DNA of 64,000 bases, from positions 124,001 to 188,000 of the forward strand of contig NZ_BCST01000004.1 in the NCBI RefSeq assembly GCF_001571005.1. Direction: 5' to 3'. The notes below the pieces were generated by a model. That model did not search any database, was not told where the DNA came from, and saw only the letters and a list, made by a program, of their open reading frames with translations. Origin of the DNA: Herbiconiux solani NBRC 106740. Its GTDB lineage: Bacteria; Actinomycetota; Actinomycetes; Actinomycetales; Microbacteriaceae. The position numbers were made by a program, and so were the translations under genes. Below are positions 1 to 64,000 of this stretch, piece after piece. Position 1 is the first letter of the stretch. The number at the start of each line of letters is the position of its first letter.

Positions 1-700
1 CGGTGAGCTCGAGCACGGCCTCGACCGCGTCGGCGCCGCGCACCGCGACCAGGTCGGTGGCGCCGAACCGGGTCGCCAGGGCCTGCCGCTCGGGGTTGCG
101 GCTGAGCGCGATGATCCGCTCGGCGCCCAGGCGCTTCGCCGCGAGCACACCGCTCAGGCCAACGGCGCCGTCGCCGACGACCGCGACGGTGGAGCCGGGC
201 ACGACGGCGGCGCCGCGGGCGGCATGGAAGCCGGTGCCGTAGACGTCGGTGAGAGCGAGCAGATGCGGGATGAGGGCGTCGTCGGGCCGGCCGCCCGGCA
301 CGACCACGAGGGTGCCGTCGGCCAGCGGCACGCGCACGAACTCGCCCTGCCCGCCGTCCACGCCCTTTGAGCCCCAGAAGCCGCCATGCACGCACGAGGT
401 GGTGATGCCGGCGACGCAGTGCACGCAGGTGTTGTCGCTGTACTTGAAGGGCGCCACCACGAAGTCGCCGACGCGCACCTGCCCGACGTCGGTGCCGATG
501 GCCTCGACCACGCCGATGAACTCGTGGCCGATGCGGGAGCCGGCCGCCTTCGGGGTCTCGCCGCGGTAGTACCAGAGGTCGCTGCCGCAGACGCAGGTCG
601 CGACCACGCGGACGATGGCGTCCGTGGCGGCGACGATCTCGGGATCCGGAACCTCTTCGACGGCCACCGAGTAGGCGTCGTTGAACACGAGTGCGCGCAT
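1..700 (-). CDS. Zinc-dependent alcohol dehydrogenase (C-terminus cut by window edge)
   Basis: Medium-chain zinc dehydrogenase, NAD(P)-linked oxidation of an unknown alcohol. The ATG is at 698-700 on the minus strand and the frame runs open to base 1, so only about 233 N-terminal residues are present. Visible are a catalytic-zinc site (CVCGSDLW), GHEFIGVVEAIG, a cysteine-rich structural-zinc loop (TCVHCVAGITTSC) and a Rossmann glycine motif (VAVVGDGAVGLSG). It lies 97 bases downstream of the P450 stop in the same orientation, so it may be the last gene of the operon that starts at 5812. The substrate cannot be read from the sequence. Confidence 0.85.
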   Translation of the reverse strand, partial: MRALVFNDAYSVAVEEVPDPEIVAATDAIVRVVATCVCGSDLWYYRGETPKAAGSRIGHEFIGVVEAIGTDVGQVRVGDFVVAPFKYSDNTCVHCVAGITTSCVHGGFWGSKGVDGGQGEFVRVPLADGTLVVVPGGRPDDALIPHLLALTDVYGTGFHAARGAAVVPGSTVAVVGDGAVGLSGVLAAKRLGAERIIALSRNPERQALATRFGATDLVAVRGADAVEAVLELT

Positions 701-797
701 TTTCCGACTCTACCGGGATCCCGGGGTGGGGTCGGCGGTGGGCGGGTCGGCGGGTGGGGCGGGTCCTGGGGGTCTGCCCGGTCGGCGGGTCGGCCGG

Positions 798-2081
798 TCA
801 GGCGGGCAGGCGCTGGAGCACGAGCTCGGCGTAGCCCGGGATCAGGGTGCCCCGCTGGGCGCGCCGGCGGGTGAGGGCGAGCGGCGCGGTCTCGGCCGCA
901 TCCAGGACCGCCCCGACGGTCAGCCGGATCTGGGCCATGGCGAGCGGCGCCCCGAGACAGAAGTGCGCACCCGCCCCGAACCAGAGCTGGCGGAGGGATG
1001 CGGCGGGGTTGGCCACCGGGTCGAAGCCGCCCGCGCGACGATCGGCGAGGAAGGTCGCGAGCACCAGCCGGTCGCCTGGGTGCACCGCGACTCCCCCGAT
1101 CTCGGCGGACGCGGCGACGCTCCGGAGCATGACCGGCGACGGGGTGGTCACCCGGAGTCCCTCGGCGATCGCCTGGTCGAGCAGCGAGCGGTCGCGGGCG
1201 AGCACGTCGAGCCACCCGGTGTCGGCGAGCACGGCGACCAGGCGGGGCAGGTACGAGACGAGCGTCTCGGTGCCGGTGAGCACGAAGGCGCCGACCGCGC
1301 CGAGGGCCTCCTCCTCGCTGAGGCCGAGGCGGCGCATTCGGGCGGGGACGGTCTCGGGGTCGGTGGGGGCGGCGACGCGGTCGGATGGTGCGGTAGCCGA
1401 ATCGGCTGCGGCCTGCGCGGCCTCGGGGTCCGCATCCTCGCCACCCGCGGCGTAGGCCGAGCGGGCGTGGTCGGTCAGCTCGGCCAGCACCGCGCGCGCC
1501 CGCCGCACCTGCGACGGCGTGAAGCGGGGCCGGGCGAGAGACACGAACCCGGTGACCGACGAGATCCGGGCGAAGAGCTCCTCGCCCACGACGTCGCGGT
1601 CCAAGCCCACCAGGCGGCTGATCACCTGGCCCGCGTACTCGCGCACCTCGGTGACGAGATCCACCGGTTCACCGCGCGTCAAGCGCCGGGTCAGGGTCTC
1701 GGCCCGGCGCCCGATCGTCTGCTCGGTGAGTGCCTCGACGAACGCGGGCGCGAACAATGGCGCGAGCCGGCGGCGCAGGGCGTGGTGGTCGGCGCCCTCC
1801 ATGTTGAGCAGCACCGACGGGCCGAGCACGGGCGTCCAGAGGTCGGCGGGCGAGCCGGGCCCGGTCTTGGTGAAGCGCTCGGTGTCGAGGAGGATGCTCC
1901 GGAGCAGCCCCGCCTCGGTCACGATCACGCCCACTCCCGGCACCCGCACGACATCGCGACGGATGGCGCTCAGGGCGGGATAGGCGAGCGGATGCGCGGT
2001 GCGCTGCACGCGCTCCTCCCAGCGTCGTTCGCCGCCCGGCGTGAGCGCCCGGCCGCCGTGGCGCTGGACGTCCGCGGTCAT
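798..2081 (-). CDS. Cytochrome P450
   Basis: Heme monooxygenase of 427 residues, normal for a soluble bacterial P450. The heme-binding loop is FGAGAHFCLG with ligand Cys375; the ExxR pair is E307/R310 (EGLR); the I-helix oxygen-binding stretch is LTGTET near 268-273. An Ala/Asp/Pro-rich insertion at about 211-247 separates the G/H region from the I helix and is unlike the rest of the fold. It starts at ATG 2081, 37 bases after the KAS III-like gene, so it is probably co-transcribed and tailors that pathway's product. Substrate and redox partner are unknown; the nearest ferredoxin, at 57072, is far away. Confidence 0.93.
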   Translation of the reverse strand: MTADVQRHGGRALTPGGERRWEERVQRTAHPLAYPALSAIRRDVVRVPGVGVIVTEAGLLRSILLDTERFTKTGPGSPADLWTPVLGPSVLLNMEGADHHALRRRLAPLFAPAFVEALTEQTIGRRAETLTRRLTRGEPVDLVTEVREYAGQVISRLVGLDRDVVGEELFARISSVTGFVSLARPRFTPSQVRRARAVLAELTDHARSAYAAGGEDADPEAAQAAADSATAPSDRVAAPTDPETVPARMRRLGLSEEEALGAVGAFVLTGTETLVSYLPRLVAVLADTGWLDVLARDRSLLDQAIAEGLRVTTPSPVMLRSVAASAEIGGVAVHPGDRLVLATFLADRRAGGFDPVANPAASLRQLWFGAGAHFCLGAPLAMAQIRLTVGAVLDAAETAPLALTRRRAQRGTLIPGYAELVLQRLPA

Positions 2082-2093
2082 CGCCGACCCACC

Positions 2094-2131
2094 GCCGTCA
2101 CAGCCGCACCGTTCGCCGTCACAGCCGCACC
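2094..2131. repeat. 17-base direct repeat at the end of the KAS III-like gene
   Basis: The word GCCGTCACAGCCGCACC occurs at 2094-2110 and again at 2115-2131. The second copy contains the stop codon of the synthase gene, so the last codons appear to have been duplicated into the spacer before the P450 gene. Confidence 0.7.
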
Positions 2132-3237
2132 ACCATCACGCCGAGCGAGATGCCGCCGGCCAAGCCGACCAGCGCGACGAGGCTGCCGTCGTGCACGAGT
2201 CCGCGTTCGCGCGCGAGCTCGAGCTGCAGCGGGAGCGAGACCGAGGCGAGGTTGCCGTGCTCCGCGACGGTGAGCACCGTGCGGGCGGGGTCGACGCCGA
2301 TCGCCTCGACGATGCTGTGGTGATAGGGCGCGGCGACCTGATGGATGGCGACGAAGTCGAGGTCGGCCGGGTCGATCCCCAGCTCGGCCAGCGTCTCGCC
2401 GACGAGGCCGACGCCGACCTCGAGGAAGGCCCGCTGGAGTGCCGCGCCGTCCATGTCGAAGTAGCTGCCGCCCTCGGCGTGGGGGTTGATCGAGCCGCCG
2501 GTCGGGAGGGTGCCGACGGCCCAGTGCTCGGAGCGGGCGGCGAAACGGCTGCCGAGGATGCCGCGGGGCTGCTGCTGCTCGTGGGCGGCGGCGCCGCGGG
2601 CCGCTTCCTCGTCCGCCCGGGCCGCCGCCCCGGTCGCCTCGACGATCACGGCCGCGCCGGCGTCGCTCATCGTGTAGCCGGCGAACGAGCGGAGGAACTG
2701 GTCCTGGCCGTCGAGCGTCCAGCGCACGGCGTGCGAGGGCTGCTCGCCGCTGACGACCAGCACCCGGCGGTGCTGTCCGGCTCCGATCAGGGCGTCCGCG
2801 ACCTGAAGCGCGTTGATCACGCTGTTGCAGGCGTTCTTGATGTCCATCACCGGGCAGTCCAGGCCCAGCTTGGCCGAGACGATGTGGCTCGTCGCCGGTT
2901 CGATCAGGTCCTGGCTGGCCGAGGCGAACAGGAGCAGGTCGATCGGTCCGGGCGACTGCTCGAGTGCCCGCTGGGCGGCGGCCACAGCGAGGTCGGAGGT
3001 CTGCCACCCGTCGGGGCGGAGGTGCACCTGCTCGACACCCGTGATCCGCCGGATGAGCCCGGTCGCCAGCGGCAGCCCGGGGTTGCCGTCGCGGAGCCGC
3101 CGTTCGGTCTCGCCGCTCGACCGTGTCTCGGGCGGCAGGAAGGTCGCGACGGCGGCCAGCCGGGCGTGCGGCGTCGCGGCCGTGCGGGTCGGCGCGCTCA
3201 CCGGGGTCGGCGCGCTCACAGGGGTCGGCGCGCTCAT
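2119..3237 (-). CDS. 3-oxoacyl-ACP synthase III-like (thiolase-fold condensing enzyme, OleA-like)
   Basis: KAS III family, 372 residues from ATG 3237. The Cys-His-Asn triad is visible: Cys137 in DIKNACNSV, His299 in AIHQVAAPYHH, Asn329 in EHGNLASVSL. The NAC-x-x context of the cysteine resembles OleA-type enzymes more than housekeeping FabH. An open frame reaches 3270, but 3237 gives an ATGA overlap with the stop of the upstream reductase (3234-3236), the usual coupling signal. The N-terminus carries three SAPTPV-like repeats encoded by an 18-base tandem repeat, probably disordered. Family knowledge: such enzymes condense acyl-CoA with acyl-ACP or with a second acyl-CoA. Context suggests a committed biosynthetic step; the substrate is inferred, not seen. 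Confidence 0.85.
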   Translation of the reverse strand: MSAPTPVSAPTPVSAPTRTAATPHARLAAVATFLPPETRSSGETERRLRDGNPGLPLATGLIRRITGVEQVHLRPDGWQTSDLAVAAAQRALEQSPGPIDLLLFASASQDLIEPATSHIVSAKLGLDCPVMDIKNACNSVINALQVADALIGAGQHRRVLVVSGEQPSHAVRWTLDGQDQFLRSFAGYTMSDAGAAVIVEATGAAARADEEAARGAAAHEQQQPRGILGSRFAARSEHWAVGTLPTGGSINPHAEGGSYFDMDGAALQRAFLEVGVGLVGETLAELGIDPADLDFVAIHQVAAPYHHSIVEAIGVDPARTVLTVAEHGNLASVSLPLQLELARERGLVHDGSLVALVGLAGGISLGVMVVRL

Positions 3238-3241
3238 CGGG
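3188..3241. repeat. 18-base tandem repeat, three units
   Basis: The 13-base core GTCGGCGCGCTCA recurs at 3188, 3206 and 3224, a period of 18 bases. It encodes the SAPTPV repeats at the start of the KAS III-like protein, and the last unit carries the ATGA coupling site. Copy number could vary by slippage. Confidence 0.8.
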
Positions 3242-4445
3242 GGCCGTCCGCATCCGTCGCCGTCAGCCACGCCACGAGCCGGTCGACTCCCTCATCCACC
3301 GTTACACAGGGCGGGCCGAAGATCTCCCGGGCGCGGGGATCGTCGAAGGTGGTGGAGAAGGCGTACACGATGACCGAGTATCTCGTGATCGGCGGCTCCC
3401 CCGCTCGCCGGGACACCCGCCAGAGCGTCTCGACGGCGCTCGCCGCGACCAGGGCGGCGCGGCGGGAGACGCTGCGGCGGGGGGCGGGAAGCCCGAGCCG
3501 GTCGATGATGCCGAGCACGGTGGCCTGCAGGTCGACGGGTTCGCCGTTGGTCAGGGTGAGGGTGGCTCCCGTCACCGCGGGCGACCGGAGCGCCGTGACG
3601 AGCTGGTCGACGAGCGTGTCGATGTAGAGCAGGTCGCCGAGCACCGGCCGGCCCCCGGGCACGCGGATGCGCGGCAGCCGCCCGCTTTCGGCCGCGGCCA
3701 CCAGGCGTGGCACGAGGGTGGTGTCGCCGGGGCCGAAGACCGCGCGCGGGCGGAGCACGGTCCACTCGCCGGGGTAGGCGCGCACCAGCTCTTCGGCCCC
3801 GGCCTTGGTCTCGGCATAACGGCTGACGAACGGCGGCCGCGCCGCTGCGTCGCCCGGTGCCCCGACCTGATCCCTCGCCCGGGTGACGACGGATGCAGTC
3901 GACACGAACACCACCCGCGGATACGCCCCCGCGCCTCCCGCGCCCTGGCCCTCGCCCTCGGTGTACCGGCGATCGGTGCCGTGCTGCTCCGCGAGGCGCT
4001 CGGCGTAGTCGAGCACCGTGCGGGTGATGCCCACGTTGTCGCGCTCGAATTCGCTGCGGCTCCCCCAGGGCGAGCTCCGCGCGGCCGCGTGCACGATCAC
4101 GTCCGGCACGAATGGCCTCAGGGCGAGGAGGTCGGCCACCGCGGTGGAGGCCGCGAGATCGACGTGACGGTAGTCAGCGCGAGGGGACGGGGAGCGGCCG
4201 ATGCCGATCGCCTCGTACGCCGCCTCGGCCGAGAGCCGCTCGAGCAGGGCACCTCCGACGAATCCCGATGCCCCCGTCACCAGCACGCGTAGCGGCCGCC
4301 TGGCACGATCGCCCTCAGCCCCGGAGGCGTCAGGATCCGCGCTTCCTCGCTCGGCCCCGGAGTGGGCCGGATTTGCGCGCCCGCCCCCAGCGGGAGGATC
4401 GTCGGGAAGGAATCGCGGGGCATCGCCGGGTTCCGGGGCCGTCAC
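3234..4445 (-). CDS. NAD(P)-dependent epimerase/3-beta-HSD family reductase (OleD-like)
   Basis: Extended short-chain dehydrogenase, 403 residues from GTG 4445. The dinucleotide site is VTGASGFVGG at about 56-65; the catalytic pair is Y210xxxK214 (SRYAETK); VFGPGDTTLVPRL and the late GEPPITRYSV segment resemble OleD/3-beta-HSD proteins. OleD reduces a 2-alkyl-3-keto acid to the 3-hydroxy acid, which would suit the adjacent condensing enzyme. The first 50 residues are a charged, probably disordered extension; the start is supported by the GTGA overlap with the upstream ligase stop at 4442. A generic nucleotide-sugar or sterol dehydrogenase role cannot be excluded. Confidence 0.85.
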   Translation of the reverse strand: MTAPEPGDAPRFLPDDPPAGGGRANPAHSGAERGSADPDASGAEGDRARRPLRVLVTGASGFVGGALLERLSAEAAYEAIGIGRSPSPRADYRHVDLAASTAVADLLALRPFVPDVIVHAAARSSPWGSRSEFERDNVGITRTVLDYAERLAEQHGTDRRYTEGEGQGAGGAGAYPRVVFVSTASVVTRARDQVGAPGDAAARPPFVSRYAETKAGAEELVRAYPGEWTVLRPRAVFGPGDTTLVPRLVAAAESGRLPRIRVPGGRPVLGDLLYIDTLVDQLVTALRSPAVTGATLTLTNGEPVDLQATVLGIIDRLGLPAPRRSVSRRAALVAASAVETLWRVSRRAGEPPITRYSVIVYAFSTTFDDPRAREIFGPPCVTVDEGVDRLVAWLTATDADGPR

Positions 4446-5812
4446 GGGGTCACCTCTCGGAGGATGCGGCGGCGCTTGTGGGCGGGGTCTTCCGGCTCCC
4501 AGGGCGCGTGGACGACGGCCGCGTGGCAGCCGTAGGCCGAGAAGAGCGACTCTAGGGCCGCGGTCACCGCCTTCGGCGCACCCGGCGCGGGCTCCTCGAG
4601 CCGCACGTGCACGTCGAGGCCGCGCTGCCGGATCCGCCAGTCCGCGTACCCGGCCGAGCCGACGGCCATGGCGCGCCGCGCCGCATCCGGGAACACCTCG
4701 ACCATCGCCCGCCCGTCGATGCTCGGCAGCCGCAGCACCGAATCCTCCCGGCCGTCGACACCCGCGAGCACCGTCGTCACCCGCCCGCAGGCGCAGCGCT
4801 CGGGTGCGGCCGGATCCACCCGAAGCACGTCGTCGAGCCGGTACCGCACGACGAGCTGCGTGCTCCGCTCGAAGTCGGTGACGATCGGCACGAAGCGGGT
4901 CCCGTCGTCACCCTGCCACTCCCGTTCGAACCGCACCGTCTCCTCGTTGAGGTGGAGCGCCCCATGACCGCAGCTGAGCGCGAGCAGCCCCTCGGTCGCC
5001 TGGTAGACCTGACGCGGCGGCCGGCCCCAGGCCAGCTCCACCCGGCTCGCGGTGTCCGGCTCCAGCACTTCGGCGACCGAGATCACGAGCCGGGGGCGGA
5101 TGCGCAGCTCCCCTGCGTCGGCGCGACGGGCCAGCGCGTCGAGCACCGAGGCCGGCGCCACGAGCACATCGGGCCCCCGCCCCGCGTCGGCCGCCGCCCG
5201 GAGCTCTGCCAGGTGGGCGTCGAACGACTCCGTCAGGTCGAAAAAAGTGAAGCGCACCCGCGAGCTCGCGACGGATTCGTACAGGCCGCCACCCGCGCGG
5301 AGGAAGAACGCGATCCGCAACGGCGGCCGCCACGGCAGCAGTAGCCGGCGCACCGACCCCGCGTCGAGCAGGCGGCCGAGCACGGTGCCGGCCCACAGCA
5401 TCCGTTCTCGCGGACTCACGAGGAAGACACCCCGGCGACCGGAGGTGCCGCTGGAGAGACCGACCGTGAGGTCGCCGCCCACCGTCGGGCTGAAATCGCG
5501 GCTCTGCTCGGCCTCGAGTGCCACGCCCAGGGCATCGGCCAGGCGGATGCCGCGGGTGTTCAGCCCGTCGAAGTGCTCGAGGTGCACGGTCTTGTCGACC
5601 ACCGGCAGCCGCACCGGCCGCCGACCGGGGTTCGCATCGAGCAGAGCACGGTAGAACGGAGCCGCGACCAGCCGCCGCCTGAACCGCTGTACCCGCCGCT
5701 CCTGCCAGGCGTCGAACGCCGCCCGCGACCGGAACCGCCTCCCCCACCGCGCCATCCCGAACCGCACCAGCATCGCGCCGGTCAGTTGCGCTCGAGAGAT
5801 CCGCTCCCTCAT
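4442..5812 (-). CDS. Adenylate-forming enzyme, F390 synthetase/CapK/PaaK-like
   Basis: Member of the phenylacetate-CoA ligase-like branch of the ANL superfamily, 456 residues from ATG 5812. The ATP-binding loop is LSSGTSGRRG near residue 119; VYQATEG and a late RYRLDDVLRV segment match the family; a cysteine pair (CACG) precedes the C-terminal domain. These enzymes activate carboxylic acids as acyl-adenylates. It is the first gene of the operon and overlaps the next gene by GTGA. The open frame continues to 6664, but that extension is antisense to the gene at 5939, so the start is set at 5812. In this setting it could play the part OleC plays in beta-lactone formation, which is inference. Confidence 0.82.
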   Translation of the reverse strand: MRERISRAQLTGAMLVRFGMARWGRRFRSRAAFDAWQERRVQRFRRRLVAAPFYRALLDANPGRRPVRLPVVDKTVHLEHFDGLNTRGIRLADALGVALEAEQSRDFSPTVGGDLTVGLSSGTSGRRGVFLVSPRERMLWAGTVLGRLLDAGSVRRLLLPWRPPLRIAFFLRAGGGLYESVASSRVRFTFFDLTESFDAHLAELRAAADAGRGPDVLVAPASVLDALARRADAGELRIRPRLVISVAEVLEPDTASRVELAWGRPPRQVYQATEGLLALSCGHGALHLNEETVRFEREWQGDDGTRFVPIVTDFERSTQLVVRYRLDDVLRVDPAAPERCACGRVTTVLAGVDGREDSVLRLPSIDGRAMVEVFPDAARRAMAVGSAGYADWRIRQRGLDVHVRLEEPAPGAPKAVTAALESLFSAYGCHAAVVHAPWEPEDPAHKRRRILREVTP

Positions 5813-5938
5813 GACGTCGACCGGCAGGTCGTGAGCGGCGGCAGGGTGGGCGTGAGGGGCGGATGCGTCGTCGGCCGGCTCACGCTCACAGCCTACGCGG
5901 GCCGCGCCCGAGCACCGCTTGCCTTCTAGAATGGCGCC

Positions 5939-6670
5939 ATGGCGGGAATCATCGGACACATCCTGCCCATCGCCATCGGCGTCGCCTTGAGCTCGGTTCC
6001 CATCGTCGTGATGGTGCTCATCCTCCTCTCGCCACGCGGCCGGTGGTCGAGCCTCACCTACCTGATCGGCGCCGCGATCGGGCTCGCCGGACTCACGACC
6101 CTCTTCAGCGCCGTGGCCTCGCTGCTGCCGCCGCCCCCGCCCTCGAACCAGAGCCCCCTGTTCGCGGCGATCGAGATCGTGATCGGCCTCGCCCTGCTGG
6201 TGCTCGCCGCCGTGCGCTGGACCCGCGGCCGCGCGCGCATTCGTGCCGCGCGTGCCGCCCACAGCGGGGTCCCCGCCGACCTCGACCCGGATGCCGCCCC
6301 CGCCTCCGCGACGGGCATGGTCGCGTGGCTGACCAAGGTGACGAGCCTCGGGCCCATCCCGTCGTTCGGGGTCGGCTTCATCCTGATGCTGCGACCGAAG
6401 AACCTGCTGCTCACCCTGGCCGCTGGCGTCGCGATCGGCGCCGGCAACGTGACGGTCGGCCTCGACGCCGTGGCCATAGCGATCTTCACCCTGCTCGGCA
6501 TCTCGACGCTCGCCGCCCCGATCATCTTCTCGCTGGTCGACCCGGCCCGGATGAAGACCCCGCTCGAGCGCACCCGCGTCTGGATCGAGGGCAACAGCGC
6601 CACCGTCACGACCATCGTGCTGCTCGTGCTCGGCGTCGTCATCATCGGCAGCGGCATCACCCACCTCTGA
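5939..6670 (+). CDS. GAP/Sap family membrane protein (LysE-like fold)
   Basis: Integral membrane protein of 243 residues with about six hydrophobic helices (residues 2-30, 38-62, 73-95, 135-165, 170-200, 222-243) and a cytoplasmic basic loop near 95-110. The pattern matches the GAP (sulfolipid/glycopeptidolipid addressing protein) family, whose mycobacterial members help move lipids to the cell surface. It starts at ATG 5939, 126 bases from and divergent to the ligase-reductase-synthase-P450 operon, so it may export or accommodate that operon's product. The family assignment is good; the transport role here is inferred from position. Confidence 0.75.
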   Translation: MAGIIGHILPIAIGVALSSVPIVVMVLILLSPRGRWSSLTYLIGAAIGLAGLTTLFSAVASLLPPPPPSNQSPLFAAIEIVIGLALLVLAAVRWTRGRARIRAARAAHSGVPADLDPDAAPASATGMVAWLTKVTSLGPIPSFGVGFILMLRPKNLLLTLAAGVAIGAGNVTVGLDAVAIAIFTLLGISTLAAPIIFSLVDPARMKTPLERTRVWIEGNSATVTTIVLLVLGVVIIGSGITHL

Positions 6671-6675
6671 CCGAG

Positions 6676-6737
6676 CGGCGACAGCCCGACCGGACTGCGG
6701 CGGACTGCCCGGACGGCGACGGCCCGACCGGGCTGCG
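6676..6737. repeat. Imperfect 24-base direct repeat in convergent spacer
   Basis: Two copies (6676-6699 and 6714-6737) match at 22 of 24 positions around CGGCGACAGCCCGACCGG. They fill most of the spacer between the convergent GAP-family and beta-amylase genes. I see no terminator-like U tract here. Confidence 0.65.
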
Positions 6738-6789
6738 ACGACCGGCGAACCGATCCCTCGCAGCCCGGCCAGGCCGGCGACCCGCCGAC

Positions 6790-8340
6790 TCAGTGGAAGT
6801 CGCGGATGAACCGCTCGAACTCCCCCCGCGCCGTGCCCGAGGCCGTGACATCCTCTAGCCGCAGGATCGTCAGCCCTGAGTACGCCGAGGGCGACCCCGA
6901 GAAGGCGTCCCGGATGTGGGACCAGCCCACCGTCGACGAGGTGCCGACCGAACCCAGGTTGCCGCTCAGCGCGTTCTCGCCCTTCAGCGTCACGTGCGCC
7001 CGCTGAGCGGCGTCACCGACCCAGTTCACGAGCGACGCCGCATTCGAGTAGGCGTGCGAACCGCCGTCCCACTCCCGCCCGTCCGGCATCTCGAGGGCCG
7101 TGAAGTGCAGGATCACGCGGTGCTTCGGCGAGACCCCGTCGCCGTTGACGTCGAGGTCGTGCACGAGCGCGAGGATTCCGTCGTAGCCGTGCCCGGTCGA
7201 AGCGTCGTCGTAGGCCTGATCGGTGTGGATGAGCCCGGCCGCGACCTCGGGTGCGCGCCGGATGGGGCTGCCCGCCATGGTCTGCCAGTGCACTCCGGGC
7301 ACCTTCAGCCCGAGCGGCACCGAGGCGAACTCGTCGTCGAAGGCGCCGATCGCCTCGAGCATCACCTGGCGACCGTGGCGCAGCAGGCTCTCGCTGTACC
7401 AGCGCGTGAAGTCTTTGCCGTAGCGCAGCGAACGGTACGCGCCCGAGGTGATGAACCGGTCGTGGTCGCTCGGCGGCGTGATGGCCGTGTAGGTCAGACC
7501 CGGGATGCTCCAGGCCGTCGCGACGCCCGCGACCGACCCGTAGCGCGCGACCGCCCAGTCGGCGAAGTCGCGCACGGCCGAGGTCGAGTAGCTCTGGAAG
7601 GTGCCCCGGTTCGGGTAGCCCGCCGGGTCGCCCGGAGCGGTCTTGTCGTGTGTCGCGTACGACGGGTACCGCAGCTCACCGGCGGGCCCCGTGCTCACCG
7701 TGATCTCCTGGATGCGCCCACGGTAGTCGGTCGCGCCCGAGCTGTAGTGCTGCTCGAAGGCCTCCATGAAGTCACCCATGTCCTGCAGCGCCCGATCCGA
7801 CCCCATGCCCCACGGCGACGGGGATTCGCGGTTCGTGTTGCCGTACTCGCTGACCCAGGCGTTGTCGGCCGGGATCGTGCTGCACCACCCCGCCACACCG
7901 CAGATCTGGATCGGCTCGAAGACGAAGTCCGGCACCGCGATGTTGCAGACGTCGGCGACGTTCGTACCGCACTGGTGGAACGACATCATCGGCACGAGCT
8001 CGAGCCCCGCCGAGGTGACGGCCGCGAAGAGCTTGTCGTAGTAGGCCCAGTCGAACGAGCCGCGCGCCGGCTCGGCCTTGCCCCACCAGACGTCGACGGC
8101 GACCGCATCCACCCCCTGGCCCGAAGCGATCGCGAGGGAGTCGGTGAACGAGGTCCACTGCGGGCCCGAGGAGGCCCAGTCGTCGATCCAGAGCGGGGCC
8201 ATCACGTTCACGGTCTGGGCGGCCCCCGGAGAGGCCGCGTGCCCGGGCGGCGCCCCGAGCGGGGCGGCCGAGAGTCCGGACGCGAGAAGGGCGATGGCCG
8301 CGGTAGCGAGCCCGATACGGGAGGTGGTTCGAAGTGCCAT
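6790..8340 (-). CDS. Secreted beta-amylase (glycoside hydrolase family 14)
   Basis: Releases maltose from the non-reducing ends of alpha-1,4-glucans. From ATG 8340 it is 516 residues with an N-terminal signal peptide (hydrophobic to about residue 26, likely cut after GHAA). GH14 signatures are clear: DAVAVDVWWGKAE near 78-90, MSFHQCGTN near 119, the acid Glu222 in GPAGELRYPS and the base Glu417 in TALEMPDG. No starch-binding domain follows. An in-frame ATG at 8367 would add nine residues; 8340 gives the better signal peptide although its G-run sits very close to the start. No transporter or other amylase lies beside it. Confidence 0.93.
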   Translation of the reverse strand: MALRTTSRIGLATAAIALLASGLSAAPLGAPPGHAASPGAAQTVNVMAPLWIDDWASSGPQWTSFTDSLAIASGQGVDAVAVDVWWGKAEPARGSFDWAYYDKLFAAVTSAGLELVPMMSFHQCGTNVADVCNIAVPDFVFEPIQICGVAGWCSTIPADNAWVSEYGNTNRESPSPWGMGSDRALQDMGDFMEAFEQHYSSGATDYRGRIQEITVSTGPAGELRYPSYATHDKTAPGDPAGYPNRGTFQSYSTSAVRDFADWAVARYGSVAGVATAWSIPGLTYTAITPPSDHDRFITSGAYRSLRYGKDFTRWYSESLLRHGRQVMLEAIGAFDDEFASVPLGLKVPGVHWQTMAGSPIRRAPEVAAGLIHTDQAYDDASTGHGYDGILALVHDLDVNGDGVSPKHRVILHFTALEMPDGREWDGGSHAYSNAASLVNWVGDAAQRAHVTLKGENALSGNLGSVGTSSTVGWSHIRDAFSGSPSAYSGLTILRLEDVTASGTARGEFERFIRDFH

Positions 8341-8437
8341 CCCCCCACGGTAGGTTCGGGCGGCCATCGCCCTTCGTGAGTACTTTCCACCTAGCGGCCG
8401 ACCCGCCCGAAGACGGATCGGCCGCAGTGGGATTGCG

Positions 8438-10093
8438 CTACTCGGCGGACGCCCCCTGAGCCCGACGGCGGCGCACGGCCAGCACGAGCCCGAGCCCGAG
8501 CATCAGCACCGATCCGGCGATGGTGCCGGACGCGGCCCCGTCAGCGGCCCCGGTCGCCGCGAGCTGCGGGTCGACCGGACCCGTCCCAGCCGGGGCCACG
8601 GTCGGAGTCGGCGTCGGAGTCGGCACCGGCGCGGTCACCACCCCGTTGATCGCCGAGGTGTCGTTCGCGAGCGAACCGGTGACCGAGGCGATCGCCCCGA
8701 GCATGATGCCGAGCGCCTCCTGGTTCACGTTCCCCAGGTTGTCGCCGGCCGAGTGGTAGTTCGGGTCCTGCGTGATCCCGGCGGTGCCGCCGAACAGGGC
8801 GACCTGCTCCGGCGTCTTCACCTCGTCGGCCCCGGTGAACAGGCCCGAGGCGGGCACTCCGTAGCTGATGAAGGCGTCGTAGTCGCTCCGCGAGTCGAAG
8901 GCCGTGTCGATCCAGGCCTGGCCCGAGGCGTCGAAGTAGTCCGTGAAGGCCTGCTCGGTCGCGATCGATCCCTCGGGCACCTCGACGGGCGCCTCGAACG
9001 TCGACTGGTCGGCGTCGTAGACGCTGATCACGTAGTTCGGCGAGGCGACCATGTCGAAGTTGAGGTAGGTCGCGATCTCCTCGAGCTCCGCGGGGTTGTT
9101 CTCGGCCAGATCCTCGACGTAGTGGGCCGAGCCGACCAGGCCGACCTCCTCGGCGCCCCACCAGGCGAAACGCACCTGGTTGTTGAGCGGGCCCGACGCG
9201 GCGAGTTGCACCGCGGTCTCCAGGATCGCGGCCGAGCCGCTGCCGTTGTCGTTGATCCCGGGGCCTTCGGGCACGGAGTCGAGGTGCGCGCCGAGCATCA
9301 CCGTGTTGGTCGAATTCCCGGTCGGGGTCTCCGCGATGATGTTGAAGGTGTCGACCGTCGTCGTGGTCTCCTGCAGCTGCAGGTCGACCGTCGGCGGGGT
9401 CGCCGAGCCGAGCGCCGCGACCACGGCCGCGCCCTCGGCCTGCGTGAGGCCGACGGTCGGAACGAGGCCGGGCACCTGCTCGCCGAGGGTGCCCTGGAGC
9501 GGCCCCTCCTCGTTGTTGTAGATGAGGGCCGCGGATGCTCCCGCAGCAGCGGCTGCGGCCGACTTCTCGGCGAACGAGCAGATGCCGCGGCTGATCACGG
9601 CCACGGCGCCCACGGCGGAGACGCCGCCCCACTCGGCCTCGTCGCAGCCGGTGGCGGTCGCCGGCGCGACCAGCGGAGCACCCACGATGCCGGCCGCATC
9701 CGTCGCCGGCGTGCCCTCCATCGGGATGCGCTGCGGCTGCGGCGTGGTCAGGTCGGTGGTGGTGCCCAGCAGGGTGATCGAGAACGCATCGATCTTCTGC
9801 GTGGTGGCCTGGAAGTCCTGTCGCACCGGGGTGTACCCCGCCGCGGTGAGGACCTGCTCGATGTACTGCCCGCTGGCCTCGTAGCCGGAGGTGCCGATCG
9901 CGCGGTTGCCGTCGTTGGCGTCGGCGATGGTCTGCAGGGCGGTGAGGTGGGTCATCACCCCCTCCACGGTCACCCGGGACTCGAGGTCGTCCGGATCCAC
10001 GGCGAAGGCGGCCTGCGAGCCACCGGCCACTGCCGCGATCATCACCCCCGTGCCCAGTCCGAATGCGGTCAGTCGTCGATGACGTCGCTTCAC
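8438..10093 (-). CDS. Cell-wall-anchored M28 aminopeptidase with PA domain
   Basis: Zinc aminopeptidase of 551 residues from GTG 10093, which has a ribosome site (AGGGGA) about seven bases upstream; the longer open frame to 10213 lacks this. Order: signal peptide (to about residue 30), inserted protease-associated (PA) domain near 130-250, then the M28 catalytic domain with GAHLDSVPEGPG, WWGAEEVGLVGS, DMVASPNY and the late His of NYHSAGDN. The C-terminus has a Pro/Thr-rich spacer, LAATG, a hydrophobic helix and RRRR, the layout of a class E sortase substrate. So it is likely exported and fixed to the wall. Cleavage specificity is unknown. Confidence 0.92.
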   Translation of the reverse strand: MKRRHRRLTAFGLGTGVMIAAVAGGSQAAFAVDPDDLESRVTVEGVMTHLTALQTIADANDGNRAIGTSGYEASGQYIEQVLTAAGYTPVRQDFQATTQKIDAFSITLLGTTTDLTTPQPQRIPMEGTPATDAAGIVGAPLVAPATATGCDEAEWGGVSAVGAVAVISRGICSFAEKSAAAAAAGASAALIYNNEEGPLQGTLGEQVPGLVPTVGLTQAEGAAVVAALGSATPPTVDLQLQETTTTVDTFNIIAETPTGNSTNTVMLGAHLDSVPEGPGINDNGSGSAAILETAVQLAASGPLNNQVRFAWWGAEEVGLVGSAHYVEDLAENNPAELEEIATYLNFDMVASPNYVISVYDADQSTFEAPVEVPEGSIATEQAFTDYFDASGQAWIDTAFDSRSDYDAFISYGVPASGLFTGADEVKTPEQVALFGGTAGITQDPNYHSAGDNLGNVNQEALGIMLGAIASVTGSLANDTSAINGVVTAPVPTPTPTPTVAPAGTGPVDPQLAATGAADGAASGTIAGSVLMLGLGLVLAVRRRRAQGASAE

Positions 10094-10152
10094 GTGTGTT
10101 CCCCTTCGTCGCGTGAACGTTTGTGGAACCATACCCTCTCCGGGGGCTCCGT

Positions 10153-10171
10153 GTCCCCCACTACGGGGGAC
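10153..10171. promoter_or_regulatory. Inverted repeat in divergent promoter region
   Basis: A perfect 7-base inverted repeat, GTCCCCC then ACTAC then GGGGGAC, lies between the divergent M28 peptidase (start 10093) and small membrane protein (start 10192), just upstream of the latter's ribosome site. It could be an operator or a 5' UTR hairpin. No regulator is identified. Confidence 0.4.
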
Positions 10172-10191
10172 ATTTAACGAGGAGTAATCTG

Positions 10192-10557
10192 ATGGAAACA
10201 CGGTCGCCGACACTCCGTGCAGAGCGAGGAGACACCCGGATGGACGAGGACCCGACGAAGGTCACCAACCAGGCGTCCCTCACGTCGTCGACGGGTACCA
10301 TCTGGCTCGTCGTGGGCGGGCTGATGGCCGCGATCTCCGTGGTGCTCCTGTGGTCGTTGCAGCAGGTGAACTCGACCGGCATCGCCATCTGGGCCATCGT
10401 CGTGATCGTTCTGCTCTACCTCGCGATGGTCGAGGTGCGCCTGCTGGTGCGCTCGATGCGGCTGCGGTTGATCCTCATGGCGGTCGCCTTCGGCGCAATC
10501 GCGCTGGTGGCACTGGCCTCCGTCGTGATCATCGGGTACTCCACCGTCGCGCCCTGA
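10192..10557 (+). CDS. Small membrane protein of unknown function
   Basis: 121 residues with a hydrophilic N-terminus and three hydrophobic helices (about 52-72, 76-95 and 99-120). I recognise no family. The start at ATG 10192 has GAGGAG seven bases upstream; a second in-frame ATG at 10240 also has AGGAG nine bases upstream and would give 105 residues, so either or both may be used. Upstream is the GTCCCCC inverted repeat; the gene is divergent to the M28 peptidase and 52 bases before an EamA transporter in the same direction. Confidence 0.7.
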   Translation: METRSPTLRAERGDTRMDEDPTKVTNQASLTSSTGTIWLVVGGLMAAISVVLLWSLQQVNSTGIAIWAIVVIVLLYLAMVEVRLLVRSMRLRLILMAVAFGAIALVALASVVIIGYSTVAP

Positions 10558-10609
10558 CGTTCCGGGCAGCCGCTCGGCACTGGTGGCACATTTTGTGTAA
10601 CAATCGGGC

Positions 10610-11563
10610 ATGCTCCCCGTCCTCGCCGTCCTGCTGGCCGCCGTCTGCTTCGGCACCACGGGCACCGCGCAGGCCTTCGGCCCGATGGATGCATCGGCCG
10701 GCTCGATCGGCGCCGCACGCGTCCTGATCGGCGGCGGCATCCTGGGCGTCATCGCCCTCGTCTCGGCGGGCAGGTCCGCCCGCAATGCGCCAGCAGCCGA
10801 CCCGTCGGGCGCCCGCCCGACCCGGATCCGGTCTCGCGCACGAACCTGGATGCTCGTCCTCGTCGCCGCCCTCGGCGTCGTCGCGTACCAGCCCGCCTTC
10901 TTCGCCGGCACCGCGAGCAACGGCGTCGCGATCGGCACGGTCGTCGCCCTCGGGTCGGCGCCGATCATCACCGGGCTGCTCGACTGGGCCCTCCACCGCC
11001 GCTTCCCCGGCACGGTCTGGCTCGTCGCGACCCTGGTGGCGACCGTCGGTGTCGCTCTGATCAGCGGCGTGCTCGGAGAGTCAGGCGGCATCCCGGTCAG
11101 CCTCCCCGGTCTCCTCGCCTCCGTCGGCGCCGGCGCCTCCTACGCCGTCTACACCCTGGCGAGCAAGGCGCTGCTCGAGCACGGCTGGGCACCGACCGTC
11201 ACCATGGGCGCGGTCTTCGGCGGCGCAGCGATCCTGAGCATCCCCCTTCTGTTCGCGAGCGACACCCGCTGGCTGCTCACCGCGGAAGGACTCGTGATGG
11301 CGCTCTGGCTCGGCGTCGTCACCACGGCCGCCGCCTATCTGCTGTTCGGCTGGGGCCTCGCTCGACTCCCGGCCGCCACGGTCTCGACACTGACTCTCGC
11401 CGAACCGCTCACCGCGACCCTCCTCGGCACGCTCGTGCTGGGCGAAGCGCTCTCCGCGACGGCGATCGGCGGCCTCGCCGTGCTCGCGCTGGGACTCGCC
11501 CTCCTCGCCGTGCCGAAAGCGCTGTTACTCCACCGAGGGAAGACCGCGGCAGCCCGGCGCTAG
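10610..11563 (+). CDS. EamA family transporter (drug/metabolite exporter)
   Basis: 317 residues with about ten hydrophobic helices in two EamA halves, the second starting near residue 165 (GLLASVGAGASYAVYTLASK). The N-terminus (MLPVLAVLLAAVCFGTTGTA) and a late LAEPLTATLLGTLVLGE segment are typical. Members export amino acids or small metabolites; no substrate is indicated. No clear Shine-Dalgarno precedes ATG 10610. The stop is five bases from the stop of the convergent glucosidase gene, so the two share a very short 3' junction. Confidence 0.88.
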   Translation: MLPVLAVLLAAVCFGTTGTAQAFGPMDASAGSIGAARVLIGGGILGVIALVSAGRSARNAPAADPSGARPTRIRSRARTWMLVLVAALGVVAYQPAFFAGTASNGVAIGTVVALGSAPIITGLLDWALHRRFPGTVWLVATLVATVGVALISGVLGESGGIPVSLPGLLASVGAGASYAVYTLASKALLEHGWAPTVTMGAVFGGAAILSIPLLFASDTRWLLTAEGLVMALWLGVVTTAAAYLLFGWGLARLPAATVSTLTLAEPLTATLLGTLVLGEALSATAIGGLAVLALGLALLAVPKALLLHRGKTAAARR

Positions 11564-11568
11564 CCCGT

Positions 11569-14187
11569 TCACCGCCTCCGGGTGATGATCAGGTGCGCGA
11601 CCAGCGCCGTCCACCCTGTCTGGTGCGAAGCTCCGAGCCCCTGCCCGGTGTCGCCGTGGAAGTACTCGTAGAACGCGATGTTCTCCCGCCAGCGCGGGTC
11701 GGCCGAGAGCAACGGGTACCGCGCATCCGCCGGCCGCGGCGCGCCCTCCTCGGACAGGAACAGCGAGATCAGGCGCCGGCTCAGGTCGTCCGCGATCTCG
11801 CCGAAGGTGTGCGGCACGCCCGTACCGGCCGGGTACTCCACCAGGTGCGGTTCGCCGAGGCTCTCGTCGTAGCCGCGGAGCGACTCGATGATGAGCACGT
11901 TCAGCGGGAGCCAGACCGGGCCGCGCCAGTTCGAGTTGCCGCCGAACAGGCCCGAGGTCGACTCCGCGGGCTCGTAGTCGACGACCGCCTCGGCGCCGCC
12001 GACCTCGACCCGGAACGGATGCTCCCGGTGCCACGCCGAGATGCTGCGGATGCCGTACGGCGAGAGCATCCCCGCCGGGTCGACGACCCCCGCGAGGACG
12101 CGCTCGAGCCGCTCGGGCGAGACCAGCGCCAGCAGGCTCATCACCCCGTCGGCGTGCGAGCGCACGTGCACCGACTGCCGGAACGAGGGGTTCCGCTCAA
12201 GGAACGAGCGCCCGCGCGCGACGAACTCCTCGAGCCGGCCCATCTTCGAGCGGTCGAAGACGAGGGCGGCGGTCACCGGCACGAGTCCGACCAGCGACCG
12301 CACCTTCATCGGCACGTCCCGCCCGTCCGAGAGGTGCAGGAGGTCGTAGTAGAACGCATCCGCCTCGTCCCAGAGGCCCGCCTCGTTGGCCGAGTCGGCG
12401 ATCACGAGGAAGTGCTCGAGGAACTTCGTCGCCACGTCCTCGTACACCGGGTCGTGCGAGGTGAGGAGCAGCGCCATGTCGAGCAGGTGCAGCGCATAGG
12501 TCGCCATCCAGGCCGTCGCATCCGCCTGCTCGAGCACGCCGACGGCGGGCGGGAGGGTGGAGCGGTCCAGCGGGGCGATGTTGTCCAGGCCCATGAACCC
12601 GCCCTCGAACAGGTTGTTGTCGCCGTGGTCCTTGTTGTTCGTCCACCAGGTGAAGTTCATCAGCATCTTGTGGAACACTCGGCCGAGAAATCGGTAGTCC
12701 CGGCTGCCGTCGATCTCGAACACACGGAGGGCGGCCCAGGCCTCGATCGGCGGGTTCACGTCGCCGAAGTCCCACTCGTAGGCGGGCAGCTGCCCGTTCG
12801 GGTGCATGTACCACTCGCGCACCATCAGCACGAGCTGCGCCTTGGCGAACTCGGGGTCGATATGGGCGAGGGTCACGCAATGGAAGGCGAGGTCCCAGGC
12901 CGCGAACCACGGGTACTCCCAGGCGTCGGGCATCAGGATGACGTCGTTCGCCGAGAGATGGCGCCAGTCGGCGTTCCTCCGCTCACGGCGCTCGGGCGGG
13001 GGCGGCGGCGAGGTCGGGTCGCCGGCGAGCCAGCGGCGCACGTCGAAGTGGTAGTACTGCTTCGACGCGAGCAGCCCGGCGAACGCCTGGCGGGCGACCC
13101 GGGCCTCGCCCTCGCTCGTGCCGGCCGGCAGCACCGAGGCGTGGAACTCGTCCGCCTCGGCGAGCCGCTCGGCCGCCACCTCGTCGAAGTCGGCGAACGC
13201 GGTCGCGGCGGGGCCCGCATCCTGAGCCCGGGTGAGCCGCAGGCGCAGCACCCGCGTCTCGCCCGGCGCCAGGGTCAGCACCTCGTGGAAGGCGGCCTTG
13301 GTACCCGTGCCGGCCGGGTTGACGGTGTCGGCTCCCGAGACGATGTGGTCGCCGATGCCGTCCTTCGGGTACGGCGTGGTACTCGGCTCGCCCCAGAGCC
13401 GCTCGCGGTTCGACTCGTTCTCGCAGAACAGCGCCGCGGCGCCGTCGTCGTCGATCCGCAGCACGAGGTCGTCCCCGTCGGGACGGTCGGCGGTCAGCTC
13501 GCCCGAACCGGTCGAGCGGATGCCCGGCTTGGCCCGGGCGGGCAGGTCCCAGTCCCACACGTTGCGGAACCAGAGGGTCGGCAGCACGTGGATCGTCGCG
13601 GTCTCGGGCCCCGCGTTCTCGACCGTCACCCGCATCAGCAGGTCGTGCGGGCCGGCCTTGGCGTGGTCGACGGTGACGACCCAGTACCGGCTCTCGTCGA
13701 AGACGCCGGTGTCGGCGAGCTCGTACTCGGGTTCGTCCTTCGATCGGGCCAGATTCGTCGCGAGCAGGTCGTCGTACGGGAACTCGCCCTGCGGGTAGTG
13801 GTAGCGCCAGCGCTGCCAGGAGTGGGTCGGGGTGCCGTCGAGGTACCACCAGTACTCCTTGACGTCCTCCCCGTGGTTGCCCTCGGGGCCGGAGAGCCCG
13901 TACATCCGCTCCTTGAGGATCGGGTCGACCCCGTTCCAGAGCGCGAGCCCGAGGCACCAGCTCTGCCCGGTGTCGCAGACACCCGCCATCCCGTCCTCGT
14001 TCCAGCGGTAGGTGCGCGAACGGGCGTGATCGTGGGGGAAGAATCGCCAGGCGTCGCCGTCGGCGCTGTAGTCCTCGCGGACCGTGCCCCACGCTCGCTC
14101 GGCGAGGTACGGGCCCCAGTCGCGCCATTCCGCCACGCCCGAATCCGCCTCGGCCAGTCGTCGACGTTCGGCCCCGGGTTCGCTCAT
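11569..14187 (-). CDS. Large GH63-like (MGH1-type) glucosidase
   Basis: 872 residues, cytoplasmic (no signal peptide). The N-terminal WRDWGPYLAERAWGTVREDY, YRWNEDGMAGVCD and WWYLDGTPTHSWQRWRYHYP segments and the C-terminal (alpha/alpha)6-barrel stretch with EWYMHPNGQLPAYEWDFGD and EGGFMGLDNIAP are typical of the bacterial glucosidase branch related to mannosyl-oligosaccharide glucosidase. Bacterial relatives act on glucosylglycerate or short alpha-glucosides; the true substrate cannot be read here. It begins nine bases after the sufU stop, so it probably rides on the suf transcript. Confidence 0.85.
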   Translation of the reverse strand: MSEPGAERRRLAEADSGVAEWRDWGPYLAERAWGTVREDYSADGDAWRFFPHDHARSRTYRWNEDGMAGVCDTGQSWCLGLALWNGVDPILKERMYGLSGPEGNHGEDVKEYWWYLDGTPTHSWQRWRYHYPQGEFPYDDLLATNLARSKDEPEYELADTGVFDESRYWVVTVDHAKAGPHDLLMRVTVENAGPETATIHVLPTLWFRNVWDWDLPARAKPGIRSTGSGELTADRPDGDDLVLRIDDDGAAALFCENESNRERLWGEPSTTPYPKDGIGDHIVSGADTVNPAGTGTKAAFHEVLTLAPGETRVLRLRLTRAQDAGPAATAFADFDEVAAERLAEADEFHASVLPAGTSEGEARVARQAFAGLLASKQYYHFDVRRWLAGDPTSPPPPPERRERRNADWRHLSANDVILMPDAWEYPWFAAWDLAFHCVTLAHIDPEFAKAQLVLMVREWYMHPNGQLPAYEWDFGDVNPPIEAWAALRVFEIDGSRDYRFLGRVFHKMLMNFTWWTNNKDHGDNNLFEGGFMGLDNIAPLDRSTLPPAVGVLEQADATAWMATYALHLLDMALLLTSHDPVYEDVATKFLEHFLVIADSANEAGLWDEADAFYYDLLHLSDGRDVPMKVRSLVGLVPVTAALVFDRSKMGRLEEFVARGRSFLERNPSFRQSVHVRSHADGVMSLLALVSPERLERVLAGVVDPAGMLSPYGIRSISAWHREHPFRVEVGGAEAVVDYEPAESTSGLFGGNSNWRGPVWLPLNVLIIESLRGYDESLGEPHLVEYPAGTGVPHTFGEIADDLSRRLISLFLSEEGAPRPADARYPLLSADPRWRENIAFYEYFHGDTGQGLGASHQTGWTALVAHLIITRRR

Positions 14188-14196
14188 GCTGCGATC

Positions 14197-14634
14197 CTAG
14201 GAGGCGAGGGCCGCCTCGAACGCCACCCACGGGAGCATGGCGCACTTGATGCGGGTGACGTAGCGCGAGACGCCGCCCAGGGCGACCGCGTCGCCCAGCA
14301 GCTCCTCGTCGCCCTCGATCGCGCCCTTGGACTGCATCAGTTCGCGGAAGGCCTGGATGCGCGCCGTCGCCTCGGCGTCGCTCAGCTCGTGCACGAGGTC
14401 GTTCAGTACCGAGGCCGACGCCGTCGAGATCGAGCAGCCCTGCCCCTCCCAGCTGATCGACTCGATCGAGCCGTCGGAAGCGCGGTGCACCCGGAGGGTG
14501 ACCTCGTCGCCGCAGGTCGGGTTGATCTGGTGAGACGAGCCCGAGGCGCCGTCGCGCAGGCCGAAGCCGTGCTTCTGCTTCGCGTGGTCGAGGATGACCT
14601 GCTGGTACATGCTCTCCAGCTCACGGGACGCCAT
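14197..14634 (-). CDS. sufU: SufU iron-sulfur cluster assembly sulfurtransferase
   Basis: Zinc-bearing partner of SufS that accepts persulfide sulfur. 145 residues from ATG 14634, with the three conserved cysteines in NPTCGDE, GQGCSIS and KCAMLPW and the acidic fourth ligand in CGDE. The insertion between the second and third cysteines, present here, separates SufU from IscU. The start overlaps the sufS stop by ATGA, implying coupled translation. SufBCD are not in this window. Confidence 0.95.
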   Translation of the reverse strand: MASRELESMYQQVILDHAKQKHGFGLRDGASGSSHQINPTCGDEVTLRVHRASDGSIESISWEGQGCSISTASASVLNDLVHELSDAEATARIQAFRELMQSKGAIEGDEELLGDAVALGGVSRYVTRIKCAMLPWVAFEAALAS

Positions 14635-15932
14635 CAGACGACCCCGAAGAAGCGGCGGGAATCGGCGACGGCCTGGACCGCGAGGTCGATCTCGTCGGGG
14701 GTCGTGTAGAGGTACCCGCTGGCGCGGGTGGTGGCGGTCACGCCGAACCGGCGGTGCACGGGCTGCGCGCAGTGGTGCCCGACCCGCACGGCGATCCCGC
14801 GGTCGTCGAGGAACTGCCCGACGTCGTGCGCGTGCACGCCGTCGACCACGAAGCTCGCGAGGCCGACCCGCTCGGCGCCGGCCGCGGGGCCCAGCACGCG
14901 GACGCCGGGGATGCCGGTCAGCCCGTCGACCAGGCGGCGGCCGAGCTCGGCCTCCCAGAGCTCGATCCGGTCCATCCCGACCGCACCGAGGTAGTCGACG
15001 GCCGCGGCCAGCGCGATCGCCTGGGACACCCGCTGGGTGCCCGCCTCGAAGCGCAGCGGCGCCGGCAGGAACTCGGACTCGGTGAGCCCGACCGTCGTGA
15101 TCATCGATCCGCCGGTCAGGAACGGGGGAAGCGCGTTCAGCAGCTCGGAGCGCCCGTAAAGCACCCCGATCCCGGTCGGGGCGAGCATCTTGTGACCCGA
15201 GAAGACGGCGAAGTCGACCTCGAGGGCGTGGAGGTCGAGCGGCAGGTGCGGAGCCGACTGGCAGGCGTCGAGCACGACCAGGGCACCGACGGCATGCGCC
15301 AGCGCGGTCAGTTCGGCGACGGGGTTGACCGCTCCGAGCACGTTCGAGACGTGCGAGAAGGCGACGACCCTCGTCGTCTCGCCGATGACCTCGGCGGCCT
15401 CGTCGAGCCGGATGGCGCCGTCGTCGTCCAGCCCGATCACGCGGAGCGTCGCCCCGGTGCGGAATGCCAGTTCTTGCCACGGCACGAGGTTCGCGTGGTG
15501 CTCGAGCTCGGTGACGACGATCTCGTCGCCGGCACCGAGACGGAAGCGCTCGGCGGCCGCTCCCCCGCGGCCGAGCGAGGTGTTCGACATCCCGTAGGCG
15601 ATGAGGTTGATGCCCTCGGTCGCGTTCGAGGTCCAGACGATCTCGTCCTCGCCCGCGCCGACGAAGCCCGCCACGGTCGCCCGCGCGGCCTCGAACAGCT
15701 CGGTCGCCTCACCGGCGAGAGTGTGGGCGCCGCGGTGCACGGCCGAGTTCGTCGTCTCGTAGTAGGCCCGCTCGACGTCGATCACCTGGCGCGGCTTCTG
15801 CGAGGTCGCCCCCGAGTCGAGGTAGACGAGCGGATGACCGTTGACGGTGCGACCGAGGATCGGGAAATCCGAGCGGATGCGCTCGACCTCGGCTCCGTCG
15901 AGTCCGGTTCTGATGTTCGTCTCGATCGTCAC
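14634..15932 (-). CDS. sufS: SufS cysteine desulfurase
   Basis: PLP enzyme moving sulfur from cysteine to SufU. 432 residues from GTG 15932. The PLP lysine lies in FSGHKMLAPTGIGVLYG and the catalytic cysteine in VRVGHHCAQPVHRRF; the early YLDSGATSQKP and mid HHANLVPWQ motifs are group II features. First gene of a sufS-sufU pair with an ATGA junction; the GH63-like gene follows. The leader begins just after the tRNA terminator hairpin at 15971-16002. Confidence 0.96.
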   Translation of the reverse strand: MTIETNIRTGLDGAEVERIRSDFPILGRTVNGHPLVYLDSGATSQKPRQVIDVERAYYETTNSAVHRGAHTLAGEATELFEAARATVAGFVGAGEDEIVWTSNATEGINLIAYGMSNTSLGRGGAAAERFRLGAGDEIVVTELEHHANLVPWQELAFRTGATLRVIGLDDDGAIRLDEAAEVIGETTRVVAFSHVSNVLGAVNPVAELTALAHAVGALVVLDACQSAPHLPLDLHALEVDFAVFSGHKMLAPTGIGVLYGRSELLNALPPFLTGGSMITTVGLTESEFLPAPLRFEAGTQRVSQAIALAAAVDYLGAVGMDRIELWEAELGRRLVDGLTGIPGVRVLGPAAGAERVGLASFVVDGVHAHDVGQFLDDRGIAVRVGHHCAQPVHRRFGVTATTRASGYLYTTPDEIDLAVQAVADSRRFFGVV

Positions 15933-15970
15933 GGCTTTCTCGTGCCACCCTTCGTGTACCGGCTGAAAGC

Positions 15971-16002
15971 GCGAGGGCCCGGTCTCTCGACCGGGCCCTC
16001 GC
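15971..16002 (-). terminator. Hairpin terminator of the first initiator tRNA gene
   Basis: Perfect 14-base arms (GCGAGGGCCCGGTC and its complement) around a four-base loop, seven bases past the 3' end of the tRNA on the minus strand, followed by a short CTTTC. The U tract is weak, so release may be partial with read-through into sufS. Confidence 0.6.
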
Positions 16003-16008
16003 CATCCG

Positions 16009-16082
16009 TTGCGGGGACAGGATTTGAACCTGCGACCTCTGGGTTATGAGCCCAGCGAGCTACCGAACTGCTCCACCCCGCG
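16009..16082 (-). tRNA. Initiator tRNA-fMet (CAT), copy 1
   Basis: 74 bases, cloverleaf intact, anticodon CAT in CTGGGCTCATAACCCAG. The first base C faces A at the end of the acceptor stem (unpaired 1-72) and three G-C pairs close the anticodon stem; both are initiator hallmarks. CCA is not encoded. Identical base for base to the copy at 17722-17795. It lies 78 bases downstream of the kinase stop on the same strand. Confidence 0.95.
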
Positions 16083-16160
16083 CTACCCCTCAAGCCTACC
16101 GCACGTCTGAGCACCCGGGGGCCGTGCCGCCGGATGACCGAGTCCGCGGAATACTCGCGG

Positions 16161-17615
16161 CTACTTGTTCTTGTCGCCGTTGTTGCCCTTGCCGCCGTTC
16201 CCGTTCCCGTTGCCGTTGCCGTTTCCGGGGCCGCCCTTGTCGTCGGCCGGCTGCGGATCGGTGGCGGGGGTGACCGCCTCCTCGGGCACGACGGCCGGGG
16301 CCGGTTCGGTCGCCGGGGCGGGTTCGGTGCCCTGGTCGGGTTCCGCGCTCGGCGCCGGCTCCGGCGTGGTGGCCGGGGCGGTCGTGGAGGTGACCACCTG
16401 GGCCGGGTCGTCGCTTGCGGGTGCGGTTCCGGATGCGCCGAGCCCCCAGAGGGCGAGACCGGCGAGAGCGGCCACGGCCGCGCCTCCGGTCACCCAGGCG
16501 ATCACGCGCCGACGCCGAGCGGGAACGGCCGGCTCACCGCGCTCGAGCACCTCGGTCGAAGTGGCACCGGGCGCGAGCGGTGCGGTCGCCGACGATCCAC
16601 CGGGCGCGAGCAGTGCGGTCGCGGACGACCCGGCCGGCTCGAGCACTTCGGTCGCGAGGTCGATCCCCTGGGTGGGGACGGCGGCCGGCTCAGCGGCGTC
16701 GCCGCCGGTGGTCGAGGCGGTGGTGTCGCCGCGGAGCAGGGCGTTCGCCCGCACCACGACGTCGAGTGAACTGGGGCGGGAGCCCGGGTCGCGCGAGGTC
16801 ATGGCGGTCAGCAGCGACTTCCAGCCGTAGCCGAGGGACCCCGGCACGACCGGGTCGTGGCTCAACCGCGCGAGGGCGGCCTCCGGAGCCCCCGTCTGCG
16901 GGAAGGCGCGCTCACCCGTCAGGGCCTCGAGGAGGACGAGTCCGAGCGCGTACACGTCCGAGGCCGGCGCCGGCGCGCTTCCCCGAACCTGCTCGGGGCT
17001 CAGGTACGCCGCGGTGCCCACGAGGGTGCCGGGCAGGGTGAGCCGGGTCGAGTCGATGAGGTACGCGATCCCGAAGTCGGCGAGCTTGGCCCGGAACTCC
17101 TCCCCGGGCACGTGCGAGCTTCGCAGCAGCACGTTCGAGGGCTTGATGTCCCGGTGCACGATGCCGGCCTGATGCACGACGTGCAGGGCCTCGGCCAGGT
17201 CGCGGGCCATCGTGGCGGCGTCGTGCCGCGCGACGGGGCCGGAGGCGACGCGTTCGGCGAGCGTCGCGCCCTCGACGTATTCCATCACCAGGTAGTTCGT
17301 GCGGGCGGCCGCGGTCTGGGCGTCGAACAGCGTGACCAGGGACGAGTGGTTGAGTGATGCCAGCAGGCGCGTCTCGGTGCCGCTGCGCGCCGCGTCGGCG
17401 GTGGCTTCACGGAACACCTTGACCGCGACGGTGCGGCCCAGCGCCTCGTCGCGGGCCCGGTAGACGACGCCCATCCCGCCCGCGCCGATCTTCGCCTCCA
17501 GGAGGTAGCGGCCGTCGAGGAGCTCCCCGGTCGTGGCCGAGCCCCCGGCGCCGGTGTCAGAGATCGTCACGCGATCCGTCCATAGTGTCCTCCGTCTTCC
17601 CGACCTGCCTACCAT
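16161..17615 (-). CDS. Transmembrane serine/threonine protein kinase
   Basis: 484 residues. The N-terminal kinase domain (about 37-300) shows the glycine loop GAGGMGVVY, the lysine of VAVKVF, the catalytic HRDIKPSN, DFG in LADFGIAYL and SPEQVRG. Then a disordered linker, one transmembrane helix near 385-405 (WVTGGAAVAALAGLALWGLG) and an outside tail rich in Pro/Glu/Thr that ends in Gly-Asn repeats. It has no PASTA repeats, unlike PknB. Start ATG 17615 has GAGG six bases upstream; a GTG at 17570 is an alternative. The gene sits between two identical initiator tRNA genes. Confidence 0.9.
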   Translation of the reverse strand: MVGRSGRRRTLWTDRVTISDTGAGGSATTGELLDGRYLLEAKIGAGGMGVVYRARDEALGRTVAVKVFREATADAARSGTETRLLASLNHSSLVTLFDAQTAAARTNYLVMEYVEGATLAERVASGPVARHDAATMARDLAEALHVVHQAGIVHRDIKPSNVLLRSSHVPGEEFRAKLADFGIAYLIDSTRLTLPGTLVGTAAYLSPEQVRGSAPAPASDVYALGLVLLEALTGERAFPQTGAPEAALARLSHDPVVPGSLGYGWKSLLTAMTSRDPGSRPSSLDVVVRANALLRGDTTASTTGGDAAEPAAVPTQGIDLATEVLEPAGSSATALLAPGGSSATAPLAPGATSTEVLERGEPAVPARRRRVIAWVTGGAAVAALAGLALWGLGASGTAPASDDPAQVVTSTTAPATTPEPAPSAEPDQGTEPAPATEPAPAVVPEEAVTPATDPQPADDKGGPGNGNGNGNGNGGKGNNGDKNK

Positions 17616-17681
17616 GATTTGCCTCAACAGCGATTGAGGCACCATGCGCGATCAGCCCCCGGAGCACGCCTTAAACGAGAA

Positions 17682-17713
17682 AGATCCGGTGCAGCCTCAG
17701 CTGCACCGGATCT
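17682..17713 (-). terminator. Hairpin terminator of the second initiator tRNA gene
   Basis: Perfect 13-base arms (AGATCCGGTGCAG and complement) with a six-base loop, eight bases past the tRNA 3' end on the minus strand, followed by TTTCTCGTTT. This looks like a genuine intrinsic terminator isolating the tRNA from the kinase gene. Confidence 0.75.
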
Positions 17714-17721
17714 CGTTCTCG

Positions 17722-17795
17722 TTGCGGGGACAGGATTTGAACCTGCGACCTCTGGGTTATGAGCCCAGCGAGCTACCGAACTGCTCCACCCCGCG
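17722..17795 (-). tRNA. Initiator tRNA-fMet (CAT), copy 2
   Basis: 74 bases identical to the copy at 16009-16082, with the same C1-A72 mismatch and GGG/CCC anticodon stem. Its own hairpin terminator lies just downstream, and it begins 24 bases after the hipA stop. Confidence 0.95.
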
Positions 17796-17819
17796 GCACA
17801 AGACAAAACACTACCACAG

Positions 17820-19112
17820 TCACCACCGGGGAAGTGTCGCCGCGATCCGTTCGGCATCCTCGCGGGCGAGTCCGGCGCGCTCGGCGAATTCGGGCCAGCG
17901 CACGATCGCATCGGTCACCCCGGTGATCGCATCCGTGCGGCCCGGCACCTCGAACCGGTCCGCCACCGCGAGCACGTCGTCGCGGGAGATCTCGCCGAAT
18001 CCCCCGTTGACCGACATGAGGTGCTGGTACGTCCACTGGCCGGCGGGGTTGAAGGCGTACGTGACGTCGTAGGCGGGCGCGAGCCGCCAGCCCGACCCGC
18101 TGCCGGGAGGGTCGAGCAGGAACGAGAAGTTCTTCGTGTGGTCGTCGCAGTTGCGGGCGAGCACGTTGAACACCATCCGCCGGAAGGCCTCCGTGCGCGC
18201 CTCTTCCGGCAGGCCGAGCCGCGCGATCACCTGGAAGTACTGGGCGTAGTCGTGCGTCGCCCGCTGCTTGTAGTCGAGCTCGGCCATCGCGCAGAGCGTC
18301 TGCAGGTGCACCTTGGAGTCGTCGGGTCCGCGGTCGAACCGCTTCGTCATGAAGTGGGCGCGGCCGTTCTCCTCGAGGAGCCGCGACGGCGACATCTCGA
18401 TTCCCGCGGCGGTCGCCATCAGGTAGTACGCGTACTCGATCCGGCCGTACCCCGACGAGCTCCCCAGCTCGCTGTCGCGGCCCACGCCGTCGAGCTTGAT
18501 CATCCAGTGCTCGAAACCGTCCTCCGCCGGCAGCTGCCCGGAGCGCACCTCGTCGGTCTCCGGGTTCCAGGCGATGATCGCCTTGGCTCGGGCACCGCCG
18601 GCCGAGGTGCCGACCTGGATGAGCGTGGCCAGGGCCGCGGCCGCCTCCCGATCGCCCTCGATCCGCCCGGAGAGAGCGCTCCGCGCGCCCACGACCAGGT
18701 CGCTGAGCTCGAGCGCGGTCGGCTTCCGGCGCTGCGGACCTCGGGTGGGCCGGAACTCCAGCGCCCCCATCCCCCGCCGGCCGAGGTAAGCGAGGCGGTC
18801 CAGGGCGCTGATCGACCCACGGTCCACACCCTGCGAGGCGAGGTAGGCGGTGACCAGGGCGTTGCCGAAGTCATCCGGCAGCGCGTCGGCGATGAACGGC
18901 GGGAGCCGGTGGTAGGTGGGCTCGGGCAGGGACGCGTAGACGCGCACCCCGTCCGCGAGGGGGGTGCTGAGCGGGGAGAGCTCGATGCCCGAGGCCAGCC
19001 AGGCCGGGTCGTACTCGAACGCGAAGCTGCCGCTGACCGGGTCGGGCGCGATGGCGCCGACGAGCCTGTCCCAGGCCCGGACCTCGATCACCGAGACGGG
19101 TGCGTACGCCAT
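17820..19112 (-). CDS. hipA: HipA family kinase toxin
   Basis: 430 residues, full length for HipA-type Ser/Thr kinases, which in Escherichia coli phosphorylate glutamyl-tRNA synthetase and induce dormancy. Visible: N-terminal HipA_N subdomain, the phosphate loop GTSAGGARAKA near 167-177, catalytic NVLARNCDDHTKNFSFL (Asp-x-His-x-Lys-Asn) near 310-326 and the metal-binding LAPAYDVTYAF. All key residues are present, so the kinase should be active. ATG 19112 shares its A with the hipB stop (TGATG), so toxin translation is coupled to antitoxin. The target in this organism is unknown. Confidence 0.93.
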   Translation of the reverse strand: MAYAPVSVIEVRAWDRLVGAIAPDPVSGSFAFEYDPAWLASGIELSPLSTPLADGVRVYASLPEPTYHRLPPFIADALPDDFGNALVTAYLASQGVDRGSISALDRLAYLGRRGMGALEFRPTRGPQRRKPTALELSDLVVGARSALSGRIEGDREAAAALATLIQVGTSAGGARAKAIIAWNPETDEVRSGQLPAEDGFEHWMIKLDGVGRDSELGSSSGYGRIEYAYYLMATAAGIEMSPSRLLEENGRAHFMTKRFDRGPDDSKVHLQTLCAMAELDYKQRATHDYAQYFQVIARLGLPEEARTEAFRRMVFNVLARNCDDHTKNFSFLLDPPGSGSGWRLAPAYDVTYAFNPAGQWTYQHLMSVNGGFGEISRDDVLAVADRFEVPGRTDAITGVTDAIVRWPEFAERAGLAREDAERIAATLPRW

Positions 19113-19477
19113 CAGCGGGACCCCTCGGGCAAGCCGGGTGCCCGGCCGCCGGCGACCGGGCCGCGCGGGCGCGACGCACGCTGCGGAGCACTCTGCTTGC
19201 GCTCCTGGGCGAGCAGACGCAGCGGGCTGACCGAGACGGCCGGCGCGAGCGAATCGATCCAGTCGAGCCGGCCGAGAGCCCGGACCACCCGGACCAGGGT
19301 CGCCGTGCTCGAGCCGTGCCCGGCCTCGAGGTTCTTGATGGTGCGCACGCTGACGCCCGCCCGCTCGGCGACCGCGGCCTGCTCGAGGTTGCGCGACAGC
19401 CGGACGGCGCGGATGCGGGCGCCGAGGCGCTCTTCCAGCTCCCCGGTCGTCGCAGCGGTCGAATCGAAGATCTCCAT
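19112..19477 (-). CDS. hipB: HipB-like XRE family antitoxin/repressor
   Basis: 121 residues from ATG 19477. An XRE helix-turn-helix occupies about 16-70 (VAERAGVSVRTIKNLEAG as the recognition region). The last 35 residues are basic and proline-rich, probably disordered. It precedes hipA with a TGATG overlap. The bases just upstream of the start hold operator 1 and no Shine-Dalgarno, which fits a leaderless, autorepressed transcript. Confidence 0.9.
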   Translation of the reverse strand: MEIFDSTAATTGELEERLGARIRAVRLSRNLEQAAVAERAGVSVRTIKNLEAGHGSSTATLVRVVRALGRLDWIDSLAPAVSVSPLRLLAQERKQSAPQRASRPRGPVAGGRAPGLPEGSR

Positions 19478-19479
19478 AA

Positions 19480-19495
19480 GTGCAGTATCGTGCAC
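19480..19495. promoter_or_regulatory. hipBA operator 1 (overlaps -10 and start region)
   Basis: GTGCAGTATCGTGCAC, an imperfect palindrome with 5-base arms GTGCA/TGCAC, immediately upstream of the hipB ATG. Its reverse complement is exactly operator 2 at 19520-19535, 40 bases centre to centre (about four helical turns), suiting cooperative binding by HipB dimers. Confidence 0.8.
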
Positions 19496-19513
19496 TTTAT
19501 GCGCCTCTAGCAA
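19484..19513 (-). promoter_or_regulatory. Predicted leaderless hipBA promoter
   Basis: On the minus strand TTGCTA (19513-19508) and GATACT (19489-19484) are 18 bases apart; each matches four of six consensus positions. The -10 ends six bases before the hipB ATG, so the transcript would start at or next to the start codon. The -10 lies inside operator 1, so bound HipB would block polymerase. Confidence 0.55.
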
Positions 19514-19519
19514 CACTAA

Positions 19520-19535
19520 GTGCACGATACTGCAC
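19520..19535. promoter_or_regulatory. hipBA operator 2
   Basis: GTGCACGATACTGCAC, the exact reverse complement of operator 1, lies 12 bases downstream of the UPF0182 stop codon and seven bases upstream of the predicted -35. Confidence 0.75.
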
Positions 19536-19546
19536 GTTATGACGAA

Positions 19547-22500
19547 CTAGTTTGACGGGGTGGCCGAGGGTGTCGGAGTCGATCCACCGTCGGTGCCTTC
19601 ACCCGTGCCCGACCCGTCCGTGCCGGAACCATCCGTCGAGGTGCCCGACGCGCCGCCCGTCTGGGCCTGCAGTGCCTGGTCGATCGCGTTGATCGCATCC
19701 TGGAGCCGCTGGTCGGCCTCGCCGTAGGCCGCGAAGTCACCGGCGGCCAAGGCCGTCGCCCGGTCGCTGAGCGCCTGGCGGGCGTTCGCGAGAGCCTGGG
19801 TGATCTGCGCGTCGGCGGTCGCCGCATCCGTTCCGGTCCCGGTTCCCGAGCCGGTGTCGATGCCGCCCGTGCCTCCGGTGCCCGGATCGGTGGGGGTCAC
19901 GCCGCCGTCGCCGGCCTGGGCGCCGGAATCTCCGCCGAAGAGCGAGTCCAGGGCGCCGTCGAGCGTCGACTCGAACGCGATCTTGTTGCCGAACGAGACC
20001 AGCACCTTCTGCAGCAGCGGGAAGCTGGTCTCACCGCGGGACTGCACGTAGACCGGCTGCACGTAGAGCAGACCGCCGCCGACCGGCAGCGTCAGCAGGT
20101 TTCCACTGATCACCTGGCTCTCACCCTGACGCAGCAGGTTGAGGGCAGAGCTCACCCCCGGGTCCGAGGAGAAGCTGTTCTGAACCTGACCGGGCCCGGG
20201 TATCGTGTCGTCCTTCGGCAGCGTCAACAGCCTGAGCTTGCCGTAGTCGCCGGACTTCTCGCCGGTCGTCTCCCCCGCGTTCGCGTCGACCGCCAGGTAC
20301 CCCGTGAGCACGCTCCGGGAGGAGGTCGCATCCTGCTGGGTCTGCGGGATGAACGTCGAATAGAGCGAGTACGACGGCTGATCCTGGGTCGGCATCTGCA
20401 GCGTCAGGTAGTACGGCGGCTGCAGCGTCGGGTTGGTCGACGGCGAGGTCGGGTCGTTCGGGGTGGCCCAGGCGTCCTCCTGCGAGTAGAAGGAGCCCGC
20501 GTCGGTCACGTGGTAGGCGCCGAGGATCGAGCGCTGCACCTTGAACAGGTCGGCCGGGTACCGCACGTGGCTCATCAGGGCGCCGGACATGTCGCTGATC
20601 GGCTTGACCGTGGCCGGGTAGATCTTCTCCCAGGTCTGGAGCAGCGGGTCCTTGTCGTCCCACGCGTAGAGCGTCACCTTGCCGTCGTAGGCGTCGACCG
20701 TGGCCTTCACCGAGTTGCGGATGTAGTTGATGTCGTCGACGGGGTACGCCGGCGAGGGCGTGTAGGTGTCGGCGATCGTCTGGCTGAGCGACTGCACCTT
20801 CGAGTACGGGTAGTTCGACGAGGTCGTGTACCCGTCGACGATCCAGACGACCTTGCCGTCGACGACGGAGGGGTAGGGATCCGAGTCGATCGTGAGGTAC
20901 GGCGCGACCTTCGAGACGCGCTGGGCGGGATCGCGGTCGTAGAGGATCTGCGAGTCGTCGTTCACCGCATCCGACAGGAAGATCTGCTCGGACTGGAACT
21001 TCAGCGCGTAGACCAGCCGCTTGAAGATGTTGTCGAGCTTCGGCCCGCCGTCGCCCTGGAAGGTCGTGTAGGTCTGCGAGGCGCCGTCGGTGCCGGAGGG
21101 GTAGTCCAGCTCGATCTGCGAGGCGCCCTCGGGCCCGCCGACGATCGAGTAGGGCGGGGAATCCTCGCCGAAGTACACGCGCGGCTCGAAGTCGCCGAGC
21201 TCGCCGGTGGAGGGGATGCCGGACTCCAGGAACACGGGCTGGCCGTCGGCCGAGCGCTGGTTGCCGTAGGCGGCGACCACGCCGTAGCCGTGGGTGTAGA
21301 CGACGGTCTGGTTGTACCAGGTCGCGGACGAGCCGAGCGCGTCGATGTTGATGTCACGCACGGTGACCACCGCATCCTGGACCTGGCCGTCGATGTTGTA
21401 GCGGTCGACGTCGAGGTGGGTCGGGAACTGGTAGTACTGCCGGAACTGCTGCAGCTGCTGGAACGACTTGGTCACGAGGGCCGGGTCGAGGATGCGGATG
21501 TTCGCGGTCGTGGCCGCGTCGTTCCGCAGTGCACCCTGCTCGGCCGTGGTGGTCGCCGCGTACGGCGTCTCCTCCACGTCGGCGACGTCGTAGGCGTCCC
21601 GGGTCATGTCGATGTTGCGCTGGATGTACTCGCTCTCCAGCGTGCGCTCGCTCGGGTCGACCTGGAAGCGCTGCACGACCCAGGGGGCGAGGGAGCCCAG
21701 GATGAGGGCACTCACGATCAGGAGCGCGGTGCCGATGATGGGCAGGCGCCAGCGGCCGATCACCGCGGCGACGATGAACAGGATCGCGACCAGGCCGGCG
21801 ATCCCGGCGAGGATCTGGAGGCCCGGGATCGTGGCGTTGACGTCCGAGTACGAGGCTCCGGTGATCAACCCCGAACTGTTGGCGAGGGTCGCGTACTGGT
21901 CGAGCCAGATGCTGACGGCCTGGAGGATCAGGTAGACCGCCGCGGTGACGGCCATCTGGATGCGCGCGATCTTCGAGATGCGCACCTCGCGCTGGCTGAA
22001 CCGGATGGCCCCGTAGAGGTAGCTGGTCGCGATTCCGGCCAGGCCCGCGATGATCACGACGGCGGAGGCGAAGCCCACGACACCGCGCCAGAACGGCAGG
22101 TCGTAGATGTAGAAGGAGATGTCCATGCCGAACTGCGGGTCGGTCTGCCCGAACGCGGTGCGGTTGAGGTACTGCAGAGTGAGCTGCCAGCGGGAGGCGG
22201 TCGCGACGCCCGCGAACAGGCCGAGCACGGCGGGTACCCCGAAGGTGGCGAGGCGGCGGAGCGGCTCGATGACCTGCTGGTAGCGGTCGAGCTGCGAGTT
22301 GAGCTTCGCGTAGACGGGTCGCCAGCGGAACGCGATCTCGATCGAGGCCCAGACCGGGATGGCCATGGCCAGGAAGCCGATGACGAACATCACTCCCCCG
22401 GCGAGCCACTGCGTGGTCAGCACGCTCAGGTAGCCGAGCTGGTCGTACCAGAGGATCTCGGTGTACAGGGTGCTGAAGACGAAGAAGAGTATGGCCAGGA

Positions 22501-22576
22501 CGACCACGATCGCGATCGCGATCGCGAGAGTGACTCTCGAACGTCGTGCGGGCTTCTCTGCTGTTTGGGAAGTCAC
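19547..22576 (-). CDS. UPF0182 family large membrane protein
   Basis: 1009 residues from GTG 22576 with AGAGG upstream. About seven hydrophobic helices in the first 310 residues are followed by a large extracytoplasmic domain (with WYNQTVVYTHGYGVVAAYGN and LYAWDDKDPLLQTWEKIYP segments typical of the family) and an acidic, coiled then Gly/Ser/Thr-rich tail from about 880. Conserved in actinobacteria and known as Rv3193c in Mycobacterium; its function is not established. The tail after about 960 is low-complexity. Neighbour ylbL is also the Mycobacterium neighbour. Confidence 0.9.
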   Translation of the reverse strand: MTSQTAEKPARRSRVTLAIAIAIVVVLAILFFVFSTLYTEILWYDQLGYLSVLTTQWLAGGVMFVIGFLAMAIPVWASIEIAFRWRPVYAKLNSQLDRYQQVIEPLRRLATFGVPAVLGLFAGVATASRWQLTLQYLNRTAFGQTDPQFGMDISFYIYDLPFWRGVVGFASAVVIIAGLAGIATSYLYGAIRFSQREVRISKIARIQMAVTAAVYLILQAVSIWLDQYATLANSSGLITGASYSDVNATIPGLQILAGIAGLVAILFIVAAVIGRWRLPIIGTALLIVSALILGSLAPWVVQRFQVDPSERTLESEYIQRNIDMTRDAYDVADVEETPYAATTTAEQGALRNDAATTANIRILDPALVTKSFQQLQQFRQYYQFPTHLDVDRYNIDGQVQDAVVTVRDINIDALGSSATWYNQTVVYTHGYGVVAAYGNQRSADGQPVFLESGIPSTGELGDFEPRVYFGEDSPPYSIVGGPEGASQIELDYPSGTDGASQTYTTFQGDGGPKLDNIFKRLVYALKFQSEQIFLSDAVNDDSQILYDRDPAQRVSKVAPYLTIDSDPYPSVVDGKVVWIVDGYTTSSNYPYSKVQSLSQTIADTYTPSPAYPVDDINYIRNSVKATVDAYDGKVTLYAWDDKDPLLQTWEKIYPATVKPISDMSGALMSHVRYPADLFKVQRSILGAYHVTDAGSFYSQEDAWATPNDPTSPSTNPTLQPPYYLTLQMPTQDQPSYSLYSTFIPQTQQDATSSRSVLTGYLAVDANAGETTGEKSGDYGKLRLLTLPKDDTIPGPGQVQNSFSSDPGVSSALNLLRQGESQVISGNLLTLPVGGGLLYVQPVYVQSRGETSFPLLQKVLVSFGNKIAFESTLDGALDSLFGGDSGAQAGDGGVTPTDPGTGGTGGIDTGSGTGTGTDAATADAQITQALANARQALSDRATALAAGDFAAYGEADQRLQDAINAIDQALQAQTGGASGTSTDGSGTDGSGTGEGTDGGSTPTPSATPSN

Positions 22577-22599
22577 GGGGGGCCTCTGTGCTCGATGCT

Positions 22600-22626
22600 G
22601 CGGTGTCCGTCAATCTTAGACACCGC
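22600..22626. terminator. Inverted repeat between ylbL-like and UPF0182 genes
   Basis: Perfect 8-base arms GCGGTGTC/GACACCGC around an 11-base loop, in the 113-base spacer between two minus-strand genes. It could terminate the protease transcript or sit in the UPF0182 leader. No U run follows, so confidence is low. Confidence 0.35.
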
Positions 22627-22689
22627 AATCCTAGGCAAGGGCGTCTGGGAGCCCGCTGGCCGGGAGCCGTCAGATGGCCCCGCTGCGCG

Positions 22690-23790
22690 TCAGGAGCAGG
22701 TGGGCAGCGCCGAGGTGTCCCCGCCCGAGGCGATCGCCTGGAGCGCCGTGACCGAGTCGTTCAGGGTCGAGACGGCGAAGACGGTGATGCCGTCCGGCAC
22801 GTGCCCGACGACCTCGTCGCAGTTCGAGGCGGGGGCGAGGAACCAGGTGGCCCCCGCATCCCGGGCGCCGAACATCTTCTGGCGGATCCCGCCGATCGGC
22901 CCGACGTTGCCCGCGGCGTCGATCGTGCCGGTGCCGGCGACGTTCTGGCCGCCGTTCAGCTCGCCCGGGGTCAGCTTGTCGATGATCCCGAGCGCGAACA
23001 TCATGCCCGCGCTCGGACCGCCGACGTTGTCGAGCTGGATGTCGACGTCGAACGGGAACTGGAACGAGAGCGCCACCGCGATCCCGATGGCCGGAGCGCC
23101 GGTCTGCGGCGAGACGGTCGGGGTCACCTGCACGGTCGTCTCGGAGCCGTCGGCGTGCTGCACCTGCAGGGTCGCGGGGGTGGAGGTGCCGTTCGCGGCG
23201 ATCAGCGCGCGGAGGGTGTCGAGGTCGGTCGCCGGGCTGCCGCCGACCGAGAGGATCACGTCGTCCTCGGCGAGCGCGCCGGCCGCCGGGCCCTGGGGGT
23301 CGACCGCAGCGACCTGCACCCTGGTCGTGTAGGCGATCCCCTGCTCGGTGAGGGCGGCGGCGACGGCCTCCTGCTGGCTGTCGACCATCTGGGCGGCGTT
23401 CTGCTGGTTGCGCTCCTCGGTCGTGACGGTCGGCGGGTAGATCGCGTCGATCGGCACCACGGCCTTGCTGGAGTCGAACCACGAGGTGGCGACCTCGGCC
23501 CACGAGGGGCGCTGCTCCCGGGTGCCTCGCACCGAGACGGTGAGCATGTCGAGTGTGCCGGAGGTGGGGTAGGTCTGGGCGCCGTCGATCGAGATGAGGG
23601 GCACCTCGGTGCCGTCGCGGTCCTGGGAGCCGAGGGTGTCGAAGACGGGGCCGGGCTGCTCGATCGCGTAGGGCGCCGGGATGAAGCTCATCACGAGTCC
23701 GAGGACGAGGGCGAGGACCAGAAGGGTCCACCCCGTCCGGGCCCGTCGGGAGGGGCGCGCGCGAATGTCCTCGGGTTCGAACAGACTCAC
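22690..23790 (-). CDS. PDZ domain Lon-like serine protease (YlbL-type)
   Basis: 366 residues from GTG 23790, chosen because AGAGGA lies five to six bases upstream; longer open frames run antisense through the neighbour. One N-terminal transmembrane helix (about 18-38), a PDZ domain near 150-225, and a C-terminal S16 (Lon) proteolytic domain with the serine in NVGGPSAGMMFALGI and the lysine in GGIRQKMFGARDAGA. A membrane-anchored protease working outside the membrane. Divergent to the zincin_2 gene, as in Mycobacterium (Rv3194c/Rv3195). Confidence 0.92.
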   Translation of the reverse strand: MSLFEPEDIRARPSRRARTGWTLLVLALVLGLVMSFIPAPYAIEQPGPVFDTLGSQDRDGTEVPLISIDGAQTYPTSGTLDMLTVSVRGTREQRPSWAEVATSWFDSSKAVVPIDAIYPPTVTTEERNQQNAAQMVDSQQEAVAAALTEQGIAYTTRVQVAAVDPQGPAAGALAEDDVILSVGGSPATDLDTLRALIAANGTSTPATLQVQHADGSETTVQVTPTVSPQTGAPAIGIAVALSFQFPFDVDIQLDNVGGPSAGMMFALGIIDKLTPGELNGGQNVAGTGTIDAAGNVGPIGGIRQKMFGARDAGATWFLAPASNCDEVVGHVPDGITVFAVSTLNDSVTALQAIASGGDTSALPTCS

Positions 23791-23977
23791 GGGATCCTCT
23801 CGCAGCACCTGGGCCGGGTGTTCGCCACGGGCGCACGGCCAGGCGTTCAAGCTTATGGGAAAACCCAGCCTGGGCGGCGGGCCACGAGTTAGCGTAGGAG
23901 CACTGTCTGACAGCCCGCATGGAGATCCCGGAGAACCGGATCGCACGGTGCGGCTGACACCGAACGAAGGACGAACC

Positions 23978-25354
23978 GTGAGCGACGATCCCCGCGAGCA
24001 GCCCGAGCAGCCCGAGGACGAGTTCCGCGAGATGCTGAACTCCTTCCTGTCGGGCAACTCCGACATCGACCCTTCGAAGCTCGCGAGCGCGGCGGGCCTG
24101 CCGTCCGACCCGGCGGCCGTCTCGCAGCTCATGCAGCAGCTGCAGAACGCGATGGCCTCCTCGACCGACGGCGTCAACTGGGACACCGCGAAGAAGCAGG
24201 CGCAGGAGATCGCCGGTTCGGCGAGCCTCAGTGTGACCGACCAGTCCCGCGCCCAGCTCGACCAGGCACTCCACGTGGCCTCCCTCTGGCTCGACGAGGT
24301 GACCTCGCTGTCGGACTCGGCGGTCGCGCCCCGCCTGCTGACCCGTGCCGAGTGGGCCACCACGACGATCCCGGTCTGGACCCAGCTCGCCGAGCCGGTC
24401 GCCCTCAGCATCTCGGATGCGCTGACCACGGTGCTCCGCGACCAGGCGCCGGAGGAGATGGCCGGCATGATCGCCGGCGCGAGCCAGCTCATGCGCAACC
24501 TCGGTGGCACTCTCTTCGCGATGCAGCTCGGCCAGATCGTGGGCCGGCTCTCGCAGGAGGTCGTCTCCGGCGGCGACGTCGGCATCCCGCTGCTGGAAGA
24601 GGGCCAGGCGGCCCTGCTGCCCCAGAACATCGCCGAGTTCGGCGAGGGCCTCGACATCCCGATCGAGGAGGTGCAGCTCTACCTCGCCATCCGCGAGCTC
24701 GCCCACGCCCGCCTGTTCCGCCACGCGCGCTGGCTGCGCCTGCACGTGATCTCCTCGATCACCGAGTTCGCCAAGGGCATCACGATCGACACCGACCGGC
24801 TCGAAGAGCTCGCCGGCAGCTTCGACCCCTCGAACCCGGAGGAGCTCCGCGAGGCGATGGCCAGCGGTGCCCTGATCCCGCCGAAGAGCGAGCAGCAGCT
24901 TCACGCCCTGGCACGCCTGGAGACCACCCTCGCCCTGATCGAGGGCTGGGTCGACGTGGTGACTGCCGAGGCGTCGAGCCGTCTGCCCCGCTGGAACGCG
25001 ATCGCCGAGACGGTGCGCCGTCGCCGGGCGACAGGAGGCCCGGCCGAGTCGGCCTTCGGGGCCCTGATAGGCCTCGAGCTGCGACCGCGGCGGCTCCGCG
25101 ACGCCGCGGCGCTCTGGAAGGCGGTCTCGGAGGCCGTGGGGCAGGAGCAGCGCGACGCGCTTTGGTCGCACCCGGACGTCGTGCCGACCTCGGACGATTT
25201 GGACGACCCGTCCGCCTTGATCGCACGGCTCACGGGCGGTACCCCGGAGCCGGACGAGATGGACCAGGCGCTGGAAGACCTGCTGAACGAAGAGGCGACG
25301 AAGGACGAGGACCAGGACGACCAGGACCAGGACGACCAGCCGCCCGTGCCGTGA
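23978..25354 (+). CDS. Zincin_2 / DUF2342 family predicted metalloprotease
   Basis: 458 residues from GTG 23978 with GAAGGA seven bases upstream. Helical protein of the family also annotated as F420-biosynthesis-associated. The presumed metal region is RELAHARLFRHARWLRLHV near residue 237; I do not see a canonical HExxH, so the protease label comes from the family, not from a complete motif. The C-terminus is a strongly acidic Asp/Glu/Gln tail. Equivalent in position and direction to Rv3195. Function unproven. Confidence 0.85.
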   Translation: MSDDPREQPEQPEDEFREMLNSFLSGNSDIDPSKLASAAGLPSDPAAVSQLMQQLQNAMASSTDGVNWDTAKKQAQEIAGSASLSVTDQSRAQLDQALHVASLWLDEVTSLSDSAVAPRLLTRAEWATTTIPVWTQLAEPVALSISDALTTVLRDQAPEEMAGMIAGASQLMRNLGGTLFAMQLGQIVGRLSQEVVSGGDVGIPLLEEGQAALLPQNIAEFGEGLDIPIEEVQLYLAIRELAHARLFRHARWLRLHVISSITEFAKGITIDTDRLEELAGSFDPSNPEELREAMASGALIPPKSEQQLHALARLETTLALIEGWVDVVTAEASSRLPRWNAIAETVRRRRATGGPAESAFGALIGLELRPRRLRDAAALWKAVSEAVGQEQRDALWSHPDVVPTSDDLDDPSALIARLTGGTPEPDEMDQALEDLLNEEATKDEDQDDQDQDDQPPVP

Positions 25355-25458
25355 TCGATGGCGGTCGGCGCTCCAGTCTTCGTCGGCCTTTGCCCGGGTC
25401 GCAGTCCGCGGCTGTGGATAACCTCCTGACCTGACCTGCCGTGGGGCAGGATTCCGGG

Positions 25459-26427
25459 ATGGCCCTCCGACTCGAGCCCGAGCATCCGCTGGTCTGGCGC
25501 ACGCCACATTCGGTGCAGTTCGGGGTCGAGCGGGCCGTCGCCCGGATCGACGACGTCGGCGCCGGCCATGAGCTGGTGATCGCTCTGCTCAGCCGCGGGG
25601 TCACCCGGCGGGTTCTGCTGGCTTCCGCTGAGGCGAACGGGATGTCGGCGGCAGACGTCGATGGCATCCTCGACGAGTTGGGCTCTTTGGTGCGCGACAC
25701 CGACACGCGGCCGGCGGGATCCGACGTCGGCGCGCCCTCCCCGGCATCCCTCGTCGTCGAGCTCGACGCGCGGCCCCGGGAGGCGGACGTGCTCGGCCCA
25801 CTGCTGGAGGGCGTCGGGTTCAGGGTGCGCGCGCCGGGCTCGGGGCGGCGAATGGATGCGGCCGTGCTGGTCTCGCACTTCGCGACCTCGCCGCGTCGCG
25901 CCGCCCGGTGGCTGCGGGAGGACGTGCCGCACCTGCTCGTCGAGTTCGGCGATCGTTCGGTGCGGATCGGGCCGTTCGTCGTCCCGGGGCGCGGGCCCTG
26001 CGCCGAGTGCCTCGAGCTCGCGCGGGTCGAGGCCGATCCGGCGTGGCCCGCGATGGCCGCTCAGCTCTCGGTGCGCACGGCGCCGTCGGCCGACGGGCTG
26101 GGTGTCAGCACGGCGGGGGTGGTGGCGGCTCGGATGCTCGTGGAGCAGTTCGCCGGGGGCGGTACCGGGGGGCCGTGGTCCGGGCGGGCCGTCCGCATCC
26201 TGAGGCCAGGGCTCGGCGGGCTGGGGCTCGGCGGGCCAGGGCTTGGGCCCGAGCTGGGTCCGGGACCGGGGCCGACCCGCGGTGACGCGCTCTCGATCGA
26301 GGCGTTCAGCGCCCATCCGAGCTGCGGATGCCGCTCTCCTGCAGGAAGCGTGACGGCTGGCGGTCGCCCGACCGCCGCATCCCGGCCGCCGCCCACGACA
26401 GACGCAGTAGTCGTCGAGCGCGCGTGA
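25459..26427 (+). CDS. ThiF/E1-like (TOMM leader-binding type) protein
   Basis: 322 residues from ATG 25459 with CAGGA upstream. It resembles the actinobacterial ThiF-related proteins labelled TOMM precursor leader-binding: an N-terminal winged-helix-like half (LVIALLSRGVTRRVLLA), a C-terminal segment with FGDRSVRIGPFVVPGRGPCAEC, and a late CGC; CAEC plus CGC could bind zinc. No ATP-binding glycine loop is obvious and no TOMM precursor or YcaO is nearby. The last 122 bases overlap the 3' end of uvrD2 on the other strand, and a Gly/Leu/Pro-rich repeat (LGLGGPGLGPELGPGPGP) precedes the C-terminus. Position matches Rv3196. Confidence 0.7.
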   Translation: MALRLEPEHPLVWRTPHSVQFGVERAVARIDDVGAGHELVIALLSRGVTRRVLLASAEANGMSAADVDGILDELGSLVRDTDTRPAGSDVGAPSPASLVVELDARPREADVLGPLLEGVGFRVRAPGSGRRMDAAVLVSHFATSPRRAARWLREDVPHLLVEFGDRSVRIGPFVVPGRGPCAECLELARVEADPAWPAMAAQLSVRTAPSADGLGVSTAGVVAARMLVEQFAGGGTGGPWSGRAVRILRPGLGGLGLGGPGLGPELGPGPGPTRGDALSIEAFSAHPSCGCRSPAGSVTAGGRPTAASRPPPTTDAVVVERA

Positions 26428-28111
26428 TGCCGACGTAGAGCAGCCGACGTTCCTCGTCGACACCCTCGAGCCCCTGCGCGTAGCTGATCGGCACCAGCCC
26501 CTCGGCGACCCCGGCGATGAACACGACAGGCCACTCCAGCCCCTTCGCCGAGTGCAGGGTGGCGAGGTTCACGGCCCGGACGGTCGGTTCGTGCTGCGAG
26601 GCCTGCCGCTCCATGAGCTCGTCGGTGAACTGGCGGAAGGTCGTGCCGGGCGGCATCCCCTCGGCGAGACCCATCAGGGCGTTCATGGCCTCCCAGCGGT
26701 CGCGGAGGGCGCCGACGCCTTCCGGAGCATCCTGCGTCCAGCCCCGCGTGCGGAGCACGTCGCTGACCGACTTGAACAGCGGCTCGTCGACGATCGAGAC
26801 CGAGGCGGCGCGCAGCTCCATGACCGCGCGCTTGACCTCGGGCTGGTCGAAGAAGCGCGCGCCACCGCGCAGCTGGTAGCTGACACCGGCGGCGGTCAGC
26901 GCCTGCTCGAGCACCGCCGACTGCGCGTTGACCCGGTAGAGCACGGCGATGTCGTGGGGCTCGGTTCCGCCGGCGATGAGCGCGGCGATCTCCTGGGCGA
27001 TGCCCTCGGCCTCGGCGTAGTCGGAGGCATAGGCCGTGACCGTGGGCGTCGGGAAGGTGGGGACCGGTGCGCCGGCAGCCGCATCCGGAGCCCCGGCCAC
27101 ATTCTCGTGCGCATCCCCGTTCGCATCCGCGTGGGCGCTGCCGTCCGCATCCACTCCCGCCGGCTCGACCGCGTGCAGCGTGAGCGCGCCGGGCCGGCCG
27201 CGCATCAGCCGGTTGGCGAGAGCGACGATCGGCTCGGTCGAGCGGTAGTTCTGCTCGAGCGTGACGACCGTGGCGCTCTGGTTGCGGCGCGGGAACTCGA
27301 GCAGATAGTCGGCGCTCGCCCCGGCGAAGGAGTAGATCGTCTGGCTCGCGTCGCCGACCACGCAGAGGTCGCGCCGGTCGCCGAGCCACTGCTGCAGAAG
27401 GTGATGCTGCAGCGGCGAGACGTCCTGGTACTCGTCGACGACGAAGAAGCGGTACTGCTCGCGCACCTGGATCGCCACCGAGGGCTCGGTCTCGATCATG
27501 CCGGCGGTGACCAGCAGCACGTCCTCGAAGTCGAGCTGCCGCCGCTCGTCCTTCAGCTGCTCGTAGCGCGCGTGCAGTTCGAGCATCTGCTCGACCGAGA
27601 TCGTCGGGGGCATCGTGCGGCTCGACCGCGCCCGCAGTTCGTACTCGGCGAGCCCGAGGTTCGAGACCTTGCGCCACTCGATCTCGGCCGCGACATCCCT
27701 CAGAGTGGCGGTGTCGACCCGGAGCCGCAGCGTCTCGGCCGCGTGCGCGATGGCCTTGGCCTTGTTGTCGATGATCTTCGGAGCCTCGCCGCCGATCACC
27801 TGCGGCCAGAAGTAGTTCAGCTGCGCGAGCGCCGCCGAGTGGAAGGTGCGGGCCGACACCCCGCCCGCGCCGAGCGGCCGCAGCCGGGTGCGCAGCTCGG
27901 CCGCCGCCCGCGAGGTGAAGGTGAGCGCCATGACGCGGCCGGGCGAGTAGACGCCGGTTGCGACGCCATAGGCGATCCGGTGCGTGATGGCGCGGGTCTT
28001 GCCCGTGCCGGCACCGGCGAGGATGCACACCGGGCCGAGCAGCGACCGGGCCGCGACGCGCTGCTGCGGGTCGAGCGCGACGAGCAGGTCGTCGGCCGAA
28101 CCAGCCGTCAC
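26306..28111 (-). CDS. uvrD2: UvrD2-type superfamily I DNA helicase
   Basis: 601 residues from GTG 28111, coupled to nudC by GTGA. Motif I AGAGTGKTRAI, Ia TFTSRAAAEL, II FFVVDEYQDVSPLQ, III VVGDASQTIYSFAGA, IV LEQNYRSTEP, V NLATLHSAKGLEWPVV and VI ERRLLYVGITRARR are all intact, giving a 3'-5' DNA helicase. It ends soon after motif VI, so the tetracysteine and HRDC parts known from Mycobacterium UvrD2 (about 700 residues) are absent. The longer open frame upstream is the shadow of nudC. An Asp/Ala/Gly-rich insertion sits near residue 320-345. Confidence 0.93.
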   Translation of the reverse strand: MTAGSADDLLVALDPQQRVAARSLLGPVCILAGAGTGKTRAITHRIAYGVATGVYSPGRVMALTFTSRAAAELRTRLRPLGAGGVSARTFHSAALAQLNYFWPQVIGGEAPKIIDNKAKAIAHAAETLRLRVDTATLRDVAAEIEWRKVSNLGLAEYELRARSSRTMPPTISVEQMLELHARYEQLKDERRQLDFEDVLLVTAGMIETEPSVAIQVREQYRFFVVDEYQDVSPLQHHLLQQWLGDRRDLCVVGDASQTIYSFAGASADYLLEFPRRNQSATVVTLEQNYRSTEPIVALANRLMRGRPGALTLHAVEPAGVDADGSAHADANGDAHENVAGAPDAAAGAPVPTFPTPTVTAYASDYAEAEGIAQEIAALIAGGTEPHDIAVLYRVNAQSAVLEQALTAAGVSYQLRGGARFFDQPEVKRAVMELRAASVSIVDEPLFKSVSDVLRTRGWTQDAPEGVGALRDRWEAMNALMGLAEGMPPGTTFRQFTDELMERQASQHEPTVRAVNLATLHSAKGLEWPVVFIAGVAEGLVPISYAQGLEGVDEERRLLYVGITRARRLLRLSWAAAGMRRSGDRQPSRFLQESGIRSSDGR

Positions 28112-29145
28112 GCGCGCTCCACCGTCGGCAACGGGCCGCCGAACCAGGTCTCGATGATCGCGCGGGCGATCGACGAACTGCCGGGCAAAAGGATGCCGTT
28201 GTCGGGGTCGGCGATCTGCTCCCGCGTGAACCAGCGCAGGTCGAGGATCTCGTCGCCGTCGGGGCGGAGGTCGGCGGTGTCGTCGGCCGACACCTGGGCG
28301 ATGAAACCGACCATGAGGGAGGCCGGGAAGGGCCAGGGCTGCGAGCCGACGTATTGCGGGTCGTCGATGACGACGCCGGACTCCTCGGCGATCTCCCGCA
28401 CCGCGGCCGCCTCGAGCGACTCCCCCGGCTCGACGAAGCCGGCCAACAGCGAGTAGCGGTTGTTCTCCCAGAGAGCGTTCGACCCGAGCAGGATGCGCTC
28501 GTCGCGGTCGACGATCCCGACGATGACGGCGGCGTCGGTGCGCGGGAACAGCTCGATCTGCTGCACCGGGCAGCGGCGCACCCAGCCGCCGCTCTCGACC
28601 AGGGTCGCGGCGCCGCAGCGCGGGCAGTGCGTATGGGTGCCGTGCCAGTTGAACATCGCCAGCGCCTCGGTGAAGACGCCGGCGCCGGTGTCGTCGAGGT
28701 CGGCGGCGACCATGCGGAGGTCGAGCCAGTTCCCGGAGCCCAGCTCGGCGGCGCGCTCGTCGTCCACCGTCACGGCGAACAGGGGGCTCCCGGCGGCGGC
28801 GTCGCCGCTGGCGTCGAGGGAGCGGCCGAGATAGAGCCGCACGGACTCGGCACCGCCGCCCGCACCCGCTTCGGCGATGCGCTCGAGCACAGCATCCGGG
28901 AGCAGGGAGGGGGCCAGGAAGGCGAGCACCGGCGTCGTGGTCACCGCGGGCTTGGAGCCGAAGCCGTCGTAGCCGGACGGGTTCTCGCCGCTCGAGGCGA
29001 GCGCGCGGCCGCGGTTCAGAACGAGCACCCGCGCCTCGGGCGACCCCCACAGTGCGTCGAGCACCGCGAGGTCGGACCGGGAGGAGTGGTCGCGGTCGAT
29101 CCGGTGCCGGGAAAGCGGGAGCGAGGACTGGAAAGCGCGTGACAT
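28108..29145 (-). CDS. nudC: NAD+ diphosphatase NudC
   Basis: 345 residues from ATG 29145. A zinc ribbon begins with CPRCGAATL and continues GGWVRRCP; the Nudix box GFVEPGESLEAAAVREIAEE and the NudC-specific QPWPFPASLM follow. It hydrolyses NAD(H) and can remove NAD caps from RNA. The fourth zinc-binding cysteine is not obvious after WVRRCPVQQ, so zinc binding may be altered. The stop overlaps the uvrD2 start. The open frame to 29220 would run into the divergent gene at 29206 and is not used. Confidence 0.93.
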   Translation of the reverse strand: MSRAFQSSLPLSRHRIDRDHSSRSDLAVLDALWGSPEARVLVLNRGRALASSGENPSGYDGFGSKPAVTTTPVLAFLAPSLLPDAVLERIAEAGAGGGAESVRLYLGRSLDASGDAAAGSPLFAVTVDDERAAELGSGNWLDLRMVAADLDDTGAGVFTEALAMFNWHGTHTHCPRCGAATLVESGGWVRRCPVQQIELFPRTDAAVIVGIVDRDERILLGSNALWENNRYSLLAGFVEPGESLEAAAVREIAEESGVVIDDPQYVGSQPWPFPASLMVGFIAQVSADDTADLRPDGDEILDLRWFTREQIADPDNGILLPGSSSIARAIIETWFGGPLPTVERA

Positions 29146-29205
29146 GGTTGACCAATCGTGCGTGGCGGAAGCCGTGGCCGGGACCGACCGCCCTACCCTA
29201 GAGAC

Positions 29206-30249
29206 ATGGCGAGATCCCACCTCACTCTAGCCGCGCTCGCGACCTCGGCCGTCGCCGGAGCCGACATCGTCGTGACCCGTCCGCTCACCTCCCGGAGCGG
29301 CGGCCGCTACGACTCGGCGGTCGTCACGCTGCGCTCCGGCGAGGAGTACGTGGTGCGCGTCCCGGTCGACTCCGCCGCCGAATCCGAGCAGTCGCGCGAC
29401 CTGGTCGCGCTGAACGCGCTGACCTCCGGAGTGCGCACCCGGCTCCCGTTCGCGGTCCCCGCCTACCTCGGCCAGGCGCCCGTTGCGCAGACCCGCGCGA
29501 TCGTCTACGAGTACATCGAGGGTCAGCCGGGCTCGCTCGCCGACATCGGGGGCGAGGACAGCGCCTCGGATGCGATCGGTCGCGCGATCGCCGCCATCCA
29601 CTCGCTGCCCACCTCGGTGGTCTCGGATGCGGGGCTCGCGTCGAACTCCGCCTCGCAGATCGCCGCCACCTCCCGCAAGCTCGCCGACCGCGCCGCCGCG
29701 ACCGGCAAGGTGCCGAAAGAGCTGCTGACCCGCTGGTCGCTGGCTCTGGAAGACAGTGCGCTCTGGCAGTTCGCCCCCTCCGTGGTGCACGGCGCGCTGG
29801 CGCCGGAGTCGTTCCTGCTGCTCGGAGACCGCGTCTCCGGGGTCATCGGCTGGCAGAACCTCCGCGTCGGCGACCCGGCGCTCGACCTGTTCTGGCTGAA
29901 CTCCGCCCAGCAGGCCTCGAGCGCCGACCGGGTCTTCGCCGGCTACGAGCAAGCCCTCACGCGTCCGGCCGACCGCCAGCTGCGAAAGCGCGCCCGCCTC
30001 TATGCCGAGCTCGAGATCGCGCGCTGGCTGCTGCACGGTGTCGACACCCGCGACGAGGGTGTCGTCTCGGATGCGGTCGGGATGCTGGAGAGCCTGCACG
30101 CGACCGTCGAGAACGACCTGCTCAACCCGCTCTCGACCGACACCGGCCAGATCATGGGACTCGAAGACGTCGAGGCACTGCTGGACCGCACGCCGATGCC
30201 GGGCGGCGCTCCGGCCGGTGAGCACGCGAACCGCATCTCGGAGGACTGA
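29206..30249 (+). CDS. Phosphotransferase-fold protein lacking catalytic aspartates (pseudokinase)
   Basis: 347 residues with the aminoglycoside/macrolide phosphotransferase fold: YEYIEGQPG hinge, helical lobe, and VVHGALAPESFLLLGDRV-GVIGWQNLRVGDPALDLFWL. In active members these read HGD and IDW; here the catalytic Asp is Ala and the metal-binding Asp is Gly, while the later GDPALDL is intact. The rest is full length and unbroken, so it may be a scaffold or small-molecule-binding protein. It is inserted between nudC and adnB, where I recall a TrkA-type channel gene in Mycobacterium. Confidence 0.8.
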   Translation: MARSHLTLAALATSAVAGADIVVTRPLTSRSGGRYDSAVVTLRSGEEYVVRVPVDSAAESEQSRDLVALNALTSGVRTRLPFAVPAYLGQAPVAQTRAIVYEYIEGQPGSLADIGGEDSASDAIGRAIAAIHSLPTSVVSDAGLASNSASQIAATSRKLADRAAATGKVPKELLTRWSLALEDSALWQFAPSVVHGALAPESFLLLGDRVSGVIGWQNLRVGDPALDLFWLNSAQQASSADRVFAGYEQALTRPADRQLRKRARLYAELEIARWLLHGVDTRDEGVVSDAVGMLESLHATVENDLLNPLSTDTGQIMGLEDVEALLDRTPMPGGAPAGEHANRISED

Positions 30250-30293
30250 GGGGGCTGCTCCGGCGGCCACCCGTCGCGCCGGCCGTCTTTGCC

Positions 30294-33200
30294 TCAGAGG
30301 CCGGAGTCGCGGATGAGGGTGACCAGCTCGGCCTCGGAGTACAGCCGTTCGGGCGTGATGATCGCGTCGTCGGCGACGAAGTAGAACGAGGCGTCCACCG
30401 CATCCACGTCGATGCCTTTCCACCGCGCGTACGCGAGCCGGTAGAGCGCCAGCTGGAGCTGCTTGAGTTCGAGATCGGCCGCATCCACCGGGGCCTTGCC
30501 GGTCTTCCAGTCGACCACCTCGAACCGGTCGCCGACGGCGAAGATCGCGTCGATCTTGCAGATGATCACCCTCCCGGCGAGCACGAGGTGGATCTCGACC
30601 TCGACCTCGACCGGCTGCCGGCCCGCGAACGGCGAGGCCTCGAAGATCGCGATCAGTTCCTGCAGGCGGGCGGTCTCCTCGGCGGCGGTGTCGCGGGCCG
30701 GCGGGGCCGCGGGCGGTGAGGCGGGCGGGAGAGCCGCGTCGCCGTCAAGGGCGAGATCGCCACCGAGATCTGCGTCGAGGCCGAGGTCTGCATCGAGATC
30801 GAGGTCTGCATCGAGATCGAGGTCGAGGTCGCTCTCGAAGGCGTCCGGGTCGAGGATCCCGCCCCCGAGAGCATCCACGTCGATCAGCTCTTCGCTCCGG
30901 CCCGCGCGGTACCGCTCCTCGACCCAGCTGTGGAACCGGGTGCCGAGCCGGGTCTGCCGGAACGGCCGTTCCGGCATCGGCCGCTGCAGCGCGCGCACGA
31001 CGGCCTGGGGGTCGGCCACGTAGTCCTTGAAACGCGAGGCCGGGATGCGCGCCGGCACCTCGAGCATCCGCGCGCCACGTTCGGCGGCCCGCTCGGCCAA
31101 CAGCAGGTCGATCTCGAGATCCCAGGGAGTGGGGGCCCCGGGATCGGCCGAGCGCACCGCGTCGGCGGCCGCCTCCATCCGCGACCGGCGGGTGCCCAGC
31201 GGATCCCGCGGCCAGGGCAGCCAGCTCTCCTCCTCGGCCAGCGGATTCTCGTCGAAGGCGCTCGCCTCAGGGAACGCGGCCGGGTCGAGCAGACCCGCCG
31301 CCTCGAGCTCGCGGAGGTAGAGGCCCGGGCCCCGCACGTTCTTGACCCCCGGCGTCCAGTACGAACCGGTGAGAAGGAGGTCGGCCTTCGCTCGCGTCAC
31401 GGCGACGTAGATCAGGCGTCGCTGCTCGGCGGCGTAGTGCTCGGCGTTCTGCCGCCGGAAGGTCTCGGAGACTGCTTTGAAGTCGGTCTGCACCTCGATG
31501 CCCCGCCAGGCGAGCGACGGCAGCTCGGCCGAGTCTCCGCGGAAGTCGTAGGGCAGCTCGCCGAAGGCCAGCCAGCCCTGGTTCGAGCGGGGCTCGCCCG
31601 GGAGTTCGCTCTCGACCATCCGCGGGATGGCCACGACGTCCCATTCCAGGCCCTTCGAGCCGTGGATGGTGAGGATCTGCACCGTGCCGGGCTCGGGTTC
31701 CTCGGTGCGCGGCTCGAGGCGGTCGCGCTTCTCGGCCTCCTCGAGCCAGGCGAGGAACTCGCCGAGCCCTGCCGAGGGGTCGAGCGAGAGGAAGGAGCCG
31801 AGCTGCTCGGTGAAGGCGTCGAGGCTGGCGCGGGCGGTCGTCGAGCGGGGGCTCGCGAGGGCCTCGACGTCGAGCAGGAGCTCTTGCACGACGAGGTCGA
31901 CGAAGTCGACGAGCCCGAGCCCGGCCCGGGTGCGGAGGGCGGCGAACTGCGCGGCGGCCCGGCGGAGCCGCGCGAGGCCTTCCGCGCTGAAGCCGTCGAG
32001 GGCGGAATGCTCCTCGGGCGAGGTGGCGATGAAGTCGAGGGCGTCGATGATCGAGCGGTCCTCGTCGGCGACGACCGAGCCGCGCAGGCGGTCGGCCACC
32101 TCGGGTTCGAGCTTCTGGAAGCGGTGATCGCGCTGGGCGATCCAGGAGGCGAGGGCGCGGAGGGCGGCGAGATCCTTCGTGCCGATCCGCCAGCGTGCGC
32201 CCGCGAGCACCCGCAGCAGGTCGGCGCCGGCGGTCGGGTGGTAGAGCACCCGCAGCGTCGAGACGAGGTCGGCGACGGCGGGCTGGCCGAGCAGTCCGCC
32301 GATTCCGAGCACGTGGTACGGGATGCCGCGGGCCTCGAGCGCGGCCGTGAACGGCTCGATCCGCTTGACCGAGCGGCAGAGCAGCGCGGCGGCGCGGCGG
32401 CGGCCGTTCTCGTCGCGGATGGCGAGCCGGTCGTGCAGCCAGTCGGCCAGCGCCTGGGCTTCGTCCTTGACGGTCTCGGCGAAGCGCAGCTCGAGGGTGC
32501 CCTGCTGCACGCCAGGCCTCGGCTGCAGCTGTTCGACCGCGATCCCGGCGGTCGCCGTGAGCGGTGCGACCAGCGTGTTCGCCGCATCCAGCACCCGCTG
32601 CGGATTGCGCCAGCTCGTCGACAGCGCGAACGGCTCGGCCCGCTCCGCCCGGTCGGCACGGTCAGCAGCGTTGCCGGCGTCGGCACGGTGGGTCGCGTCG
32701 GAGCGGGGGGCGAAGTCGGTGCGGAAGCGGGCGAGGTTCGCGGCACTCGCACCACGCCACCCGTAGATCGACTGGTGCGGGTCGCCGACGGCCATGACGG
32801 GCTGCCCGCGGAAGAGGGCGGCCAGAAGCCGGGTCTGCACGACACTCGTGTCCTGGTACTCGTCGAGCAGCACCACTCGATAGCGCGAGCGGTACTCCTC
32901 GACCACGCGTGGCGTGCTCTCGACGATGCGGAGCGCCAGCGCGATCTGGTCGGAGAACTCGACGTAGCCGCGACGGAGCTTCTCGGCCGCGTACGCATCC
33001 GCGAGGTCGAGCAGCAGGGGCAGGTCGGCGACCGGGGTGATGGCCTTGGCGAGCTCGCCGTAGACGTTCTTGACGCGGGCCGACCCGGTCGGCAGCTCGG
33101 CGAGGGCCGCGAACGACCGCGCGTACGCGGCGACCGGTGCGGAATCGACCACGTTCTCGGAAAGCGCCCGGCTGACCGTGAGTACCGCCGAGGTCACGAC

Positions 33201-34073
33201 GTCGACCGAACGGTCGACCGTGAGCAGGCGCGGGTCGTCGCTGGCCACGACCACCGAGCGGGCGAGTTGCCAGGCCGAGGCCTCGCTCAGCACGGCCGCC
33301 TCGCCCTCGCGGCCGATCACGACCGCGCTCTCGCGGAAGATGCTGTTCGCGAACGCGTTGTAGGTGGCGATCGCGGGCGTCTCGAAGGCGTCGAAGGCCG
33401 GCGGGGTGAGACCGGCGGCGGCCAGCTCGTGCAGCCGCTTCCGGATGCGCTCGGCGAGTTCACCGGCCGCCTTGCGCGTGAAGGTGAGACCGAGCACCTC
33501 GGGCACCTGCACGAGCCCGTTCGCGACGAGCCAGACCACCCGGTTCGCCATGGTCTCGGTCTTGCCGCTGCCGGCACCGGCGACGACGATTCGCGGATCC
33601 AGCGGCGCCTCGATCACGGCCTGCTGCTGCGCGGTCGGCAGGGGCAGCCCCAGCCGATCCGCGATCTCGACCGCGGACAGCTGCACCGCCCGCGCTTCGC
33701 CGACATCGGAATCCGCGGCGCCAGAGCCCGCGGCGCCAGAACCCTCGGCATCAGAACCCTCGGCACCGAGACCCTCGGCATCAGAGCCCTTGGCATCAGA
33801 GCCATGGCCCCCGAAGCCGATGGCGACGGCGTCCGGGCCGGAGTCGTCGACGTGGTTGTCGTCCGGGTCCGGATCGTCTGGTCCGGTGAGGTCGGAATCG
33901 TCGAGGTCGTCGAAGCCCGGTAGGAACTCCTGCGCCTGCTCCCCGTGCTCGAGCGCAGCATCCTTACCGGACGGGCGTGCGCCCGACCGCGCCGCGCGGG
34001 AGCGGTCGCGCGCCGATTCACCGAACGCGTCGGGATCATCGAGGTCGGCGAGGTCGAACAGGGGGTCGGTCAC
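30294..34073 (-). CDS. adnB: AdnB-type helicase-nuclease subunit
   Basis: 1259 residues from GTG 34073 (GTGA overlap with adnA). Helicase motifs are all intact: VVAGAGSGKTETM, LTFTRKAAGEL, VVLLDEYQDTS, AVGDPHQSIYGWRGA, LSTSWRNPQRVL, LTIHGSKGLEWDVV and RRLIYVAVTRAKADLL. The C-terminal RecB-like nuclease has the KIDAIFAV aspartate, EVVDWKTGKAP and the QLALYRLAY helix. With AdnA it forms the actinobacterial double-strand break end-resection motor-nuclease. The first 125 residues are acidic and low-complexity with a GSDAE five-residue repeat; a second Asp/Leu repeat (LDLDADLDLDADLGLDADLG) lies before the nuclease domain. Confidence 0.93.
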   Translation of the reverse strand: MTDPLFDLADLDDPDAFGESARDRSRAARSGARPSGKDAALEHGEQAQEFLPGFDDLDDSDLTGPDDPDPDDNHVDDSGPDAVAIGFGGHGSDAKGSDAEGLGAEGSDAEGSGAAGSGAADSDVGEARAVQLSAVEIADRLGLPLPTAQQQAVIEAPLDPRIVVAGAGSGKTETMANRVVWLVANGLVQVPEVLGLTFTRKAAGELAERIRKRLHELAAAGLTPPAFDAFETPAIATYNAFANSIFRESAVVIGREGEAAVLSEASAWQLARSVVVASDDPRLLTVDRSVDVVTSAVLTVSRALSENVVDSAPVAAYARSFAALAELPTGSARVKNVYGELAKAITPVADLPLLLDLADAYAAEKLRRGYVEFSDQIALALRIVESTPRVVEEYRSRYRVVLLDEYQDTSVVQTRLLAALFRGQPVMAVGDPHQSIYGWRGASAANLARFRTDFAPRSDATHRADAGNAADRADRAERAEPFALSTSWRNPQRVLDAANTLVAPLTATAGIAVEQLQPRPGVQQGTLELRFAETVKDEAQALADWLHDRLAIRDENGRRRAAALLCRSVKRIEPFTAALEARGIPYHVLGIGGLLGQPAVADLVSTLRVLYHPTAGADLLRVLAGARWRIGTKDLAALRALASWIAQRDHRFQKLEPEVADRLRGSVVADEDRSIIDALDFIATSPEEHSALDGFSAEGLARLRRAAAQFAALRTRAGLGLVDFVDLVVQELLLDVEALASPRSTTARASLDAFTEQLGSFLSLDPSAGLGEFLAWLEEAEKRDRLEPRTEEPEPGTVQILTIHGSKGLEWDVVAIPRMVESELPGEPRSNQGWLAFGELPYDFRGDSAELPSLAWRGIEVQTDFKAVSETFRRQNAEHYAAEQRRLIYVAVTRAKADLLLTGSYWTPGVKNVRGPGLYLRELEAAGLLDPAAFPEASAFDENPLAEEESWLPWPRDPLGTRRSRMEAAADAVRSADPGAPTPWDLEIDLLLAERAAERGARMLEVPARIPASRFKDYVADPQAVVRALQRPMPERPFRQTRLGTRFHSWVEERYRAGRSEELIDVDALGGGILDPDAFESDLDLDLDADLDLDADLGLDADLGGDLALDGDAALPPASPPAAPPARDTAAEETARLQELIAIFEASPFAGRQPVEVEVEIHLVLAGRVIICKIDAIFAVGDRFEVVDWKTGKAPVDAADLELKQLQLALYRLAYARWKGIDVDAVDASFYFVADDAIITPERLYSEAELVTLIRDSGL
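33707..33804. repeat. 15-base tandem repeat in the N-terminal coding part of adnB
   Basis: Degenerate units of the type CCCTCGGCATCAGAA repeat about six times and encode GSDAE/GSGAA pentapeptides at roughly residues 90-122. In frame, so slippage changes only linker length. Confidence 0.7.
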
Positions 34074-37000
34074 TCGGTCACCGCCTTGATCAGCTGGATC
34101 CGGTACTCGTACCGGTTCTGGTAGTCGCGCTCCTCGGGCTCGGCCATTCCCGGGAAGACCGCGGCCGCCATCCCCTCGGCTACCTCCTCGATGCGCGCCG
34201 CGATCTCGCCGAGCGCGGTCTCGTCCAGCGCCTCCTGTGACCGCAGCGTGAACCGCAGCCCCTTCTCGCCCTTGGCCACGTACAGCAGCGCGGCTCCTCG
34301 CGACCCCGTCGCGCCGGTCGCTTCTGCCGCTTCGATAGCCGCCGTCCCGTCCCCCGGAGCCGCGACGACACCCACATTCACCTCAACACCCGCATCCACA
34401 GCGCCCGGATCAAAAGCGCCCGCCGCCGGCGCCGCCGTGGCCGGCGCCGTCGCGGCCGCCGGGGCGTCACCCGCTGCCTCGAGCCCCTCGACCGCGCCGT
34501 GGTGCACTGCGAGCTGGTAGCTCGCGAGCTGTGCGTGCCCCGGCACGTCGGCGGCCCGGATCGGATATTTGCCCGTCTTGAGGTCGACCACGAGTAGCCG
34601 CCCGTCGGGGTGGCGCTCGATCCGGTCGATCGACCCGTTCACCTGCGCCCGGCCCTGACGGAACGAGAACGGTGCCTCGGCCCCCACGAGCTCGGCCCCG
34701 CCCGCGCGAAGGTGCGTGAGGTACTGCGAGAGCCCCTCGATCTTGGTGCGGAGCGCTCGTCGCTCGCGCTGCTCGATCCAGGGCGCCTCGAACCGCAGCT
34801 CCTCCCAACGATCCTCTGAACGCTTCATCAGCTCGTCGACCGACAGATCCGCCTCGGGATCGCTCGCCGCCGTCTCCATGACCGAGTGCACGATCGTGCC
34901 GATCCCGGCGGCCAGACTCGACGAGCCGCCCGCGACCTGGTCGACGAACCACATCAGCGGCGACTGCTCGAAGGCCTCGATCCGCGACGGCGAGACGCGG
35001 ACGACGGCTTCCGGGTCGTCGGGATCGACCAGCGGATCCTCGGTCGAAGCCGGGAGCAGCCCGTACCAGTCCTCCGGATCGGCGCCAGGGACCCCGGCCT
35101 CGGCGAGCCGGGCGAGAGCGGCGGCGGCCCGGCGATCGCCGTCCTCGGCGAGCCGGCGGCGGAGGTGCCCGGTCAGCCCGCGAAGAGAATACGGATGGCG
35201 CGGGGCCGCGAGCGGCTCGGCATCCGGCGCGAGACCGAAGAAAGCAGACGGCTGCTCGTCGTCGTTCGAGACGCAGCTGAGCACGGTCAGCTCGCTGGAC
35301 CGCGACACGGCGAGCGCGAACATCCGCAGCTCGTCGGCGAGCACCTCCCCCCGGCTCTCCGCCCCGCCGTTCCCCGCGCCCCCCGCAGCTGCCTCGTGAC
35401 GGACCCCCTCGCCGGAGCCCGCACTCGCCCCAGTACCCGCACCCGCGCCCGCACCCGATCCGGCCCCGGGACCTGCGCTCGTCTCCGGACCGACTCCGGT
35501 GCCCGAACCCGAGCGAACCCCAGGACCCACGCCTGTACCCTGGCCCGAGCTCACACCAAGACCTGCGCCAGCCCCGAGACCCGCGCTCACCCTGGCATCG
35601 GCGGCATCGATCCTCGACCCGAACAGGCGCCCCTCGGCCGCCAACGCCGTGAGGCGCTGAGGATGAAGCAGCGACCCCCGGAGACGCAGGTTCGGCCACA
35701 CCGACTCCTGCAGCCCCGCGACCACCACCACCGCGACCTCGAGCCCGACCGCACCGGTCGGCGTGGTCACGAGCACCGAGCCGCTGCGGGATCGCGGCGA
35801 CAGCGTGTCCTCCGGCACCTCCGCGGTGAGGAACTCGTCCAAAAACAGCTCGGCCGGTCGCTCCGGCTCCCTCTCCACCGAGCGCTTCGCCGCGGTGAAC
35901 AGAGCGACCGCGCCGTCGAGGTTGCGGTTGGCCTCCTCGGCGACGATCCCCGAGCCGGCCGCTAGCTCGCCCCAGCGGGCGGCGAGGTGCGAGCGCTGCC
36001 ACAGCTCCCACAGCAGTTCCTCGATCGTCGCACCGGCGGCGTGGCTCGCCCGCACGGCGGCGAGCGTCGCCCCGAGAGCGGCCACGCGTCGCGCCGGCGC
36101 CGAGTCGATCGTCACGAGCACCCCCGGCATCAAGAGCGCCTCGCGCAGCAGCTCGTCCGAGTGCCGCAACCCGCCGGCCGCCAGCTCTTCGTGCCGCAGC
36201 GCGAGCCGCAGCCGCCGCAGCCCCACCGAGTCCACTCCGCAGAGCGGCCCGAGGATGACCTCGTCCACCGCCTGGGGCGTGAACTCGAGCGTGCCGATCG
36301 CCAACGCGACCGCTTCGGCCAGGTGGCGCGCCGCGTAGTCGTCGCGGAGCGCCTGCACCGCCGACAGCGTGCGCGTCGGCACCTCGGCGAGCGACAGTCC
36401 GCGGGCCAGCGCCGGCACGAGCGCGCCCGAGCGCACGACCACCGCCATGTCGGCCCACGGAGTCCCGTGCAGCAGATGCCGCTCCCTCAGCAGCCGCGCG
36501 ATCGTCGCGATCTCACCGGCCCGCGAGTCGGCCTGGATGCGCAGCACCCGCCCCTCGGGCTGCGTTTCAGCACCGGCACCGCGCTCACCGTCGCCGTCGT
36601 CGCCCGACTCCCCCGCCGCACCGGGGCTGATCGTCGCGCGCTGGCGCCCGGCCGCGGCGGTGCCGATGCGCTCCGTGGCCCGCTGGGTCAGCGCGCGCAG
36701 CACCGCCCCCTGTCGATGCGACTCCCGCAGCACCACCGGAGGGAGCACCGGCACCCCGAGCACCCTTCCGAGCTGACCGAGCGCCCGCACGTCCGACCCG
36801 CGGAAGCCCGCCGTCGCGGCATCCGGATCGCCGAACGCCACCACCGCCACCCCCTGCCTGGCGAACTCGCGCACGAGGTTGAGGGCGCCGATCGAGAACT
36901 CCTGGAGGTCGTCGACCACGACCAGCCGCAACCCCTCGGGGCCGCCTTGGTCGCGCAGCACCCGGCGCGCCTCGGCCAGCAGCTCGGCCGAGTCGAGGTG

Positions 37001-37663
37001 CGCGACCTCGAACGCCTCGAGCACGGCCTGGTACTCCCGCAGGAACGACGCCGCCGCACCCCACTCGGCCACGCCCTCACGCTCGCCCAGCCGCGCCAGG
37101 TCGTCGGGCGAGACGCCGTTCTCGGTCGCCCGCATCGAGAGCTCGCGCAGCTCGGTGCGGAAAGCGCGCAGCCGCCGCACCTCAGGCGGCAGGTTCTCGG
37201 GCCACCCGTCACCGCCGCCCCCAGCAGCACCACCCCCAGCACCGCCTAGCGCGCCATCGCCCGCGTCTTCCCCCGCGTCGTCGATCCCCCCGTCGAGCAG
37301 CTCGGCCACGATCCTGTCCTGCTCCGCCCCCGTCAGCAGCGCCACGGCCCGCCCCGAGCCGCTCCGCACGAGGTCGAAGGCCACCGAGGTCGCCGTGCGG
37401 GCGAGCGGCCCGTTGCTCGGCAGCCCGAGCCGCAGCGCCACCCGGTCGCGGAGCCGGGTCGCGCTCTGCCGCGTCGGCGCGAGCACCAGCACGCTCTCGG
37501 GCGCAAGACCCTGCCGCAGCACACGATCGGCCACGAGCTCGAGCAGGGTCGTCGTCTTGCCGGTTCCGGGCGCCCCGATGACCGAGAAGGATGCCTCGAG
37601 CGGCCGCGCGAGGACAGCACGCTGCGACTCGTCGGGGACGACTCCGTTCGGCGCTGCTTCCAT
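34070..37663 (-). CDS. adnA: AdnA-type helicase-nuclease subunit
   Basis: 1197 residues from ATG 37663; the frame stays open to 37798, but that start lies 27 bases from the divergent DUF3107 gene and leaves a long tail before the Walker A motif. Motor motifs are diverged as is usual for the AdnA subunit: Walker A GAPGTGKTTT is intact, motif II reads VVVDDLQEF, motif III GDPDAATAGFRG, motif VI LAVSRSSEL. The nuclease domain looks intact (NGSIDRIERH, LLVVDLKTGKYP, HAQLASYQLAV). A Gly/Ala/Ser-rich insertion at about 690-765 and another of Ala/Pro near 1090-1120 are unusual. Confidence 0.88.
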   Translation of the reverse strand: MEAAPNGVVPDESQRAVLARPLEASFSVIGAPGTGKTTTLLELVADRVLRQGLAPESVLVLAPTRQSATRLRDRVALRLGLPSNGPLARTATSVAFDLVRSGSGRAVALLTGAEQDRIVAELLDGGIDDAGEDAGDGALGGAGGGAAGGGGDGWPENLPPEVRRLRAFRTELRELSMRATENGVSPDDLARLGEREGVAEWGAAASFLREYQAVLEAFEVAHLDSAELLAEARRVLRDQGGPEGLRLVVVDDLQEFSIGALNLVREFARQGVAVVAFGDPDAATAGFRGSDVRALGQLGRVLGVPVLPPVVLRESHRQGAVLRALTQRATERIGTAAAGRQRATISPGAAGESGDDGDGERGAGAETQPEGRVLRIQADSRAGEIATIARLLRERHLLHGTPWADMAVVVRSGALVPALARGLSLAEVPTRTLSAVQALRDDYAARHLAEAVALAIGTLEFTPQAVDEVILGPLCGVDSVGLRRLRLALRHEELAAGGLRHSDELLREALLMPGVLVTIDSAPARRVAALGATLAAVRASHAAGATIEELLWELWQRSHLAARWGELAAGSGIVAEEANRNLDGAVALFTAAKRSVEREPERPAELFLDEFLTAEVPEDTLSPRSRSGSVLVTTPTGAVGLEVAVVVVAGLQESVWPNLRLRGSLLHPQRLTALAAEGRLFGSRIDAADARVSAGLGAGAGLGVSSGQGTGVGPGVRSGSGTGVGPETSAGPGAGSGAGAGAGTGASAGSGEGVRHEAAAGGAGNGGAESRGEVLADELRMFALAVSRSSELTVLSCVSNDDEQPSAFFGLAPDAEPLAAPRHPYSLRGLTGHLRRRLAEDGDRRAAAALARLAEAGVPGADPEDWYGLLPASTEDPLVDPDDPEAVVRVSPSRIEAFEQSPLMWFVDQVAGGSSSLAAGIGTIVHSVMETAASDPEADLSVDELMKRSEDRWEELRFEAPWIEQRERRALRTKIEGLSQYLTHLRAGGAELVGAEAPFSFRQGRAQVNGSIDRIERHPDGRLLVVDLKTGKYPIRAADVPGHAQLASYQLAVHHGAVEGLEAAGDAPAAATAPATAAPAAGAFDPGAVDAGVEVNVGVVAAPGDGTAAIEAAEATGATGSRGAALLYVAKGEKGLRFTLRSQEALDETALGEIAARIEEVAEGMAAAVFPGMAEPEERDYQNRYEYRIQLIKAVTE
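35385..35595. repeat. Degenerate GC-rich repeat encoding a Gly/Ala linker inside adnA
   Basis: About 70 codons consist of six-base units related to CCCGCA, ACCTGC and CCCGAA, giving GAGAG and GTGVGPG stretches on the minus strand. It splits the helicase region ahead of the motif VI segment and is probably a flexible, length-variable linker. Confidence 0.7.
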
Positions 37664-37790
37664 CACGGCCACCACGCTAGCCGCACCCGCCGACATCCTC
37701 GCGCTGCCGGCCTGTTCGCTCTGGGCAGCTACCCGCAGGGGCCGGATCGACCGGCCGGGAGCCACGGGTGCCGTAATCTGAACCTGTGAT

Positions 37791-37806
37791 CGTGACATCG
37801 GTCACG
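37791..37806. promoter_or_regulatory. Palindrome upstream of the DUF3107 gene
   Basis: CGTGACATCGGTCACG is a 6-base inverted repeat with a four-base centre, 20 bases before ATG 37826 and in the divergent region shared with adnA. It could be an operator; no regulator is assigned. Confidence 0.4.
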
Positions 37807-37825
37807 TGACGTGAAAGGCACACTG

Positions 37826-38050
37826 ATGGACATCCGTATCGGCATCGCCAACTCGCCCCGTGAGCTCAACTTCGAGTCGAGCCAGTCCCCCGCCGACATC
37901 GAGCAGCTCGTCTCCGAGGCCCTGTCCGGCTCGGGCAGCCACCTCTCCCTGAAGGACAACAAGGGCAAGCTCTACGTCGTGCCCCTGGCTTCGCTCGCCT
38001 ACGTCGAGATCGGCTCCGAGGAGTCGCGTCGCGTCGGCTTCGTCGGCTAA
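37826..38050 (+). CDS. DUF3107 family small protein
   Basis: 74 residues from ATG 37826, with GAAAGG seven bases upstream. The sequence (MDIRIGIANSPRELNFES; KLYVVPLASLAYVEIG) is typical of the actinobacterial DUF3107 (TB9.4/Rv3208A) family, a small single-domain protein of unknown function always found near rhlE and adnAB. The open frame begins 15 bases earlier, without a better ribosome site. Confidence 0.92.
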   Translation: MDIRIGIANSPRELNFESSQSPADIEQLVSEALSGSGSHLSLKDNKGKLYVVPLASLAYVEIGSEESRRVGFVG

Positions 38051-38060
38051 CCTCGCTGGC

Positions 38061-38360
38061 ATGGAGCTCCTGTTCATAACCCTCGGCGGCATCATCCTGG
38101 GCCTTCTCGCCCGATACCTGCTGCCGAACCGCGACCGTCACGGCGCGGCCCTGATCCCGGCGATCGGGGCCGCCGTGTCGGCGGTCGTCTGGGTCGGCCT
38201 GACCTGGCTCGGCTGGGCGTGGGACGGCGGGTGGATCTGGGTGGTCAGCCTGGTCGTCACGGCCATCGTGGTCGTCGCAGCCGACATCCTGATCGGCCGC
38301 ACGCGCAAGACGCACGACGCCGAGCGCCTGCAGCTGCTGCTCTCCCGCCGCGCCGCCTGA
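38061..38360 (+). CDS. Small membrane protein of unknown function
   Basis: 99 residues with three hydrophobic helices (about 2-20, 31-52 and 55-78) and a basic C-terminal tail (RTRKTHDAERLQLLLSRR). It starts 10 bases after the DUF3107 stop in the same direction, so the two are probably co-transcribed. No family recognised; the TM-loop layout resembles small GlsB/YeaQ-like proteins but I do not claim it. Confidence 0.7.
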   Translation: MELLFITLGGIILGLLARYLLPNRDRHGAALIPAIGAAVSAVVWVGLTWLGWAWDGGWIWVVSLVVTAIVVVAADILIGRTRKTHDAERLQLLLSRRAA

Positions 38361-38478
38361 CGAGCGCGACAGCCCGACCAGCGCTCCGGCTCGACGAGCG
38401 TCACGCCTGACGAGCCTCGCGCTCGCTGCGCCGATCGAGGGCTGCTACTGCCCGACGAGCGCTCAGGCCGACGAACGC
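38361..38478. repeat. Degenerate short direct repeats in convergent spacer
   Basis: The spacer between the stops of the small membrane protein and the ferritin-like gene holds repeated CGACGAGCG, CCGACGAACGCTCAGG and related words. No terminator hairpin with a U run is seen. Confidence 0.5.
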
Positions 38479-39195
38479 TCAGGCAGTCAGCCCGAGCCGG
38501 TCCATCCGCCGAGTGTGCGAGGCGATCATCTCGGTGAACACCGGCTCGATCCGCTGCTCGTCCGATTCCGGGTTGCCGGTGAGGTGGATGGCCGAGCGGG
38601 CCACCAGCAGCGTGTCGCCGACCACGCGGCGACCCCACATGGCCAGTCGAGAGCCGAGCACCGCATCCGCGTCGGTGGCCTCGCTCAGGATGCCGACGAT
38701 CGCCGTGCGCCCTGTCTCGGCGTCGAGGATGGCGACGCACCGCGGCCCGATGTCGCCCGGCAGCCCGGCCGCGAGCAGGGTGAAGAAGTCGTCGAGGATC
38801 CCCGCCGTCAGGTACACGCTCGCCAGCTGTTCGAACCAGTCCGCACCCTTGACGATCGCGCGATAACGGTCGATGCCCGCGGTGAAGGGCTCGATCACCT
38901 CGGCCGGGGTGTCGACCCGGCGGCGGATCTCGGCGACCAGCCGCTCGTGCTTGTCCAGCGCCTGCGTAGCCGCGGGTGCCAGTGCCTGCTTCGCGGCGAC
39001 CGTGGGGGCCGAGCCGATGGCGGCCGACAGCTCCTCGAAGATCGCCAGCTGCACGTAGGCGACCTGCCCCAGATAGGGCAGCACCTCGGGCGTCAGCTCG
39101 GCGAGATTGACCTTCGGATAGTCGGTGGTGTTCTCCCGGGGCTTCAGCCGCGGGATGTCGATGCGCACCTTCGGGCGGCGGAGGAATCCGAACAC
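38479..39195 (-). CDS. Ferritin-like fold protein
   Basis: 238 residues from GTG 39195 with AGGA eight bases upstream. A helical ferritin-like-fold protein conserved in actinobacteria next to rhlE (Rv3210c in Mycobacterium). LGQVAYVQLAIFEELSAA and HERLVAEIRRR are in the expected helices, but I do not see the full set of ExxH pairs of diiron enzymes, so metal binding is doubtful. It is divergent to the rhlE gene (191 bases between starts). Function not established. Confidence 0.8.
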   Translation of the reverse strand: MFGFLRRPKVRIDIPRLKPRENTTDYPKVNLAELTPEVLPYLGQVAYVQLAIFEELSAAIGSAPTVAAKQALAPAATQALDKHERLVAEIRRRVDTPAEVIEPFTAGIDRYRAIVKGADWFEQLASVYLTAGILDDFFTLLAAGLPGDIGPRCVAILDAETGRTAIVGILSEATDADAVLGSRLAMWGRRVVGDTLLVARSAIHLTGNPESDEQRIEPVFTEMIASHTRRMDRLGLTA

Positions 39196-39386
39196 GACGC
39201 CAATCCTATCCGCGCGTCGGGGACCGCCTCCGACACCGCACCACCCCACGTCGACTAAACTCGACCCGGGCCCTGACGAAACTCGGGGCAATCGCCGCCG
39301 CCCGACGCCATCGTCGGATGTCGCCCGCGTCTCTGGCGGGCACCGTTCCTCTCCGGCGGCCACGTCCTTTACGACAGGTATCCATA

Positions 39387-40925
39387 GTGACTTTCAGTGA
39401 ACTCAACATCGACCAGGACATGGTCGACGCCCTTGCAGCCAAGGGCATCCTCGAACCGTTCCCCATCCAGGAGCAGACGATCCCCCTCGCCCTCGACGGC
39501 CAGGACATCATCGGCCAGGCGAAGACGGGAACCGGCAAGACCTTCGGCTTCGGCCTCCCCCTCATCCAGCGCCTCGGTCTCGACCCGGCGCCGGGCGTCA
39601 AGGCGCTCGTCGTCGTCCCCACCCGCGAACTCTGCGTGCAGGTGACCGAAGACCTCGAGATCGCCGCGGGCAACCGCCCCACCAAGATCGTCTCGATCTA
39701 CGGCGGCAAGGCCTACGAGGGTCAGATCGAGCAGATCAAGGCCGGCGCGCAGATCGTCGTCGGAACCCCGGGCCGCCTCCTCGACCTCGCCGGACAGCGC
39801 CTGCTGAACCTCGGCGCCGTGCAGGAGATGGTGCTCGACGAGGCCGACAAGATGCTCGACCTCGGCTTCCTCGCCGACATCGAGAAGCTGTTCGCGCAGA
39901 CCCCGGCCACCCGCCACACCATGCTCTTCTCGGCCACCATGCCCGGCCCGATCGTGGCGCTGGCCCGCCGGTTCATGAACCGGCCCATCCACATCCGCGC
40001 CACCGACCCCGACGAGGGTCTGACGCAGGCGAACATCAAGCACCTCATCTACCGCGCCCACAACATGGACAAGGACGAGGTCATCGCCCGCATCCTCCAG
40101 GCCGAGGGCCGCGGCAAGACCGTCGTGTTCACCCGCACGAAGCGTGCTGCCGCGAAGCTCGTCGAAGAGCTCAACGACCGCGGTTTCAACGCCGCCGCCG
40201 TGCACGGCGACCTCAACCAGGAGCAGCGCGAGCGCGCCATGGCCGCCTTCAAGGCCGGCAAGAAGGACATCCTGATCGCCACGGATGTCGCGGCCCGCGG
40301 TATCGACGTCGACGACGTCACCCACGTGATCAACCACACGATCCCGGATGACGACAAGACCTACCTGCACCGCGCCGGCCGCACCGGCCGCGCCGGCAAG
40401 ACCGGCATCGCGGTCACCTTCGTCGACTGGGACGACCTGCACAAGTGGGCGCTGATCAACCGCGCCCTCGAGTTCGGCCAGCCCGAGCCGACCGAGACCT
40501 ACTCCTCGTCGCCGCACCTCTTCACCGACCTCGACATCCCCGCGGGCACCCGCGGGCGCCTGAAGCCGGCGTCGCCGAAGGCGGCGGATGCGGGATCCGG
40601 GTCGCGCGAGCGTTCGGACCGTGGCGACCGCGGCGAGCGTTCCGACCGGGGCGACCTCTCCGGCGGCCGCGGCGGAGCGGCGTCGAGCGCCGGCGGAACC
40701 GGCGACTCGCGTCCCCCGCGCAGCCGCAACCGCAGCCGCACGCGTACCGACGGCGCCTCCCCCTCCACCGCCCCCGCGGGCTCCGGCGAGCCGGCGGTCG
40801 CCGGTGACACCGCCGTCGCGACCGAGTCGACCTCGGCCGGTTCGGGCTCCGAGCACCACGACGGCAACAGCGCACCCCGCCGCCGCAGCCGCTCGCGCCG
40901 CCGCGGCCCCCGCCCCACCGAGTGA
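39387..40925 (+). CDS. rhlE: DEAD-box RNA helicase (RhlE-like)
   Basis: 512 residues from GTG 39387 with CAGG nine bases upstream. Q motif FPIQEQTIPLAL, motif I GQAKTGTGKT, Ia PTRELCVQV, II VLDEADKMLDLGF, III FSATMPG, IV VVFTRTKRAA, V ATDVAARGIDV and VI HRAGRTGRAGK are complete. The last 110 residues are disordered, rich in Arg/Gly/Ser/Asp (SDRGDRGERSDRGD) and end in a basic RRRSRSRRRG tail that should bind RNA. Likely acts in ribosome assembly or mRNA turnover, especially in the cold. The Mycobacterium positional equivalent is Rv3211. Confidence 0.94.
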   Translation: MTFSELNIDQDMVDALAAKGILEPFPIQEQTIPLALDGQDIIGQAKTGTGKTFGFGLPLIQRLGLDPAPGVKALVVVPTRELCVQVTEDLEIAAGNRPTKIVSIYGGKAYEGQIEQIKAGAQIVVGTPGRLLDLAGQRLLNLGAVQEMVLDEADKMLDLGFLADIEKLFAQTPATRHTMLFSATMPGPIVALARRFMNRPIHIRATDPDEGLTQANIKHLIYRAHNMDKDEVIARILQAEGRGKTVVFTRTKRAAAKLVEELNDRGFNAAAVHGDLNQEQRERAMAAFKAGKKDILIATDVAARGIDVDDVTHVINHTIPDDDKTYLHRAGRTGRAGKTGIAVTFVDWDDLHKWALINRALEFGQPEPTETYSSSPHLFTDLDIPAGTRGRLKPASPKAADAGSGSRERSDRGDRGERSDRGDLSGGRGGAASSAGGTGDSRPPRSRNRSRTRTDGASPSTAPAGSGEPAVAGDTAVATESTSAGSGSEHHDGNSAPRRRSRSRRRGPRPTE

Positions 40926-40936
40926 TCGGACCGGAT

Positions 40937-41012
40937 CCGGAGTAACTGCGCAAATAACGAGGACCGATGCCATATAGGGCGTCGGTCCTCGTTATTTGCG
41001 CAGAAACTCCGG
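40937..41012. repeat. Very long near-perfect hairpin between convergent genes
   Basis: Two perfect 22-base arms (40946-40967 and 40982-41003), extended inward by four more pairs and outward across a two-base mismatch by CCGGAGT/ACTCCGG, giving a stem of about 33 pairs with a six-base loop. The arms are AT-richer than the surroundings (CGCAAATAACGAGG). There is no U run on either side, so it is not an ordinary intrinsic terminator. It lies between the convergent rhlE and PHP genes. Confidence 0.85.
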
Positions 41013-41030
41013 TGCGGCACCCGTCAGGGG

Positions 41031-41900
41031 TCAGCCGTAGACCGGGCTCCACCCCGTCGCGCGCGCGATCAGCGCCTCGAGCACCTCGGGCGCCGTCGTG
41101 TTCTCGCCGAGCCGGTTCGGCTTGCCCTCGCCGTGGTAGTCGCTCGAGCCAGTGAGGCGCAATCCGTGCTCGGCCGCGAGCCGGCGCAGGCGCAACTTGC
41201 CCTCGGGTGTGTTCTCGCGGTGATCGACCTCGAGCCCGAACAGCCCCGCCTCGGCATACTCCGCGAGCCGCGACTCGAGGGCTACGTCGGTGCGGCTGCG
41301 GGTCGCGGGATGCGCGATCACGGGCACCCCGCCCGCCGCGACCACGAGCCGGATCGCGTCGAGCGGATCCGGCGCGTAGTGCGGCTGGTAGTACCCGGCC
41401 TGCCAGTGCAGGATGCCGGCGAAGGCCTCGCTGCGGTCGTGCGCCAGCCCGTTGGCCACGAGCGCGTCCGCGATGTGCGGCCGCCCCACCGTCGCTCCGG
41501 GCTCGGTCTGCGCGAGCACGTCGTCCCAGTGCAGCGCGTAGTCGTGCGAGATGCGCTCGACCATGTCCTCGGCGCGTTGCAGCCGCGCCTTCCGGATGCG
41601 GGTGGTCTCGGCCAGCAGAGCCTCGTCGGCGGGGTCGATCAGGTAGGCCAGCAGGTGCACGCTCGCCCAGCCCAGCCGGGTCGACAGCTCCATGCCCGGG
41701 ATGAGAGTGACCCCGTTCTCGACGGCGGCGACGGATGCTTCGGCCCAGCCCCCGGTCGAGTCGTGGTCGGTGATGGCGACGGTACCGAGTCCGGCGGCCG
41801 CCGCGGCCCGCACGAGGTCGCCGGGCGTCTCCGTGCCGTCGGAGACCCTGCTGTGCGTGTGCAGATCGATCGGCTCCCGGAAAAGCCGATCGGAAGACAT
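41031..41900 (-). CDS. PHP domain phosphoesterase
   Basis: 289 residues from ATG 41900. The PHP metal motifs are in order: DLHTHSRVSDG, ITDHDSTGG, PGMELS, GRPHIADAL, VPVIAHPA and SSDYHGEGK. This fits the trinuclear-metal YciV/RNase AM-like group, which hydrolyses 3',5'-nucleotide bisphosphates or short 5'-monophosphate RNA. It is divergent to the aminopeptidase gene at 41985 (84 bases between starts) and convergent to rhlE across the long hairpin. Confidence 0.9.
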   Translation of the reverse strand: MSSDRLFREPIDLHTHSRVSDGTETPGDLVRAAAAAGLGTVAITDHDSTGGWAEASVAAVENGVTLIPGMELSTRLGWASVHLLAYLIDPADEALLAETTRIRKARLQRAEDMVERISHDYALHWDDVLAQTEPGATVGRPHIADALVANGLAHDRSEAFAGILHWQAGYYQPHYAPDPLDAIRLVVAAGGVPVIAHPATRSRTDVALESRLAEYAEAGLFGLEVDHRENTPEGKLRLRRLAAEHGLRLTGSSDYHGEGKPNRLGENTTAPEVLEALIARATGWSPVYG

Positions 41901-41984
41901 CCCACAATCGTACCCAGTCGGCGAGTTCTCCACAGACCTCCGCGGCCTCGGGATGCTCGCGGGCCGGGGGTGGAGAATGGAGTC

Positions 41985-43514
41985 ATGGCAGAGACATCCG
42001 CACCGACCACCGCCGGGCCCGGCACGACCACCGACGGCACCACGACCACCGACGCCGCGACGACGGTCGACCCCTCGGTCACCGAGGCCCCCGAGCCCCG
42101 CGCCACGAGCAACCGCTCCACGACCCCCGGCTCCGACACCTTCCGCGACTACATCGCGAGCAGCTGGGCCGAGCGCGAGGACACACTGCCGCCCGCCCGC
42201 GAGCAGGCCTCCTTCGCCGCCCGCCGTCGCGCACGCGTCTCCGAGGCGCACCCCGGCAAGCGCCTGATCGTGCCCTCGGGAGCTCCGAAGCAGCGCTCAA
42301 ACGACACCGACTACCCCTACCGCGCGCACTCCGCGTTCTCCTACCTCACCGGCTGGGGCTCCGACTCCGAGCCCGGAGCGTTCCTGGTCTTCGAGCCCGC
42401 CGGCGAGACCGGGCACGAAGTGACCCTCTACTTCCGGGAGCGCGCCGGCCGCGACTCCGACGAGTTCTACGCGAACCCCGAGATCGGCGAGTTCTGGATC
42501 GGCGCGCGCCCCTCGCTCGCCCAGGTCTCGAGCGACCTCGGCATCCCGGCCCGCGGCATCTCCGACTTCGACGCCGTCGTGTTCGACGACGACACCCTCG
42601 TCGTGCGCGAAGCCGCTCCCGAGCTGCCCGCCGGCGCCCACGAGCCGGCCGACGCCGACTTCGAGCGCTTCCTCTCCGAGCAGCGGCTGGTGAAGGATGC
42701 CTACGAGCTCGAGCAGATGCGCCTCGCCGTCGCCGCCACGGCCCGCGGTTTCGACGACGTGATCGCCGACTTCCGCCGCAGCTCCGCCGCCCCTCGCGGC
42801 GAGCGGCTGGTCGAGGGCGTGTTCAACACCCGCGCCCGCCTGGACGGCAACACCGTCGGCTACGACACGATCGCGGCCTCCGGTCCGCACGCCTGCATCC
42901 TTCACTGGACGCGGAACGACGGTCCCGTCCTGCCGGGAGACCTCATCCTGATCGATGCCGGGGTCGAGCTCGACAGCTACTACACGGCCGACATCACCCG
43001 CACGATCCCGGTCGACGGCCGCTTCACCGACGTGCAGCGCCGCGTCTACGAGGCCGTGCGCGAGGCGGCGGATGCGGCGTTCGCGATCGTCAAGCCGGGC
43101 ATCCGGTTCCGCGAGATCCACCAGACCGCCATGGCGGTCATCGCCCGGCGCACCGCCGAGTGGGGACTCCTCCCGGTGAGCGCCGAGGAGGCGATGGAGC
43201 CCGAGAACCAGCAGCACCGCCGGTACATGGTGCACGGCACGAGCCACCACCTCGGCATCGACGTGCACGACTGCGCGAAGGCCCGCCGCGAACTCTACCT
43301 CGACGGCGTGCTCGAGGAGGGCATGGTCTTCACGATCGAACCCGGCCTCTACTTCCAGCCGGACGACCTGACGGTGCCGGCGGAGATGCGCGGCATCGGG
43401 GTGCGGATCGAGGACGACATCGTCGTCACCGCCGACGGCGCGGAGAACCTCTCGGCGGGCATCCCGCGCACGGCCGACGAGGTCGAGGAGTGGTACGCGC
43501 GACTGAACGCCTGA
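41985..43514 (+). CDS. pepP: Xaa-Pro aminopeptidase (aminopeptidase P)
   Basis: Dimanganese pita-bread peptidase of 509 residues from ATG 41985. Metal ligands are visible: Asp in LIDAGVELDS, Asp in YYTADITRT, His in GTSHHLGIDVHD, Glu in TIEPGLYF and Glu in GVRIEDDI. An AMP_N domain comes first (about 60-200). The first 55 residues are a Thr/Pro/Ala-rich, probably disordered extension uncommon in the family. It removes N-terminal residues preceding proline. Short direct repeats follow the stop. Confidence 0.93.
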   Translation: MAETSAPTTAGPGTTTDGTTTTDAATTVDPSVTEAPEPRATSNRSTTPGSDTFRDYIASSWAEREDTLPPAREQASFAARRRARVSEAHPGKRLIVPSGAPKQRSNDTDYPYRAHSAFSYLTGWGSDSEPGAFLVFEPAGETGHEVTLYFRERAGRDSDEFYANPEIGEFWIGARPSLAQVSSDLGIPARGISDFDAVVFDDDTLVVREAAPELPAGAHEPADADFERFLSEQRLVKDAYELEQMRLAVAATARGFDDVIADFRRSSAAPRGERLVEGVFNTRARLDGNTVGYDTIAASGPHACILHWTRNDGPVLPGDLILIDAGVELDSYYTADITRTIPVDGRFTDVQRRVYEAVREAADAAFAIVKPGIRFREIHQTAMAVIARRTAEWGLLPVSAEEAMEPENQQHRRYMVHGTSHHLGIDVHDCAKARRELYLDGVLEEGMVFTIEPGLYFQPDDLTVPAEMRGIGVRIEDDIVVTADGAENLSAGIPRTADEVEEWYARLNA

Positions 43515-43545
43515 GAACCCGAGCGCCTGAGAACCCGAGCGCCTC
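43509..43545. repeat. Short direct repeat at the 3' end of pepP
   Basis: GCCTGAGAACCCGA occurs twice in tandem, the first copy containing the pepP stop codon. It is followed by further GCGCCTGAGCGCTCAGCGC words, a small palindrome. Confidence 0.6.
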
Positions 43546-43587
43546 TGCGCCTGAGCGCTCAGCGCCCGGGTGCCCGGTCCTGAGCAC

Positions 43588-44085
43588 TCAGGGCTGCTCG
43601 GTCCCGTCGAGCAGGTTCCGCGCCCGGTTCGCGAGCTCCGGCGTCACGATGAGGGCGTAGGAGCTCGCGACCACCTGCATCACCGAGGTGTAGTCGCGGC
43701 GCCGCCGGTTGAGGCTGTAGACGACGATGTTGAAGAACATCCCGAACCCGGCCCCGATGAGCGCCGCGGCACCCAGGAACAGCGGCGTCGTGGTCGTCGG
43801 CGAGATCAGCAGGAAGAGCAGCCCGAAGAAGATGCCGATCCAGACGCCCGAGAGGGCGCCGGCCAGCGCGGCCCGCCCGTAGCTGAGGGTGCCGGTGACC
43901 TGCTCGACGCTCTTCAGATCGCTGCCGACGATCGAGACCTGCTTCACCGGGAACCCGGCGTGACCGAGCCGGTCGACGGCCGCCTGGGCCTCGGGGTAGG
44001 TCTCGAATCCCGCCACGGTCTCGCCGCGCGGGATGACGGGCACCTGCCGGGGCACGCGGGAGGAGGAAGAGGGGCGATCGCTCAC
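43588..44085 (-). CDS. General stress protein 17M-like membrane protein
   Basis: 165 residues from GTG 44085. The N-terminal YflT/17M domain (VAGFETYPEAQAAVDRLGHAG; VKQVSIVGSDLK) precedes two hydrophobic, Gly-rich helices (about 70-95 and 98-122) and a C-terminal YALIVTPELANRAR segment. Actinobacterial members are membrane-associated; the function is unknown. Divergent to the PRC/CBS gene with 70 bases between starts, as I recall for Rv1234/Rv1232c-type neighbourhoods. Confidence 0.82.
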   Translation of the reverse strand: MSDRPSSSSRVPRQVPVIPRGETVAGFETYPEAQAAVDRLGHAGFPVKQVSIVGSDLKSVEQVTGTLSYGRAALAGALSGVWIGIFFGLLFLLISPTTTTPLFLGAAALIGAGFGMFFNIVVYSLNRRRRDYTSVMQVVASSYALIVTPELANRARNLLDGTEQP

Positions 44086-44155
44086 TCCCCCATCCTTTCA
44101 CGGGGCCGTCCGCGGTGCCCCGAACCGCCCAGGTCGAAGGTCTAAGTTAGTAGTC

Positions 44156-45496
44156 GTGAGTGCCACCAGAGTCTTCGTCGCCCGACTGGCGGGGTGCACC
44201 GTCTTCGACCCCGCCGGCGACCGGCTCGGCAAGGTCCGGGACGTGCTCGTGGTCTACCGCAAAGACGACCCGCCCCGCGTCGTCGGCCTGATCGTCGAGA
44301 TCCCCGGGCGCCGGCGCGTCTTCGTCTCGATCGGCCGCGTCACGAGCATCTCCAGCGGCCAGATCATCACCACCGGGCTCATCAACGTGCGCCGCTTCGA
44401 GCAGCGCGGCGGTGAGGTCCGCGTCATCGCCGAGCTCCTCGGCCGCACGGTGGTCTTCACCGACGGCTCGGGCCAGGCCACGATCGAGGACGTGTCGATC
44501 GAGGAGCACGGTCCCGGCGAGTGGGCCGTGTCGCAGCTCTTCGTGCGGCGACCCCGCTCGAGCCCCTCCCCCTTCGCCAAGGGCGCCACCGTCTTCGCGA
44601 GCTGGAGCGACGTCCGCGAGAAGACCGCGGTCGGCCAGGCCCAGTCGGCCGAGCAGCTGATCGCGACCTACAGCGACCTAAAGCCCGCCGACCTCGCCAG
44701 CACTCTTCTCGACCTCCCGCAGGCGCGCATGCTCGAGGTCGCCGAGGAACTCCCCGACGACCGTCTCGCCGACGTGCTCGAGGAGATGCCGGAGAGCGAG
44801 CAGGTCGAGATCCTCGCCCAGCTCGACGACGACCGGGCCGCCGACGTGCTCGACCAGATGCAGCCCGACGACGCGGCCGACCTGATCGCCCAGCTCTCCG
44901 AGGAGCGCGGCGAGCACCTGCTCGAGCTCATGCAGCCCGAGGAGGCCGACGACGTCCGGATGCTCCTGGCCTACGCGCCGGACACGGCGGGCGGTCTGAT
45001 GACCACCGAGCCCATCATCGTCAGCGCCGACGCCACGGTCGCGGAGGGCCTCGCGCTCATCCGCCGGCACGAACTGGCCCCGGCGCTCGGGGCCGCGATC
45101 TGTGTCACGCTCCCGCCCTACGAGCCGCCGACCGGACGATTCCTCGGCATGGTGCACTTCCAGCGGATGCTGCGCTACCCGCCCAACGAGCGCCTCGGTA
45201 CGATCCTCGACCAGGGTCTCGAGCCGGTCACCGCCGACACCTCGGCGGCCGAGGTCTCGCGCATCCTCGCCAGCTACAACCTCGTGTCCGTCCCGGTCGT
45301 CGACGACAACCACCGACTGGTCGGGGTGGTGACCATTGACGACGTCCTCGACTACTTGCTGCCCGACGACTGGCGCAGCAACGACAGTTCCGACGAGGTA
45401 CGAGAACGCGTGCCGAACCGCGCGGGTGTGCGAACACCCTCGAGCAGCACCCGACTGAACACCCGCGGAAGGAGGACCGGACATGGCACGTCGTAG
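44156..45496 (+). CDS. PRC-barrel, MgtE N-terminal and CBS domain protein without a channel domain
   Basis: 446 residues from GTG 44156. Order: PRC-barrel-like region (about 1-80), helical MgtE_N superhelix (about 170-275; repeats such as DDRLADVLEEMP and DDRAADVLDQM), and paired CBS domains (about 280-410; LMTTEPIIVS, VSVPVVDDNHRLVGVVTIDD). There is no transmembrane segment, so it is not a Mg2+ channel; it may be a soluble magnesium or nucleotide sensor. The DUF1003 gene starts 14 bases before its stop. Confidence 0.87.
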   Translation: MSATRVFVARLAGCTVFDPAGDRLGKVRDVLVVYRKDDPPRVVGLIVEIPGRRRVFVSIGRVTSISSGQIITTGLINVRRFEQRGGEVRVIAELLGRTVVFTDGSGQATIEDVSIEEHGPGEWAVSQLFVRRPRSSPSPFAKGATVFASWSDVREKTAVGQAQSAEQLIATYSDLKPADLASTLLDLPQARMLEVAEELPDDRLADVLEEMPESEQVEILAQLDDDRAADVLDQMQPDDAADLIAQLSEERGEHLLELMQPEEADDVRMLLAYAPDTAGGLMTTEPIIVSADATVAEGLALIRRHELAPALGAAICVTLPPYEPPTGRFLGMVHFQRMLRYPPNERLGTILDQGLEPVTADTSAAEVSRILASYNLVSVPVVDDNHRLVGVVTIDDVLDYLLPDDWRSNDSSDEVRERVPNRAGVRTPSSSTRLNTRGRRTGHGTS

Positions 45497-46007
45497 CCCG
45501 AGCAACGAGAGCCTCTCGGCTCCCAAGGGCCGCTCCGGCGTGCTCACCCGCCGTCCCCCCGTCGCCAGCCGCGACCGCTTCGGCCGCTTCACGGAGGCGA
45601 TCGCGCGCGCGATGGGCACCCCGTGGTTCCTGTTCGGCCTGACGCTGTTCTGCCTGATGTGGATCGGCTTCAACACGGTCGCTCCGCAGGAGTGGCGCTT
45701 CGACTCAGCCGCGATCGGGTTCACGGCGCTCACGCTCATCCTGTCGCTCCAGGCCTCGTACGCCGCTCCCCTCATCCTGCTCGCCCAGAACCGGCAGGAC
45801 GACCGCGACCGCGTGCAGTTCGAGCAGGACCGGCAGCGCAGCGAGCGCAACCTGAACGACACCGAGTACCTGGCGCGCGAGGTCGTGGCACTGCGGCTGG
45901 CGCTGCAGGACATGGCGAGCAAGGAGTTCATCCGCGCCGAGCTGCGCGCCCTGCTCGACGAGCTCGACCGGGAGAAGCCCGAAACCGGGGAGAAGGCCGA
46001 GCGGTGA
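45483..46007 (+). CDS. DUF1003 membrane protein
   Basis: 174 residues from ATG 45483, with AGGAGG upstream and a 14-base overlap with the preceding gene. Two transmembrane helices (about 46-66 and 78-98) with the DUF1003 signature (PWFLFGLTLFCLMWIGFN; QASYAAPLILLAQNRQ) and a C-terminal coiled coil (DDRDRVQFEQDRQRSERN). Function unknown; commonly linked to the MgtE_N/CBS protein, which suggests a shared cation-related role. Confidence 0.9.
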   Translation: MARRSPSNESLSAPKGRSGVLTRRPPVASRDRFGRFTEAIARAMGTPWFLFGLTLFCLMWIGFNTVAPQEWRFDSAAIGFTALTLILSLQASYAAPLILLAQNRQDDRDRVQFEQDRQRSERNLNDTEYLAREVVALRLALQDMASKEFIRAELRALLDELDREKPETGEKAER

Positions 46008-47254
46008 CGGGCGGCGACGCCACGGGTGGCGGCGGGAACGGCGCAGAGGCCGATCAGACCAGCACCGGCGATGCCACGGGATCCGACTCGCCCGCCACGG
46101 TCGAGGCGATCCGCTCCGCCCTCTCCCGCGTGATCGACCCCGAGATCCGCCGCCCGGTCACCGAGCTCGACATGATCGGCGCCGTCGACGTCTCGCCGGC
46201 CGGCACCGCCGCGATCTCACTGAAGCTCACGATCGTCGGCTGCCCCGCGGCGGCGACGATCGAACGCGACGTGCGCCTGGCGGCATCCTCGGTCGAGGGC
46301 GTCTCTGGCGTCGAGGTCGACGTTTCGGTGATGACGAAGGCCGAGCGCGCCGCCCTCACCGAACGCCTCCGCGGTCCGGGCGCCCGCACCATGCCCTTCG
46401 GCCCCGGATCCCTCACCCGCGTCTACGCGATCACGAGCGGTAAGGGCGGGGTCGGCAAGTCGACCCTCACGGCGAACCTCGCCGTGGCGCTCGCACGCCG
46501 GGGGCTCGCGGTCGGACTCGTCGACGCCGACGTGCACGGCTTCTCGATCCCGGGCATCCTGGGCCTCGTCGATGCCGACGGCGTCGCCGCGCGGCCGACC
46601 CGGGTCGACGACATGATCCTGCCTCCCGTCGCCTACGGCGTGAAGGTCATCTCGATCGGCATGTTCATCGACCCCGAGCAGGCCTCCTCCACCGGCGGCG
46701 CGGTCGCCTGGCGCGGGCCGATGCTGCACCGCACGATCACCCAGTTCCTCACCGACGTCTGGTTCGGCGACCTCGACGTGCTGCTGCTGGATCTGCCCCC
46801 GGGCACCGGAGACGTCGCCATCTCGATCGGGCAGCTGCTGCCGAACGCCGAGGTCGTCGTGCTCACCACGCCCCAGGCGGCCGCGGCCGACGTCGCCGAG
46901 CGATCCGGCCTCGTCGCCATGCAGACCGGACAGCACGTCTACGGCGTGATCGAGAACATGGCGGGCTTCACCGCGCCCGACGGCTCGGTGCTCGAACTCT
47001 TCGGCTCCGGTGGCGGCGTCGAGGTCGCCCGTCGTCTCTCGGCGCGCCAGGAGGAGGCCGGGCGGGGCGAGGTCCCGCTGCTCGCCTCCGTGCCCCTCAG
47101 CCCGGCCCTCCGCACCGGAGGAGACGTGGGCACGCCCGTCGTGCTGGCCGATCCGGCCGACCCCGCCGCGCGTGCGATCGAGTCGGTCGCCGAGCGACTC
47201 GCCACCCGCGGCCGCGATCTCGCGGGCCGCAAGCTCGGCCTGGCACCGGTGTGA
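46004..47254 (+). CDS. mrp: Mrp/NBP35-type P-loop ATPase
   Basis: 416 residues from GTG 46004 (GTGA overlap). An N-terminal MIP18/PaaD-like domain (about 30-115; IRSALSRVIDPEIRRPV, KLTIVGCPAAATIE) precedes the ATPase domain with deviant Walker A SGKGGVGKSTLTANLA, VDADVHGFSIPG and DLPPGTGDV. The CxxC iron-sulfur site usual near VIENMA is missing; the protein reads VIENMAGFTAPDGS. So it probably does not carry a bridging cluster like E. coli Mrp. Fe-S delivery is known for the family; the role here is uncertain. Confidence 0.92.
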   Translation: MTGGDATGGGGNGAEADQTSTGDATGSDSPATVEAIRSALSRVIDPEIRRPVTELDMIGAVDVSPAGTAAISLKLTIVGCPAAATIERDVRLAASSVEGVSGVEVDVSVMTKAERAALTERLRGPGARTMPFGPGSLTRVYAITSGKGGVGKSTLTANLAVALARRGLAVGLVDADVHGFSIPGILGLVDADGVAARPTRVDDMILPPVAYGVKVISIGMFIDPEQASSTGGAVAWRGPMLHRTITQFLTDVWFGDLDVLLLDLPPGTGDVAISIGQLLPNAEVVVLTTPQAAAADVAERSGLVAMQTGQHVYGVIENMAGFTAPDGSVLELFGSGGGVEVARRLSARQEEAGRGEVPLLASVPLSPALRTGGDVGTPVVLADPADPAARAIESVAERLATRGRDLAGRKLGLAPV

Positions 47255-48249
47255 ACCGGCCGGCCGGGGTGCGGGGGCGTCTCGCCCCGGTGATCCTGGC
47301 TGCCTCGCTCACGGCGTTCGCCGCGATGGTCTCCGGATGCACGGGGCCGGGCACCGCGGACCAACTACCGACCGCGTCACTCGGCGCGGCAACGGCAGGC
47401 CCCGGCGCCACGCCCAGCCCCGCCACCGCCGCCCCGGACACCGTGGTCGACGGGCTCGGCTTGGCGATCCTCCAGAACCGCCCGGACTACGCCAAGCGGG
47501 TCCTCCAACTCGCCGTCACGAACCAGGGCACCGCGCCGATAACCGTCACCGCCGCCCGCTTCTCGTCCCCGCAGTTCGCCGGCGAGGCGTCCTGGTCGAA
47601 GCCCACCGAGGTGCCGGCCGGTCTCACGCGCCAGCTGCCGGTCGCGCTGCCCGAGGCGGTGTGCCCGGCACCGTCGTCGCTCGCCGGGGACGCGACCCTC
47701 GCCGTCACCGTGACCGACGCATCCGGAGCCTCGCGGGAGGTCGTCGCGGCACCCGCCGACCCCTTCGCCGTGCTCCCCCGCATCGCCGGCGAGGACTGCC
47801 TCGACGAGGCGGTCGCGGCCGTGGCTTCGCTGAGGCTCGACGACACCCTCGAGGTGACGGGGGCGGGTCGGGATGCGGTGGCCCGGCTGCGCCTCGTCGT
47901 CGACCCGTCCGCCGGGTCAGGATCCCTGCGGGTCTCGGGAGCGCGGTCGACGATCCTGCTCCAGCCGCCCGGTGGCGGGAACTGGCCGCTGGAGACGGCG
48001 GTCGACGGCGGTGGGGCGACTCAGGTGCTGACGCTCGACGTCGTCCCGGCCCGCTGCGACCCGCACGCGATCGCGGAGGACAAACGCGGCACGTTCCTCC
48101 CCGTGCAGGTCGAGCTCGGCGACGGCGCGACCGGCATGACCGGCACCACCGGGACTGTCTCGGTGCCCTCGAGCGATGCCCTGCGCCTGGCGCTCTACGA
48201 CTTCATCGCGCAGACCTGCGGCTACGGCACGGCCGAGACCGCGGGCTGA
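47251..48249 (+). CDS. Secreted lipoprotein of unknown function
   Basis: 332 residues from GTG 47251 (GTGA overlap with mrp). The signal peptide ends in a lipobox, AAMVSGCTG, with the modified cysteine near residue 30. Then a Thr/Ala/Pro linker and two beta-rich immunoglobulin-like segments (LQLAVTNQGTAPITVTAARF). No catalytic motif seen. In Mycobacterium a lipoprotein gene (lpqX) also lies near mrp, but I do not see enough similarity to equate them. Confidence 0.8.
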   Translation: MNRPAGVRGRLAPVILAASLTAFAAMVSGCTGPGTADQLPTASLGAATAGPGATPSPATAAPDTVVDGLGLAILQNRPDYAKRVLQLAVTNQGTAPITVTAARFSSPQFAGEASWSKPTEVPAGLTRQLPVALPEAVCPAPSSLAGDATLAVTVTDASGASREVVAAPADPFAVLPRIAGEDCLDEAVAAVASLRLDDTLEVTGAGRDAVARLRLVVDPSAGSGSLRVSGARSTILLQPPGGGNWPLETAVDGGGATQVLTLDVVPARCDPHAIAEDKRGTFLPVQVELGDGATGMTGTTGTVSVPSSDALRLALYDFIAQTCGYGTAETAG

Positions 48250-48251
48250 CG

Positions 48252-48827
48252 CTAGGTCGCTTCGGAGTCGTACAGCGCGCCGACGGAAGGAGCCGGTGCG
48301 CCCTCCGGGCCGCCGACAGGCAGACCCGACCCGGCCGTCCCCACCATCCCGGCCGTCGCAGGCATCCCGGCCGGCTCGGCAGCACCGGCACCCGCCGCAA
48401 CCCCTGTGGGCGTAGAAACCCCCGCAGCCGCCGCAACCCCGGCCGCACCCGCGACCTCCGGCCCGCCCGCCGAGCGCGGCTTGTACTGCTCCTCGCCCCG
48501 CGTCGACTCCGGCCGCGCCCGGCTCACCGGCCGTACGGCGGCAGACCCCGCGGCCGCACCTCCGACGTCGCTTTCGTCGTCCAGCAGCGCCTCCCGGATG
48601 ATCCGCCGGGGGTCGTACTGCCGCGGGTCGAGCTTCTTCCAGTCCACGTCGTCGAACTCGGGGCCCATCTCGTCCCGCATCCGGTCCTTGGCGCCGTTGG
48701 CCATGTCGCGAAGGGTCCTGACGAGCTGGGCCAGCTTGGCCGCGTAGCCGGGCAGACGCTCCGGACCGAGCACGAAGACCGCAATCACCCCGATCAGCAG
48801 GAGCTTCTCGAAGGTCAACCCGAACAT
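48252..48827 (-). CDS. tatB: Twin-arginine translocase subunit TatB
   Basis: 191 residues from ATG 48827. One N-terminal membrane helix (FGLTFEKLLLIGVIAVFVLGPERLPGYA split by the FVLGPERLP hinge typical of TatB), then an amphipathic helix (AAKLAQLVRTLRDMANGAKD) and a long Ala/Gly/Pro-rich disordered tail. With TatC (not in the window) it receives folded twin-arginine proteins such as EfeB encoded at 60156. Its stop is two bases from that of the convergent lipoprotein gene. Confidence 0.9.
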   Translation of the reverse strand: MFGLTFEKLLLIGVIAVFVLGPERLPGYAAKLAQLVRTLRDMANGAKDRMRDEMGPEFDDVDWKKLDPRQYDPRRIIREALLDDESDVGGAAAGSAAVRPVSRARPESTRGEEQYKPRSAGGPEVAGAAGVAAAAGVSTPTGVAAGAGAAEPAGMPATAGMVGTAGSGLPVGGPEGAPAPSVGALYDSEAT

Positions 48828-48899
48828 CCTGAAATCATACCGCCGCGTGGCAGCCGAGCCTGGGCGCCGGCCGTCCCTAAGCTGTCAGGGGAGGCCCAC

Positions 48900-49532
48900 G
48901 TGTCAAGCAAAGAGTCCAGTTGGAAGTACGCCGACGACATCGTCGTCGAGTCACCGCAGATCGTCGCGGCGCGCGCGCACGCGGCCGAGGTCGGCGTCGA
49001 GTCGATCTCGCCCGCGCTCGGCAGCCAGCTGGCGGTGATCGCGGCGGCGACGGATGCGCGCTCGATCGTCGAGATCGGCACCGGCCTCGGCGTCTCGGCG
49101 CTCTGGATGCTGAAGGGCGCTCCCGAGGCGACCATCACCTCGATCGACACCGAACTCGAGCACCAGCAGATCGCGCGCGCGGCGCTGCTCGACGCGAAAG
49201 TGCCGGCCAACCGCATCCGCCTGATCACGGGCCGGGCGGCCGACGTTCTGCCGCGGCTGAACGAGAACTCCTACGACCTCGTGCTGGTCGACGCCGACCC
49301 CGAGTCGGTGATCGAGTACGTCGAGCACGCCCTTCGTCTCGTGCGCCGGGGCGGCACCGTGCTGGTGCCGCACGCGCTCTGGAAGGACAAGGTCGCCGAC
49401 CCCGCCCAGCGCGGGGACACGATCGGCGACTTCCGCACGCTCGCCAACGAGTTCTCTGCGTCGGACGCCGTGCTCGTCGCCCTCTCCCCCGCCGGAGACG
49501 GCCTGCTCCAGGTCACCAAGCTCGCGCTCTGA
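48900..49532 (+). CDS. O-methyltransferase (class I, SAM-dependent)
   Basis: 210 residues from GTG 48900 with GGGGAGG six bases upstream. The SAM-binding motif is VEIGTGLGVSALWML with acidic SIDTELEHQ downstream, then DLVLVDADPESVIEYVEHALRLVRRGG, typical of the catechol/caffeoyl-CoA O-methyltransferase-like family (Rv1220c group). The substrate is unknown; the metal-binding Asp-Asn pair of COMT is not obvious beyond DADPE. Divergent to tatB, as in Mycobacterium. Confidence 0.9.
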   Translation: MSSKESSWKYADDIVVESPQIVAARAHAAEVGVESISPALGSQLAVIAAATDARSIVEIGTGLGVSALWMLKGAPEATITSIDTELEHQQIARAALLDAKVPANRIRLITGRAADVLPRLNENSYDLVLVDADPESVIEYVEHALRLVRRGGTVLVPHALWKDKVADPAQRGDTIGDFRTLANEFSASDAVLVALSPAGDGLLQVTKLAL

Positions 49533-49633
49533 GCCCGGGCGCGCCGCGCAGTCGCGGCCGTACGGCGGCGACAAGGACAACGCGGCCGGCCAGGCCCGCG
49601 CGGCAGACCAGGCCAGCGCCCACCAAGACAGAC

Positions 49634-49690
49634 CAGCGGCCCCCACCGGATCTCTCCGCTGGGGGCCGCTGATCAGTCCGTTCCGGACTG
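49634..49690. terminator. Double-hairpin bidirectional terminator
   Basis: A perfect 12-base-arm hairpin (CAGCGGCCCCCA, 49634-49645, with 49660-49671) and, three bases on, a 7-base-arm hairpin (CAGTCCG/CGGACTG, 49674-49690) lie between the convergent O-methyltransferase and DUF3117 genes. Confidence 0.7.
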
Positions 49691-49705
49691 GTCGCTCCGC
49701 GTGGA

Positions 49706-49879
49706 CTAGGCGGGGCTGACCACCCCGGCGAGGGCGTCGTGAAGCTCTTTCGCCTCCGCGTCATTGACGGAGACGACGAGGCGCCCCCCGCCCTCCAGCG
49801 GTACTCGCACGATGATGAGGCGTCCTTCTTTCACTGCCTCCATCGGTCCGTCTCCGGTCCTGGGTTTCATGGCGGCCAT
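49706..49879 (-). CDS. DUF3117 family small protein
   Basis: 57 residues from ATG 49879, with AAGGGGAG four bases upstream; the open frame extends ten residues further without a ribosome site. The sequence MAAMKPRTGDGPMEAVKEGR and VPLEGGGRLVVSV is diagnostic for DUF3117 (Rv1211 in Mycobacterium). Function unknown; nearly always a single small gene in actinobacteria. Confidence 0.93.
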   Translation of the reverse strand: MAAMKPRTGDGPMEAVKEGRLIIVRVPLEGGGRLVVSVNDAEAKELHDALAGVVSPA

Positions 49880-49949
49880 TCGGCTCCCCTTTCGTGGTGT
49901 GATCTCCATTATCCCCGATGCGGATGGCCGGGTGAAACCGCCGCCCCGA

Positions 49950-51182
49950 TCACGGGGGCGTCCAGTCGCGTCCGTCCACTCCCCAGGCGATCGCCATCCA
50001 GCCGACCTGGCCCGCGATGCCGAGCACGACGAGCCCGACCCGGTAGATCTTCGAGCGCGGCACGGCCAGGGCGCCGAGGGCGGGGAACATCGGCATCAGC
50101 AGCCGGAAGGTGCTCGACTGCGGGAAGAACACCGCCAGGAGGTAGATCGCGTAGCTCGCGAGCCAGACCCGTAGGTCGGGCCCGAGGCGCTTGACCGGCC
50201 GGAGGAACAGGAACGCCGCGAACCCGACGATGAGCAGCACCACCGCGATCACGCCCCACGGCTGGCCGAGCCACCAGGTGCCGCCCTGGAACCACGCGGT
50301 GAACGGCACGAGCTCGCCCCAGCCGATGTACGAGGAGCGCCAGGCCAGCTCGGTGTCGGTGTAAGCGGTCGGCGAGCCGGTCGCGATCCAGGCGATGACA
50401 GGCCAGGCGAAGCCCATGGCAGCGGTGAAGAGGCCGAGCAGCACGGACTCCACCCGCTCCCGCACCGAGTAGGGATCCCGGTCGCGCGTGACGAAGCGGT
50501 ACACGACATGCATGGCGAGGAAGAGGGCGAACGCGAGCCCCGACGGGCGGGTCAGCGCCATCACGGCGACGACGGGGAACGCCCAGAGGTAGCGCCGCGT
50601 GACCACCAGGTAGAGGGCGGTGACGAGGAGCAGCAGCCCCATCGACTCTGCGTACGCGAACTGGAACAGCGGCGACAGCGGCGCCACGCAGAACAGAACG
50701 ACGCTGAAGAGGGCGGTACCGCGGTCCTTCAGCACGTGCTCCATCAGCTTGTAGAAGACCAGGGCGGCGCCGAGGGCGCAGGCCAGCGAGACGACGACCG
50801 CGACGAGCTCCCAGCGCAACCCGGTCGCCCAGCGCAGCGTGCCGACGAGATACGGGAAGCCGGGCATGAACGCCCAGGCGCTCTCGCTGACGTGGCCGTC
50901 GGCGGTCAGCGGCAGCGTCGAGGGGTAGCCGTAGAACGTGATGATCTTGTACCAGGCGCCATCCCAGATCGCGGCGTAGCTGAGGTAGGGCGGATTCGCG
51001 CCGGTCCAGGGGTTGGGGCCCTGCGCCCGCGAGAACAGCAGCACGATCACGGTCGTGACGACCCGCGACAACGCGAAGACCACGATCACGCGCAGCCACC
51101 ACGGGATCCGGCGAAGACGGGAGGACGGGGCGGCCGGCGCCTCCGGACTCACCTCCGGCCTCACCTCGGACTCGCGGGTCAC
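49950..51182 (-). CDS. Membrane mannosyltransferase (PIG-V/GT-C type)
   Basis: 410 residues from GTG 51182 with about nine to ten transmembrane helices. The first extracytoplasmic loop carries [19 protein letters not shown], the D-containing GT-C catalytic loop typical of PIG-V-like mannosyltransferases, and [17 protein letters not shown] follows. It would use a polyprenyl-phospho-mannose donor to glycosylate a lipid or protein outside the membrane. It begins three bases after the dapE stop, so it is co-transcribed with a lysine gene, which says little about its role. Confidence 0.85.
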
Positions 51183-51185
51183 CCG

Positions 51186-52322
51186 TCAGTCGCCGGGGGT
51201 CGGAGCGTCGGCACCCGTCTCGGGATCGCCGCCGGTGAGCCACGCCCGCAGCCCCGCCTCGCACTCGCCGATCTGGCTGACCAGCACCCGCTCGTCGTCG
51301 GCGTGCGCCTTGAGCGGGTCGCCGGGGCCGTAGTTGACGGCGGGGACGCCCATCGCCGAGAAGCGGGCCACGTCGGTCCAGCCGTACTTCGGCAGCGCGA
51401 CACCGCCGACCGCGGCCTGGAAGCGCTGCGCCAGCGGGGCGTCGAGCCCGGGGCGAGCGCCCTCGGCGAGGTCGACGATCGTCACGTCGTAGTCGGGGAA
51501 CAGCTCATGGATGTGCGCGACCGCCTCCTCACCCGACCGGCTCGGCGCGAAGCGGTAGTTCACGTGCACCATCACCTCGTCCGGGATGACGTTGCCCGCG
51601 ATACCGCCGGTCACGCCGACCGCGTTCAGGCCCTCGCGGTAGACCAGGCCGTCGACCTCGACCTCGCGGGCCTGGTAGGCGGCGAGGGTGTCGAGGATGG
51701 GGGCGGCCTTGTGGATGGCGTTGTCGCCGACCCAGCTGCGGGCCGAGTGCGAGCGCTGCCCGTAGGCGCGGATCTCGGCGCGCAGGTTGCCGTTGCACCC
51801 GCCCTCGATGCGGCTGTTGCTCGGCTCGCCGAGAATGGCGAAGTCGCCCGCGAACAGGTCGGGGCGGTTGCGGGCGAGGCGGGTCAGCCCGTTGAGCTCG
51901 TTCGAGACCTCTTCGTGGTCGTACCACATCCACGTGATGTCGACCGCGGGCTCGACGAGCTCGGCGGCCAGCTTCAGCTGCACCGCGACCCCCGCCTTCA
52001 TGTCGACCGTGCCGCGGCCCCAGAGGTACTCGGCGCCGTCGATCTCCTCGTAGCGCGTGGGCAGGTTGTCGTTGAGCGGCACCGTGTCGATGTGCCCGGC
52101 GATCACGACCCGCTCGGCACGGCCGAGGTTCGTGCGGGCGACGATCGTGTCGCCGTCGCGGATGATCTCAAGGTGCGTGCTGCCGGCGAGGGCGGCGACG
52201 ATCGCGTCGGCCAGGAGGGTCTCGTCCCCGGACACCGACTCGACGTCGCAGAGCTGCTGGGTCAGCTCCGTCGACGAGACGCTGAGATCGAGAACCGGAT
52301 GCGCGGGGTCGAAACGAGGCAT
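51186..52322 (-). CDS. dapE: Succinyl-diaminopimelate desuccinylase
   Basis: M20 metallopeptidase of 378 residues from ATG 52322; converts N-succinyl-LL-DAP to LL-DAP. Metal and catalytic residues: His in [11 protein letters not shown], Asp in [12 protein letters not shown], the Glu pair in [13 protein letters not shown], Glu in [16 protein letters not shown] and His in [14 protein letters not shown]. Divergent to dapD with only 39 bases between starts, so both promoters overlap and are probably co-regulated. Confidence 0.95.
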
Positions 52323-52361
52323 TCCCCAAGTTTAGGGTTCGGCGCGCAATACGCTTGTGTC

Positions 52362-53321
52362 ATGCCTGAAGAAGTACTGAACACGCCCACGCACGCCTGG
52401 GGCGCCGGCCTCGCGACGATCGCCTCCGACGGCACGGTGCTCGACACCTGGTTCCCGGCCCCGCAGCTCGGGCGACTGCCCTCGACGGGCGCCGCGACCG
52501 AGTCCCTCCGGGCCCACGCGATCCCGGATGCACGCCGCGCGGTCACCGTCGAGGTCACGACGGTCGAGATCGAGCTGGCCGCTCCCCCGCAGTCCACCTC
52601 GGACGCCTACCTCCGGCTGCACCTGCTCTCCCACCTCCTGGTGGCGCCGAACACGCTGTCGCTCGAGGGCATCTTCGGCCACCTGCCCATCGTGACGTGG
52701 ACGAACGCGGGCCCCGTGCATCCGGACGACTTCACCCGGCTGCGGCCGTCGTTACAGCGGGAGGGCATCCAGGCCTACGGGATCGACAAGTTCCCGCGCC
52801 TGCTCGACTACGTGACGCCGCCGAAGGTGCGGATCGCGGACTCGTCCCGCGTGCGCCTGGGCGCGCACCTGGCACCCGGCACGACCGTGATGCACGAGGG
52901 CTTCGTCAACTTCAACGCCGGCACGATCGGGACCTCGATGGTCGAGGGCCGGATCTCGCAGGGCGTCGTCGTGGGCGACGGCTCGGACATCGGCGGCGGA
53001 GCCTCGATCATGGGCACGCTCTCGGGCGGCGGCACGCAGCGCGTGTCGATCGGCCGCCGGGCGCTGCTCGGTGCCAACGCGGGCATCGGCATCTCGATCG
53101 GAGACGACACGGTCGTCGAGGCGGGCCTCTACGTCACGGCCGGCACCAAAATCGTGCTGATCGACGGCAGCGGCTCGGACGAGGAGAATCGTATCGTCAA
53201 GGCCGTCGAGCTCTCCGGTGTGCCGAACCTCCTCTTCCGCCGCAACTCCCTGACGGGCGCGGTCGAGGCGGTAGCCCGCTCCGGCTCCGGCATCACCCTC
53301 AACCCCACCCTCCACGCGTAG
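52362..53321 (+). CDS. dapD: Tetrahydrodipicolinate N-succinyltransferase
   Basis: 319 residues from ATG 52362. The actinobacterial-type DapD: an N-terminal alpha/beta domain, then a left-handed beta helix with hexapeptide repeats ([60 protein letters not shown]) and a C-terminal acyl-CoA part. It transfers succinyl from succinyl-CoA in lysine/DAP synthesis. Its stop lies 19 bases before palindrome P1. Confidence 0.95.
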
Positions 53322-53340
53322 CCTCTATCCCCACCGCGAA

Positions 53341-53388
53341 CCGTCACAAACCGCCCTTCGCGCGCCGTTTTGGGGCGGTTTGTGACGG
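53341..53388. repeat. 48-base hairpin repeat, copy P1
   Basis: Arms of 16 bases (CCGTCACAAACCGCCC pattern; perfect complement at the other end) around a 16-base loop. The reverse complement of P1 aligns without gaps to P2 (54450-54497) with 41 of 48 identities; two of the changes are a paired C-G to A-T swap at stem positions 11 and 38. It follows the dapD stop by 19 bases and the DUF559 stop by 31 bases. Confidence 0.85.
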
Positions 53389-53419
53389 CTCGCGGGGCGC
53401 GGGCGGGGAGCGCGGGAGG

Positions 53420-54367
53420 TCATGGGTGCCAGCCCCGGGAGCGGAGGGCGTTCTCGGTGCGGGCCACGAGCGAGCGGGGGCCCGCGCGCGGGGTCTCCTT
53501 CGTGGCGCGCACGTGCATCCAGCCCGCGCGAGTGATCGCCTCCGAACGTTCGACATCGCGGTAGTACTGCCGAGAGTCGGTGCGGTGCTGCTCGCCGTCG
53601 TACTCGACCACGACCCCGAATTCCGGATACACGAGATCGCCGAAGCCGATCGGCACGCCGTCGCGGTCGGTGATCCGCAGGTTGAGTCGCGGTTCCGGCA
53701 GCCCGTGTCGAACGAGGTCGAGCCGCATCGCCGTCTCCCGTGACGACTCCGCGCCGTCCCGCACGAGCTCCAGCGCCGCAAGCGCACGAGCCCGCCCGCG
53801 GCCGAGGAACCCCTGGAGTCGAGCAGCGAGCTCTGCCCGTGTGACGTACGGCCGCGGATCCTCCGGAGCACACCGTCGCGGCGTCAGCACCAGGTGGTCC
53901 GCGGCGGCGACCAACTCGTCCAGCGACAGAAGGGCAGCGATCTGGATCCAGGCGGCGACCGCATCCACCACTGGACGGCCGTCGCGGATGACGACCCGCG
54001 CATCCGGATCGTCGGTCTCATGCCCGACCACACCCCGCAGTCGTGGCCGGGTCCCGCCGAAAGCACAGACGTGGATGCGCGGATCACTCTCCACCCGCCC
54101 CGGAAGCGGCACGCCCCACAGCGCCGCCGCCGTCAGGTGGCTGAACGCCTGCGACCCGCGAAGCCGCACCAGGTACGCGTCGCAGCGGGCCTCAAGACCC
54201 TCTGGCGTCTCGCGTGCCACCGCATCCGCCCGCCGCCGGACGCCGTGGTACGGCCGCTGCAGGTCCGGCCCGCGCATCCGCTTCTCGGAGACGCCGAGCT
54301 CTCGCCCGCCCCACACCCCGAAGGGCGCGCCGACGAGCTCGGAGGGGAGGTCGACACGTCGTGGCAT
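53420..54367 (-). CDS. DUF559 endonuclease-like protein with AbiEi-like N-terminus
   Basis: 315 residues from ATG 54367 (a GTG at 54385 would add six). The C-terminal 110 residues are a DUF559/Vsr-fold nuclease domain: GAESSRETAMRLDLVRHG, then DGVPIGFGDLVYPEFGVVVE, EYDGEQHR and a late RAGWMHVRAT; the Glu, Asp and Glu-x-Asp residues match the PD-(D/E)XK layout. The N-terminal 190 residues (SHLTAAALWGVPLP, VVGHETDDPDARVV) resemble AbiEi-type antitoxin/DNA-binding proteins common upstream of DUF559. Flanked by inverted hairpins P1 and P2. Function unknown. Confidence 0.85.
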   Translation of the reverse strand: MPRRVDLPSELVGAPFGVWGGRELGVSEKRMRGPDLQRPYHGVRRRADAVARETPEGLEARCDAYLVRLRGSQAFSHLTAAALWGVPLPGRVESDPRIHVCAFGGTRPRLRGVVGHETDDPDARVVIRDGRPVVDAVAAWIQIAALLSLDELVAAADHLVLTPRRCAPEDPRPYVTRAELAARLQGFLGRGRARALAALELVRDGAESSRETAMRLDLVRHGLPEPRLNLRITDRDGVPIGFGDLVYPEFGVVVEYDGEQHRTDSRQYYRDVERSEAITRAGWMHVRATKETPRAGPRSLVARTENALRSRGWHP

Positions 54368-54449
54368 GCCCCCATAGTCGACCACCGTCTCGCCCCTCGG
54401 GCCGCCCCCAGGACTTCTGTGGAAAACCTCCGTCTCCCCACCCCGCCAC

Positions 54450-54497
54450 CCGTCACAAAACGCCCCAAAACCCCGTCGGAAGGGCGTTTTGTGACGG
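54450..54497. repeat. 48-base hairpin repeat, copy P2
   Basis: Arms of 16 bases (CCGTCACAAAACGCCC pattern) and a 16-base loop starting CAAAAC and ending GAA, as in the reverse complement of P1. It lies 82 bases upstream of the DUF559 start. Its downstream flank CTCGCGGG also follows P1. Confidence 0.85.
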
Positions 54498-54568
54498 CTC
54501 GCGGGAGTGGAGGGGGGAGAGAGCGGGGGTCGCGTGGCGGGCGCGCCCGGGAGGGCGCGGCTTGCGGG

Positions 54569-55855
54569 CTAGCGGCGCGGGAGGTCGCGCGCGGCGGCAC
54601 CCAAGTACAACTGCTGCGGCCGCCCGATCTTCGTCTGCGGGTCGGTCGCCATCTCACGCCAGTGCGCGATCCACCCGGGCAGACGCCCGATCGCGAACAG
54701 CACCGTGAACATCCGCGTCGGGAAGCCCATCGCCTTGTAGATCACACCCGTGTAGAAGTCGACGTTCGGGTACAGCCGGCGCGAGATGAAGTAGTCGTCC
54801 GAGAGGGCGACCTGCTCCAGCTCCTTCGCGATGTCGAGCAGCGGGTCCTGCACACCAAGAGCCTCAAGCACCTCGTCGGCACTCTCCTTGACGAGCTTCG
54901 CCCGCGGGTCGTAGTTCTTGTAGACGCGGTGACCGAACCCCATGAGACGGATGCCCGCCTCCTTGTTCTTCACCCGCTCGACGAACTTCGCCACACCCTC
55001 GCCCGAGTCGCGGATCTGCGCCAGCATCGTGAGCACGGCCTCGTTCGCGCCGCCGTGCAGCGGCCCGAAGAGCGCGTTGATGCCGGCCGAGATCGAGGCG
55101 AACATGTTGGCCTCGGTCGAGCCGACGAGCCGCACGGTCGAGGTCGACGCGTTCTGCTCGTGGTCCTCGTGCAGGATGAGCAGGCGCTCGAGCGCCTTCG
55201 AGAGCACCGGGTTGATCACGTACGGCTCGGCCAGGTTGCCGAAGTTCAGCCGCAGGAAGTTGTCGACGAACGACAGCGAGTTGTCGGGATAGAGGAAGGC
55301 CTGCCCCAGGCTCTTCTTGTGCGCGTACGCCGCCATCACGGGCAGCTTCGCCAGCAGCCGGATGGTCGAGATCTCGACGTCCTCCGGGTTGTGCGGGTTC
55401 ATCGAGTCCTGGTAGTACGTCGACAGCGCCGAGACGCCGGACGAGAGCACCGACATCGGATGCGCGTTGTGCGGCAGCGCGTCGAAGAAGCTCTTCAGGT
55501 CTTCGTGCAGCAGCGTGTGGTGCCGGATCCGGTCGTCGAACGACGACAGCTCCGACGGGGTCGGCAGCTCGCCGTAGATCAGCAGCCACGCGACCTCGAG
55601 GTAGGTCAGCTGCGTCGCGACCTGCTCGATCGGGTAGCCGCGGTAGCGCAGGATGCCCTGGTCGCCGTCGATGTAGGTGATCGACGACTTGGTCGCCGAG
55701 GTGTTCACGAAGCCGTAGTCGAGCGTGGTGAGGCCGGTCTGCTTCGTGAAGGTCGAGATGTCGACCGACGAGGCTCCGTCGACGCTGCGGAGGATCGGGA
55801 ACTCCGCCGTGCCTCCCGGATAGGTCAGTGTGGCCTTCTGTTCGACGTCCGTCAC
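54569..55855 (-). CDS. gltA: Citrate synthase
   Basis: 428 residues from GTG 55855 with AAGGAGG upstream. Type II citrate synthase: catalytic His in GPLHGGANEAVL, His in HEDHEQNASTSTVRL and Asp in NVDFYTGVIYKAMGF. Condenses acetyl-CoA and oxaloacetate. 90 bases separate it from the dapC stop on the same strand, so it probably has its own promoter. Confidence 0.97.
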   Translation of the reverse strand: MTDVEQKATLTYPGGTAEFPILRSVDGASSVDISTFTKQTGLTTLDYGFVNTSATKSSITYIDGDQGILRYRGYPIEQVATQLTYLEVAWLLIYGELPTPSELSSFDDRIRHHTLLHEDLKSFFDALPHNAHPMSVLSSGVSALSTYYQDSMNPHNPEDVEISTIRLLAKLPVMAAYAHKKSLGQAFLYPDNSLSFVDNFLRLNFGNLAEPYVINPVLSKALERLLILHEDHEQNASTSTVRLVGSTEANMFASISAGINALFGPLHGGANEAVLTMLAQIRDSGEGVAKFVERVKNKEAGIRLMGFGHRVYKNYDPRAKLVKESADEVLEALGVQDPLLDIAKELEQVALSDDYFISRRLYPNVDFYTGVIYKAMGFPTRMFTVLFAIGRLPGWIAHWREMATDPQTKIGRPQQLYLGAAARDLPRR

Positions 55856-55945
55856 GGCGCCTCCTTGAGTGATCCTGCCTAGTGATTTCTGTGGCGGGAC
55901 GCAGGCTGCATCTGTAGACCGTGACCGCGTTGACCCGTATACAGC

Positions 55946-57058
55946 CTAATGTCCGCGCGAGCGCAGTCGTGACGAGGCGGCCCGGATGCGCTCGTCGGTG
56001 GCGGTCAGCGAGAACCGCACGTGCTCGGGATACCCGTCCCCGTAGAACGGCCCGGGACCGGCCAGGATGCCGAGCGACGCCAGATCGGAGATCGTCTCCC
56101 AGGCGTCGCGACCCCCGGTCGCCCAGAGGTAGAGGCCGGCCTCGCTCCGGTCGATCCGGAGGCCGGCGGCCTCCAGCGCCGGGCGCAGGACCTCGCGTCG
56201 CGCGCGATAGAGCTCTTTCTGCGCGGCCACGTGCTCGTCGTCACCGAGCGCGGCGATCATGGCGGCCTGCACCGGGGCCGGCGGCATCATGCCCGCGTGC
56301 TTCCGCACCGTGAGCAGGCGCGCGATCAGCGCCGGGTCACCCACGGTGAACGCCGCCCGGTAGCCCGCGAGGTTCGACTGCTTGCTGAGCGAGTACGCCG
56401 CGAGCACACCGCTCGGGTCTCCCCCGGTCACGCGGGGGTCGAGGATGCTCGGCACCGGCTCGGTCGCCCACGGCCCGTCCCAGCCCAGCTCGGCGTAGCA
56501 CTCGTCGCCCGCGATCACGGCGCCGAGCTCGCGGGCGCGCGCGACGGCCGCTCGGAGAGCCGCCACGTCGAGCACCCGGCCATCCGGATTGCCCGGGCTG
56601 TTGAGCCAGACCAGCCTGGTCGTCGAGGGCCACTCGGCCGGGTCGTCGGAGGCGATCGCCGTCGCACCGGCGAGCTGCGCCCCGATCGCATAGGTGGGGT
56701 ACGCGGCGACCGGATGCACGACCACGTCGCCCTCGCCGAGCCCGAGCATGAACGGCAGCCAGGCCACGAACTCCTTCGAGCCGATGGTCGGCAAGACCGA
56801 ATCCTCGGTCAGCCCGGTCACCCCGCGACGGCGGGCGAACCAGTCGACGATCGCGCGGCGGAGCGCCGGCGTGCCGGTCGTCTGGGGGTACGAGTGCGCA
56901 TCCGTCGCCGCGACCAGCGCCTCCCGGATCACCGCGGGCGTAGGGTCGACCGGCGACCCGATCGACAGGTCGACGATGCCGTCGGGATGCTCGGCGGCGC
57001 GCCGGGCGTACGGGACCATCTGGTCCCACGGGTAGTCGGGAAGAGCCCCTAGAGCCAC
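55946..57058 (-). CDS. dapC: Succinyldiaminopimelate transaminase
   Basis: Class I/II PLP aminotransferase of 370 residues from GTG 57058. The PLP lysine lies in AAYSLSKQSNLAGYR; N-terminal DLSIGSPVDPTP and WLNSPGNPDG are typical of actinobacterial DapC. It makes N-succinyl-LL-DAP for DapE. It follows fdxA by 13 bases, the usual fdxA-dapC order in actinobacteria. Confidence 0.94.
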   Translation of the reverse strand: MALGALPDYPWDQMVPYARRAAEHPDGIVDLSIGSPVDPTPAVIREALVAATDAHSYPQTTGTPALRRAIVDWFARRRGVTGLTEDSVLPTIGSKEFVAWLPFMLGLGEGDVVVHPVAAYPTYAIGAQLAGATAIASDDPAEWPSTTRLVWLNSPGNPDGRVLDVAALRAAVARARELGAVIAGDECYAELGWDGPWATEPVPSILDPRVTGGDPSGVLAAYSLSKQSNLAGYRAAFTVGDPALIARLLTVRKHAGMMPPAPVQAAMIAALGDDEHVAAQKELYRARREVLRPALEAAGLRIDRSEAGLYLWATGGRDAWETISDLASLGILAGPGPFYGDGYPEHVRFSLTATDERIRAASSRLRSRGH

Positions 57059-57071
57059 GCCGCGGCGCCGA

Positions 57072-57395
57072 TCAGTGGTCGCCCTGAGGCGGCAGCGCGG
57101 CCACGAGCGGGTGATCGGACTTGATCACGCCGACCTTGGCGGCTCCGCCGGGCGAGCCGATCTCGTCGAAGAACTCGACGTTGGCCTTGTAGTAGTCGGC
57201 CCATTCCTCGGGCAGATCGTCTTCGTAGTAGATGGCCTCGACGGGGCAGACGGGCTCGCAGGCACCGCAGTCGACGCATTCGTCGGGGTGGATGTAGAGC
57301 GAGCGCTCACCCTCGTAGATGCAGTCGACCGGGCACTCGTCGATGCAGGCGCGGTCTTTGACGTCGACGCACGGGAGGGCGATGACATAGGTCAC
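57072..57395 (-). CDS. fdxA: 7Fe-8S ferredoxin FdxA
   Basis: 107 residues from GTG 57395. Two cluster sites: C-x6-C-x3-CP near 17-25 ([16 protein letters not shown]) and [12 protein letters not shown] near 40-51, the actinobacterial 3Fe-4S plus 4Fe-4S type. The C-terminal tail is the family extension. It could donate electrons to a P450, but the P450 gene here is more than 50 kb away. Confidence 0.96.
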
Positions 57396-57432
57396 AGTGG
57401 TTCAGGTCCCTTCGATGTCCCAGAGGACAAGT

Positions 57433-57864
57433 CTACGGCTTGGGCCGGGGTGATCCCGGCCATGCGATCACGACGACGGCCACGAGGCTCGAGCCCACGA
57501 GCCACACCATTCCGGGCACTCCGGCTGGGATGAGCACCGAGCCACCCGGGCTCGGCAGGGCGAACACAGTGACCATGCCGATGGCCCCGACGGCGGCGAG
57601 GAACGCCGGCAGGCGGGTGGGGTGGATCAGGCGCAGCCCGGTAAGGAGCACCGCCAGGGCCGGAAGGGCGACGACGAGCCCGATCGGCAGGTCGAACAGC
57701 CCGAAGACGCTGAAGCTCGACTGGTGCACCACGGTCCCCAGCACACCGAACAGCACGCCCAGCAGCAGGGCGACCACGTACCCCACGACCACGGTCAGCC
57801 GCGAGCCGGGATCGGCCGCGGGCACGGCGGCGCTCTCCTGCAGTGCGGGGGGATCCTGGATCAC
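57433..57864 (-). CDS. Membrane protein of unknown function (DUF6113-like)
   Basis: 143 residues with a short hydrophilic N-terminus and four hydrophobic helices (about 23-45, 55-75, 83-105, 112-135; VVVGYVVALLLGVLFGVLGT at first). Its placement before fdxA matches the DUF6113 family I recall in Microbacteriaceae; the match is from memory of layout, not a motif. Start ATG 57864. Confidence 0.7.
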   Translation of the reverse strand: MIQDPPALQESAAVPAADPGSRLTVVVGYVVALLLGVLFGVLGTVVHQSSFSVFGLFDLPIGLVVALPALAVLLTGLRLIHPTRLPAFLAAVGAIGMVTVFALPSPGGSVLIPAGVPGMVWLVGSSLVAVVVIAWPGSPRPKP

Positions 57865-57969
57865 CCTCCCAGCCTAGGGCGAGAACCCTGAACGCGGGCC
57901 GGTCGGCGCCGGAGAGCGGCACGGCTCGTCTGGACAAGCCGCACGGGATTGTCTACGCTCGACTTTTGG

Positions 57970-57988
57970 TAAGGCTAGGCTTACCCAA
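57970..57988. promoter_or_regulatory. DtxR/IdeR-like iron box upstream of efeUOB
   Basis: TAAGGCTAGGCTTACCCAA matches the DtxR/IdeR consensus TTAGGTTAGGCTAACCTAA at 15 of 19 positions, 50 bases before efeU. This predicts repression of the iron-uptake operon when iron is sufficient. Confidence 0.75.
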
Positions 57989-58038
57989 GTTAGGCAGTCC
58001 ACACCTCACGGCGCACTGCACTCCCATCCGAAGAACAG

Positions 58039-58914
58039 GTGCCCGTGCTCGCGAACTATCTGATCGGTCTGCGCGAAGGCCTCGAGGCCGCGCTCGTCGT
58101 CGGCATCCTCGTCGCCTATGTCCGCAAGATCGAGCGCAAGGACGTGCTCGTGCGGCTCTGGATCGGGGTCGGCCTCGCCGTCCTGGTCGCCCTCGGGCTC
58201 GGCGCCGTGCTCACGTTCGGCACGTACGGGCTGAGCTTCGAGGCCCAGGAGGCCATCGGCGGCTCGCTCTCCATCGTCGCGACCGGCTTCGTCACCTGGA
58301 TGGTGTTCTGGATGCTGCGCACCTCCCAGAACCTCAAAGGCACCCTGCAGTCCGACGTCGACAAGGCGCTGGTCGGGGCCGGCTGGGGGCTCGTGCTCGT
58401 GGCCTTCCTCGCCGTCGGCCGCGAGGGCATCGAGACCGCCCTGTTCATCTGGGCCGCCGTGCAGGCGACCGGCGAGACGACGTACCCGTTGGCCGGCGCG
58501 GCCCTGGGCATCCTGACCGCCGTCGTACTCGGGTACCTCATCTACCGCGGCCTCGTGCGGATCAACCTGTCGAAGTTCTTCGCCTGGTCGGGCGGCTTCC
58601 TCATCCTGGTCGCCGCGGGAGTGCTCTCCTACGGCGTGCACGACCTGCAGGAGGCCGGCATCCTGCCGGGCCTCAACAGCCTCGCCTTCGACGTGAGCGC
58701 GATCGTGCCGCCGGACAGCTGGTACGGCACGCTGCTCAAGGGCACGATCAACTTCTCGCCGGCCACGACCTGGCTCGAGATGACCGTGTGGCTCCTCTAC
58801 TTCATCCCCACCATGGCCCTCTTCCTCCGCGCGGTGCGCCGGGGATCCGCGCGCCGCACGAAGACGGCGGCGGTCTCCCCTGCACCGGCCGCCGCCCGCA
58901 CCGCCCACAGCTAG
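58039..58914 (+). CDS. efeU: Ferrous iron permease EfeU
   Basis: 291 residues from GTG 58039. FTR1-like permease with about seven transmembrane helices and two REGxE motifs (LREGLEAALVVG and GREGIETALFIW) that coordinate iron. It imports iron delivered by EfeO and EfeB. First gene of a tight efeU-efeO-efeB operon; the DtxR-like box lies upstream. Confidence 0.96.
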   Translation: MPVLANYLIGLREGLEAALVVGILVAYVRKIERKDVLVRLWIGVGLAVLVALGLGAVLTFGTYGLSFEAQEAIGGSLSIVATGFVTWMVFWMLRTSQNLKGTLQSDVDKALVGAGWGLVLVAFLAVGREGIETALFIWAAVQATGETTYPLAGAALGILTAVVLGYLIYRGLVRINLSKFFAWSGGFLILVAAGVLSYGVHDLQEAGILPGLNSLAFDVSAIVPPDSWYGTLLKGTINFSPATTWLEMTVWLLYFIPTMALFLRAVRRGSARRTKTAAVSPAPAAARTAHS

Positions 58915-58921
58915 GAGACAG

Positions 58922-60127
58922 ATGAACCTCACACTGAAGAAGCCGGTCCTGGTCACCGCCACCGCGGCGATCGCGCTGCTCACCCTCGCCGGGTGCGTGC
59001 CGAACAACCCCGCGTCGACGGATGCGGCCGGTGCGATCACGGTCGACAGCTCGTCCACCGACTGCTCGGTCAGCTCCACCAGCGCAAACAGCGGCACGCT
59101 CACCTTCTCGGTCACGAACTCCGGCGACCAGGTCACCGAGTTCTACCTGCTCGCCGACGACGGTCTCCGCATCGTCGGCGAGGTCGAGAACGTCGGCCCC
59201 GGCATCTCCCGTGACCTCGTCGTGCAGGCCCAGCCCGGCGACTACTTCACCGTCTGCAAGCCAGGCATGGTCGGCGACGGCATCGGCCGCGCCGCCTTCA
59301 CCGTGAGCGGCGACAAGGTGCAGCTCGCCGGCGACCAGCAGGAGCAGGTCGACCAGGCGGCGGTCAACTACGTGGCCTACGTGAAGGACCAGGTGGGTCA
59401 GCTCGTCACCGGCACCAAGACCTTCGTCGACGCCTTCGAGTCCGACACCCCCTCGCCCGACGGCAAGACCGCGGCCGAGCTGTACGCCACCACCCGCGCC
59501 AGCTACGAGCGGATCGAGCCGGTCGCCGAGTCGTTCGGCGACCTCGACCCGGCCATCGACTTCCGCGAGGCGGACGTCCCGGCCGAGGACGAGTGGACCG
59601 GCTGGCACCGCATCGAGAAGGACCTCTTCCCGCCGGCCGCCGCCGACAACGGCGGGGCCGAGTACGTGCCGCTGACCGCCGACGAGCGCAGCTACTACGG
59701 CGACAAGCTCGTCGCCGACACGCAGTCGCTCTACGAGGCGGTCAACGCCAGCGACTACACCGTGACGATCGACGCGATCTCCAACGGTGCCATCGGCCTG
59801 CTCGAAGAGGTCGCGAGCGGCAAGATCACCGGCGAGGAGGAGATCTGGTCGCACACCGACCTCTGGGACTTCCAGGCCAACCTCGAGGGCGCCCGTGTCG
59901 CCTACGAGGGCGTCCGCGACATCGTCGAGACGAAGGATCCCGAGCTCGTGAAGACGATCGACGAGCGCTTCGACTCGCTCGAGAAGACCCTCGCGCAGTA
60001 CGGCTCGCTCGAGAGCGGCTTCACCTATTACAACGAGCTCAGCACCGAGCAGGTCAAGCAGCTGGCCGACGGCGTGAGCGCCCTGAGCGAGCCTCTCAGC
60101 CAGCTCACGGCCACTCTCGTCGGCTGA
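58922..60127 (+). CDS. efeO: Iron-binding lipoprotein EfeO
   Basis: 401 residues from ATG 58922, eight bases after efeU. Lipobox LLTLAGCV, so a lipid-anchored protein. An N-terminal cupredoxin-like domain (about 40-130) and a C-terminal M75-like helical domain with GWHRIEKDLF (HxxE). Captures iron for EfeU. Confidence 0.95.
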   Translation: MNLTLKKPVLVTATAAIALLTLAGCVPNNPASTDAAGAITVDSSSTDCSVSSTSANSGTLTFSVTNSGDQVTEFYLLADDGLRIVGEVENVGPGISRDLVVQAQPGDYFTVCKPGMVGDGIGRAAFTVSGDKVQLAGDQQEQVDQAAVNYVAYVKDQVGQLVTGTKTFVDAFESDTPSPDGKTAAELYATTRASYERIEPVAESFGDLDPAIDFREADVPAEDEWTGWHRIEKDLFPPAAADNGGAEYVPLTADERSYYGDKLVADTQSLYEAVNASDYTVTIDAISNGAIGLLEEVASGKITGEEEIWSHTDLWDFQANLEGARVAYEGVRDIVETKDPELVKTIDERFDSLEKTLAQYGSLESGFTYYNELSTEQVKQLADGVSALSEPLSQLTATLVG

Positions 60128-60155
60128 CCTGGAGCGCGCCCGTACAGTGGGAAGC

Positions 60156-61454
60156 ATGGTGAACGACGAACCGGCCCGGCAGTCCCGCGGCATCTCCCGA
60201 CGGGGATTGCTCGGACTCGCCGGGGCCGGCGTCGTCGGCGCCGGGGCGGGACTCGCGGGCGGCATCGGTCTCGACCGGTTCGTGCTGCCGCAGTCGGCGT
60301 CGGCGCAGGAGAACGGCGCGGTCTACCCGTTCTTCGGCGATCACCAGTCCGGCATCACCACGCCGGCGCAGGACAGGCTGCACTTCGCCAGCTACGACCT
60401 CGCCGACGTCACCCGCGACGAGCTGATCGGCCTGCTGCAGGACTGGAGCGCCGCCGCGGCCCTGATGACCGCCGGGTCACCGGTGGGCGAGTTCGGGGCC
60501 GTCAACGGGCCGTACACGGCTCCCCCGCAGGACACCGGTGAGGCGCTCGGCCTCCCGGCATCCGGTCTCACGATCACGATCGGCTTCGGGCCGACCCTCT
60601 TCACCGCCGCCGACGGCACCGACCGGTTCGGGCTGGCCGGCAAGCGCCCGCCCGCGCTGGTGGATCTCCCCCACTTCCCGGCCGACATGCTCACCGAGGG
60701 GCTGACAGGCGGCGATCTCTGCATCCAGGCCTGCAGCGACGACCCGCAGGTCGCCGTGCACGCCATCCGCAATCTTTCCCGGATCGCGTTCGGCCGCGCC
60801 TCCATCCGCTGGTCGCAGCTCGGCTTCGGCCGCACCAGCTCGACGACCACGGCGCAGGCCACCCCGCGCAACCTCTTCGGCTTCAAGGACGGCACGGCGA
60901 ACATCAGGGCCGAGCAGTCCGACGTGGTGGCCGACCAGGTCTGGGCCGCCTCCGCCGACGGCGCCGACTGGATGGCGGGCGGCTCGTACCTCGTCGCCCG
61001 CAAGATCCGCATGACGATCGAGACCTGGGACCGCACCTCGCTGCACGACCAGGAGGCGATCGTCGGCCGCACCAAGGGCGAGGGAGCCCCGTACTCGGGC
61101 GGCACCGAGTTCACGGCACCGGACTTCGCCGCGACCGGTCAGGGCGGTGCCCCGCTGATCGCGAAGGACTCGCACGTGCGCCTCGCGCATCCCGACCAGA
61201 ATGCCGGCGCGCAGCTGCTGCGCCGCGGCTACAACTTCGTCGACGGCAACGACGACCTGGGCCGCCTCAACGCCGGCCTGTTCTTCATCGCCTACCAGCG
61301 CGACCCGCGCACCCAGTTCATCCCGATCCAGATGAACCTGGCCAAGAACGACGCGATGAACGAGTACCTGCGTCACGTCGGATCGGGCATCTTCGCGGTT
61401 CCCCCGGGCGCCCGGCAGGGCGGTTACGTCGGCGAGACCCTGCTCGGTGCCTGA
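60156..61454 (+). CDS. efeB: Deferrochelatase/peroxidase EfeB (Dyp-type)
   Basis: 432 residues from ATG 60156. A twin-arginine signal (SRRGLLGLAGAG) directs export through Tat, consistent with tatB at 48252. Dyp-type heme peroxidase motifs: GFKDGTANI (GxxDG with the distal Asp) and a proximal His in SHVRLAHPDQN. Oxidises ferrous iron or releases it from heme for EfeU. A GTG nine bases upstream is a weaker start. Confidence 0.95.
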   Translation: MVNDEPARQSRGISRRGLLGLAGAGVVGAGAGLAGGIGLDRFVLPQSASAQENGAVYPFFGDHQSGITTPAQDRLHFASYDLADVTRDELIGLLQDWSAAAALMTAGSPVGEFGAVNGPYTAPPQDTGEALGLPASGLTITIGFGPTLFTAADGTDRFGLAGKRPPALVDLPHFPADMLTEGLTGGDLCIQACSDDPQVAVHAIRNLSRIAFGRASIRWSQLGFGRTSSTTTAQATPRNLFGFKDGTANIRAEQSDVVADQVWAASADGADWMAGGSYLVARKIRMTIETWDRTSLHDQEAIVGRTKGEGAPYSGGTEFTAPDFAATGQGGAPLIAKDSHVRLAHPDQNAGAQLLRRGYNFVDGNDDLGRLNAGLFFIAYQRDPRTQFIPIQMNLAKNDAMNEYLRHVGSGIFAVPPGARQGGYVGETLLGA

Positions 61455-62850
61455 CAGCTGCGTGCCTGAGAGCAGGGTGCCTGAGAGCTCCGCGCCCGCG
61501 AGCCCCGCGCCAGCGAGCCTCTTCGCGGCCCGCTACCGCCTGATCACCCTGGGCTCGGTGGTGCTGGTCTTCGTCGCGGCGTTCGAGAACCTCGCCGTCA
61601 CCACCGTGATGCCGGTGATCAGCGCCGAGCTGGATGGCGCGGCCCTCTACGCGGCCGCCTTCGCGGCGCCGCTGGCCGCCTCGGTGCTCGGCATGGTGAT
61701 CGCGGGTCTCTGGTGCGACGCCACCGGGCCGCGGACGCCGCTCGTGATCGCGATCGCCTTCTTCCTCGCCGGACTCGTCGTGGCCGGTTTCGCCCCGTCG
61801 ATGGAGGCGGTGGTCGCCGGGCGCCTGATCCAGGGCCTCGGCAGCGGCGGCACCACCGTCGCCCTCTACGTGATCGTGGCCCGGGTCTACCCCGCGGTGA
61901 TGCAGCCGCGCGTGTTCGGCCTGTTCTCGGCCGCCTGGGTCATCCCCGCACTCGTCGGCCCGTTCGTCGCCGGAGTCGTCGGCGAGACGGTCGGCTGGCG
62001 CTGGGTCTTCCTCGGCGTCGCCATCCTCATCCTGCCCGCCGCGGCCATGGTCGCACCCGCGATGAAGCACCTGCGCGCGACCGCGACCGAGGCGACCGAC
62101 CGCTCGCCCTGGCGGATCGGCCGCATCCTGTGGGCCCTGCTGCTCGCGGTCGCCGTCCTGGCGCTGAGTGTCTCGACCGAGCTCGACGGCGCACTCGTCT
62201 ACGTGCTGGCCGTCGTCGCCTTCGCCGTCGCGATCCTGGCCCTCCGCCCGCTCACCCCGAGGGGCACGCTCCGCGCGGCCGCGGGCCTGCCGAGCGTCAT
62301 CCTGACCAAGCTCCTGCTCGCGGGCGGCTACTTCTCGGCCGAGATCTACCTGCCCTACCTGCTCACCTCCGAGCGCGGGCTGAGCCCGGCGGTCGCCGGC
62401 CTCGCTCTCACGGTGAGCGGCGTCTTCTGGGGTGCCGCCTCGATCGTGCAGGGCCGGCTCGGCGGACGCCTGAGCAGCCGCCTGAGCGTACGGCTCGGCA
62501 TCGTGGGCGTCGTGCTCGCCGTCGCGGTCGTGCTCGTCACCGCGCTGGCCTCCCTGCCCGCCTGGGTCGCGATCGCGGGCTGGGCGATCTCGGGCACCGG
62601 CATGGGCCTGGCCTACCCGCGCCTCTCCGTGCTCGTGCTCGGCGGCTCCACGCCCGAGAACCAGGGCTTTAACAGCGCCGCCCTCAACATCGCGGATGCC
62701 GGCGGGCCGGCCATGGCCCTGGCGATCGCCGGGGTCCTGTTCCAGACACTGGGAGCGGCGGGGGCGCCGGCCGCGTTCGGCGCGGTGTTCCTGCTCGGCG
62801 CGGTGCTCGCCGCATCCGCTCTGCTGACGAGCACCCGCCTCCCCCGTTGA
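61447..62850 (+). CDS. MFS transporter
   Basis: 467 residues from GTG 61447, overlapping efeB by eight bases, so co-transcribed with the iron operon. About 12-14 helices; the motif A loop after helix 2 is weak (GLWCDATGPRTPL) and motif C-like AAWVIPALVGPFVAG marks a drug/H+ antiporter-type protein. The first 25 residues are Pro/Ser/Ala repeats, so translation may begin later, near LFAARYRLITLG. Possible siderophore or drug exporter; the substrate is unknown. Confidence 0.88.
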   Translation: MPDSCVPESRVPESSAPASPAPASLFAARYRLITLGSVVLVFVAAFENLAVTTVMPVISAELDGAALYAAAFAAPLAASVLGMVIAGLWCDATGPRTPLVIAIAFFLAGLVVAGFAPSMEAVVAGRLIQGLGSGGTTVALYVIVARVYPAVMQPRVFGLFSAAWVIPALVGPFVAGVVGETVGWRWVFLGVAILILPAAAMVAPAMKHLRATATEATDRSPWRIGRILWALLLAVAVLALSVSTELDGALVYVLAVVAFAVAILALRPLTPRGTLRAAAGLPSVILTKLLLAGGYFSAEIYLPYLLTSERGLSPAVAGLALTVSGVFWGAASIVQGRLGGRLSSRLSVRLGIVGVVLAVAVVLVTALASLPAWVAIAGWAISGTGMGLAYPRLSVLVLGGSTPENQGFNSAALNIADAGGPAMALAIAGVLFQTLGAAGAPAAFGAVFLLGAVLAASALLTSTRLPR

Positions 62851-62895
62851 GTCGCTGATCCGCAGGGCCGCTGAGCTGCTCATCTGCTGAACCGC
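62851..62895. repeat. Degenerate CGCTGA-type repeats after the MFS gene
   Basis: Words related to CGCTGA recur every 9-15 bases (GTCGCTGATCC, GCCGCTGAGC, ATCTGCTGAACCGC) between the MFS stop and the terminator. They resemble the degenerate repeats behind other stops in this window. Confidence 0.45.
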
Positions 62896-62904
62896 TAGAC
62901 GCAG

Positions 62905-62938
62905 AACGGCCGGCCACCCCGAAGGGCGACCGGCCGTT
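62905..62938. terminator. Bidirectional hairpin terminator
   Basis: Arms AACGGCCGG (62905-62913) and CCGGCCGTT (62930-62938) around a 16-base loop that can itself pair (CACCCCGAAGGG), between the convergent MFS and typA genes. Confidence 0.6.
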
Positions 62939-62953
62939 GCACGTACCTTGCGA

Positions 62954-64000
62954 CTACTGGTTGGCGCGCTTGAGGTTCGCCGTCTTGCGGGCACGCGCGT
63001 TCTGGTCGAGCTCGACCTTGCGGATGCGCACGATCTCGGGCGTGACCTCGACGCACTCGTCCTCGCGGGCGAACTCGAGGCACTCCTCGAGCGAGAGCTG
63101 ACGCGACGGCGTCATCGACTCGAAGGTGTCGGAGGTCGACTGACGCATGTTGGTCAGCTTCTTCTCCTTGGTGATGTTCACGTCCATGTCGTCGGCGCGC
63201 GAGTTCTCGCCGATGACCATGCCCTCGTAGACCTCTTCGGTGGGGTTCACGAAGAAGGTCATGCGCTCCTGGAGCGCGATGATGGCGAACGGGGTGACCA
63301 CGCCGGAGCGGTCGGCGACGATCGAGCCGTTGTTGCGGGTGACGATCGCACCGGCCCACTCGCCGTAGCCGTGCGAGATCGCGTTGGCGATGCCCGTACC
63401 GCGGGTGATGGTGAGGAACTCGGTGCGGAAGCCGATCAGACCGCGCGAGGGCACGATGAACTCCATGCGCACCCAGCCGGTGCCGTGGTTCGCCATGTTC
63501 TCCATGCGGCCCTTGCGGGCGGCGAGCAGCTGCGTGATCGCGCCGAGGTACTCCTCGGGAGCGTCGATCGTCAGGTGCTCGTAGGGCTCGTGCGTCTTGC
63601 CGTCGACCTGGCGGGTGACCACCTGGGGCTTGCCGACGGTGAGCTCGTAGCCCTCGCGGCGCATGTTCTCGACCAGGATGGCGAGCGCGAGCTCTCCACG
63701 GCCCTGGACCTCCCAGGCGGCGGGGTTTCCGATGTCGACGACGCGGAGCGACACGTTACCGATCAGCTCGCGGTCGAGGCGGTCCTTGACCATGCGGGCG
63801 GTGAGCTTGTGGCCCTTGACCTTGCCCACCAGGGGCGAGGTGTTGGTGCCGATGGTCATCGAGATCGCGGGGTCGTCGACCGTGATGGCCGGCAGCGGGC
63901 GGACGTCCTCGGGGTCGGCGATGGTCTCGCCGATCGTGATGTCCTCGATGCCGGCGATGGCGACGATGTCACCGGGGCCGGCGCTGTCGGTGGGCACGCG
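62954..64000 (-). CDS. typA: TypA/BipA ribosome-associated GTPase, C-terminal part
   Basis: Runs off the window at 64000; about 349 C-terminal residues present. The beginning (DSAGPGDIVAIAGIEDITIG) is the end of beta-barrel domain II; then the EF-G-like domain III (VQGRGELALAILVENMRREGYEL), domain V (GTGWVRMEFIVPSRGLIGFRTEF) and the BipA C-terminal domain. The GTPase domain lies outside the window. Acts on the ribosome in stress and cold adaptation. Confidence 0.95.
   Translation of the reverse strand, partial: RVPTDSAGPGDIVAIAGIEDITIGETIADPEDVRPLPAITVDDPAISMTIGTNTSPLVGKVKGHKLTARMVKDRLDRELIGNVSLRVVDIGNPAAWEVQGRGELALAILVENMRREGYELTVGKPQVVTRQVDGKTHEPYEHLTIDAPEEYLGAITQLLAARKGRMENMANHGTGWVRMEFIVPSRGLIGFRTEFLTITRGTGIANAISHGYGEWAGAIVTRNNGSIVADRSGVVTPFAIIALQERMTFFVNPTEEVYEGMVIGENSRADDMDVNITKEKKLTNMRQSTSDTFESMTPSRQLSLEECLEFAREDECVEVTPEIVRIRKVELDQNARARKTANLKRANQ

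Follow-up and report, generated by a model that had tools for sequence, protein, structure and literature searches.

Palindromes of their own often bracket AbiEi-like/DUF559-like nuclease genes in Herbiconiux and related genomes and are dispersed in the same genomes

In REPtrons, the described system closest to the locus reported here, palindromes flank a RAYT gene and are also dispersed intergenically, mostly downstream of genes, and some genomes hold more than one family, with enzymes that are repeat specific, as outlined in PMC3733652. The same source says of the CGTC repeats of Alphaproteobacteria that no transposase is dedicated to them. The present locus lies in a 64-kb stretch of the Herbiconiux solani genome (the window) and resembles REP/RAYT in having an enzyme gene flanked by palindromes, dispersed intergenic copies of these palindromes, and more than one palindrome family in the window genome. 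The enzyme here is predicted to be a Vsr/EDxHD-type nuclease joined to an AbiEi-like half, whereas RAYT is an HUH tyrosine transposase; the unit is about 60 bp long with a variable center, compared with 20 to 40 bp for REP hairpins, which bear a GTAG or CGTC tag, unpaired, at one end; and, unlike in REP/RAYT, covariation between the arms is absent in three families. A search for Y1_Tnp (PF01797, RAYT type) gave no match in the window genome and matches in 5 of 14 control genomes, and RAYT was rejected as the enzyme on this ground. Because no RAYT was found in the window genome and the enzyme found here is unrelated to it, the locus is not a member of the REP/RAYT group.

Three other described systems share parts of the predicted protein. 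I-Bth0305I, an EDxHD homing endonuclease, belongs to a phage intron and targets a single gene. Its Vsr-like catalytic fold recurs in our structure model, but the gene described here is free-standing and chromosomal, carries an AbiEi-like half, and is accompanied by many dispersed palindromes. The modeled AbiEi fold likewise recalls the AbiE type IV toxin-antitoxin systems (AbiEi and Rv2827c), from which the locus differs in that the AbiEi-like half is fused to a nuclease, the sites lie on both sides of the gene and are dispersed, and no AbiEii toxin gene adjoins the window gene, whose neighbors are dapD and gltA. The additional DNA-binding half and the long palindromic partner sequences set it apart from the Vsr mismatch endonuclease. 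No description of a pairing between this nuclease family and palindromes was found in the literature searched, which lay mostly outside subscription journals and preprints.

The nuclease gene (positions 53420 to 54385, minus strand) has 321 codons from a GTG start, with an alternative ATG start at residue 7 suggested by its relatives, and is the sole gene between palindromes P1 (53334 to 53395) and P2 (54442 to 54505), the latter being inverted relative to the former. The convergent genes dapD (52362 to 53321, plus strand; Pfam THDPS_M and Hexapep_2) and gltA (54569 to 55855, minus strand; Pfam Citrate_synt) lie outside the palindromes, to the left and right of the slot, respectively. With borders set from a center-aligned profile of 215 palindromes, P1 has half-sites at about 53336 to 53355 and 53374 to 53393 around a variable center at 53356 to 53373, and P2 has half-sites at about 54445 to 54464 and 54483 to 54502 around a center at 54465 to 54482. 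Both are longer than the 48 bases that the sequence-only reading had noted, and the likeness that it reported between P1 (53341 to 53388) and the reverse complement of P2 (54450 to 54497) was reproduced when recomputed, with 41 of 48 bases identical without gaps and mismatches at positions 11, 20, 21, 22, 25, 26, and 38 of the 48. This likeness is not due to chance, because the same unit recurs at at least 28 places in the window genome.

The known RNA families matched in the 64-kb window at the gathering threshold were two tRNAs only, and the palindromes matched none. The two tRNA genes (16009 to 16082 and 17722 to 17795) have equal scores, and a short hairpin lies beside each (15971 to 16002 and 17682 to 17713). 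Elsewhere in the window, a very strong 76-bp palindrome (40937 to 41012; score, 28) is located between convergent DEAD-box helicase and PHP-domain genes; it had no further copy in the DNA stretches compared and could be a member of a third family. A 56-bp palindrome (19480 to 19535), which falls in the size class of P1 and P2, also had no copies in those stretches.

The structure model of the window protein matches the AbiEi fold and the I-Bth0305I/Vsr folds by Foldseek and by VIA-align, the latter applied to the chains that Foldseek ranked highest, and it bears out the earlier assignment of a Vsr-like nuclease domain behind an AbiEi-like half. The predicted AbiEi-like DNA-binding half spans residues 9 to 209 (53759 to 54361, minus strand), and the Vsr/EDxHD-type nuclease domain spans residues 213 to 320 (53426 to 53749, minus strand). 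Pfam DUF559 (PF04480) and MTES_1575 (PF18741) both match the protein below their curated cutoffs (16.8 versus 20.6 bits and 20.0 versus 38.2 bits, respectively). The conserved residues of the nuclease domain are S214, E217, R221, D250, E261, G264, H267, D277, and R280, and of these, E217, D250, H267, and D277 are invariant over 39 sequences. We take these four residues, on the usual meaning of the motif, to be a candidate EDxHD catalytic set. The family was matched in 76 of the 99 genomes searched, and the window genome carries a second member that is 50% identical to the first. Relatives were found in 1 of 50,697 phage records and 4 of 72,556 plasmid records; therefore, the family is mainly chromosomal, and the reading as a phage or plasmid gene was rejected. 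The only phage relative (MT837503.1, 4956 to 5957) shows 31% identity over 96% coverage and lies on a 6.7-kb record from human fecal samples.

Bracketing by palindromes is frequent in this family. Among 91 nuclease loci, a palindrome of about 60 bp lies within 300 bp of the gene on both sides in 47, on the left only in 16, on the right only in 16, and on neither side in 12. These loci were drawn from 99 genomes and include the window gene and its paralogue; 31 were taken as one per genome plus the paralogue, and the other 60 were further listed hits from an incomplete hit list, picked mostly by rank before the palindromes were inspected, with partial and some other hits skipped. The palindrome density at the 91 loci is 2.40/kb (130 in 54.2 kb) within 300 bp of the gene ends and 0.061/kb (11 in 179.3 kb) farther out, with none inside the genes. 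At 68 control loci (PiT, def, and parB), no gene was bracketed on both sides and 18 had a palindrome on one side (both-side bracketing, 47/91 versus 0/68; Fisher p = 3.5e-15), and the densities were 0.47/kb beside the genes and 0.13/kb farther out. A set of 80 named loci, obtained with an alignment query (a single-protein query gave no relatives on named contigs), covered Herbiconiux, Cryobacterium, Agromyces, Subtercola, Arthrobacter, Curtobacterium, Microbacterium, Leifsonia, Jiangella, and others. Within 350 bp, 39 of these had palindromes on both sides, 30 on one side, and 11 on none, with densities of 2.05/kb near the genes and 0.076/kb beyond. This set overlaps with the 91 loci, and 13 of its loci were set aside as duplicates in the 215-palindrome profile. 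The left and right palindromes look unlike at some of the 80 loci (L245, L248, and L257); likeness was scored in the 47 bracketed loci of the set of 91. The partnership between nuclease and palindromes, first proposed for the window locus, thus extends to the Microbacteriaceae, other Micrococcales, and one Jiangella, each with palindromes of its own lineage.

Each gene has palindromes of its own, which recur elsewhere in its genome in most of the families examined. The median local score between left and right palindromes is 36 within a locus and 7.5 across loci (99th percentile, 22), and in 42 of 47 bracketed loci, the partner palindrome of the same locus is the top-ranked one. In three of the five exceptions (L028, L029, and L035), a close same-family relative is present in the set, and in the remaining two (L042 and L108), the left and right palindromes are unlike. 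When seven palindromes, each from a different genome, were joined into one query against seven genomes, at least 330 matches were obtained, and the 150 matches listed all involved the genome's own palindrome. The counts over both strands, as lower bounds, were 87 for G022, 86 for G000, 72 for G013, 48 for G035, 14 for G003, 13 for G042, and 10 for G018, in which the matches listed fell on its own two flanks only. In the window genome, a DNA search with the P1/P2 palindrome (family 1) gave 44 matches, counted on both strands, and a covariance model built from 21 of the copies (R1) placed them at no fewer than 28 distinct sites in 15 listed slots, with clusters of two to five among them. The second nuclease gene of this genome likewise sits between two palindromes, which differ in sequence from P1 and P2 (family 2) and occur at no fewer than 24 places, the two flanks included. 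Clusters of palindromes in three stretches (L011, L012, and L019) are no farther than about 2.7 kb from a contig end (the end of C3 and the starts of C8 and C12), as if such clusters broke the assembly.

The sequence-only reading held that its proposal would be refuted by hairpin copies spread without regard to DUF559 genes, or present at similar density and position in genomes without one. Half of this was observed, as 14 of the 15 listed family-1 slots in the window genome are not beside such a gene; most REP copies, however, likewise lie away from RAYT genes. Genomes that lack the gene rarely contain this palindrome: R1 matched 30 of 99 genomes, among them 28 of the 76 in which the gene is present and 2 of the 23 in which it is not (Fisher p = 0.0097), although this co-occurrence is a weak test because R1 represents one family and the search filters were stricter with this number of genomes. 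One Herbiconiux genome (G010) lacks the gene in its dapD-gltA slot but has other family members and still gives 10 R1 matches. Dispersed copies lie mostly at the ends of convergent genes. Of 20 sites chosen from the strongest hits of the G022 family and family 2, 18 separate convergent genes and 2 separate codirectional genes, compared with a background of 30 convergent among 147 adjacent gene pairs in the window and L011 to L022 (p = 4.7e-11); these orientation counts rest on gene calls from a simple codon-score script.

The slots are filled or empty depending on the species. A dapD-adjoining nuclease gene is present in 13 of 16 Herbiconiux genomes, with gltA on its other side where the contig reaches that far; dapD next to the nuclease gene is 81 to 86% identical across 12 relatives, and gltA is 93 to 95% identical in the Herbiconiux relatives. 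G010 has dapD directly beside gltA with neither gene nor palindrome, while in G002 no dapD was found in the stretch around gltA, and G014 was outside the comparison. The slot of the second nuclease gene has no gene or palindromes in all five relatives that show both neighbors. In the parB slot, the window-genome stretch has four family-1 palindromes and the 15 other genomes have none, showing only parS-like pairs and one different 51-bp palindrome (G004). Several Herbiconiux stretches (L281, L282, L284 to L286, and L293) have such parS-like pairs close to parB, on its 3' side. The window-genome array (L017, 7044 to 7869) has spacers of about 180 bp that resemble one another, and four of the five stretches beside its palindromes are alike (scores of 35 to 72 versus about 12 for shuffled sequences); therefore, the array grew by tandem duplication of a palindrome together with its spacer.

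In the def slot, three genomes (G000, G013, and G012) carry a palindrome of their own dapD-gltA nuclease, scoring 32, 38, and 38 versus 30, 24, and 20.5 for the next-best genome, respectively. The palindromes of G006, G015, and G005 in this slot match no Herbiconiux nuclease flank compared (maximum scores of 12.5, 13.5, and 16.5, respectively), and those of G015 and G006 (L264 and L269) are a common palindrome of 75 to 83 bp. The gap in G007, G010, and G014 contains nothing of that size, G001 has a 41-bp hairpin, and the remaining four genomes have other neighbors or spacing. Of the eight other species read in the G022 genus, one (G101) has slot s2 filled, and slot s3 contains the G022 family in G101, other palindromes in G099, G103, G104, G107, and G109, and no palindrome in G106 and G108. 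The exact borders or a target-site duplication could not be placed, because the flanks of the empty slots are too diverged.

The geometry of the unit is steady, whatever its sequence: two half-sites of about 20 bp surround a variable center of about 16 to 18 bp, and most units are 50 to 70 bp long. In the center-aligned profile of 215 flanking palindromes, pairing is 74 to 95% from 9 to 28 bases off the center, 25 to 67% within 8 bases, 54% at 30 bases, and about 30% beyond 33 bases; because the palindromes were picked for pairing, the limits of this profile are more telling than its level. The distance between the arms of family 1 is 36 in 21 copies, though 20 to 70 was permitted, and two longer pairings each join an arm to a neighboring half copy. 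Family 1 (21 copies, 64 columns), family 2 (13 copies, 60 columns), and the G022 family (15 copies, 60 columns) align without gaps in frames cut around the palindrome center.

The arms do not covary. Arm pairing in the 21 family-1 copies is 85.1%, the same as in shuffles (85.1%), and double changes number 7 versus 8.6. A second covariation test gave p = 0.50 for family 1, 0.65 for family 2, and 0.92 for the G022 family, and the ratios of single-arm to paired double changes are 62:7, 21:3, and 23:3, respectively. A base-paired hairpin under selection was therefore rejected, since covariation did not exceed that of shuffles in any of the three families. The joint change of stem positions 11 and 38 from C-G in P1 to A-T in P2, which had been put forward as proof of a maintained stem, is real, but it does not serve as such proof, and the folded hairpin as the form that is recognized finds no support. 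Since covariation is absent, the arms read as a pair of half-sites on the DNA duplex and not as a hairpin under selection; they behave as two separate candidate binding sites for one protein, and the anatomy of the unit supports recognition of the duplex by a dimer. EDxHD enzymes dimerize on nearly 60 bp, as described in PMC3943268, a target that the palindrome unit of about 60 bp fits by length, and AbiEi proteins bind 23-bp inverted repeats, according to PMC7319586.

A prediction fixed beforehand was that in G101, G109, and G099 the palindromes seen in the slots would also flank the nuclease genes. It held at the family level for G101, whose slot palindrome scores 36 with the flanks of the G101 gene but 40 with those of the sister species G100 and 38 with those of G022. 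The success in G099 was indirect, its slot palindrome matching the flanks of the gene in its sister G104 (36.5). The nuclease relative in G099 is in two pieces with the middle missing (L370 and L383), and a palindrome like the G104 flanks persists elsewhere in that genome. The prediction failed for G109, in which the only gene found, at a contig end, is flanked by a different palindrome. For the s3 palindromes of G103, G104, and G107, which were outside the prediction, no matching flank was found (scores of at most 12). Codivergence of protein and palindrome received no support: the Mantel correlation is near zero for the 13 orthologous loci (r = -0.04, p = 0.53) and weak over 47 loci (r = 0.10, p = 0.03). 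The few pairs of proteins that are more than about 70% identical have similar palindromes, whereas those below 60% mostly have different ones; the divergence measure may be saturated.

We lean, with moderate confidence, toward the explanation that gene and palindromes together make up a single self-spreading element, REP/RAYT-like in its mode of work, with an unrelated enzyme, a nuclease of the homing endonuclease type. Binding, cutting, and spread by the protein are what we infer. The protein would bind the duplex palindrome as a dimer, one AbiEi-like half to each half-site, and the two Vsr/EDxHD-type nuclease domains would cut or nick the variable center. Repair of the cut, or the joining of cut palindrome ends to breaks elsewhere, could then copy the palindrome-gene-palindrome unit elsewhere, the bare palindrome presumably being copied into new places more often than the whole unit, and the copies would persist chiefly in the gaps between convergent genes, as the least harmful places. 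Against this reading, a nuclease alone leaves insertion at palindrome-free sites unexplained, 12 of the 91 genes have no palindrome, some slots hold orphan palindromes, the pairs at L042 and L108 are unlike, nuclease and palindrome divergence hardly correlate, the slot prediction failed in G109 and held only in part in G101 and G099, and the copies listed for G018 are its two flanks alone. The gap in explaining insertion also speaks for an unseen transposase that spreads the palindromes, with the nuclease gene merely one of its cargoes, since the nuclease fold alone has no assignable insertion activity, and for several slot palindromes no matching nuclease flank was found. We nevertheless regard such a transposase as improbable: Y1_Tnp, the one transposase family searched for, has no match in the window genome, and the bracketing of a single gene family in many lineages by differing palindromes is unexpected for a passenger.

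The positions of the dispersed copies could also be explained if the palindromes were selected by the host as protein-bound insulators or bidirectional transcription stops, with the AbiEi-like protein as their binder and with ordinary mutation and selection accounting for their spread. The placement of 18 of 20 dispersed sites between convergent genes (versus 30 of 147 adjacent pairs) and the own-family palindromes of three species in the def slot fit this explanation, but relatives often have the conserved slots unoccupied (none of 15 other genomes has family 1 at parB, and one of eight other species has s2 filled), and the candidate catalytic residues are conserved although pure binding would not need them, so that we consider it rather unlikely. 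A narrower role, in which the flanking palindromes are AbiEi-type operators of their own gene and the dispersed copies are incidental targets, draws on the self-regulation of AbiEi antitoxins via 23-bp inverted repeats in the promoter, as given in PMC7319586, and on the palindrome found directly upstream of the gene at many loci; the additional downstream palindrome in 47 of 91 loci and the dozens of copies at the 3' ends of unrelated genes make autoregulation alone very improbable. Least probable, and in our estimate remote, is a restriction system in which the nuclease attacks incoming DNA while its own palindromes soak it up or mark self. The nuclease fold is related to Vsr and to some restriction enzymes, but the defense-model match of the window protein is weak (PADLOC mREase_II, E = 0.046), and its neighbors in the window are dapD and gltA, with no methyltransferase.

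The self-spreading element, if taken further, would amount to a new class of selfish DNA, in which AbiEi-nuclease fusions spread their own dimer site of about 60 bp in the form of scattered miniature palindromes. A genome would hold more than one such enzyme-palindrome pair, each independent of the others, and the pairing would turn over quickly between species; we advance this tentatively, at close to an even chance. A large DUF559-like/AbiEi-like family gains a testable DNA partner, as each bracketed gene names its own candidate target. If the protein spreads the palindromes, REP-like repeats would arise through a homing-type nuclease as well as through HUH transposases, and if it only binds them, it would be a regulator with an unusually large number of sites where convergent genes end. 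In both cases, the loci offer dozens of natural enzyme-target pairs in which specificity has changed, for the study of how DNA recognition evolves. If the new selfish class is real, it would be a second, independently evolved counterpart of REP/RAYT and might explain palindromic repeats that have no known transposase.
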